Assembly: GCA_003210315.1 (NCBI GenBank)
Contig: QCVQ01000011.1
Span: 1-46,754 of the forward strand
DNA length: 46,754 nucleotides
Direction of reading: 5' to 3'
Source: Synechococcus sp. AG-686-F08
GTDB lineage: Bacteria; Cyanobacteriota; Cyanobacteriia; PCC-6307; Cyanobiaceae
A program made the translations under genes and the position numbers. The notes under the pieces were generated by a model that worked only from the letters and a program-made list of their open reading frames with translations, did no database searches and was not told where the DNA came from. Position 1 is the first letter of the stretch, and every line of letters begins with the position of its first letter. Of the stretch, positions 1 to 46,754 are shown piece by piece.

Positions 1-214
1 CGTGTCAACCATGGCCTTCAACCTGAACGGCTTCAACTTCAACCAGTCCATCCTTGATGGTCAGGGCCGCGTCCTGAACACCTGGGCCGACGTATTGAAC
101 CGTGCCGGTCTCGGCATGGAAGTGATGCACGAGCGCAACGCTCATAACTTCCCCCTCGACCTGGCAGCTGCTGAGTCCACACCTGTGGCCCTTCAAGCAC
201 CTGCAATCGGTTGA
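1..214 (+). CDS. psbA: Photosystem II reaction centre protein D1, C-terminal part (5' end outside window)
   Basis: D1 binds the photosystem II cofactors and supplies most ligands of the Mn4CaO5 cluster in the thylakoid lumen. Only the last ~70 codons are present; the reading frame enters at base 2. The residues [14 protein letters not shown] match the D1 C-terminus, with the Mn-cluster ligands His332, Glu333, His337, Asp342 and the carboxylate of Ala344 (standard D1 numbering). After LDLA there is a 15-residue extension ending APAIG. In D1 precursors this extension is removed by the CtpA protease. The gene ends in a strong hairpin terminator 40 bases downstream. Marine cyanobacteria usually have several psbA copies, and which copy this is cannot be told from the fragment. 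Confidence 0.98.
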
Positions 215-254
215 TCTGGAACCCCTTAAAAGTTCAGATCAACTGAACTAGAAA

Positions 255-282
255 GCTCCCGCCGAAAGGCGGGGGCTTTTTT
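255..282 (+). terminator. Rho-independent terminator of psbA
   Basis: The 9-bp stem GCTCCCGCC/GGCGGGGGC (one G:U pair) closes on a GAAA tetraloop and is followed by six T residues. It lies 40 bases after the psbA stop, as expected for a highly expressed monocistronic gene. Confidence 0.93.
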
Positions 283-363
283 GTGCGTTGATGAGAGTGT
301 TTGATCGAAGCCACGATCACTGGCATTCGATCAGGATCATCGAGAGATCACAGGCATTGAACG

Positions 364-870
364 ATGGCAATCAGTCCAGACACGCCTATTTCCGTTGATT
401 TGATTGAGTGTTCCGAGCACTGTGGGATCTGTGAGATTCATTCCGATGTTGAACATCTGCGCGAACTAGAAATCTGGCGCAGTCGGCATTGGTTGTTGCG
501 TCACCATCCGCATCCTTCTCCATTGCTTGGTTGGTGCTTGCTCGATGCTCGTCGCCATCTCGCTGGCGCAGTCGATTTTCTGGGAGATGAAGCGGCTGAA
601 TGGGGAAGAGTTGTTCAGCAAGCGTCCAAGCTCGTTCAAAAGGTAAGTGGTTGCGACCGGGTGTACTTGATTGCCTTTGGGGAGGGCGCTCGACATCTGC
701 ACTTGCATCTGATCCCTAGGTTTCAGGAGGATCAGCGCAGTGCGGCATGGAGTGTGGCTGATCTCTATCGCGATGTAGAAACTGGTCGAGAACTGCCTGC
801 TCAGTTTAAATCTGTTGAAGAATTTCTCGCAGCTGCTCGCCTTCAATCTGAAAAGGGTTTTATGAATTAA
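364..870 (+). CDS. HIT-family (histidine triad) nucleotide-binding protein
   Basis: This 168-residue protein carries the histidine-triad signature H-L-H-L-H-L at residues 111-116 (H111, H113, H115), which binds the alpha phosphate of nucleotides in HIT hydrolases and transferases. An N-terminal C-x2-C pair (C20, C23) resembles the zinc-binding Cys pair of many HIT proteins. Family members cleave dinucleoside polyphosphates or nucleoside phosphoramidates in the cytoplasm; the substrate here cannot be deduced. The gene starts at ATG 364, about 80 bases after the psbA terminator, and is probably transcribed on its own. The domain assignment is firm, the substrate is not. Confidence 0.85.
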   Translation: MAISPDTPISVDLIECSEHCGICEIHSDVEHLRELEIWRSRHWLLRHHPHPSPLLGWCLLDARRHLAGAVDFLGDEAAEWGRVVQQASKLVQKVSGCDRVYLIAFGEGARHLHLHLIPRFQEDQRSAAWSVADLYRDVETGRELPAQFKSVEEFLAAARLQSEKGFMN

Positions 871-881
871 TCCAATAGAAA

Positions 882-2132
882 TCAGTCTAAGGTCTTACTT
901 TTAGGTTGACTGTCAAGAGGCAACTCTTCCCCTGCCTTGATCTCTTCAAGCCCAGATGTTGAATTGGGGCTGTTTTTGTTTTCATTCGTCAACGGTTGCA
1001 TGTTGTCAAGGAAGGGCATGTTTTCAATTTTTGGTGCTTCCTTGAAGGCTCTAGCGCCACCAACGGGTTTTGTTTCATTAAATGGTTGGATGTTTGAATC
1101 GATGAGTTGTTTGGAGGTTGGGGTTTGAGTATTTGGCTTTTCTTTGGGCCCCACGATGTCAACAGCTGTGCGTTGAACGACAAGTCGAAAGCGAAGTCCT
1201 TGGCGTTTATTGATTTCTTCCTGAACAGCTGAAACCTGTTTAAAGGTTGGACGTTCTGGATCTGCAACACGCACGATCACTCGGACGACCGGTGGGTTTT
1301 GATCCCAGTCGATATCAACTTTCTCGACATCAACTTTCTCTTTGTCTCCAAAAGTCAAGGTTTGCTGCGTTAGAAATTGTTCAATAGTCTTTTCCACTGA
1401 ATCGCGTGTGTTGTCTTGTCTTGCCTGGCTAAGAAGATTGATAAAACCGCTCCCGAGCGGAATCAGTAATAAGCCGGTGAGCGCAAAGTTTGCGGCTCCT
1501 AAATGGCTTCGCTTGAGTTCTTGGCGAAAATAGGAATCTTTGCAGGCCATGAGGACCAATCCCCCGGTCAAAATGCCAAGAAGGTTGGTGGTAAATAGAA
1601 GGCCTGCCCCTAATGCTTCCTCCCAATACGCATGGGATAGAAGGAGTCCCATCACGCACACCGGCGGCACAAGAGCAACCGCAATGGCAGTTCCTGCAAG
1701 TGAGCTCACGGCATCACTGCGAAGTTTGGCGTAAGTGGCCAGTCCACCGGCCACGAGCGCGATCCCCAAATCGAGAAGGTTTGGCGATGTCCTTGCTGCG
1801 ACTTCCGAGCCGAATTGAGGCAACCCTGCCAGTCTCCCTAACAAAATGGATAGGACAGTGGTCGCGCACACACCCACGATCAACGTTCGCAAGGAACGAG
1901 TGAGCAGGGGGATGTCACCAAAAAGCACGGCAAAAGCGGCGGCTCTTAGCGGCATGATCCATGGGGCTACGACCATTGCACCGATCACGACGGCGGGGCT
2001 GTTGGCGAGTAACCCCAGAGTTGCGATGAGCCCTGCGCCGATACTCAGAACGATGAACACTTCATCGAGTGCGGCATCGTTTTCAAAGCTGCGTTTCATG
2101 CGATCGAGCTTGCTGGGTTCGATGCTGGCCAT
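882..2132 (-). CDS. DUF389 family integral membrane protein
   Basis: The N-terminal two thirds is a run of hydrophobic helices with the features of DUF389 (TIGR00341): an early segment containing VVIGAMVVAPWIMPL and a later one with ALVPPVCVMG. A hydrophilic alpha/beta domain follows, and then a charged, low-complexity C-terminal tail. The function of DUF389 proteins is not established; transport has been suggested. I place the start at the internal ATG (2132, MASIEPSK), giving 416 residues. An upstream ATG at 2204 would add 24 residues and leave only 37 bases before the divergent metallothionein gene. The protein convergently faces the HIT gene with an 11-base gap, so any terminator must lie within coding sequence. 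Confidence 0.85.
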   Translation of the reverse strand: MASIEPSKLDRMKRSFENDAALDEVFIVLSIGAGLIATLGLLANSPAVVIGAMVVAPWIMPLRAAAFAVLFGDIPLLTRSLRTLIVGVCATTVLSILLGRLAGLPQFGSEVAARTSPNLLDLGIALVAGGLATYAKLRSDAVSSLAGTAIAVALVPPVCVMGLLLSHAYWEEALGAGLLFTTNLLGILTGGLVLMACKDSYFRQELKRSHLGAANFALTGLLLIPLGSGFINLLSQARQDNTRDSVEKTIEQFLTQQTLTFGDKEKVDVEKVDIDWDQNPPVVRVIVRVADPERPTFKQVSAVQEEINKRQGLRFRLVVQRTAVDIVGPKEKPNTQTPTSKQLIDSNIQPFNETKPVGGARAFKEAPKIENMPFLDNMQPLTNENKNSPNSTSGLEEIKAGEELPLDSQPKSKTLD

Positions 2133-2241
2133 GAACTCTGGTTTAGATGGTTTCAGTTTGAAGGAGTGTGCTTTCCCCCAGATGGGTGGTGGACTTGGAC
2201 GCATTTCCGTTTTATGAAAGGGGCAGACGTCTTCTCAAGAC

Positions 2242-2400
2242 ATGGCAACCAGCAATCAAATTTGTGCCTGTGATCCCTGCGCTTGCACAGTGCCTGTGGA
2301 ATCCGCTGTCGAGAAAGATGGCAAGGTGTATTGCTCACAGCCTTGCGCTGACGGACACGCCGGCTCCGAGGAGTGCTGCAACAGTTGCGACTGCTGCTGA
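2242..2400 (+). CDS. smtA: Cyanobacterial metallothionein (SmtA/BmtA type)
   Basis: This 52-residue open frame begins MATSNQICACDPCACTV and contains 11 cysteines (8, 10, 13, 15, 31, 35, 45, 46, 49, 51, 52) and one histidine (H39). The arrangement CxCxxCxC, then YCSQPCADGH, then a Cys-rich C-terminus, is that of the bacterial zinc metallothionein SmtA. These proteins store and buffer Zn, and bind Cd, in a four-metal cluster in the cytosol. Compared with the freshwater Synechococcus SmtA as I recall it (9 Cys, 2 His), the second histidine is missing and the C-terminus has extra Cys. No SmtB repressor gene and no clear 12-2-12 SmtB operator are seen nearby. The gene is divergent from the DUF389 gene. 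Confidence 0.92.
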   Translation: MATSNQICACDPCACTVPVESAVEKDGKVYCSQPCADGHAGSEECCNSCDCC

Positions 2401-2490
2401 TCTTTAGATCGTTCGGTGCATTTCCCTTCCGGACTCAATCTTCAGATTGCCCCCTTCAGACTTGGGATTCATTGTGGAATTTCAAGGGTT

Positions 2491-2521
2491 GACGCACCCT
2501 TTCTATTGGCTTGGGTGCGTC
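2491..2521. repeat. Perfect 9-bp inverted repeat, possible terminator hairpin
   Basis: GACGCACCC (2491-2499) and GGGTGCGTC (2513-2521) form a perfect 9-bp stem with a 13-base loop, about 90 bases after the smtA stop. There is no continuous T-run, only CTTCATCT, so it is at best an imperfect intrinsic terminator or an RNA-stabilising 3' hairpin. Confidence 0.5.
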
Positions 2522-2590
2522 TTCATCTCCAGTGGTGATCAGTCGGCTCATGCGAAAAAGTTTTAACTGATATAAAAAGCATCGGTACAA

Positions 2591-2606
2591 CTTGAGCTCG
2601 CTCAAG
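2591..2606. repeat. Compact inverted repeat CTTGAGC-TC-GCTCAAG
   Basis: Seven-base arms are separated by two bases. The tight spacing suits a protein-binding dyad better than an RNA hairpin, because a two-base loop is sterically unfavourable. No adjacent gene explains it. Confidence 0.35.
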
Positions 2607-2758
2607 GGTCTTATTAGTTATGTGGTAACGATTGCTTTTAACGGTTACTCGTCATTGATTCGATGTTGAAACTATTTAGCCCTGGATATTCTGCGAAAGC
2701 ATCATTGCCCGCAAAGTGAAAGCGCAAATGTCATGCTGCAACTGGGTTGGTGTTTTAA

Positions 2759-2830
2759 GCCGATGACCTGACTTGAACAGGCGACCCACGCTTTACGAAA
2801 GCGTTGCTCTACCAGCTGAGCTACATCGGC
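2759..2830 (-). tRNA. tRNA-Thr (anticodon CGU)
   Basis: The reverse strand folds as a 72-base tRNA. The acceptor stem GCCGATG/CATCGGC pairs perfectly, the D-arm has the usual AGCTGGTAGAGC, the anticodon stem is ACGCT/AGCGT with loop TTCGTAA, and the T-arm loop is TTCAAGT. Anticodon CGT (RNA CGU) reads the threonine codon ACG. CCA is not encoded. It stands alone, followed on the opposite strand by the DUF3493-like gene. Confidence 0.95.
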
Positions 2831-2871
2831 AGCTTTAGGAACTTAACATTTGGCATTGCGCAGCACAGGGT

Positions 2872-3129
2872 TTGAGCGACAGCGACTCTCAAAGACAGTT
2901 GGACCCAGAACTCAAGAAGCGGCTCCTACAGGAAGCACGGACCCCCTGGCGGTCACTCCGGCGCTTGCTCTGGCTCGCTCTCTTCGCTTCCGGCGGGCTT
3001 GGCCTGTTCGTCATGACATTCAAAGTCACTGCTGGAGACACTGTTGACATCAGTGACCTGGGGATCCAGATCGGTGCTGTCGTTTTGTTTGGCAGCTTGC
3101 TCTGGTTCGATCGCACTCGAGAGACTTGA
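2872..3129 (+). CDS. DUF3493-like small membrane protein
   Basis: This is an 85-residue protein with a charged N-terminus (DPELKKRLLQEARTPWRSLRR) and two hydrophobic segments, at about residues 31-50 and 66-79. It matches my recollection of the cyanobacterial/plastid DUF3493 family (linked in Pfam to the LPA1/Rep27 photosystem II assembly protein). Function in cyanobacteria is unknown; a thylakoid location is likely. The only suitable start is TTG at 2872, since no ATG or GTG precedes the conserved part in frame. Its last 177 bases lie antisense to the 3' end of the low-complexity-tail membrane protein gene, an unusually deep convergent overlap. Confidence 0.72.
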   Translation: MSDSDSQRQLDPELKKRLLQEARTPWRSLRRLLWLALFASGGLGLFVMTFKVTAGDTVDISDLGIQIGAVVLFGSLLWFDRTRET

Positions 3130-3894
3130 ATCTGGCGCCTTAGGGAGATTCAGTCCTTCTGCATTTGGGTCGTTCAAAGCGTTGGCGTCAGCATCTGAGA
3201 GATCCTCCTCGTCCTTCTCGATGGATGGCTCAGGTGGTGGAGGCGTCTCCACGGTCTTTTGAGGTTCCTTCGGTTCATCAACTGTTGATGGGTTGACGTC
3301 TGCCGAGCCCCAATCCAACGACTCCAGGCGTAGAAGACCCAACCCGAGTGAAAACCTTGAATCCTCAAGCTGTCGGTCGCTCATCGCTATTGCCCCCTCA
3401 ATGGCCATCGAGGGACGAGTGAGAAGCCAGATCGATTGAACCAGCTGATGCCATTGCCAAAAAATGACGGCCAGCAGTGGAGTTGCGATCAGCAGACTTT
3501 GAAGGCGATGGCCGCTTCTTAAAGGAGAAAGATCTGCAATCAACAGCGAGGAACGATCGATCCACCAGAACAACGCGAGCAAAAGAACTGCCCCTGCTGC
3601 TCCAACCACTTTTAAGAGAAGGTTGTCTTGGCAGTGACTGATTTTTCGTTGCCAGGTTGTCCTCTCCGTTAAGGGTTGACGCACCAGGAGAAGAGACCCC
3701 CAATCAACAGGGCGTCTCCAAAGCAAGACTGCAGGAGCCACAACGGCGATCCCCCAACAGAGAAGACGTTCTACCGAGGGGACCGGACCAAGATCCGAGC
3801 CAGCCAAGATCAACCGAAGCAGCTGTAGCTCCAGTGGAATGGCTCCTATCGCCACCAACTGGAGCCAGAGAAGCGGCTCGTTGCGAGGCGACAT
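2953..3894 (-). CDS. Low-complexity tail membrane protein
   Basis: The 313-residue product has about four to five hydrophobic segments in its first ~165 residues. A ~130-residue tail rich in Pro, Glu, Asp and Ser follows, without recognisable fold. This organisation matches a cyanobacterial family known only as low-complexity tail membrane protein; its function is unknown. The start ATG overlaps the infB stop by one base (TAATG), so it is the last gene of the rimP-nusA-ylxR-infB operon and is probably translationally coupled to IF-2. The end of the tail (from about residue 256) is encoded by the strand opposite the DUF3493-like gene and may have arisen by read-through into it. Confidence 0.8.
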   Translation of the reverse strand: MSPRNEPLLWLQLVAIGAIPLELQLLRLILAGSDLGPVPSVERLLCWGIAVVAPAVLLWRRPVDWGSLLLVRQPLTERTTWQRKISHCQDNLLLKVVGAAGAVLLLALFWWIDRSSLLIADLSPLRSGHRLQSLLIATPLLAVIFWQWHQLVQSIWLLTRPSMAIEGAIAMSDRQLEDSRFSLGLGLLRLESLDWGSADVNPSTVDEPKEPQKTVETPPPPEPSIEKDEEDLSDADANALNDPNAEGLNLPKAPDSSLSSAIEPEQAAKQNDSTDLDPQVTDVNSVSSSDFECHDEQAKPAGSEESEPEQAPE

Positions 3895-6800
3895 TAGGTG
3901 GCGAGCTTGCGGCGCTGGGTCACGAGCTTGTAACCCTCAACGATGTCGCCGTCCTTCCAATTGGCGAAGCGATCACAGCCGATACCGCATTCGAACCCTG
4001 TGGCCACATCCTTGACGTCGTCTTTGTTGCGGCGAAGTGAATCGAGATCTCCAGCGAAGACGATTTCTTTGCCGCGACGCACACGCACCTTGCAGTTCCG
4101 TTGAAGTTTTCCAGTTGTGACATAACAACCAGCCACTGCGCTCTTGCCGATCGTGAAAACGGCTCGAACCTCTGCTTCTCCAAGGGACTCTTCCACAAGC
4201 TCTGGTTCCAGGAGTCCTTCCATGGCCAACTGGATGTCCTCCAGCAACTTGTAGATGACGTCGTAGTCGCGCACGTCAACGCTGTTGGCGTCAGCCGCTC
4301 TTTTTGCACCTGATGCCATCGAGGTGTTGAAACCCACGATCACAGCGCCCGAGGCTGCAGCTAGATCGACGTCCGTTTCCGTGACTTCGCCAGGAGCAGA
4401 CAACAGGACACGGACCTGGACCTCGTCCTTCGGTAGCTGTTCAAGCGAACCAAGGATCGCTTCCACACTGCCTTGAACATCGGCCTTGAGGATGAGATTG
4501 AGTTCTTTGAGCTCGCCCTCTTTGGCCTGGCCAGACATGGCCGTGAGTGACACGCGTCGTGAGGCCATCTGTTGGGCCAGGCGACTTGCACGGGCATCGG
4601 AGGCACGATCGCCCACGACTGCGCGTGCTGACTTCTCGTCGGGGTAGACCTCAAACTCGTCGCCTGCCGTGGGCACTTCGCTGAAACCAAGCGCTTCCAC
4701 AGCGCAGGAAGGACCTGCTTCTTTCAAACGGCCGCCGCCGTCATCCACCATGGCGCGCACTTTGCCGAGAACTGGGCCTGCGGCAAGCACGTCACCAGTG
4801 CGGAGCGTGCCGTTTTGAACCAGCAATGTGGCCACGGGACCTTTGGCCTTGTCGAGATGCGCCTCGATCACAGTGCCTTTTGCGAGTCGATCAGGGTTGG
4901 CCTGTAAATCCTCAACCTCGGTCACGAGGAGAATCATTTCAAGCAACTTGTCGATGTTTTCTCCGCGGAGGGCACTGACGGGCACCATCACCACATCGCC
5001 TCCCCAATCTTCCGCCAGCAGGTTCTGTTCAGAGAGTTCCTGTTTGACGCGATCGGGGGAAGCTCCCTCTTTGTCGATCTTGTTGATCGCCACAACAACC
5101 GGCACCTCTGCTGCCCGTGCATGGCTGATCGCTTCCAACGTCTGAGGCCGCACACCATCGTCTGCTGCAACCACCAAGACGGCAACGTCAGTGACCTTGG
5201 TTCCACGAGCACGCATGGCTGTGAACGCCTCGTGCCCTGGGGTGTCCAGGAAGGTGAGCCTCTGAGGGGAATCGTTGTGCTGAATCTCGACTTGATAGGC
5301 ACCAATATGTTGGGTGATTCCACCGGCTTCTCCGGCGGCGACGCGGGCTTGGCGGATCGCATCGAGAAGGCTCGTCTTGCCGTGGTCGACGTGACCCATG
5401 ACGGTGACGACGGGGGGACGGCGAATGAGATGAGCGCGGTCTTTTTCTTCGATCATCTCGACGGTCTTCTTGGCCGCCTCTTCGACATCATCCTGAAGTA
5501 CAGGCACGCCAAATTCCTGGGCCACAGCTTCAATGGTTGGCATGTCCAAGGTCTGCGTGACCGTGGCAATGACACCTTTGAAGAAGAGGGATTTGATGAT
5601 TTCAGAGCTTTCGATGCTGAGCATGTCAGCGAGCTCTTGCACCGTCAGATTGTCCTCGGGGACCACGATCATCTCGGGCCGTACCTGTTTGGCCTCCCTT
5701 GCAGCACGAAGTTCCATCGCGCGACGACGCTGACGCTGACGTGCGGTTTCCTTACGCCGCTTCCTGATCGCAGCAACTGGCTTGGGAGCTGGCTTGTGCT
5801 TCGTTCTCGGCTTGGAAGGACGGGCCAAGCTGGCGGACAGCACCATCGCCTGGCGTTCACCAGCGAAGCCTCCGGTTTCAGCGGTTAGGGCATCATCGTT
5901 TTCGCCGATGATGTGGACCTTTTGACGCTGTTTCTGAGGTGACTTACTGCGTAGCGCTTCCAGTTTTGCGCTGTCGTCCCAGTCAGGCCGTCCAGGCCTG
6001 CGCTGACCACCAGCTCCTGGGCCAGGCCTGAAGCCTGGACGCCTCGGCGCTGATGGGGGAGTGGCGGTAGGACGTGAAACAGGAGGAGTTGCCTTGGCTC
6101 CACCAGCGGCAGCCTCGCCGCTACGTGTGGCAACAGGAGTGCCATCAACGCGTCTAGGCGGCGGAGCTGAAGGGCGGCTGTTCGGCTTTTGGAGCTGCAT
6201 GAGCTCACCGGGGGCCACCGGCTTTCGCATCCCAGGCATGCCACCAGGACGTGGGGCTCCAGGTCTGGCTCCACCGGAAGGACGTCCTTGTCCATCGCCA
6301 CGGCCGCCGGCGCCATCATTACTGCCGTCTCGGCGGATGGGTTTTCCTACTAACTCCAGCGAACTCGCACCTGAGCGAGGTTGCCCTGGCTTCGAAGGTG
6401 CATTTCCAGGTCGTGTTGGGGCACCTGGGCGTTGAGCGCCTGCTGGGCGTTGGGGCATGTTGGCGCGCTGGCCAGGAGGCCCGCTTGGCCGAGGACTCAC
6501 GCCTGGGCGTTGTCCGATTTGACGAACGGGGGCGCCAGGAGCCACACGCTTTGGCTGTGGCCGTCCCACGAGTTCTGGTTTGGGAGCAGGTCGCGCCGGT
6601 GCCCCTCGATTGACCGGGGCTTTGGGTTGAGGACGTGCTGGCGGAGGGGTCGGTCTTGGGCTGCTGGTTTCGCTGCTAGGGCGCTTCACGGGTGAAGTGC
6701 CTGTGGGTCGAGCAGGAGCAGGTGTTGGTCTAGCTGAGGTGGGCCTCGCAGGAGCTGACGGAGCAGAGGCGGTTGGAGCGGGAGCTGACGGCTTTGGAGC

Positions 6801-7301
6801 TGCGGGCGCTGGAGCTGCCGCGGGCTTAGGCCGTGGTGTGGGCGCAGACGGTGATGGAGCAGAGGGTGCTGCTGGCGGCGCGGCCGCTGCAGGGGGGCTT
6901 TGTCGGCTCACCGGCTTTTGTGGTGCTGCTTGACGCGACACGGGCTGCTGCACGATTTGGGGCAGAGGTGCCCCTGGTCGTGAAGGTGCAGAGGGTTTGG
7001 GCGATGGTTTTGCTGCCGCAGGAGCCACCGGTTTGCTGGGCATGGACGGAGCTGCTGGACTAGATGCCTTTTTGACCGAGAGAATTGCTTTTCCAGGCGC
7101 GGGCTTAGCAGGAGCAGACGCGACTGGGCTCCCACCTTGCTTTAAAAGGTTTCGGATTTTGCCGGCTTCTGTATCGCTGATGGAGCTGCTATGGCTCCTT
7201 GCGGCGATGGACAGCTTCTCGGCGGCATCCAGGACATCTTTGTTCTCCAAGCCAAGGTCCTTGGACAACTCATAAATTCTGACTTTGCCGCTGCTGGTCA
7301 T
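3894..7301 (-). CDS. infB: Translation initiation factor IF-2
   Basis: IF-2 is the GTPase that brings fMet-tRNA to the 30S subunit and promotes subunit joining. The 1135-residue protein starts with an IF2_N module (residues ~7-53). Next comes a ~400-residue Pro/Ala/Arg/Gly-rich linker (about 55-450), a second IF2_N-like module (about 555-605), and then the G domain with G1 GHVDHGKT (636-643), DTPGH and NKID. IF-2 domains II-IV follow to the C-terminus. The linker is much longer than in E. coli IF-2; long N-termini are common in cyanobacteria. It is preceded by ylxR with a 62-base gap in the conserved rimP-nusA-ylxR-infB order. Confidence 0.97.
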
Positions 7302-7363
7302 TCAGGTCTCCGGTCGGTCCGGGCACGGTGTGCCTCGGGGCTCCACACACGTGGTGCCAATGT

Positions 7364-7645
7364 TCATCTTGCCTCAGCGGCTGCAACCCGAGGTTCGGTG
7401 AGCCGCTCTTGCAGCGCCGTCATTAAGTCGTCAGAAACCTGGCAACGCAGGGATTTCTGAAGCCTTTTGCGGCGGCGTGCCTCTTCAAAACAGGCCTCAG
7501 TCGGGCAGAGGTAGGCCGATCGGCCCATTCCCTGATCGAGGAGGACCCCCTCCTGATGGTCACGAATCACTCGCAAAAGCTTGCTTCGATCGAGCAGCTG
7601 ACGGCAGGCGACACAGCGACGGAGGACGGGGCGCGAAACGTTCAC
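7364..7645 (-). CDS. ylxR: YlxR family (DUF448) RNA-binding protein
   Basis: This 93-residue basic protein has the family hallmarks RRCVACRQ near residue 9 and GRSAYLCP near residue 42 (the YlxR GRGAYLC motif). YlxR structures suggest RNA binding, and the gene is nearly always between nusA and infB, as here. The start is GTG at 7645; its first bases overlap the nusA stop in the arrangement GTGA, implying coupled translation. A role as a regulator or RNase P partner has been proposed in other bacteria but cannot be tested from this sequence. Confidence 0.9.
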   Translation of the reverse strand: MNVSRPVLRRCVACRQLLDRSKLLRVIRDHQEGVLLDQGMGRSAYLCPTEACFEEARRRKRLQKSLRCQVSDDLMTALQERLTEPRVAAAEAR

Positions 7646-9147
7646 CGGGCTCCTTCCTCTTCATCGTTTGTGCTGGGGGCAACCTCAGAATCGAGCTCGC
7701 CATCCTGTTGTTCAGATGGTGCTGTGTTCTGATCTTCAGCTTGTAATTCGGGGTCAGCTGTTTCGACTGACTCCTCCATGGCTTCGGCCACGGGTTCTTC
7801 TACCGCAGCTTCAGCTTCCTCGTAATACTCTCCGTCTTCTGTATATCCCTCCTCGTCTTCGGGGAGGGGATAGAGCTCACGAAGTCGAGCATCTTCTTCG
7901 GCCCTGGCTGCCTGTTCAACGGCTAAGCGCTCTTCCGCCTCGCGTTGAAGGGCTTCTTCCTCTTCTCTTTGGGAGATGAGCTCAGCAACAACAGCATCTT
8001 CCGCGGTTTGGTCGTATTCCGTTGAATTCTTGATGTCGATTTTCCAACCCGTTAATCGAGCGGCAAGACGAACATTTTGGCCTTCTCGGCCGATAGCAAG
8101 ACTGAGTTGATCGGGTGGAACCAAAACGTGGGCATGTTGTCCTTCGGGATCAACAAGACGCACCACTTCAACGCGAGCTGGACTCAAAGAGTTGGCGATG
8201 TACTGGCTTGCGTCTTGAGACCAGCGGATGACATCAATTTTTTCGCCACGTAATTCATTCACGACTTGTTGAATGCGTGAGCCCCTGGCTCCGATGCAGG
8301 CTCCAACAGGATCGACTTCTCTCTCGATGCTGTCGACAGCCACCTTGGTCCGAGGTCCTACCGACCTCGATGGAGGATTGGCTTCACGGGCAACAGCAAC
8401 GATGCGCACCGAGCCCTCTTGTATCTCAGGAACTTCATTTTCAAAGAGATAGACCACCAGTCCTGCGTTAGCTCGACTCACAAACAGTTGAGGACCACGG
8501 CGAGGCACTTCGCTGACCTCTTTAAGGAAGACTTTGAAGGTGGCGTTGGCGCGATAGTTGTCGTTAGGAAGCTGATCGCGCCTGGGCAATTCAGCTTCCA
8601 CCTCTGGACGGCCTAGACCCGAACTCACGGCCATGATGATCGACTGGCGCTCAAATCGAATCACGCGTGCGGTTAGGACTGGATCTTCAAGATCAGCGAA
8701 TTCTTCTTGGATCATCCTTCGCTGCTGATCGCGCAGCTTTTGAGCCAAGACTTGTTTGGTCGTGGCGGCTGCCATGCGACCGAAATCCTCTTTTTCGGGA
8801 GTGACATCCAGTACGACGGTGTCGCCTGCCTGCGCATCTTCTGCAACCTGCATCACCTCGGCTAAGGCGATCTGGTGGTCTTCACTTTCAACGTCGTCAA
8901 CGATGATTTTGCTGGCGAGAACCCGATAACCCTCTTCATCGAGATCGAGAGCGACATCGAAATTGCTGAAATATTCTTCGTCAAACGGATCTTCACTGAT
9001 CCCCAGATAAAGAGTGCGCCGGTAGCGCTCGTAGCCTTTTAGGAGTGCTTCTCGTAAGGCGGCCTCAACGACCTGAGGGGCGAGTTTTTTCTCCTCGCTG
9101 ATGTCTTCGATCAGGTTGCTGAGGCCGGGGAGAAGGACGAGAGCCAT
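7642..9147 (-). CDS. nusA: Transcription termination/antitermination factor NusA
   Basis: NusA binds RNA polymerase and nascent RNA and modulates pausing, termination and antitermination. The 501-residue protein has the N-terminal polymerase-binding domain, an S1 domain (about 130-200) and two KH domains with the signatures VGACIGARGSRIQ and LAIGREGQNVRLAARLTGW. The last ~110 residues are an acidic, Glu-rich tail with no clear similarity to the E. coli acidic repeats. It sits between rimP (55-base gap) and ylxR (4-base overlap). Confidence 0.96.
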   Translation of the reverse strand: MALVLLPGLSNLIEDISEEKKLAPQVVEAALREALLKGYERYRRTLYLGISEDPFDEEYFSNFDVALDLDEEGYRVLASKIIVDDVESEDHQIALAEVMQVAEDAQAGDTVVLDVTPEKEDFGRMAAATTKQVLAQKLRDQQRRMIQEEFADLEDPVLTARVIRFERQSIIMAVSSGLGRPEVEAELPRRDQLPNDNYRANATFKVFLKEVSEVPRRGPQLFVSRANAGLVVYLFENEVPEIQEGSVRIVAVAREANPPSRSVGPRTKVAVDSIEREVDPVGACIGARGSRIQQVVNELRGEKIDVIRWSQDASQYIANSLSPARVEVVRLVDPEGQHAHVLVPPDQLSLAIGREGQNVRLAARLTGWKIDIKNSTEYDQTAEDAVVAELISQREEEEALQREAEERLAVEQAARAEEDARLRELYPLPEDEEGYTEDGEYYEEAEAAVEEPVAEAMEESVETADPELQAEDQNTAPSEQQDGELDSEVAPSTNDEEEGAR

Positions 9148-9202
9148 CGAGGACGAAAATGAAAGTCTTGGAAGAAAGAGGTTGGAAAGAGGCTTGACCT
9201 AG

Positions 9203-9670
9203 TCAGCCTGTGGGACTGGCGAGCTCAACAGAAAGGATGGAGTCTCGCGGGATTTGTTTAATTCGCCCATGAACACTGATCTTTAGGTGGTTATCCGTGC
9301 GCTCGATGAGGGTCCCTGAGTGTCTTTGTTCGGTTCCCTCGGTGTCACGGTGAATCACGTCGACCGGATAGCGACGAAAAGTCTGGAAATCGCGATCCGT
9401 TTGAAGACGTTCTCCGATCCCTGGGCTGCTGATCTCGAGGACATAAGCCTCGGTGAGAACAGCAGAATTCTCCAGGGCTTCTCCCATTGGTGCACTGAAT
9501 CCAGCGCAATCATCCAAAGTCACATCGTCTCCACTGGAACGGCGAATTTGGATTTGCACCGTCATGGGTTGCATGTGGGCAAGGACTTGCAAATCAGCCA
9601 GCTCAAACCCATGGTCTACGGCTATGGCAGACGCCAAATCCTTTAGATCAGGGAGAAGTGGATGGGGCAA
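9203..9670 (-). CDS. rimP: Ribosome maturation factor RimP
   Basis: RimP assists late assembly of the 30S subunit. The protein shows the N-terminal RimP fold (LPDLKDLASAIAVDHGFEL), the motif EISSPGIGERLQTDRDF typical of the family (usually SPGxxRPL), and the C-terminal SH3-like domain. I choose the TTG at 9670 as start, giving 155 residues, the usual family length. An upstream in-frame TTG at 9757 would add 29 unconserved residues and run into a perfect inverted repeat. It is the first gene of the rimP-nusA-ylxR-infB operon. Confidence 0.93.
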   Translation of the reverse strand: MPHPLLPDLKDLASAIAVDHGFELADLQVLAHMQPMTVQIQIRRSSGDDVTLDDCAGFSAPMGEALENSAVLTEAYVLEISSPGIGERLQTDRDFQTFRRYPVDVIHRDTEGTEQRHSGTLIERTDNHLKISVHGRIKQIPRDSILSVELASPTG

Positions 9671-9746
9671 GAACAATCGGAGGGTTATTCGGGCATCGGC
9701 CCGATGGTTGATGCTGTGATCACCCTCCCGGAGAGAGGAACTCACC

Positions 9747-9776
9747 AGGCCAATCAATAATGTAGTTGATTGGCCT
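9747..9776. repeat. Perfect 11-bp inverted repeat between the GRRM cluster and rimP
   Basis: AGGCCAATCAA (9747-9757) and TTGATTGGCCT (9766-9776) are perfect complements around an 8-base loop. The repeat starts 8 bases after the stop of the secreted protein gene that ends the minus-strand GRRM cluster, and upstream of rimP on the same strand. It lacks a U-tract on either strand. It may act as a 3' stabilising hairpin or weak terminator separating the two operons. Confidence 0.55.
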
Positions 9777-9784
9777 CTCAGGCA

Positions 9785-10306
9785 TCAGTCGCAACCCTGT
9801 ACAGAAATGCGATAGCTGAATCCCGTTGCTCCAGGATCATTGTTGGCGCCAATTCTGAAATTCACTTGGCTAACGGCCTTCCCGGAAGGAGCCTGAAATG
9901 GCCCGAACTGTGCTCCAGTGCCCGTTGGTGGCTTCATAAATTCGTTGACAACTTTCAAATTGCTGCCGTCTGAAAATTTTAGGAAGGCTTCGATTGGGTA
10001 AGAGCCAGGGTTGCTATCCGTTGAATCTGCTGTGAAGAAGAGTTTGTAAGAGCCAAAAGGCTGATTCACAACAAAATCGGTGTTCCAGTTGGTCCGACCC
10101 ACTGCTTTCCCGATGAGGCCCTTTGGGCGCTCCACTTGCTTTTTGACGATGTAGGGCTTTGGACCGTCGCCATTGCCACCGATTGGCATCAGGAACGTGC
10201 AACCCGCTTGAGCTACGGGCGCGTGAACAAAGATGAGAGATGAGCAAGCTGCGACGACGCCGATCGCCGATGCAGGCCGATAGCTTTTGCGTGGGAGTGA
10301 AAACAT
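9785..10306 (-). CDS. Secreted protein of unknown function downstream of grrM
   Basis: This 173-residue protein has a clear Sec signal peptide: a basic start (MFSLPRKSYR), a hydrophobic core and the cleavage-like site VAQA/GC near residue 34-35. The mature part begins GCTFLMPIGG and ends VQGCD, with the two cysteines close to its termini, suggesting a disulfide. It is otherwise rich in Gly, Asn, Phe and Pro, and probably a beta-rich domain. I recognise no family. It begins 17 bases after the grrM stop on the same strand, so it is probably cotranscribed with the cyclophane-peptide genes and may be an export or binding partner. That role is inference from position. Confidence 0.75.
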   Translation of the reverse strand: MFSLPRKSYRPASAIGVVAACSSLIFVHAPVAQAGCTFLMPIGGNGDGPKPYIVKKQVERPKGLIGKAVGRTNWNTDFVVNQPFGSYKLFFTADSTDSNPGSYPIEAFLKFSDGSNLKVVNEFMKPPTGTGAQFGPFQAPSGKAVSQVNFRIGANNDPGATGFSYRISVQGCD

Positions 10307-10323
10307 ATTTGCGGTTGGAATAG

Positions 10324-11472
10324 TTAAGGTGTTTTTACACCCTGATCTTCAATTTGTTCGAGAAGGACTTTGACTGGAATTTGGGTCGAAAAGCGGCAGG
10401 CGCAGGTTTCACTTGAGGCCAAAGTCCCATGTTCCCAGTATTTATTGCTCCCAGTGCCACCGCCGCAGAAGCCGTAGTAATCGCACTGATTGCGACATAG
10501 CTCTGTGCCAATAGTCATGTCTTGAAGCAATTGACGAAATGTCACAGTCTCTGCGGCACCGACGAGGGATTGATCGCGAATATTGCCTAAATTGAAAAGT
10601 CCATATTTTTTGGTTTCAACGGAGAGAAGTTCGGGGTCAAAAGTGGAGAAATTGCCAGCTGAATCCACGCTCAAGATCGAATAGGGGCGATTCATCTCGT
10701 TTTGAAGCAACCTTTTGCCGCCGATCATCATCTCCGTAATTTGATCGAATTCGCGTAGACGAATTGGGAATCCATCTCTTTGATTGCACTCCCAAAAGCA
10801 TTTTAAGAAGTGATGGTATTGCTTTTCTCGGCTTAGTCCTTGCATAGAAGAGGTCGCGTTGACGCCTTCCTGCTCTTCAACATTGAAGCCGAGATCATGA
10901 ATCCCATTGTCCCGAAAAAAGGTGTACATCCTCTCTGGATCTTCCATGGCAGCACCCGTGAGGACTGCGATCGCATGGATGGGAATCCCATGATCTTGAA
11001 GCTTTCGAATGCCGCGCATGGTTAGGGCATGAGAGCCTTTGCCATTGCGAAAACGGCGATGAGAGTCATGGATCTCTTCTGGGCCATCAACGCTGACACC
11101 TACAACAATGCGATTGCGCTTAAAGCATTCACACCAGGCGTCGTTGATCAACGTGGCATTGGTTTGGACATGCTGCTCAATCTGAACCCCTTGCTCCTGC
11201 AGTTCAGCTGTTTGCTCACGCACGATGGCACTCGCCTCGTCGTAAAAGCTGCAGGGCAACGTCAGCGGTTCACCTGCATGCCAAAGGATGGAAAGATGAG
11301 GGCCCCAAAAGGGGCTCTCATACACCCTGTTCAACAAAACAGGTAATTGATTGAGATCGAAGATTCGCCGTTTCTGGCGATCAGGCAAGTAGCAGTAACT
11401 GCAATCGAGATTGCAGAGCGATGTGGCCTGAATCACCAACAGGCCAATAGGTCCGTAATCGGCGTGGTTCAC
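10324..11472 (-). CDS. grrM: Cyclophane-forming radical SAM/SPASM peptide maturase GrrM
   Basis: This 382-residue radical SAM enzyme has the [4Fe-4S] motif CNLDCSYC (C20, C24, C27) at its N-terminus and a Cys-rich SPASM-type C-terminus (ELCRNQCDYYGFCGGG, then ETCACRF) expected to bind auxiliary clusters. GrrM/OscB enzymes install cyclophane crosslinks in Gly-rich precursor peptides, joining an aromatic ring to the side chain two residues later. The start is GTG at 11472, overlapping the grrA stop as GTGA. A longer frame reaching to 11586 is Arg/Trp-rich out-of-frame translation of the grrA repeats and is not part of the enzyme. Its substrate, GrrA, is immediately upstream. Confidence 0.93.
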   Translation of the reverse strand: MNHADYGPIGLLVIQATSLCNLDCSYCYLPDRQKRRIFDLNQLPVLLNRVYESPFWGPHLSILWHAGEPLTLPCSFYDEASAIVREQTAELQEQGVQIEQHVQTNATLINDAWCECFKRNRIVVGVSVDGPEEIHDSHRRFRNGKGSHALTMRGIRKLQDHGIPIHAIAVLTGAAMEDPERMYTFFRDNGIHDLGFNVEEQEGVNATSSMQGLSREKQYHHFLKCFWECNQRDGFPIRLREFDQITEMMIGGKRLLQNEMNRPYSILSVDSAGNFSTFDPELLSVETKKYGLFNLGNIRDQSLVGAAETVTFRQLLQDMTIGTELCRNQCDYYGFCGGGTGSNKYWEHGTLASSETCACRFSTQIPVKVLLEQIEDQGVKTP

Positions 11473-11783
11473 CAATTGGCGAAACCTGCGCGGTAGCCAT
11501 TGGCGAAGCCTCGTCCACCGCCGTTGCCAAAGGCGCGTCCACGGCCACCACCGTTGCCGAAGGCGCGTCCGTTGCCATTGCCCCAAGCTCGGGCAATGGT
11601 CTGGCCGTCGTTGTGATCACTCGTTTCTAAGCGCGCCCAGGCATTCGTTGAGAGCTTTTCAATGCGCTGCTCCAGAGCGTTCCCTAGATCGGGATCGCTG
11701 AGAACAGCAGAGTGAGAGGCGTCAGTCAGGACAGAACTTGACGCAAGAATGGCAGCGATGCTCAGCAGAGTTGTTTTGTTCAT
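11469..11783 (-). CDS. grrA: GrrA-type glycine-rich RiPP precursor
   Basis: The 104-residue precursor has a hydrophobic, signal-like N-terminus (MNKTTLLSIAAILASSSVLT), a middle region resembling other GrrA leaders, and a Gly/Arg/Asn-rich core from about residue 64. The core carries five aromatic-x-Asn motifs: W67-G-N69, F75-G-N77, F85-G-N87, F93-A-N95 and F101-A-N103, then a terminal W104. These are candidate cyclophane sites for GrrM. The copies around RAFGNGGGRG are near-identical at the DNA level. The stop overlaps the grrM GTG start, coupling precursor and maturase. GrrP lies 39 bases upstream. The biological activity of GrrA products is unknown. Confidence 0.92.
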   Translation of the reverse strand: MNKTTLLSIAAILASSSVLTDASHSAVLSDPDLGNALEQRIEKLSTNAWARLETSDHNDGQTIARAWGNGNGRAFGNGGGRGRAFGNGGGRGFANGYRAGFANW

Positions 11784-11822
11784 GGGTGAAGTGAAATGTG
11801 AATGGGGCTAAGAAAGTAAGGC

Positions 11823-12740
11823 TCAGGATCCTTTGGACAATTCAGCTGTGGTTGCAAGCACGATGGTGAAGAAATCGCCGATCATGTTTTCGCTGAGACC
11901 AACTTGACTATCAGGACCAATCCACTTGTTGACAGCAGTACGCACGTCTTGGTTGTCATCCACATAGGCCGTCAGCATGCGACCGATGGCCAAGTTGCTG
12001 TAGTTCAGAAGGTGAGGGGTGGTGTCCGCGACAACACAGCCCACGCTTGATCTTGCATAGGGGAATGTAGGGACCAGGTCAGCGTCAGGAGCTGTGGCTT
12101 TACGACTGGCCTTCAGCCAGAGGCTGTCTCCACCGAGGAATTCGACGGTTCCGTCCTTAAGACCTTCAAGCGCCTCTTTAGGTGACGAGAAGAACTGGAA
12201 CTCGGCGTCATCAACGGATTTGGCCAGTACTGCCGCTGCAGCGGTGTCTTTCACAACACCAATTGTTTTTCCTTTGAGGCTGTCTGGAGTTCCGTCATTC
12301 CCTTTGGGCGCTAAGACACGGACGCCGCTTGTTGCGAAGGGCAAGCTGTAAGTCAGCGTTCTTTGCCTCTCCCAGGTGAAGGCAACGCCACAAGCGATAT
12401 CAGCTTCACCGGATCGAATTTTGTTCAATCCATCCTGGGCAGATTTGATCGAAACAGGTTCGATAACAATGTCGTCGGACTTGTTTTCGGTGGCTGATTT
12501 CAGCTGATTGCGGATGGCATCAAGCACCACAAATGACAGGCCTTCATATTTGCCATCTTTCTCATCAACCATGGGAAGCACATCGTCGAAGACGACTGCT
12601 CTCAACTTTCCAGTCTCAAACACGCTGCCAGTCTGACCTGAAGCTGCTTTTTCACCCGTGGGAGCAGACTTCTGGCAGGCGACGAGCCCAACCGATGTGA
12701 GCGCGATCAGGCCGGTAGCGGCCGCTTTGAGCAAGCGCAT
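11823..12740 (-). CDS. grrP: GrrP: solute-binding-like lipoprotein of the GRRM system
   Basis: From ATG 12740 the 305-residue product begins MRLLKAAATGLIALTSVG with the lipobox LVAC (C22), then a periplasmic type-II solute-binding fold (SBP_bac_3-like). It includes the segments KLRAVVFDDVLPMV, ADIACGVAFTWERQRTLTYS and GKTIGVVKDTAAAAVL typical of amino-acid-binding proteins. No ABC permease or ATPase accompanies it, matching the family described as an orphan substrate-binding-like protein, GrrP, found beside grrA/grrM. The longer frame to 12821 would put 27 polar residues before the signal peptide and is unlikely. It probably recognises the modified peptide or a fragment outside the membrane; this is inferred. 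Confidence 0.88.
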   Translation of the reverse strand: MRLLKAAATGLIALTSVGLVACQKSAPTGEKAASGQTGSVFETGKLRAVVFDDVLPMVDEKDGKYEGLSFVVLDAIRNQLKSATENKSDDIVIEPVSIKSAQDGLNKIRSGEADIACGVAFTWERQRTLTYSLPFATSGVRVLAPKGNDGTPDSLKGKTIGVVKDTAAAAVLAKSVDDAEFQFFSSPKEALEGLKDGTVEFLGGDSLWLKASRKATAPDADLVPTFPYARSSVGCVVADTTPHLLNYSNLAIGRMLTAYVDDNQDVRTAVNKWIGPDSQVGLSENMIGDFFTIVLATTAELSKGS

Positions 12741-12829
12741 GATCGAGAGTTGATGACGTACATAGTTGTAGTCATAGACACGAAACTGGGAAGTGTGCCA
12801 GTCCAAAATTGGATCATGCACGATCGGGA

Positions 12830-13102
12830 TCAGCTTGCAGCTTCAGTGCCTCCTACTTCAACAGGAGCGATTTCTTCATAGCGATCACCTGGCATCTCAG
12901 TGCCTCTTTGGGAGGCGTCTTGATTGATGCACGCAGCTTTTTGTTCGTCTGTTTTTAAGTATTGACAAACGCGCGCCCAAAGTTTGCTGCGACTACCGGT
13001 GGCACCTCGACTGAACAAGACCTCGTCTCTTTGATCAGCGTTTTCATTGATTTCGATTTGACAGAGCTCGCATCGGAGTTGCGTTTTTGACGAAACGGTC
13101 AT
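12830..13102 (-). CDS. Small hypothetical protein with a CxxC motif
   Basis: The 90-residue protein starts MTVSSKTQLRCELCQIEIN and has cysteines at C11 and C14, then two more separated Cys (ARVCQYL and AACINQ). Four cysteines in a small soluble protein could bind a metal. I recognise no named domain, though similar proteins occur, as I recall, in marine Synechococcus. I choose the ATG at 13102; an ATG six codons earlier (13120) is possible. It is 89 bases upstream of grrP on the same strand, so it could share its transcript, but the gap leaves room for a grr promoter. Confidence 0.6.
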   Translation of the reverse strand: MTVSSKTQLRCELCQIEINENADQRDEVLFSRGATGSRSKLWARVCQYLKTDEQKAACINQDASQRGTEMPGDRYEEIAPVEVGGTEAAS

Positions 13103-13221
13103 GGCTCTGAAATGAAGCAAGACTGGAACAAACTAATGGCGTGCTCCGTCCACAAGTGAGTTGCCAGGTGATGGTGCTCCGTTCTCCAGAGCGGGGCCAC
13201 TAGCGTGACGATTCTTAAGTG

Positions 13222-14374
<1,153 letters not shown>

Positions 14375-14411
14375 GAGCTCTTGCTACGGTCTCGCCCTCA
14401 GCAGCTGATCG

Positions 14412-15128
14412 ATGTCGGATCTCCAAACCCAAATGAAGCAAGCCGTCGCGGAGGCGGCTGTTGCACAAATTCGTGATGGCATGGTGGTGGGCCTTGGCTC
14501 TGGGTCAACTGCCGCTTTGATGATTAAGGGCCTCGGTGCGCGACTTGCAGCCGGCCAGCTTCACGACATCGTCGGTGTGACCACATCGTTTCAAGGCGAA
14601 GTCCTTGCCGCTGAATTGGGGATTCCTTTATGTGCTCTGAACGCCATTGATCGCATCGATTTGGCGATTGATGGTGCTGATGAAGTGGATCCTTCTTTTC
14701 AGTTAATCAAGGGTGGTGGAGCATGCCACGTCCAAGAAAAGCTTGTGGCAGATCGTGCAGAACGTTTCATCGTCGTCGTTGATTCCACGAAACTTGTTCA
14801 GTGTTTAAATCTCGACTTCCTCTTACCGGTGGAGGTCCTTCCCGGCGCGTGGGTGCAAGTTCAATCCCGTCTGAAATCAATGGGAGGCGTTGCAGAACTC
14901 CGAATGGCAACGCGTAAAGCAGGCCCAGTCGTCACCGACCAGGGCAATCTTGTTCTGGATGTACGCTTTGAGTCTGGAATTTCTGATCCGATCGCCCTCG
15001 AGCGGGATATCAACAATCTTCCGGGTGTGTTGGAGAACGGCCTCTTCGTCAACCTTGCTGACGAAGTCCTCGTTGGTGAAATTAGTGATGGCGTGGCTGG
15101 GGTCCGCAGCCTGGAGCGTGTGAATTAA
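14412..15128 (+). CDS. rpiA: Ribose-5-phosphate isomerase A
   Basis: RpiA interconverts ribose 5-phosphate and ribulose 5-phosphate in the Calvin-Benson and pentose phosphate cycles. The 238-residue protein shows the family motifs GLGSGSTA (residues ~27-34), DGADEVDP (~89-96), KGGGACH and EKLVA, containing the active-site Asp, Glu and Lys positions. Length matches the family. It starts at ATG 14412, 37 bases after the HtrA gene on the same strand, and its stop is only six bases from the convergent hisD stop. Confidence 0.96.
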
Positions 15129-15134
15129 CGCCGT

Positions 15135-16457
15135 TCACTGAAGACGGATCCGTACCGAATTGGCATGGCTGTGGAGACCTTCGCTCATGGCCAAGGTTTC
15201 CACCGCAACCCCAGTTGCATCAAGAGCTTCCTTGTTGAATTCGATGAGCGAGGTGTGACTCATAAAAGTCTCCACGCTGAGGGCACCGCTAAACCGAGCG
15301 GCGCCGCAGGTGGGGAGTGTGTGGTTGGGACCGGCTAAGTAGTCTCCGACGGCTTCTGGACTCCAAGGGCCAATAAAAATGGCACCTGCGTGGTTGATGC
15401 GGTCAGCCATCATTCTTGGCCGCTCCACAAGGAGTTCCAAGTGCTCTGGAGCGAAGCGATCGCTGAGACTTGCGCATTGTTCAAGGCTGTCGCAAGTCAC
15501 GATCAGTCCCCATTGGCTTAAAGATTGCCGGCAAATGCCCTCGCGTGGATGGGATGCCAGCTGACGTTCAATCTCCTCAGGGACGGATCGAGAGAGCTCT
15601 TCTTCCGTTGTGAGCAGGATGGCTGCTGCAAGTGGGTCGTGTTCTGCCTGAGCCAGGAGGTCGGCCGCCACCTGCTCCGGTTTGGCGGTTTGGTCGGCGA
15701 TTACCAAGACTTCACTTGGGCCTGCCAGAGAATCGATTCCCACCTGGCCATAGACCGATTTTTTGGCCAAGGTCACGAAAAGATTTCCTGGTCCACTGAT
15801 GACATCAACCTTTTGGACGGTTTCTGTTCCATAGGCAAGAGCCGCGATTGCTTGTGCTCCGCCTACTCGATACACCTCCCGGATCCCAGCGATGTGAGCG
15901 GCTGCAAGAACAGTGGTGTTGATCAATCCGTTGGCTCCAGCAGGAGTGACCATCGCGATTCGCTTCACGCCTGCAGCTTTTGCAGGTACGGCATTCATCA
16001 AAACTGTGCTGGGGTATGCAGCTCTGCCCCCTGGGATGTAGAGGCCTGCTGCATGAACTGGTCGCCAGCGCCGACCGATCTGCTCCCCGTGAACCCCGGA
16101 AACGCTTAGGTCAGAGGGACGTTGCCGCTGGTGAAAATCTTGGATGCGTCTGTGCGCGAGATCTAAGGCATCACGAAGGTTTGCAGGCGTGTCCTTCCAG
16201 GCTTGTTCCAGCAGGCCTGGATCGATGCGAAGAGGTTCTGGGCGGAAGCCATCAAATTGCTCTGTGAGGCTGATGAGAGCTTGATCTCCCTCCCTTTTGA
16301 CCTGCTCCAAGATCTCTTGGACCCGTTGCTCCGCTTCTCGCTGGGTTGCTCCGGTTGTTCGTGTCGCAATCCGATCGAGTTCTTGCTCAGCTTGCGCTGC
16401 GGTGCTGATGCAGCGCATGAGACCGTCAGGCGGATGCTCATTGCTCAGCACTGTCAT
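15135..16457 (-). CDS. hisD: Histidinol dehydrogenase
   Basis: HisD oxidises histidinol to histidine in two NAD-dependent steps. Family motifs are seen in order: [28 protein letters not shown], the signature around [23 protein letters not shown] and the C-terminal AGPNHTLPT containing the catalytic His. The start at ATG 16457 gives 440 residues; an internal ATG at 16418 would give 427, and a longer frame to 16520 adds a tail with no resemblance to HisD. The gene is not in a his operon, as is normal for cyanobacteria. It is divergent from rpsT, and the ~108-base gap holds both promoters. Confidence 0.95.
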
Positions 16458-16487
16458 CACCTGATCATTGTTCTTTCTCAAACTTAG

Positions 16488-16865
<378 letters not shown>

Positions 16866-16913
16866 CTCCCCTCGGCACAATGGGCCTGAAGGCGCGTTTC
16901 AGGTCCTGATCTG

Positions 16914-17699
16914 ATGTCCACTCCCACTCTGATCGACAGCCACTGTCACATCGTCTTCCGCACGTTTGAGGAGGATCTTGATGAGGTGGCCTCGCGGTGG
17001 AGAAAGGCCGGTGTCACCTCTTTGCTGCATGCGTGCGTTGAGCCTTCTGAGATACCGGCGATTCGAGCGTTAGCTGATCGTTTCCCTGAGATGCGTTATT
17101 CCGTCGGAGTGCATCCTCTCGATACAGAGCATTGGGCTGCCGATACTGTCGAAGTCTTACGTGCCGCTGCTCAAGACGATTCTCGTGTGGTGGCGATTGG
17201 GGAACTTGGCCTCGATCTGTTTCGAGACAAGAATCTCGATGAGCAGCTGTCAGTGCTGCAGCCTCAATTGGATCTAGCTGTGGAGTTGGATCTGCCCGTG
17301 ATCGTTCACTGCCGCGATGCAGCTGAACCGATGCTTGCTGAACTACGTGAGAGACAATCCAGGGGCAATTGCCCGCGGGGAGTGATGCATTGCTGGGGCG
17401 GGACTCCCTCAGAAATGGCAGCATTCCTCGAGTTTGGCTTCTACATCAGTTTCAGTGGCACGGTCACCTTCCCCAAAGCCGTCGACACGCATCACTGCGC
17501 CAAAGACGTACCGCAGGACCGATTTCTTGTTGAGACCGATTGCCCATTCCTTGCCCCAGTCCCCCGGCGTGGCAAGAGAAATGAACCTGCTTTTGTGGCA
17601 TCCGTTGCCGAGCGCGTGGCTGAGCTGAGGGGGCAGACCGTGTTGGAAGTGGCGGATGCCAGCACTGCCAATGCCAGACGCTTGTTCGCGCTTCCCTGA
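16914..17699 (+). CDS. tatD: TatD-family metal-dependent hydrolase
   Basis: The 261-residue TIM-barrel hydrolase has the metal-binding motif DSHCHI at residues 8-13, GELGLDLFRD, IVHCRDA and VETDCPFLAP with the final metal Asp. TatD proteins are DNases with 3'-5' exonuclease or AP-endonuclease activity implicated in DNA repair and tRNA proofreading. The cyanobacterial member is uncharacterised. The order rpsT-tatD-rpoB-rpoC1-rpoC2 on one strand is seen here. It ends 273 bases before rpoB. Confidence 0.9.
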   Translation: MSTPTLIDSHCHIVFRTFEEDLDEVASRWRKAGVTSLLHACVEPSEIPAIRALADRFPEMRYSVGVHPLDTEHWAADTVEVLRAAAQDDSRVVAIGELGLDLFRDKNLDEQLSVLQPQLDLAVELDLPVIVHCRDAAEPMLAELRERQSRGNCPRGVMHCWGGTPSEMAAFLEFGFYISFSGTVTFPKAVDTHHCAKDVPQDRFLVETDCPFLAPVPRRGKRNEPAFVASVAERVAELRGQTVLEVADASTANARRLFALP

Positions 17700-17847
17700 C
17701 AAAGGCTCCGTTCAAGTAGGTGTGGAAGTGTACGATGTTTAATCGGCCTGGCCAAGATGCAGTTTCTGTGTTTTCGGCCCTAGAAGCGTCCATTTCCTTC
17801 CGGTTCATTGACGACGTCATCTATTCAGACCAAAAACCTCTAAAGCC

Positions 17848-17976
17848 ATGGAGTACGGCAGTCTTTCCTTGAATGGAATGGCTGCCTCTTCTTGTGGTTA
17901 TGAGAATTGGATTTTTGAATATTTGACGGTCCTTCAGGCCTTTGTTCCCACTTTTCAACTGCAGGTCTCCGCATGA
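17848..17976 (+). CDS. Possible 42-residue leader ORF overlapping the rpoB start
   Basis: An open frame runs from ATG 17848 ([20 protein letters not shown]...) to a TGA at 17974-17976 that overlaps the rpoB ATG as ATGA. This is the geometry of translational coupling. The peptide resembles nothing I know, has no signal or membrane segment, and an open frame of this length can arise by chance. It is listed as a candidate because of the exact overlap. Confidence 0.25.
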
Positions 17977-20900
17977 GCAGCAGCGCGATTCAAGTCGCCA
18001 AGACCGTCACCTACCTGCCCGATCTGGTGGAGGTGCAGCGGGCAAGTTTTAAGTGGTTTCTGGATAAGGGCCTGATCGAGGAGCTAGAGAGCTTCTCACC
18101 CATTACGGATTACACCGGCAAGCTGGAGCTCCACTTCGTCGGCAGCGAGTATCGCCTGAAGCGTCCCCGGCATGATGTGGAAGAGGCAAAACGTCGTGAT
18201 GCGACATTCGCATCTCAGATGTACGTGACTTGCCGTTTGGTCAATAAAGAAACGGGTGAGATTAAGGAGCAAGAAGTCTTTATTGGCGAACTTCCATTGA
18301 TGACTGAACGTGGAACGTTCATCATCAATGGTGCTGAGCGGGTCATCGTCAACCAGATTGTTCGTAGCCCTGGCGTTTATTTCAAGGATGAGCAGGATAA
18401 AAACGGTCGTCGTACTTACAACGCAAGCGTGATCCCAAATCGTGGGGCTTGGTTGAAATTTGAGACTGATAAAAACGACCTGCTGCACGTTCGTGTTGAC
18501 AAAACACGAAAGATCAATGCTCACGTTTTGATGCGTGCGATGGGACTATCCGACAACGATGTTGTCGACAAGCTCAGGCACCCCGAGTACTACAAAAAGT
18601 CGATCGAGGCCGCGAACGACGAGGGAATTAGTTCTGAGGATCAGGCGCTCCTTGAGCTCTATAAAAAGCTGCGTCCAGGTGAACCCCCCTCGGTGAGCGG
18701 TGGCCAACAGCTGTTGCAGACCCGCTTCTTTGACCCCAAGCGTTACGACCTTGGTCGTGTGGGTCGTTACAAGATCAACAAAAAGCTTCGGCTCACAATT
18801 CCCGACTCGGTTCGCACCCTCACCCACGAGGATGTCCTGTCGACTCTCGACTACCTCATCAATCTCGAGCTTGATGTCGGTGGCGCAAGCCTTGATGACA
18901 TCGATCACTTGGGTAATCGTCGCGTTCGTTCTGTTGGAGAGCTCCTTCAGAACCAAGTTCGCGTTGGCTTGAATCGCTTGGAGCGAATCATCAAGGAGCG
19001 GATGACGGTTGGTGAAACCGATTCCCTCACCCCTGCTCAATTGGTGAATCCGAAGCCACTTGTGGCGGCGATTAAGGAGTTCTTCGGCTCCAGCCAGTTG
19101 AGCCAGTTCATGGATCAGACGAATCCCCTCGCTGAGCTCACCCACAAACGCAGGATTTCGGCCCTCGGCCCAGGCGGTCTCACTCGTGAGCGCGCAGGCT
19201 TCGCTGTTCGAGACATCCATCCCTCTCATTACGGTCGTCTTTGTCCGATCGAAACCCCAGAAGGCCCTAACGCTGGTCTCATCAACTCTTTGGCTACCCA
19301 TGCCCGAGTGAACGAATATGGCTTCATCGAGACTCCGTTCTGGAGAGTTGAGAACGGAGTCGTTCAAAAGAGTGGTGACCCTATTTATCTCTCTGCGGAC
19401 CTCGAAGATGAGTGTCGCGTTGCTCCCGGTGACGTTGCAACCGATGCAGATGGCCAAATCCTGGCTGAGCTCATCCCTGTTCGTTACAGACAGGACTTCG
19501 AAAAAGTTCCGCCTGAGCAGGTCGATTATGTGCAGCTGTCTCCTGTTCAAGTGATTTCGGTGGCGACGTCACTGATTCCTTTCTTGGAACATGACGATGC
19601 CAACCGTGCCTTGATGGGCTCCAACATGCAGCGTCAGGCGGTGCCCTTGCTCCGTCCTGAGCGCCCTCTTGTAGGTACTGGCCTGGAAACTCAGGTGGCT
19701 CGTGATTCAGGCATGGTCCCAATCTCACGGGTGAATGGGTCCGTGACCTTCGTTGATGCCACGGCGATCGTGGTGCGAGATGAAGAGGGCTACGACCACA
19801 CGCATTTCCTGCAGAAATATCAGCGCTCTAACCAAGACACCTGCCTGAATCAGCGCCCCATCGTTCGACAAGGTGATCCAGTGATCATCGGGCAAGTTCT
19901 TGCTGATGGTTCAGCTTGTGAAGGTGGAGAAATTGCTCTTGGCCAGAATGTTCTGATCGCCTACATGCCCTGGGAGGGATACAACTACGAGGATGCGATC
20001 CTTGTCAGTGAGCGTTTAGTTAACGACGATCTTTACACTTCCGTTCACATTGAGAAGTATGAGATTGAGGCTCGTCAGACCAAATTAGGGCCTGAAGAGA
20101 TCACTCGTGAAATCCCCAACGTTGCCGAAGAAAGTCTCGGCAACCTTGATGAAATGGGGATTATCCGTATTGGTGCCTTCGTGGAGAGTGGAGACATTCT
20201 TGTCGGCAAAGTCACGCCGAAAGGTGAATCTGATCAACCTCCCGAAGAAAAATTGCTGCGTGCGATTTTTGGTGAGAAAGCACGTGATGTTCGCGACAAT
20301 TCCTTGCGCGTTCCCAGCACTGAACGAGGTCGGGTTGTTGACGTAAGGATTTACACGCGTGAACAGGGTGATGAGCTACCCCCTGGCGCCAACATGGTGG
20401 TGAGGGTGTACGTGGCCCAGCGTCGCAAAATTCAGGTCGGCGACAAAATGGCCGGTCGCCATGGCAACAAAGGGATTATCAGTCGCATTCTTCCTCGTGA
20501 AGACATGCCCTACTTGCCCGACGGCACTCCAGTGGACATCTGTCTCAATCCCTTGGGTGTGCCGAGTCGTATGAATGTGGGACAGGTCTTTGAGCTGTTG
20601 ATGGGTTGGGCTGCTGCCAATCTTGATTGCCGCGTCAAAATCGTTCCCTTCGACGAGATGTACGGCCCTGAGAAGTCTCAACAAACTGTTCAGGCGTACC
20701 TCAAGGAAGCGGCGAGTCAGCCAGGAAAAGATTGGATCTATAACCCCGAAGATCCAGGAAAACTCTTGCTGCGCGATGGACGGACTGGCGAACCCTTTGA
20801 CCAACCTGTGGCTGTTGGATATTCCCACTTCCTGAAGTTGGTCCACCTCGTGGATGACAAGATCCATGCGCGTTCCACTGGCCCTTACTCCTTGGTGACC

Positions 20901-21266
20901 CAGCAGCCATTGGGTGGTAAGGCCCAGCAAGGTGGCCAGCGTTTGGGTGAAATGGAGGTTTGGGCACTCGAGGCCTATGGCGCCGCCTACACGTTGCAGG
21001 AGCTGCTCACTGTCAAGTCGGACGACATGCAGGGACGCAACGAAGCTCTCAACGCCATCGTCAAAGGCAAGCCGATTCCCCGTCCAGGAACACCTGAGTC
21101 CTTCAAGGTGCTGATGCGCGAACTCCAATCTCTGGGCCTGGATATCGCTGTATTCACCGATGAGGGCAAAGAAGTGGACCTGATGCAAGACGTGAATCCA
21201 CGCCGCAGTACCCCAAGCCGACCCACGTACGAATCCCTAGGCGTCGCGGATTACGACGAGGACTGA
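17973..21266 (+). CDS. rpoB: DNA-directed RNA polymerase subunit beta
   Basis: The beta subunit forms one half of the RNA polymerase active-site cleft. The 1097-residue protein is the normal length for cyanobacteria. It shows [19 protein letters not shown] near the N-terminus and the rifampicin-region segment [24 protein letters not shown] with the unmodified wild-type pattern. The C-terminal half includes [12 protein letters not shown] and [21 protein letters not shown]. It heads rpoB-rpoC1-rpoC2, with gaps of 47 bases between each pair. The ~270-base leader has no clear ribosomal protein gene or terminator. Confidence 0.98.
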
Positions 21267-21313
21267 CGGATCAACGAACGAAACGACACAACCGCCTTCA
21301 TTCTTAAACGCCA

Positions 21314-27363
<6,050 letters not shown>

Positions 27364-27407
27364 TTCTCTCGCTCGCATGAGCAGCCCCTGCCGCTTCAAA
27401 CTGTTGA

Positions 27408-28615
<1,208 letters not shown>

Positions 28616-28648
28616 ACGAGACTGCGAAAGCAGACTTGATTGGATCCG

Positions 28649-30409
28649 ATGGCACCGATTGACTGGTTTTTGCTGGTCTTTTACCTAGTCGGAACGTTGT
28701 TCCTCGGGCTTTGGCTGGCTCGACGTAATCAGGGGGAAGAGGACTATTTCGTTGCTGGACGCAGCCTGAGTGGTTGGTTGGCAGGAGCTTCGATGGCCGC
28801 CACCACCTTCTCCATCGATACACCGTTGTACGTCGCCGGTCTGGTTGGAACCAGAGGGTTGGCAGCGAATTGGGAGTGGTGGGGATTTGGTCTTGCCCAC
28901 GTCGCGATGGCTGTGGTGTTTGCGCCTCTTTGGCGGCGCAGCGGTGTGATGACTGATGCGGCTTTTACTGAACTCCGCTACGGAGGGGTCACGGCGGCTT
29001 GGTTGCGGGGTACGAAAGCCTTTTTGCTTGCCCTTCCGATCAATTGCATTGGCATCGGCTATGCATTCTTGGCCATGCGCAAGGTGGTGCAAGCACTGGG
29101 GATTGTGTCCGATCAGCCCGTTCCAGCACTCGGGGGGCTTCCAGACACGGTGCTGCTGCTAGCGATCGTGGCTGTTTTGGTGCTCGTCTACACGGTGGCC
29201 GGAGGCCTTTGGGCCGTCGTGATTACCGATTTTGTGCAATTAATCCTGGCGATGGTGGGGGCTCTGGCTGTGGCTTGGGCTGCTATTCATGCCGCTGGCG
29301 GGATGGATGCTCTGCTCAGCAGCCTCAATGCTTTGGGTCGTCCCGAGGTCTTGTCGCTTGTCCCTTGGCGTTGGACTGATTCTGGTTTCGATTGGATTGG
29401 TGGCGCTGGTATCAGTGCGTCCACCTTCTTGGCCTATCTCACGGTTCAGTGGTGGAGTTTTCGGCGAAGTGATGGTGGGGGTGAATTCATTCAACGCATG
29501 CTGGCGACCCGCGATGAAGGTCAGGCGCGGTTGGCGGGTTGGGTGTTTCTTGTGGTGAATTACCTGCTGCGCAGCTGGCTGTGGATTTTGGTGGCCCTTG
29601 CCGCTTTGGTGCTGCTGCCCGATCAGGCGGACTGGGAATTGAGTTATCCGGCTCTGGCGGTGGCCTACCTCCCTCCTGTCGTGCTTGGCCTAGTGGTGGT
29701 CTCTTTAGTAGCTGCTTTTATGAGCACGGTCAGCACATCTGTGAACTGGGGTGCGAGTTATCTCACCCATGACCTTTATCAGCGTTTTGTTAGGCCTGAT
29801 GCCTCCCAGAAAGAGCTGCTGTTGGTTGGACAAGCCACCAGTGTTCTCTTGTTGGTGTTGGGGGTGTTAACGGCTTTGATCAGTGACAGCATCGGCACTG
29901 TGTTCCGACTGGTGATCGCGATCGGTACGGGGCCTGGTGTGGTCCTGGTTTTGCGTTGGTTCTGGTGGCGAATTAATGCAGCGGCTGAGCTGTCAGCGAT
30001 GGTGTGTGGATTTTTCGTTGGCTTGGCCACGTCTGTGATTCCCGTTCTTCAAATCTCGGACTACGGGCATCGGTTGATGGTCACCACTGCCATCACGGCA
30101 GTGGTTTGGGTGGTGGTGATGTTGGTCACTCCCCCCGAATCAGCGGAGGTGCTTGAGACGTTCGTTCAGCGCGTCCAGCCACCAGGGCCTGGCTGGAGTC
30201 GTTGGCGGCGGCGCTGTGAGGTGGAGGCGTCTGAATCGCTGAGAGATCTCCTCACTAGGTTTTTGCTGAGTAGTTGTGTCCTCTTTGGGGCGCTGCTTGG
30301 CTCAGGTGCATTCCTTTTGCACCAGCAAGGTGCAGGTTGGTCTGGCTTGGTCCTCGCGGTGGTGTCCCTCTCTCTTCTTTTGCGCGGGCGTTTTCGTCTT
30401 GCCGGTTAG
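28649..30409 (+). CDS. Sodium:solute symporter family (SSF) transporter
   Basis: The 586-residue protein has about 13 hydrophobic segments spread over the whole length. It has SSF features: the N-terminal EDYFVAGRSLSGWLAGASMAATTFS segment, and the conserved region VVVSLVAAFMSTVSTSVNWGASYL. SSF members import sugars, amino acids, urea or organic acids with Na+. The substrate cannot be assigned from this sequence. I prefer ATG 28649 (MAPIDWFLLV) to the TTG three codons upstream. It follows rlmN after 33 bases. Confidence 0.88.
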   Translation: MAPIDWFLLVFYLVGTLFLGLWLARRNQGEEDYFVAGRSLSGWLAGASMAATTFSIDTPLYVAGLVGTRGLAANWEWWGFGLAHVAMAVVFAPLWRRSGVMTDAAFTELRYGGVTAAWLRGTKAFLLALPINCIGIGYAFLAMRKVVQALGIVSDQPVPALGGLPDTVLLLAIVAVLVLVYTVAGGLWAVVITDFVQLILAMVGALAVAWAAIHAAGGMDALLSSLNALGRPEVLSLVPWRWTDSGFDWIGGAGISASTFLAYLTVQWWSFRRSDGGGEFIQRMLATRDEGQARLAGWVFLVVNYLLRSWLWILVALAALVLLPDQADWELSYPALAVAYLPPVVLGLVVVSLVAAFMSTVSTSVNWGASYLTHDLYQRFVRPDASQKELLLVGQATSVLLLVLGVLTALISDSIGTVFRLVIAIGTGPGVVLVLRWFWWRINAAAELSAMVCGFFVGLATSVIPVLQISDYGHRLMVTTAITAVVWVVVMLVTPPESAEVLETFVQRVQPPGPGWSRWRRRCEVEASESLRDLLTRFLLSSCVLFGALLGSGAFLLHQQGAGWSGLVLAVVSLSLLLRGRFRLAG

Positions 30410-30441
30410 TCACCCTTCACAATGGATTGAAAACTGAAACC

Positions 30442-30567
30442 GTGAGTTTTTTTCGCAGCACTATTCTTCCAATTTTGATCGTGGCCTTATTTGGCCTCGC
30501 TTTGTTTGCTGTGAGTGCACGCATTTGGCTGCCTGGTGACATGCTTGCGCCAGCTCCGGTCAGTTGA
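30442..30567 (+). CDS. Tiny membrane protein (41 residues), unknown
   Basis: A GTG-started frame encodes a short polar N-terminus (MSFFRST), a single hydrophobic segment (about residues 8-26) and a short tail ending WLPGDMLAPAPVS. It lies between the SSF transporter gene (32 bases) and the HEAT-repeat gene (24 bases) on the same strand. The single-helix layout suggests a small thylakoid or plasma-membrane subunit. I recognise no named family, and whether it is translated needs comparison with relatives. Confidence 0.55.
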   Translation: MSFFRSTILPILIVALFGLALFAVSARIWLPGDMLAPAPVS

Positions 30568-30591
30568 CCTGATGCTTCTACGATCAATGCC

Positions 30592-31401
30592 ATGACCGAT
30601 CGCCCGCCCCTGGATCGTGAACCACGTGTGGCCAATCTGGCCATCGATCCGGATGTGCTCGCCCGTGAGCTTGAAGCTGAACAGGTGGGTGATCCCCTCG
30701 ATGAAATTGATCTCGACGATCCAGAGCAGGATGCATTGGAGACCATTCGTCAGTGTGATGAAGCTCTGAGTTGGTTGCAGCAAGGGCATGACCAGAGGCT
30801 CCAAGGGTTGCGCGTCTTTTGTGAACATCGAGATCCCCGTTCAGTTCCGCTGCTGCTGCCTCTCTTGGACGAGGTGTGCCCAGTGGTGCGCATGAGCGCC
30901 GTCTACGCCCTCGGTCGGAATCCTTCACCCCCTGCTGTGGGTCCTCTCCTGAAATTGCTGCAAGAAGACAGCAATGCCTATGTGCGAAAAGCCACGGCCT
31001 GGAGTCTTGGGAATTATCCGGATGCACCAGTGCTGAATCCTTTGATTCGCGCTTTGCAGACCGATGTGGCGGCTGTGCGCTTGTGGGCGTCGGTTTCCCT
31101 TGCTGAAGCTGGTGTGACCTCTGCTGCCAAGGCCGATCCGGCGGCTGGCCAGTTGCTGATTAGTTTGCGAATTGACAGTGAATCCGTGGTTCGAAGCAAT
31201 TGCATCTGGGCTCTAGGCCGCCTGCTTGACCATCTGGTTGAACCCCGTCGCCTTGAGGTCATTGAGGTGTTTGTGCGTGCGCTTTTGCAAGATTGCGAAC
31301 GATCTGTTCGCGATGAAGCGCGCACTGCTCTGGAGCAGATGGAATCCCCCGATGTTTTGGATCGACTCCAAACCCTGATGGACGAAGGATTATTCAGCTG
31401 A
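30592..31401 (+). CDS. HEAT-repeat protein
   Basis: The 269-residue protein contains at least five tandem helical repeats of about 31-33 residues from about residue 70, for example VRMSAVYALGRNPSPPAVG and VRKATAWSLGNYPDAPVLN. These have the alternating Leu/Ala pattern of HEAT (PBS lyase-like) repeats. Such proteins act as scaffolds; in cyanobacteria some are phycobilin lyases (CpcE/F type), but this stand-alone gene has no phycobilisome neighbour, so lyase function should not be assumed. The first ~65 residues are acidic. Confidence 0.8.
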   Translation: MTDRPPLDREPRVANLAIDPDVLARELEAEQVGDPLDEIDLDDPEQDALETIRQCDEALSWLQQGHDQRLQGLRVFCEHRDPRSVPLLLPLLDEVCPVVRMSAVYALGRNPSPPAVGPLLKLLQEDSNAYVRKATAWSLGNYPDAPVLNPLIRALQTDVAAVRLWASVSLAEAGVTSAAKADPAAGQLLISLRIDSESVVRSNCIWALGRLLDHLVEPRRLEVIEVFVRALLQDCERSVRDEARTALEQMESPDVLDRLQTLMDEGLFS

Positions 31402-31476
31402 TAGGACGAACTGACACGACCCCCCATCAGCTTCGCGATATCGCCTTTAACATCTATTCATTGTTGGGTCTGGTGC

Positions 31477-31680
31477 ATGCCTGAGCGCACGCTTCGCTTT
31501 CGAATTCGTCCTGACGGCCGCGTCGAGGAGCAGGTGGAAGGCGTTGAAGGTGACGCTTGTCTGCAACTGACGGAACGGTTGGAATCAGTCTTAGGCACGG
31601 TTGAACGCCGTCAGCCAACGTCTGATGCCTACGTCACAACCCAAACCCAGTCCCAGTCCCAGTTCGTCGAGCCTTCCTGA
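31477..31680 (+). CDS. DUF2997 family protein
   Basis: The 67-residue protein (MPERTLRFRIRPDGRVEEQVEGVEG...) fits the DUF2997 family, short proteins with a beta-hairpin-like RFRIRPDGRVEE stretch encoded beside Ycf35 homologues. The function is unknown. Its stop overlaps the next gene's ATG by one base (TGATG), so the two are probably coupled. Confidence 0.82.
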   Translation: MPERTLRFRIRPDGRVEEQVEGVEGDACLQLTERLESVLGTVERRQPTSDAYVTTQTQSQSQFVEPS

Positions 31681-32072
31681 TGTCCCATTTCAGTACTGTC
31701 AAAACCGAACTTCGCCAGCGGGAGTCTTTAGTCTCCGCCCTCGAAGACCTTGGTTATGAGCCCAAGCAGGGAGGCCATCCCGTCCGGGGATATCGCGGCC
31801 AAACCGTGGAAGCTGAATTAGCTGTCACCCTTCAAGATTCTGCTGACTTCGGTTTCGTTTGGAATGAAACCAATGGAGCCTATGAGTTCGTGACCGATAT
31901 GGATTTGTGGCGCCAGTCCACTCCGATCGAGAGGTTTCTGTCTCGTCTCACGCAGCGCTATGCCCTCAACACGGTGTTGAAGGCTTCTCTTAGCGAAGGC
32001 TTTGATGTTGCCGAGCAGCGTGATTGCCAGGACGGATCCATTGAACTTGTCGTGACCCGTTGGGATGCCTGA
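31680..32072 (+). CDS. ycf35: Ycf35 homologue (DUF1257)
   Basis: The 130-residue protein begins MSHFSTVKTELRQRESLVSALEDLGYEP, the hallmark of DUF1257, also called Ycf35 in red-algal plastids. The function is unknown. It overlaps the DUF2997 gene by one base upstream and the ferredoxin gene by eight bases downstream, forming a compact three-gene unit that suggests a redox-linked role. This association is known in cyanobacteria; the mechanism is not. Confidence 0.9.
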   Translation: MSHFSTVKTELRQRESLVSALEDLGYEPKQGGHPVRGYRGQTVEAELAVTLQDSADFGFVWNETNGAYEFVTDMDLWRQSTPIERFLSRLTQRYALNTVLKASLSEGFDVAEQRDCQDGSIELVVTRWDA

Positions 32073-32496
32073 TTCGCAGCGGGATCAATCCGTGAACGAC
32101 CCCTCCGGTAATCCCGCTGCTGCTTACAGCGCATCCTCTCTTGAGGATCATCAATCCACTGGCATGGAACCTGTTCTGGGGGGTGCCCTTGCCGAAAAAG
32201 CCGTTTGGGTTGATGAAGCTGTCTGCATAGGCTGCAGGTACTGCGCTCACGTGGCCTGCAACACCTTCATCATTGAGCCCAATTTGGGGCGCTCTAGAGC
32301 GATTCGTCAGGACGGGGACAGTTCTGCGCGAATCCAGGAGGCGATTGAAACCTGCCCCGTGGATTGCATTCATTGGGTTGCCTTTGATGATTTAGAAGGC
32401 CTACAAGCGCAGCTTGATTCTCAAGAGCTTCTTCCGCTCGGATTGCCCTCACCTGCTCGTCCGCGTCGGATCCTTCCTCGGCAGCCGCAAGACTGA
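32065..32496 (+). CDS. Ferredoxin, 4Fe-4S type
   Basis: The 143-residue protein has one recognisable iron-sulfur motif, CIGCRYCAHVACN (Cys at spacing 0, 3, 6, 11), completed by a later CPVDC. It therefore binds at least one [4Fe-4S] cluster. The first ~45 residues are Ser/Asp-rich and variable; the conserved part starts around MEPVLGG (ATG 32164), which may be the true start. It is directly downstream of the Ycf35 gene and six bases before the aldo/keto reductase, so it may feed electrons to a partner in this cluster. Confidence 0.85.
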   Translation: MPDSQRDQSVNDPSGNPAAAYSASSLEDHQSTGMEPVLGGALAEKAVWVDEAVCIGCRYCAHVACNTFIIEPNLGRSRAIRQDGDSSARIQEAIETCPVDCIHWVAFDDLEGLQAQLDSQELLPLGLPSPARPRRILPRQPQD

Positions 32497-32502
32497 ACTG
32501 CG

Positions 32503-33720
32503 ATGACATCACCGGCCTCCTTGGCTTTGCCAACCCGACGTTTTGGTCGCACAGAGTTGGCCATGCCAGTTCTTTCCCTAGGGGGAATGAGGTTTCAGCA
32601 AAGCTGGTCGGATCTTGAGGCTGATGTGATTACTGAGGAGGCTCAACGCACGGTGCACACGACACTCCACCGTGCGAGTGAACTTGGGTTTCACCATGTG
32701 GAAACAGCCCGTCATTACGGCAGCTCCGAGCGGCAACTTGGCTGGGCTCTCCCCCATTCGCCCGATCCAGATCGCATCCTTCAAACCAAGGTGCCCCCCC
32801 GCGATGACCCTGCTGTGTTTGAAGCAGAGCTCGAACTCAGCCTGGAGCGCCTCAACGTTCAGCGAATCGAGTTGCTGGCGATCCATGGCATCAATCGGTT
32901 GGATCATCTGGAGCAAACGCTGCGTCCAGGCGGCTGTATGGAGGTGGTGCGCCGCTGGCAGCGAGAGGGACGGATCGACCATGTGGGCTTTTCGACCCAT
33001 GCTGAAACCAGCGTCATCGAAGCTGCGATCAACTCCAATGCCTTCGATTATGTGAATTTGCATTGGTATTACATCCGGCAAGACAACGAACCGGCATTGG
33101 TGGCAGCCCAACGTCATGACATGGGCGTGTTCATCATTAGTCCCACCGATAAGGGCGGCCATCTGCATACCCCTTCGCTGCTTTTGAAGCAGCTCTGCGC
33201 TCCCCTGCACCCGATCGTGTTTAACGATCTGTTTTGCCTGCGTGATCCACGGGTTCACACCATCAGTGTTGGAGCGTCTAGGCCGAGTGATCTCGATCTG
33301 CATCTTGAGGCTGTAGGGCAACTCGATAGGGCTGGAGCGCTGATCTCCCCGATTCAAGATCGCCTGCAGTCGCAAGCTCTGGAGGCCCTTGGTGAGCCTT
33401 GGCTGATGACTTGGCGTGAAGGTTTGCCCCATTGGAAAGACACTCCAGGGGGCATCAATCTCTCCGTGTTGCTCTGGCTCCACAACTTGATTGAAGCTTG
33501 GGATTTAGAGAGTTATGCCAGGGCCCGTTATGGAATTCTTGGTCATGCAGGACATTGGGCCCCTGGTGCCAATGCCGATGCCTTGGACCAGGCGGTGAGC
33601 GAGACCGATCTCCGGGCTGTTTTAAACCAAAGCCCCTGGGCTGAAACGATCCCAGGATTACTGAGAGATTTAAAGGAACGGGTTGGTGGAGTTCCTCAGG
33701 AACGCTTGTCGTCAGCCTGA
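32503..33720 (+). CDS. Aldo/keto reductase family oxidoreductase
   Basis: The 405-residue protein starts [21 protein letters not shown], the typical AKR opening. It keeps the catalytic Tyr (ARHYGSSE), Lys (LQTKV) and His (LAIHGI), but the usual Asp of the tetrad (DTAxxYG) is Glu here (HVETARHYG). NADPH-dependent reduction of an aldehyde or ketone is expected; the substrate is unknown. The C-terminal ~100 residues extend beyond the standard barrel, as in larger AKRs with an added domain. It is convergent with rsmG, overlapping it by 25 bases. Confidence 0.85.
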
Positions 33721-34460
33721 TGCCCCAGGGGTAGACGGCTAGGTAGCCCAACTTGGCGGGGGTAGCTCTTAGGGCATGGAGCCAAGGGCTCAATGCGAAC
33801 CAACGTGCGCAGTCCCCGTCCGGCTGGCAGGTTGATTTGCTTGCAGTCCGCAAGTTTGGCCTTGAGGGGAACCAAGGCGCGTTTCAGGTGGGCTTCGTCG
33901 TTGCTACTCCAATGGCCGCGATAGAGCAGCGCCTGGCCTTGATGGGCCAGAAGGGGCACGAGATACTCCGCCACCACTGGGGGTGTGGCCACGGCTCTGG
34001 CCATCGCTAAGTCGAACGCCCCGCGACAGGACCGCTCCTGACCTGTAACCTCAATGCGCTCGGTGCGAACGTCCACGCGAGCTCCTAAATCAAGTGAGTT
34101 GGCCATTGATTCCACTGCAGCAGTTTTGCGGCCAACTGAATCAACAAGGGTGAGTGTGGTCCCGGGTAGGGCGATGGCGACAGCGAGGCCAGGAAACCCG
34201 CCGCCAGTGCCGACATCGATGCAGCGGCGCGTCCGATCGGGGGTGCGTAGCTCTTTTTCGAGAGGCCAAAGACTGTCAAAGACCTGGGAGATCCAGAACT
34301 CTTCGTTCTCCACTAAACGGGTGAGATTCACCCTGCTGTTCCAATGGCGCAGCAGGGCTTGTAGCTCTTTGAGTTGTGAGAGCTGGGTGTCATTGGGTTG
34401 CCAGCCCAGACACTGCCATAGGTCAGGCCCGGCATCAGAAAAGCTGTTTGCTTCTGGCAT
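33696..34460 (-). CDS. rsmG: 16S rRNA (guanine527-N7)-methyltransferase
   Basis: RsmG (GidB) methylates G527 of 16S rRNA, the position whose loss gives low-level streptomycin resistance. The 254-residue protein shows the SAM-binding loop [20 protein letters not shown], the N-terminal [11 protein letters not shown] segment (usually NLTAI) and [13 protein letters not shown]. It is slightly longer than average because of a C-terminal basic tail that overlaps the aldo/keto reductase end. It is divergent from the DnaJ gene, with 62 bases between starts. Confidence 0.94.
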
Positions 34461-34522
34461 GGCTGCCAGGGCAGCGACTCTTCCTACAATGCACCTTCGC
34501 GATTCGGCTCGAACAGGACGTG

Positions 34523-35053
34523 ATGTCGGCCTCGACCCATTACGAACGGTTAGGAGTGGGCCGTGGCGTTGATGCCGAGACGTTGCGTCGCGCCTTTCGA
34601 CGTCTCAGTAAGTCTGTGCATCCCGACACCACAACGTTGCCTGCCGCGGAAGCAGCACGTCAATTCCAGCTGTTGCGTGAGGCCTATGACCAGTTAGCTG
34701 ATCCCTCATTGCGTCGGATCTATGACGCTCAATTAATCCAGCAGGATCAGCTTTGGCAACAGCAGCACGTTTCGCAGCCCTCTCCTGCAGTGTCTTCTTC
34801 AACGGCCATTGGTGAGCGCAGGCCACTCTCAGGAGGGGAGTGGTTGTCGCTGTTGATGCTGCTTGGTGCCTTGCTTTTGTGTTTATCGCTCGGAGTCGGG
34901 GTGGCTTGGAGTCGAGGCATGGAGCTTCAGGTTCAGCCCAGTTGGCTGGTGGCCGAGCAGACTCAAGAGGAGCCGTTGATTAGGGATGTCCTTGATGGTG
35001 TCGATGCCTCCAGCGGAAACTCCTTTAAATCAGCATTCGCTGCAGGCTCTTGA
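34523..35053 (+). CDS. Membrane-anchored DnaJ-domain protein
   Basis: From ATG 34523 the 176-residue product has an N-terminal J domain (residues ~5-70) with the HPD motif at 33-35, which stimulates Hsp70 ATPase. A Gln-rich linker and a single hydrophobic segment (about residues 111-134: [17 protein letters not shown]...) follow. J proteins with a transmembrane helix recruit DnaK to membranes; cyanobacteria have several, and this one has no Gly/Phe or zinc-finger region. The track-length frame to 34376 is 49 residues longer and lacks J-domain character. It overlaps the DUF3143 gene. Confidence 0.85.
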
Positions 35054-35261
35054 GCACTGGCTCCAGCAGCTTGGAGCGCAGCGGCTCGAGGATGATCCCT
35101 GCGGCTGGTCATGGCAGGAACAGGGGTGGACGGCTGAGATCCGCCTGCAACAAGCGGATCTCGCGGTGATCTGGAGCCCCAAGGAAGCACCTCGCCCCTG
35201 CGTGTTTCCCTATGGTCTGTCGCGCGCGGATGTCGAAGCGGCCCTGCGGCTAGGTCCCTAA
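35004..35261 (+). CDS. DUF3143 family protein
   Basis: The 85-residue protein ([20 protein letters not shown]..., then CGWSWQEQGWTAEI, ending near VFPYGLSRADVEAALRLGP) matches DUF3143, a small cyanobacterial family of unknown function. I prefer the ATG at 35004; ATGs at 34995 and 34986 are in frame. The start lies inside the 3' end of the DnaJ-domain gene in another frame, so the two are probably co-translated. Its end overlaps the bioA end by 12 bases on the opposite strand. Confidence 0.8.
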   Translation: MPPAETPLNQHSLQALEHWLQQLGAQRLEDDPCGWSWQEQGWTAEIRLQQADLAVIWSPKEAPRPCVFPYGLSRADVEAALRLGP

Positions 35262-36584
35262 ACGGTCGAGTGCTTCGTGGAGAACGGCGTAGCAGTGATC
35301 GAGCTGCTCATCACTAATGCATAGCGGTGGAAGCAAATACACCACTTGGCCGAGCGGCCGCACCAGGACACCCCGTTCTCTCGCCAGCCTGCGCAGCACC
35401 TTTCCAGCAGGGTTGAGGTAGCCCTCCTGGTCGGTGACGACGAGATCAAAGGCTGCGATGGTCCCCGTCAGCCGCACACGCCTGATTCCTGGGTGGCGTG
35501 CCAATACCTCTAAGCGAGATCGATGCCTCGCTTCGAACCCCAGGTACTTGTCAGGTTCTGCTTCGAGTAGATCCAGACTGGCGTTTGCTGCGGCACATCC
35601 CAGGGGGTTGGCTGTAAAGCTGTGGCCATGCCAAAGCGTCAAGCTCGGATCCTTGCCAACGAAGGCGTCGAAGACAGCGCTGCTCGCCATGGTGATGCCC
35701 ATAGGAAGGAATCCAGCGGTGAGTCCTTTGGACAGAGCCACAAGATCAGGTTGGACCCCTGCCCGTTGGGTCGCCAAAAAATCGCCGCAACGCCCAAAGC
35801 CCGTAAGGACTTCGTCGGCGATCAATAAGGTTCCAGCGTTGCGAACGCGCTTTTCTACTTCTCGCAGAAAGGTGGGGCGCACCATGCTCATTCCTCCCGC
35901 GCCTTGGACAAGCGGCTCGAGGATGACAGCAGCAGTTGGTGTCTTGAGCGCTTTTTCGAGCTGGTTCAGGGCTGTTTGTTCGTTCTGTTCAACCTGATCG
36001 TCGTCCCACCACGTTGCCGGCCATGGGATGCGGGCGACAGGGAATAAAAGTGGGTCAAAGGGTTCGCTGAACAGGCTGCGAGCTCCGACGGCCATCGCTC
36101 CAAAGGTATCTCCGTGATAGGCCCCGTCGAAGGCGACAATCTGCTGCCTTGGTTCTCCCTTGTTATGCCACCACTGAATGGCGATTTTGAGGGCCACTTC
36201 CACTGCGGTGGAGCCGTTGTCTGAGAAAAAGACTCGCTCTAGCCCGGTTTTGGCTGCTAGCCGATCAGCAAGGCGTTCCGCTTGAGGATGGGTGAATTCG
36301 GCAAAAATAACTTGCTCAAGAGTTTCGGCCTGACGCGCAATGGCTTGCGCGATATGGGGATGGGCATGGCCATGCAAGGTCACCCACCAGCTGCTGATCG
36401 CATCGATTAACGGAGGCCCTTCATCGCGGTAAAGAAGGGCTCCATCTCCTCGGAGCACCCTCTCTAATGGAGGCGTTGTCGAGACCTGGGTGAACGGAGG
36501 CCAGAGGTGGGGATGGTGGTTCTGAGGCACTTCGTTCTTACAGCTGCCAGTGGATGGATTCGTCTCTGAAAAGCTCAGCGGCAC
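35250..36584 (-). CDS. bioA: Adenosylmethionine-8-amino-7-oxononanoate aminotransferase
   Basis: BioA converts 8-amino-7-oxononanoate (KAPA) to 7,8-diaminononanoate in biotin synthesis, using S-adenosylmethionine as amino donor and PLP. The 444-residue class-III aminotransferase has HLWPPFTQ near the N-terminus, AISSWWVTLHGHAHP, the PLP-binding LIADEVLTGFGR and the catalytic Lys in LSKGLTAGFLPMG. The GTG at 36584 is used here; GTG 36530 (PQNHHPHLWPP) would fit better with short homologues. It is the last gene of the biotin operon, overlapping a small membrane-peptide gene by 10 bases. Confidence 0.95.
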   Translation of the reverse strand: MPLSFSETNPSTGSCKNEVPQNHHPHLWPPFTQVSTTPPLERVLRGDGALLYRDEGPPLIDAISSWWVTLHGHAHPHIAQAIARQAETLEQVIFAEFTHPQAERLADRLAAKTGLERVFFSDNGSTAVEVALKIAIQWWHNKGEPRQQIVAFDGAYHGDTFGAMAVGARSLFSEPFDPLLFPVARIPWPATWWDDDQVEQNEQTALNQLEKALKTPTAAVILEPLVQGAGGMSMVRPTFLREVEKRVRNAGTLLIADEVLTGFGRCGDFLATQRAGVQPDLVALSKGLTAGFLPMGITMASSAVFDAFVGKDPSLTLWHGHSFTANPLGCAAANASLDLLEAEPDKYLGFEARHRSRLEVLARHPGIRRVRLTGTIAAFDLVVTDQEGYLNPAGKVLRRLARERGVLVRPLGQVVYLLPPLCISDEQLDHCYAVLHEALDRLGT

Positions 36585-36730
36585 ATTTGACTGTTTTGTT
36601 CTGATTCCGTAGCGATCGGGCCGCAGTTAAACCAGCGCACAAATCCAACTTCGACGTCAGTAAATAACACCAAAATGCCTGCGCAAAGGAGGGCAACAGC
36701 CACGGCGGCTCCGGTCTGACGGCGATTCAT
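36575..36730 (-). CDS. Small membrane peptide (51 residues) inside the biotin operon
   Basis: The frame starts with ATG 36730, which overlaps the bioD stop in ATGA geometry, and ends with TGA at 36575, 10 bases into bioA. It encodes a basic N-terminus (MNRRQTG), one hydrophobic helix (about residues 8-24) and a Cys-containing tail. Tight overlaps on both sides and the absence of any other explanation for the gap between bioD and bioA make it a credible gene. I recognise no family, and no role in biotin synthesis is implied by its sequence. Confidence 0.6.
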   Translation of the reverse strand: MNRRQTGAAVAVALLCAGILVLFTDVEVGFVRWFNCGPIATESEQNSQMCR

Positions 36731-37392
36731 CTCGAAGCCTGTAAACGACTGATCTCGGTTTCGACCTTAGCTTTCACGTTCTGAACCTGCCATTGCCTGT
36801 CTAGAGCTGCGGCATTGAGTTGCTCTAGTGGTGGCAATTCGCATAGCAACGGGACGTTGCCGAGTTCATGCAGGGTGCGGGGATTGTCGGCGTGGGGAGG
36901 GCCATTGATCACCAGCCCAAGGATTGGAATGTTCCGTCTTCTCAGTGCTTCGAGGCTGAGAAGCGTGTGGTTCAAGGTGCCCAATTCACTGCGGGCTACC
37001 AACACCACTGGAAGCTGCCACCGTTCGAGTTGTTGAATTTGCAGCCATTGGCGTGTGAGGGGCACCATCAGACCTCCAGCGGTTTCCACCACCAACGATC
37101 CATCCGTGGCTGGCAACTCGAGCTGGTCCGGATCAATGCATTTCCCTTCTCGTTCGGCAGCCCAGTGCGGAGATACCGGAGCTTGAAATGCATAGGCTTC
37201 TGGTTGCCATCGCTCTTTTGGCAGCTCCAGAAGATCGATCACCCGTTGGCGATCACCACCGCCTTCCGTTCCGCTTTGGACGGGTTTCCAATAGCTGGCC
37301 TTTAATCCTTGAACAAAGAGGGCGCTAACAATGGTTTTCCCCACATCGGTGTCTGTTCCGCAAATCACCAATCGAAGGGGAGGCCTGTTCAT
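36727..37392 (-). CDS. bioD: Dethiobiotin synthetase
   Basis: BioD closes the ureido ring of biotin, carboxylating 7,8-diaminononanoate with ATP and CO2 to give dethiobiotin. The 221-residue protein shows the P-loop GTDTDVGKT (residues 12-20), SYWKPVQSG and the VVETAGGLMVPL segment. It overlaps the bioC stop by four bases upstream and the small membrane peptide gene downstream. Confidence 0.95.
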   Translation of the reverse strand: MNRPPLRLVICGTDTDVGKTIVSALFVQGLKASYWKPVQSGTEGGGDRQRVIDLLELPKERWQPEAYAFQAPVSPHWAAEREGKCIDPDQLELPATDGSLVVETAGGLMVPLTRQWLQIQQLERWQLPVVLVARSELGTLNHTLLSLEALRRRNIPILGLVINGPPHADNPRTLHELGNVPLLCELPPLEQLNAAALDRQWQVQNVKAKVETEISRLQASR

Positions 37393-38144
37393 CGCTCGAT
37401 CACCAGGAGTTGGATTAACCAGGTCAATCTGACTTGCCCTCTCGCTGACCGATCAGGCCAGTGGGTGCTGAGTTGACGCCACTGCTTCACGCTGAGAGCT
37501 GAGCGGGCGGTGGTACCGGCGCCAATGGTTTGCATGGGCCGCAACAGAGCCGTGATGTGGCTTGCTTGCTCGCTGAAGTTGAGCTGTTGTTGGTGTCTGA
37601 TCTGCTGTTTCGGTAACGAGGCCGTCAACGCGTGGGTTGTTGGGAAGCGCAGCGCTGAACAGGGGACTGCCGCTTGGCGGGCCGCTTTGTGCCATTGCGG
37701 GAAGCAGCCTGCAACCGGCAGCGCTACAACTAACCACCCACCTGGCGCCAGGTACTCGAACCAGTGCCTCAGTGTTGTGCCTGGGTCGGACAACCAGTGG
37801 AGGCAGAAGCTGGAGGCGATCAACGTTGGAGCGTCGTCGCCGGATAGGAAGGGCTCATTTAAATCCCACTGCTGAGTGTGGGTTGGACGGGAGTTTTGGG
37901 CCAGCATGGATGGGCTTCCATCGATGCGTTCCACTACCCTGCCCGGGTTCCGTTGTTCGATGGCATCGGCAAGCAATCCCGTTCCACTCCCGAGATCCAG
38001 CCATCGACCGGATGGAATGGGGAGTCGTTGGCAGTGTCCTGCGAGTCGCCAGGCCATGGCTGTTTGCAGACGGGCTGCACGGTTGTAATGGGGTGCTGCG
38101 CTATCGAAGCTTTTTAGAACCTTGGTTCCCCAGGTGTTGCTCAT
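37389..38144 (-). CDS. bioC: Malonyl-ACP O-methyltransferase BioC-like
   Basis: BioC methylates malonyl-ACP to start the pimelate chain. The 251-residue protein has an N-terminal FDSAAPHYNRAARLQ segment, the SAM-binding motif WLDLGSGTGLLADAIEQR, and a Rossmann fold methyltransferase layout; sequence resembles BioC, although class-I methyltransferases are hard to tell apart. The position directly after bioK and before bioD with 4-base overlaps supports the assignment. Confidence 0.88.
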   Translation of the reverse strand: MSNTWGTKVLKSFDSAAPHYNRAARLQTAMAWRLAGHCQRLPIPSGRWLDLGSGTGLLADAIEQRNPGRVVERIDGSPSMLAQNSRPTHTQQWDLNEPFLSGDDAPTLIASSFCLHWLSDPGTTLRHWFEYLAPGGWLVVALPVAGCFPQWHKAARQAAVPCSALRFPTTHALTASLPKQQIRHQQQLNFSEQASHITALLRPMQTIGAGTTARSALSVKQWRQLSTHWPDRSARGQVRLTWLIQLLVIER

Positions 38145-38866
38145 CGCTCTGTAGGGGCCTGATCAAGCCATCGCTGGATGCGCATGAGTAGATCTGGCAC
38201 CATCAGTGCGTGCCCGCTAGAGGGCACGCACCAGTGCTCTGCTGGATGCTCCAGTCGGGTCTGAACGGCATCGCGCAGTTCTTGTTTGGCGGCTGGCACC
38301 ACGATTGCGTCAAGCTCTGCTTCTACAACCAGCACTCTGGTTGTTGCTTGAAGCCCTAGCGGTAACTCTGCGCTTGCGATGAGCCGATCTAAGTCGTCGA
38401 TTAAGCGTTGACGGCCCTCGTGCGATAGCCCTTCTTGGATAGGCCCGCGTGGGAGGCCATCTGGTGGCGATGGCGCTGCCGCCCGCTTTAAAAAGGTTGT
38501 GAGCATCTCGACTTCAGCCTCGCTACCAAGGCAGCGGCGCATGCTCTTCAAACCGGTTTTGAGAGCGCGACCTTTGGGTCCTTGCGGCACAAATCTGGAA
38601 AAACTTGCGAGCAACACCACATCGGTGGCCTTGGCTAACACGTCATCCGGGAGCAGATGTGGTCCCAGGGAGTGGGCAATCACCACGCGGCGTTGCAGCT
38701 CTGAGGAATCTTGATCGTCTCTCCAAAAGGGCATGTGCTCCTGTCGCATGCCATAACCCCGTTCAGCGCTTTGCCAATCCCAATGGTGATGCTTGAAATG
38801 CCGGATCCAGGGCACCCATAAATGGCTGTCTCCGCTCCAGCCGTGCATGGCGATCACCTGTTTCAT
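38141..38866 (-). CDS. bioK: Pimeloyl-ACP methyl ester esterase BioK-like (alpha/beta hydrolase)
   Basis: The 241-residue alpha/beta hydrolase has the nucleophile elbow IAHSLG (Ser66; first Gly of GxSxG is Ala), an Asp in VEAELDAIV and a His in SSGHALM. This gives a complete Ser-Asp-His triad, plus oxyanion-hole HGWSG at the N-terminus. In marine picocyanobacteria, BioK replaces BioH as the enzyme that frees pimeloyl-ACP from its methyl ester, and the gene sits in the bio operon, as here. It overlaps bioC by four bases and is six bases after bioF. Confidence 0.85.
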   Translation of the reverse strand: MKQVIAMHGWSGDSHLWVPWIRHFKHHHWDWQSAERGYGMRQEHMPFWRDDQDSSELQRRVVIAHSLGPHLLPDDVLAKATDVVLLASFSRFVPQGPKGRALKTGLKSMRRCLGSEAEVEMLTTFLKRAAAPSPPDGLPRGPIQEGLSHEGRQRLIDDLDRLIASAELPLGLQATTRVLVVEAELDAIVVPAAKQELRDAVQTRLEHPAEHWCVPSSGHALMVPDLLMRIQRWLDQAPTER

Positions 38867-38872
38867 CGGGAC

Positions 38873-40033
38873 CTATGCGCCCAGAGAGAGGGCGTGCAGC
38901 AGTGCGTCCAATGTCCCATCGGGCAGGAGCCGACGCACCACCAGCCGCAGTCGGGATGTTCCTTCGGGAACGGTGGGGGGGCGGATCGCAATGCTCAAAA
39001 GCCCTGCGGCTTCGAGGGTCTGTTGGCGATCGAGAGCTGCTTGGTCCGAACCGATGACCAGGGGGAGAATCGGACCTGTCCCGCCTGGACGTGTCCATCC
39101 AGCAGCAGCGAGCCCGGAGCGCCACTGTTGGCTCGTTGCTAGGAGTTCCTCCGACCAATGGGGATGGCGTTGCATCAGCCTTAATGCTGCGAGAGCTGCT
39201 GCGGCAAGGGGTGGTGCTAACGCCGTGGTGTAGCGAAAAGCGCCACTGGTTTGGAGCAGGGTTTCGCCGAGGTCTGCATCACAGGCCAGAAACGCCCCAC
39301 CGCTCCCAAAGGCCTTCCCAAAGGTGCCACTGAGCATGGTCACAGCCTTGTTAGGCAGGGCATGGCTGAGGCCACGCCCACCATCTCCCAAGACGCCCAG
39401 GGCATGGGCTTCATCGACGAGCAGTCGGGCAGCATGGCCAGAGCAAAGCTCTGCCATGGCACTCAGGTTGGGACTGGTGCCCTCCATGCTGAACAGGCTT
39501 TCTGTGATCACCAGCGGTTGGTGACTTGGCTGCCGATCCCGGCAGCGCTCCAGCTTTTGGTTCAGATCGATGAGGTCGTTGTGGGCAAAGCGCTGAAGCC
39601 GCGCACCACTGGCTTGTACTCCTGTGAGTAAGGAGTGATGACAGAGCCTGTCCGCCAGCACGGGCGTATGGCGGTCGGCGAGGGCAAGAACGGCGGCAAG
39701 ATTGGCTTGAAAGCCGCTCGGGTAGAGCAGAACGCGATCTCGACTTAACCAGTGCGCTAATTCTTGTTCGAGTTGGTCGTGCACCGGGCGGCTGCCGCTC
39801 ACCAGTCGGGATCCACCGGCTCCCACGCCGCTTCGGTTGATCTCTTCGGTCGCTGCCGCGATGATTTCTGGGTGCCGAGCCAGATTGAGGTAATCGTTGC
39901 TGGCTAAATCCACCAGACAACATGGCGCTTCATCGCCTTGATCGGTCGCGTTGACCGGAAGAAGCCCTGATCCATCTGGATTGGGCCGCCAGGTGCGGAG
40001 CTGACGTCGGCGTGCTTGAGACGGGCTGCTCAT
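38873..40033 (-). CDS. bioF: 8-amino-7-oxononanoate synthase
   Basis: BioF condenses pimeloyl-ACP with alanine to KAPA using PLP. The 386-residue enzyme shows SNDYLNLARHPE, GAGGSRLVSGS, VDEAHALGVLG and the PLP lysine in SGTFGKAFGS. The start at ATG 40033 gives the usual length. It is the first gene of bioF-bioK-bioC-bioD-(small ORF)-bioA and is divergent from the helicase gene with 48 bases between starts, so the two promoters must overlap. No BirA-type palindrome was seen there. Confidence 0.95.
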   Translation of the reverse strand: MSSPSQARRRQLRTWRPNPDGSGLLPVNATDQGDEAPCCLVDLASNDYLNLARHPEIIAAATEEINRSGVGAGGSRLVSGSRPVHDQLEQELAHWLSRDRVLLYPSGFQANLAAVLALADRHTPVLADRLCHHSLLTGVQASGARLQRFAHNDLIDLNQKLERCRDRQPSHQPLVITESLFSMEGTSPNLSAMAELCSGHAARLLVDEAHALGVLGDGGRGLSHALPNKAVTMLSGTFGKAFGSGGAFLACDADLGETLLQTSGAFRYTTALAPPLAAAALAALRLMQRHPHWSEELLATSQQWRSGLAAAGWTRPGGTGPILPLVIGSDQAALDRQQTLEAAGLLSIAIRPPTVPEGTSRLRLVVRRLLPDGTLDALLHALSLGA

Positions 40034-40081
40034 GTTGGCCAGTTTGCTGCTCCCTGCTCGCGCAATCCCTAGGATCCAACG

Positions 40082-42817
40082 ATGGTGTCACCGGATGTTT
40101 CCCAGCTGTTTCCATTCCCTTTGGATGGGTTCCAGTTGGAATCGATTGATGCCTTGAATCAAGGGCATTCCGTTGTGGTGAGTGCACCCACGGGATCTGG
40201 CAAGACGCTGGTAGGCGAATACGCGATTCATCGGGCGATCGCCCATGGCCAAAAGGTGTTTTACACAACACCTCTCAAGGCCTTATCCAATCAAAAGTTG
40301 CGCGATTTTCGTGAACAGTTTGGAGCGGAAAATGTTGGCTTGATGACGGGTGACTTGAGCGTTAACCGCGAGGCTCGAGTGGTGGTGATGACCACCGAGA
40401 TCTTCCGCAACATGCTCTATGCCGAAGCGGATGAGCATGACGATCCGCTTGCCGATGTCGAGTCGGTCGTGCTCGATGAATGCCACTACATGAATGATTC
40501 TCAGCGGGGCACCGTCTGGGAAGAATCGATTATTCACTGCCCACCTTCCGTTCAATTGGTGGCGTTGTCCGCCACCGTTGCCAATGCGGGGCAACTCACC
40601 GATTGGATCGAGAAGGTGCATGGCCCAACGCGCTTGGTGCTCAGTGATTTTCGTCCGGTGCCCCTCCAGTTCAGTTTCTGTAGTGCCAAGGGCCTCCATC
40701 CACTATTAAATGAACAGGGAACTGGAATTCATCCCAATTGCAAGGTTTGGCGTGCTCCAAAAGGGCATAAGCGCAAAGGTCGTTCGCCAAGGCCGCCTCA
40801 ACCTGAAGCACCACCGATCAGCTTTGTAGTGGCGCAAATGGCGCAACGGGAGATGCTCCCCGCCATCTATTTCATCTTTAGTCGCCGTGGTTGTGACAAG
40901 GCCGTTCGCGACCTCGGGGTTCAGTGTTTGGTCACGGAGGCTGAGCAAGCGATCATTCGCGAGCGACTGGAGGCATACACAGTCGCAAATCCTGAGGCCG
41001 TTCGCGATGGCATGCATGCTGATGCGTTGCTGCGTGGGATTGCATCCCATCACGCAGGAGTGCTTCCTGCCTGGAAAGAGCTGATCGAAGAGCTGTTTCA
41101 GCAGGGGTTGGTGAAGGTGGTGTTTGCCACTGAAACCTTGGCGGCGGGCATCAACATGCCGGCGCGCAGCACGGTGATCGCTTCGCTCTCGAAGCGCACG
41201 GAACGGGGGCATCGTCCCTTAATGGCCAGTGAATTTTTGCAGATGGCTGGTCGCGCGGGCCGTCGCGGCTTAGACACGCAGGGCTATGTGGTGACGGTTC
41301 AGAGTCGATTTGAGGGGGTGCGTGAGGCGGCCCAGTTGGCGACGAGCCCCTCTGATCCATTGGTGAGTCAATTCACCCCCAGCTACGGCATGGTTCTCAA
41401 CCTGTTGCAGCGTCACGACTTGGCCAAGGCGAAAGAGCTGGTGGAGCGCAGCTTTGGCCGCTACCTCGCCAGCTTGGATTTGGTGGAGGAAGAAGAACAT
41501 CTAGGGGAGTTGCGGATGCAGCTGGCGCAGCTGCAAGGCACGGCCGGTGACGTGCCGTGGGAAGACTTTGAAGACTATGAAAAACAGCGCGGCCGTCTCC
41601 GAGAAGAGAGGCGTTTGCTCAGGATTCTTCAGCAGCAGGCTGAAGAGACCCTGGCCCACGAACTGACGATTGCACTCCAGTTCGCAAGCGTTGGAACCTT
41701 GGTAAGCCTTAAATCTCCCCGACTGCGTGGAGGGGTAACGCCGGCCGTGATCGTGGAGAAATGCGATGGCCCCGGGCAGTTCCCGTTGCTGCTTTGTTTA
41801 ACCCTGGACAACGTTTGGATGTTGTTGCCCTGTCAGGGGGTTGTGAGTTTGCATGCGGAATTGAGCTGTTTGCAGGTTGATGGTGTGAAGTTGCCTGATC
41901 TCAACCGTTCCGGTGAGCTCCGTCATGGTGATCAGGACAGTGGCCGTTTGGCTTTAGCGGTGGCTCACATGGCACGTCGCCATGACATGACCACAGCTCA
42001 GTACGACTTGGCTGGGGAAGTGTTGTCTCAAGTGCACCTAGTTCAGGAATTGGAAGATCAGTTGGAGGGGCATCCGGCCCATCGCTGGGGAGATCGCAAG
42101 CAACTCAAGAAGCACCGGCGACGTATGGAAGATCTTGAGCACGAAATTCGTGAGCGCGAGCAATTACTCCATCACCGTTCCAACCGGCACTGGGAGACAT
42201 TTTTGGCTCTCATTGAGATCCTGCGGCACTTTGGCTGCCTGGACGACTTAGAACCAACGGAAATTGGTCGCACCGTTGCCGCTCTTCGTGGTGACAACGA
42301 GCTCTGGCTTGGACTGGCACTGATGAGTGGCCATCTCGATGAGTTGCCTCCAGCAGAATTGGCAGCAGTGTTTGAGGCCATCAGCACGGAGGTCAATCGT
42401 CCAGATCTTTGGAGTGCATTCCCGGCTCCTCCTCTTGCGGAAGAGGCCCTGCATGATTTATCTGGCATCCGTCGAGAGCTTTTGCGGGCTCAGGAGCGCT
42501 TCAAGGTGGTGGTGCCAGCTTGGTGGGAGCCTGAATTGATGGGCTTGGTGGAGGCTTGGGCCAAGGGAACAACCTGGAATGATCTGATTGCCAATACCTC
42601 TTTGGATGAAGGGGATGTGGTGCGGATCATGCGGCGCACAGTGGATCTCTTAGCCCAGGTGCCTTATTGCGAGGCGATTAGTGAGCAGCTGCGCAAGAAC
42701 GCGCGTTCGGCTTTAACTGCGATTAACCGTTTCCCGGTCGCGGAGGCTGATCAGGTGCTCAAGGCCGCGGCTGCCGAATCCAGCGGTCTCAATGCAGCGA
42801 CTGAGCGTGCTGCCTGA
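40082..42817 (+). CDS. Ski2/Mtr4-like DEAD/DEAH RNA helicase
   Basis: The 911-residue helicase has motif I APTGSGKT (35-42), motif II DECH (132-135), motif III SAT, and the motif VI QMAGRAGRRGLD. A long C-terminal half containing a DSHCT-like domain (from about residue 730) follows, as in the Ski2/Mtr4 family. Eukaryotic relatives feed RNA to the exosome; the bacterial members' role is unknown but RNA processing or decay is likely. The middle is partly coiled (EEEEHLGELRMQLAQLQG). It is divergent from bioF and convergent with fumC, with 10 bases between stops. Confidence 0.9.
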   Translation: MVSPDVSQLFPFPLDGFQLESIDALNQGHSVVVSAPTGSGKTLVGEYAIHRAIAHGQKVFYTTPLKALSNQKLRDFREQFGAENVGLMTGDLSVNREARVVVMTTEIFRNMLYAEADEHDDPLADVESVVLDECHYMNDSQRGTVWEESIIHCPPSVQLVALSATVANAGQLTDWIEKVHGPTRLVLSDFRPVPLQFSFCSAKGLHPLLNEQGTGIHPNCKVWRAPKGHKRKGRSPRPPQPEAPPISFVVAQMAQREMLPAIYFIFSRRGCDKAVRDLGVQCLVTEAEQAIIRERLEAYTVANPEAVRDGMHADALLRGIASHHAGVLPAWKELIEELFQQGLVKVVFATETLAAGINMPARSTVIASLSKRTERGHRPLMASEFLQMAGRAGRRGLDTQGYVVTVQSRFEGVREAAQLATSPSDPLVSQFTPSYGMVLNLLQRHDLAKAKELVERSFGRYLASLDLVEEEEHLGELRMQLAQLQGTAGDVPWEDFEDYEKQRGRLREERRLLRILQQQAEETLAHELTIALQFASVGTLVSLKSPRLRGGVTPAVIVEKCDGPGQFPLLLCLTLDNVWMLLPCQGVVSLHAELSCLQVDGVKLPDLNRSGELRHGDQDSGRLALAVAHMARRHDMTTAQYDLAGEVLSQVHLVQELEDQLEGHPAHRWGDRKQLKKHRRRMEDLEHEIREREQLLHHRSNRHWETFLALIEILRHFGCLDDLEPTEIGRTVAALRGDNELWLGLALMSGHLDELPPAELAAVFEAISTEVNRPDLWSAFPAPPLAEEALHDLSGIRRELLRAQERFKVVVPAWWEPELMGLVEAWAKGTTWNDLIANTSLDEGDVVRIMRRTVDLLAQVPYCEAISEQLRKNARSALTAINRFPVAEADQVLKAAAAESSGLNAATERAA

Positions 42818-42827
42818 CTTCAGCCGA

Positions 42828-44219
42828 TCAAGGGTTGGTCATGGCGGCGGGATCAATAATTCGATCGAACTCGGTTGCATTCACATAGCCAAGCTCTAGG
42901 GCCGCATCACGCAGGCTTGATCCCTGCTCGTGGGCGTACTTAGCGATCGCACTGGCCTTGTCGTAACCGATCACAGGTGCAAGCGGAGTCACGAGCATCA
43001 GGGATTGCTCCACATCGCGTTGAATCCGACTGCGGTTGGGTTCGATGCCTTCCACCATGGCCACCCTGAAGGAATGGCAGGCATCGGTGAGCAGCTTGAT
43101 TGTTTGCAGCAGGTTGAAGCCGATCAGTGGTTTGTAGACATTCATCTGGAGATGGCCACCGGCCCCGGCCATTGCAACGGCTGCATCAAGGCCGATGATC
43201 TGGGTGCAAACCATGGCCATGGCCTCGCACTGGGTTGGGTTCACCTTGCCAGGCATGATCGAGCTGCCTGGTTCGTTCTCAGGCAAATGCAATTCCGCTA
43301 GGCCGGCCCGTGGGCCGCAGGCGAGGAGACGGAGGTCGTTGGCGATCTTGAGCAGGCTCACCGCGAGTAGCCGCAGCTGGCCCATTGCGTTGACCAGTCC
43401 GTCATGGCTTGCCATCACAGCAAACTTGTTTGGAGCTGAGATCAGGGGCAAGCCGCTTAGGCGCGCCAGTTCAGTTGCTGCTTGCTCCGCAAATCCTTCT
43501 GGAGCATTCAGGCCCGTACCAACGGCGGTGCCGCCCAGCGGTAGTGGGTACAGCTCCTGCAGCGATGTTTCGATTCGGGTCTTGGCACTGCTGAGTTGAT
43601 CGCGCCAAGCTGAGGCTTCTTGGCCAAGGGTGAGCGGCACCGCATCCTGAAGGTGAGTGCGGCCAATCTTCACGATGTCTTGCCAGGCCTCACTTTTGGC
43701 GGCAAAAGCCTCGCTGAGTTCTTGGACTTCCGGCAAGAGTCGGTGTTGAATGCCCGCCGCGGCAGCGATGTGGATTGCAGCGGGAAAGGCATCGTTGGTC
43801 GACTGAGAGCAGTTGACGTGATCGTTGGGGTGTACCGGCTGATGGCTGCCTAATGGCTCCCCTTCGCTCCGCGATACGAGGTTGCTGATCACCTCATTGA
43901 CATTCATGTTCGTTTGGGTGCCGCTACCGGTTTGCCAAACCCTTAAGGGGAACTGATCATCGTGACGCCCCTCGGCAATGTCAGCCGCCACTTTCACGAT
44001 CAGGTCGCGTCGGTGGTCATCCAACACCCCCAGGCGAGCGTTCACGATCGCTGCCGCTTGCTTGATCTGCGCCAATGCATGGATCAAATCAACGGGAATG
44101 CGGTCCTCGCTGATCGCGAAATTCTGGAGAGATCGCTGGGTCTGTGCCCCCCAGAGGGCCTTGGCTGGCACCTCCACAGGCCCCATGCTGTCGTGTTCGG
44201 TCCTAGTTGTTTGGGTCAT
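42828..44219 (-). CDS. fumC: Class II fumarate hydratase
   Basis: FumC interconverts fumarate and malate in the TCA pathway. The 463-residue protein shows [49 protein letters not shown] and the superfamily signature [13 protein letters not shown]. It starts at ATG 44219, whose bases overlap the stop of a 33-residue membrane-peptide gene (ATGA). purB lies further upstream on the same strand; both belong to the fumarase/aspartase superfamily and share fumarate as a product or substrate. Confidence 0.97.
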
Positions 44220-44317
44220 GACTTTGCGTCAGGGCGAAGCACCAGCACGATGATGAGCAGCATCCCGCTGACGCTCACCACCACGTAAATCCAGTCGGCA
44301 TAGGGAGTCCAGAACAT
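44216..44317 (-). CDS. Tiny membrane peptide (33 residues) between purB and fumC
   Basis: The frame starts at ATG 44317, four bases after the purB stop, and ends in TGA overlapping the fumC ATG (ATGA). It encodes [20 protein letters not shown] and a hydrophobic continuation ending LRPDAKS. It is a single likely transmembrane helix with a short basic C-terminus. The exact overlap with fumC supports a real, translationally coupled gene. I recognise no family; function unknown. Confidence 0.55.
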
Positions 44318-44321
44318 TGAC

Positions 44322-45617
44322 TCAGAGGCCGAGTCGATCCCAGACCACCCCTAGGTTGGCTTGGTGCAGCTGGGTGCTGAAACACTCCGCCAGTTGGTCT
44401 GCATTGAGCTTATTGCTCACCTCGGGGTCGCCTTGAAGGTTGGCGCGGAAGTCACCACCATTGGTGTTCCAAGCGCTGTGGGCGTTGCGCTGCACCACTT
44501 CGTAAGCATCCTCCCGGCTCATCCCTCCATCCACGAGGGCGAGCAACACCCGCTGGCTGAAGACCACGCCTCCATAGACATTCATGTTGCGGATCATGTT
44601 TTCTGGGTAAACCCCGAGACCAGAGATGACGGCGGTCATCTCTCGCAGCATGAAGTGCAAGGTCACAGAGCAGTCAGGCAGCATCATCCGCTCGGTTGAG
44701 CTGTGGCTGATGTCACGCTCGTGCCAAAGAGCCACGTTTTCTAGAGCAGCCACCACATAGCTACGCAGCACTCGCGCTAATCCGCTGATGCGTTCGCTGC
44801 GAATCGGGTTGCGCTTATGGGGCATGGCCGAGCTGCCTTTCTGTCCCTTGGCGAAGCTCTCTTCGACCTCCAGAACATCGGTGCGCTGCAGGTTTCGAAT
44901 CTCGGTCGCGAAGCGATCGAGTGAGGCCCCAATAAGGGCGAGGATTTGCACGTAGTCGGCATGGCGATCTCTGGAGATCACCTGGGTGCTGGCTGTGTCG
45001 GGCGTGAGTCCGAGAATCTCGCAGGTGAGCCTTTCCACCTCTGGATCCGTATTGGCGTAAGTGCCCATGGCTCCGCTGACCTGGCCTACGGCCACATCAC
45101 GCTCAAGGCGAGCTAGGCGCTCATGATTGCGACGAGTTTCCGCTAGCCAACCAGCCAGCTTGAAGCCAAAGGTGATCGGTTCTCCATGGATCGCGTGAGA
45201 ACGGCCGATCATCACGGTGGCTTTGTGTTCGGCGGCCAGCTTGGCAATCGCGTCGTCTAAGGCCGCCAACTCTTGGCGTAGGAGAGCGACGGAGGCTTTC
45301 AACTGCAGCGCCAAGCCTGTGTCAAGAACGTCGCTACTGGTCATGCCGACGTGGATGTACCGCCCGGCATCACCAACGTGCTCATTCACATTGGTCAAGA
45401 AGGCGATCACATCGTGGCGAACCTCGGCTTCGATCTCAAGGATCCGCTCCGGTTCAAACGCCGACTGTTCGCGAATCGTTTGCATCGCATCCTTTGGGAC
45501 ACGTCCGAGCCTGCAGTTGGCCTCACAGGCTGCAACCTCAACATCCAGCCAACTTTGGTATTTGGCACGGTCTGTCCAGATCTCGCCCATCTCGGGCAGG
45601 GTGTATCTCTCGATCAA
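44322..45617 (-). CDS. purB: Adenylosuccinate lyase
   Basis: PurB releases fumarate twice in purine synthesis: from SAICAR and from adenylosuccinate. The 431-residue protein starts MIERYTLPEMGEIWTD and has TSSDVLDTGLA, GRSHAIHGEPITFG with an active-site His, and the flexible signature loop KGSSAMPHKRNP with its catalytic Ser. The fumarate it makes can be used by FumC, whose gene follows with only the tiny membrane peptide in between. Confidence 0.97.
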   Translation of the reverse strand: MIERYTLPEMGEIWTDRAKYQSWLDVEVAACEANCRLGRVPKDAMQTIREQSAFEPERILEIEAEVRHDVIAFLTNVNEHVGDAGRYIHVGMTSSDVLDTGLALQLKASVALLRQELAALDDAIAKLAAEHKATVMIGRSHAIHGEPITFGFKLAGWLAETRRNHERLARLERDVAVGQVSGAMGTYANTDPEVERLTCEILGLTPDTASTQVISRDRHADYVQILALIGASLDRFATEIRNLQRTDVLEVEESFAKGQKGSSAMPHKRNPIRSERISGLARVLRSYVVAALENVALWHERDISHSSTERMMLPDCSVTLHFMLREMTAVISGLGVYPENMIRNMNVYGGVVFSQRVLLALVDGGMSREDAYEVVQRNAHSAWNTNGGDFRANLQGDPEVSNKLNADQLAECFSTQLHQANLGVVWDRLGL

Positions 45618-45682
45618 GGGCCAGCGCGTGGCGACAACTCAACCAATGTATGGCGCTGAAGGCTTGGACATTACGGAAACCG

Positions 45683-45946
45683 CTAAGCCGATGTGAGGCG
45701 GCGATGCTCAACTTCCCACTGCACGTTCTGTCCCCAGGCTTGCTGACGTACCCAGCACAAGCCCCCACGGCATTCGATCACTTGAAAGGGCGGGAGGTCC
45801 TTGGGGTGGTTGTCGAGGGTGACGAACGAGCCAGGTGCGAGGAGCTCGAGCACGCGGTTCGACGCCTCGCTGGACTTGCGACAAAATTTGGCCCGAAGGG
45901 ATTGGCGGCGTCCGCTGTTGATGCTGAAAACGTTGTTGGCTGACAC
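45683..45946 (-). CDS. Small hypothetical protein
   Basis: The 87-residue protein, from a GTG start at 45946, contains a central RVLELLAPGSFVTLDNHPKDLPPFQVIE and then CRGGLCWVRQQAWG, resembling a small beta-rich domain. I recognise no family, though similar small proteins occur, as I recall, in marine Synechococcus. It is upstream of purB by 65 bases on the same strand and divergent from the TlyA-family gene. Confidence 0.6.
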   Translation of the reverse strand: MSANNVFSINSGRRQSLRAKFCRKSSEASNRVLELLAPGSFVTLDNHPKDLPPFQVIECRGGLCWVRQQAWGQNVQWEVEHRRLTSA

Positions 45947-46044
45947 GGACTTGCGTGCGGCTTGCGAAGATCTTCAGTGAGGTCTGCGGAACTCCTAGTG
46001 GAACTCCGGTATTTGTTTCGGTTTCACGGTGCTTTTATGTCGAA

Positions 46045-46754
46045 ATGGCTCGTAAACAGCGTTTAGATCTCCACATGCTGACGTTGGGGTTGGTGGCATC
46101 CCGGCAACAGGCGCAGCAGCTCATTCGTGCTGGCAAGGTCAGAGACCATCGGGGCCAGCTGCTCGACAAGCCAGGTCAGACGGTTTTACTCGACCTCGAA
46201 TTGATCGTGGAGCAGCCTCCTCGATTCGTGTCTAGGGGGGGTGAAAAGTTGCTGGCAGCGTTGGATGCTTTTCCTGTCTCGGTGGAGGGGCGCACCTGCC
46301 TTGACGGGGGAATTTCGACCGGTGGCTTTACCGATTGTTTGCTGCAACACGGGGCCCGTCGTGTTTATGGCATCGACGTTGGCTATGGGCAGACGGCCTG
46401 GAGTTTGCGCATTGATGAACGCGTGGTTTTGAAAGAGCGCACCAATTTGCGTCGCCTCAGCGCATCTGAGTTGTATGGGCCTGATGACGTCCTCCCAACC
46501 CTGGCTGTTGCAGATGTGTCATTCATCTCCTTATCTCTTGTCCTTCCAGCGATTCGCGCCTTGCTGGAACCTCAGGGGAGCGAAGCATTGGTGTTGGTGA
46601 AGCCTCAATTTGAGGTGGGACGCGACCGGGTGGGTAAAGGAGGGGTTGTGAGAGATGGTTTGGCTCACAGAGATGCAATTGCATCAGTGATCACAGCAGC
46701 AAACACTCTGGGCTGGAATGCCCAGGGTGTTGTGGGGTCACCAATTACCGGACC
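46045..46754 (+). CDS. tlyA: TlyA-family rRNA methyltransferase (3' end outside window)
   Basis: The frame begins MARKQRLDLHMLTLGLVASRQ with an S4-type RNA-binding domain (residues ~4-60). It continues into an FtsJ-like methyltransferase with LDGGISTGGFTDCLL (SAM binding; the family more often has DVGASTGGF) and ADVSFISL, then VLVKPQFEVGR. TlyA proteins methylate 16S and 23S rRNA at C1409/C1920 positions in mycobacteria; the label hemolysin is misleading. The open frame of 236 codons runs off the window edge. Confidence 0.92.
   Translation, partial: MARKQRLDLHMLTLGLVASRQQAQQLIRAGKVRDHRGQLLDKPGQTVLLDLELIVEQPPRFVSRGGEKLLAALDAFPVSVEGRTCLDGGISTGGFTDCLLQHGARRVYGIDVGYGQTAWSLRIDERVVLKERTNLRRLSASELYGPDDVLPTLAVADVSFISLSLVLPAIRALLEPQGSEALVLVKPQFEVGRDRVGKGGVVRDGLAHRDAIASVITAANTLGWNAQGVVGSPITG

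Follow-up and report, generated by a model that had tools for sequence, protein, structure and literature searches.

Four consecutive minus-strand open reading frames (ORFs) of Synechococcus sp. AG-686-F08, at positions 9785 to 12740 of a 46,754-nucleotide stretch that we call the window, raise the question of whether they form a complete biosynthetic cluster for a cyclophane RiPP and whether the last of them belongs to it. The first-pass annotation had proposed such a row at exactly this place, with grrP, grrA and grrM followed by a gene for a secreted "extra partner," and the ORF list of the window bears out this layout (Table 1).

Table 1 Features of the four-gene locus (positions in the window)
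Feature	Position	Strand	Description
grrP	11823..12740	-	305 aa; orphan substrate-binding-like lipoprotein; lipobox LVAC, Cys22
grrA	11469..11783	-	104 aa; RiPP precursor; TIGR04260
grrA signal-peptide-like N-terminus	11706..11783	-	Approximately residues 1-26, putative cleavage site; positive in a crude hydropathy test
grrA leader motif LEQRIEKL	11652..11675	-	Proposed GrrM recognition helix (putative role)
grrA core	11472..11585	-	Residues 67-104; five triads, then C-terminal Trp104
grrM	10324..11472	-	382 aa; radical SAM/SPASM cyclophane-forming maturase; TIGR04261
Fourth gene	9785..10306	-	173 aa; secreted type, predicted beta-sandwich; NWNTDF-type motif

Setting of the locus

The length given for GrrM holds if translation starts at the GTG at 11472, which overlaps the grrA stop codon by 4 nt. 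This GTG is most likely the start codon, although the ORF list uses an upstream TTG instead. An overlap of the grrA stop with an RTGA start was found for 54 of 72 GrrA ORFs, a count that we did not use because a C-terminal TGG-TGA produces the overlap automatically. The fourth gene begins 17 nt after grrM. The cluster is flanked on the 5′ side of grrP by an NblD-like ORF and then by htrA in divergent orientation, and on the 3′ side of the fourth gene by rimP, nusA and infB, the latter two identified by eye. The NblD-like ORF (12830-13120, minus strand) scored 76.2 bits against NF053522, just below the cut-off of 80, and a relative of it was found 5′ of grrP in 7 of 19 loci of this htrA-rimP slot, the window counted. 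A tRNA gene (2758-2830, minus strand) was the sole Rfam match above gathering score in the window.

The assembly to which the window belongs, as contig 11, is fragmentary (58.9% complete) and has a single copy of GrrM; the nearest relative of this GrrM among 15 named loci (95%) belongs to a Synechococcus metagenome-assembled genome. Because relatives have these four genes in the same order and at the same position of the chromosome, the arrangement is not due to chance. No promoter-like sites were found (shuffled sequence gives 2.3), and terminator-like sites were not in excess, with 6 sites versus 4.6 (standard deviation, 2.4) from shuffles. A hairpin is present 3′ of the fourth-gene stop codon in the window and in the relatives L062 and L125, and with mismatches in L126. 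It lacks a T-run and is not a general feature of the loci, and we therefore do not claim a terminator.

The first three genes form a GRRM cluster

The proposed identities of the first three products were confirmed by searches with the NCBIfam models TIGR04262 (GrrP), TIGR04260 (GrrA/OscA1) and TIGR04261 (GrrM/OscB). GrrP scored 383.6 bits (curated cut-off, 190), GrrA 87.3 bits (31) and GrrM 595.5 bits (310). GrrM also matched the Pfam Radical_SAM family (PF04055) with 65.9 bits. It has the CX3CX2C motif at Cys20/24/27 and further cysteines in the SPASM region, at positions 326, 330, 336 and 359. For comparison we used 66 unique loci, i.e., those with non-identical GrrM among the 68 that score above 400 bits, and CX3CX2C is kept in 65 of them. 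A SPASM pattern demanding C-x-C was present in 15 of the 66 GrrMs and was judged too strict. Locus L075 (8721-11141; single-cell genome AG-673-F03), with grrM and grrP each in several frames through decay or sequencing error, has a broken grrM and falls below the score threshold.

The P-A-M gene order of the window is the same as in its relatives. With the maturase and its cysteines, a precursor with triads, and grrP adjoining grrA, the cluster is a genuine, intact and complete member of an already recognized RiPP type (GRRM, triceptide). It differs from the GRRM system in the secreted-type protein encoded after grrM and, as to triad number, has five in GrrA, whereas the number is higher in many clusters outside the slot, reaching 16 at most.

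A literature search on GrrM/GrrA, OscB, cyclophane RiPPs and picocyanobacterial RiPPs, mostly of sources available without subscription and apart from the primary triceptide papers, found no account of GRRM function among the papers listed. The words triceptide, cyclophane, ranthipeptide and SPASM do not occur in the available part of PMC10783134, on RiPPs of marine Synechococcus. Likewise, the accessible portions of the exoproteome papers PMC4949707 and PMC5839243 hold nothing on the cluster genes under the locus tags queried, which were guesses from position. A phage-borne origin was considered and rejected: the fourth protein had no match in phage records, and the GrrM matches in 21 phage records were all below 60% identity, with five listed at 23 to 27%.

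The GrrA core follows a Trp/Phe-x-Asn grammar

According to the part of the review PMC11002830 available to us, OscB, a GrrM-family enzyme, has [W/F]-x-Asn as its reported substrate motif and crosslinks residue i to i+2, joining Trp C7 to Asn or Asp and Phe C4 to Asn. The GrrA core of the window contains W67-x-N69, F75-x-N77, F85-x-N87, F93-x-N95 and F101-x-N103. We counted such triads in the last 45 residues of 31 non-duplicate GrrAs found by profile (34 ORFs minus three from two duplicate loci). Asn is present at +2 of 90 of 91 Trp residues and 70 of 73 Phe residues, and of none of 34 Tyr residues. The 160 W/F triads compare with a mean of 26.5 and a maximum of 40 in 500 shuffles. Another 38 GrrAs were selected by the motif itself, so the claim rests on the unbiased count of 31. 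In all 72 ORFs (34 profile-found and 38 motif-picked), 591 of 689 W/F residues belong to triads; of the 98 that do not, 79 lie so close to the C-terminus that there is no residue at +2. By eye, W-x-Asp is also visible in GrrAs of other families.

The aromatic-to-Asn cyclophanes that had been predicted for this cluster are thus supported by the family scores, the OscB precedent, as described in the accessible text of the review, and the W/F-x-N grammar. GrrM would form C-C bonds from each core Trp or Phe to the Asn two residues further on, giving a product with up to five three-residue rings and a mass change of about -10 Da. Like the triceptides made by OscB and its relatives, as covered by the available part of PMC11002830, the system pairs Trp/Phe-x-Asn motifs with a SPASM-type radical SAM enzyme that falls in one NCBIfam family with OscB. 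It differs from the triceptides described there in that Tyr in the core falls outside the motif, and the crosslinks in the Synechococcus strain are predicted from sequence. In Prochlorococcus MIT 0701 (L076, 9069-9963), two successive grrA genes, one rich in W-G-N and one in W-K-N, are followed by one grrM.

The GrrA leader resembles a signal peptide

A signal-peptide-like start was found in 71 of 72 GrrA ORFs, compared with 170 of 1440 shuffled leaders and 3 of 66 GrrMs, using a crude hydropathy rule (a positive n-region and a hydrophobic 12-mer near any Met, every Met of the ORF being tried). The sole exception is an ORF cut by a contig end. In 59 of 72 leaders, a LEQRI-like motif precedes the core by 28 to 55 residues, versus 9 of 3600 shuffles, and the 13 other GrrAs have apparent variants, by eye, such as SLDSRI. 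Both counts include duplicates and the 38 motif-picked ORFs.

GrrM would recognize the GrrA leader, probably via the LEQRI helix. The signal-peptide-like start makes stapling before Sec export the likely route, with the stapled Gly-rich chain most likely exported whole by Sec and then cut by signal peptidase. In many RiPPs, the leader serves for recognition, and the hydrophobic N-terminus might do only that, being removed in the cytosol or by another system with no Sec export of GrrA; the passing of some shuffled leaders by our crude test fits this reading as well. However, the near-constant presence of such a start among GrrAs argues against it, as do the lipoprotein signal of the neighboring GrrP and the lack of an exporter or peptidase among the four genes, even though the Do-type protease gene htrA adjoins them on the opposite strand. 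We consider a leader without a role in Sec export unlikely and favor export.

GrrP is a substrate-binding-like protein

At 65 of the 66 unique loci, grrP lies upstream of grrM in the same orientation; the remaining locus, L067, is truncated by the end of its contig. GrrP matched Pfam SBP_bac_3 (33.8; cut-off, 26.4), and its best solved relative is BvgS (4q0c; E 2e-14). Its description as a solute-binding-like lipoprotein holds, as to the lipoprotein, for the GrrP lineage of the window; in other lineages, such as L070 and L129, a lipobox was not found. Cys117, Trp123 and Cys235 are invariant in all 68 GrrP ORFs, duplicates counted. Arg125 and Asp205 align with the Arg and Asp of amino-acid-binding proteins that we take to be the carboxylate- and amine-binding residues. 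Each is kept in 58 of the 68 ORFs. Since both are present in only 48, GrrP of the window among them, a common amino-acid ligand is doubtful, and free-amino-acid binding is unsupported as a family trait.

GrrP thus shares the SBP_bac_3 match with type-3 amino-acid substrate-binding proteins and a likeness to BvgS with periplasmic sensor domains of that type. It differs from these systems by its invariant Cys117 and Cys235, its varying pocket residues, and the lack of any gene for a permease or a sensor kinase in the four-gene row. With a type-3 substrate-binding fold and no adjoining permease, GrrP would most likely act outside the cytoplasm, holding or sensing either the product or a small ligand.

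The fourth protein belongs to a conserved secreted-type family

The fourth protein had no match in NCBIfam or Pfam up to an E value of 0.1. It has 649 homologues (120 listed), and an alignment of 44 of those listed with the window sequence shows conservation of Cys36, Cys172 and the NWNTDF-type motif in the family. An AlphaFold2 model (mean pLDDT, 78.5) predicts a beta-sandwich, and we regard the protein as a member of a secreted-type, putatively beta-sandwich family. Compared with jelly-roll beta-sandwich folds (carbohydrate-binding modules [CBMs], GOLD domains and capsid jelly rolls), its identity is 3 to 12%, with none standing out, and the comparison points to no function. When 45 members were searched against Pfam to an E value of 5, two families matched one member each (E 0.13 and 0.2), neither of them a CBM, so that there is no sequence match to a CBM family. 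Relatives were also found in seven other cyanobacterial families, and cyanobacteria without grrM have relatives as well. Recurring neighbors of ~730 aa next to distant relatives were considered and rejected: of 10 neighbor proteins scanned, 9 were unrelated housekeeping enzymes, transporters or regulators according to Pfam, and 1 had no match.

Linkage of the fourth gene with grrM

At 12 of the 66 unique loci, grrM is immediately followed by the fourth gene, and at two more the gene is 3.7 kb away. The distribution depends on the htrA-rimP slot, recognized by the presence of htrA or rimP in the sequence retrieved for a locus, with closely related strains unweighted. Among 19 slot loci, the gene is adjacent in 12, displaced in 2 and lacking in 5, whereas it is adjacent in 0 of 47 loci elsewhere. 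Its absence from L064 and L103 is not secure since their sequences end less than 600 bases past grrM. This tally rules out the fourth gene as a universal GRRM component. The "extra partner" of the first-pass annotation is present directly after grrM in the window, but its status as a partner is weakened.

In a tree of 39 rows, 20 of them unlinked copies, the copies adjacent to grrM, 12 in all, group together in a single clade (96/93); two non-slot copies (L115 and L116) mislabeled as linked in the tree are both outside it. The 17-nt gap is constant in the window, L062, L074, L122, L125 and L126, and in the genus of the window, G075, G101 and G123 (99% complete) have a single copy, located beside grrM. 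In G034 and G112, the slot lacks the cluster and has the fourth gene as remnants only. These features argue for a true partner of the stapled peptide that would be secreted, act as its carrier, receptor or anchor, and have been recruited a single time in marine picocyanobacteria. In contrast, L114 keeps an intact fourth gene in the slot without grrPAM, and L113 may do so too, although its contig ends beside the gene. In L130, the gene is split by an insertion of ~10.5 kb, while P, A and M look intact. G141, a 99% complete genome of the genus, is one of the five with the cluster but no fourth gene in the slot (L136), and has a weak partial match elsewhere only. Among the slots without the cluster, L110 and L111 have remnants of the fourth gene and L112 has remnants of P and M. 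The losses thus point in both directions, to partnership in some genomes but to independence in others. Given the absence of adjacency outside the slot as well, we consider membership in a marine pathway possible but rather doubtful.

The other explanation, to which we lean, is that the fourth gene is an unrelated resident of the slot with a role of its own, its proximity to grrM being a by-product of a gene-trading site. It is consistent with the slot-specific adjacency, the relatives in other cyanobacterial families, the lack of a common pathway among their neighbors, and the varied gene content of the slot elsewhere, although same-strand placement 17 nt from grrM and linkage across 12 loci are more than expected of a random neighbor. 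Outside the family, in draws of 244 genomes, relatives of the fourth protein were found in 18, grrM over cut-off in 18 and both in 11, with the pair far apart on one contig in 5 and on separate contigs in 6. Such co-occurrence is suggestive but confounded by ancestry, as 7 of the 11 belong to one family. We therefore regard the fourth gene as a companion within the slot that is possibly co-transcribed, rather than a core member. It resides in the htrA-rimP slot of marine Synechococcus and Prochlorococcus, where co-expression with the cluster may occur, and is not a general part of the GrrP-A-M system.

Contents of the slot

In Synechococcus WH7803 (L073), a GH18-CBM2 protein and a CBM2 protein are encoded between htrA and grr. 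From their positions and domains, we take them to be ChiA (WH7803_2068) and WH7803_2069 as named in the available part of PMC10651935. Such GH18 chitinase-like and CBM2 proteins, present at 1861-7149 in L073 and 4083-7676 in L066, link the WH7803 chitinase locus with the grr slot. The slot of Prochlorococcus MIT 0701 contains genes for a sulfatase and an FGE-type protein. The insertion in L130 (4300-15500) carries genes for a multicopper oxidase, an RND efflux pump, an HlyD-type protein and a response regulator; the 3′ part of the fourth gene there shares its reading frame with an upstream ORF, by eye a membrane-bound one. This gathering of extracellular functions in the slot is a hint as to role, not proof.

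Discussion

We are fairly confident that the locus encodes a complete GRRM cluster with Trp/Phe-Asn stapling and likely Sec export of the product, with GrrP outside the cytoplasm and the fourth gene as a slot resident. More speculatively, the GRRM leader might be a working Sec signal peptide and the maturase might staple before translocation, yielding a small multi-ring extracytoplasmic structural or signal protein that GrrP would capture. This product might, in marine Synechococcus and Prochlorococcus, also meet the beta-sandwich protein with the NWNTDF motif, in a slot whose other contents are genes for extracellular polymer degradation, such as chitinase. We put this full scenario forward as an improbable one.

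The fourth protein represents an uncharacterized, strongly conserved, secreted-type cyanobacterial family without a Pfam model. For the GRRM cluster itself, two sharp predictions emerge from the near-perfect W/F-x-N grammar, which excludes Tyr, and from the signal-peptide-like leader. As a relative of the cluster is present in Synechococcus WH7803, in which CRISPR deletions have already been made according to the accessible text of PMC10651935, its role is directly testable in that strain.
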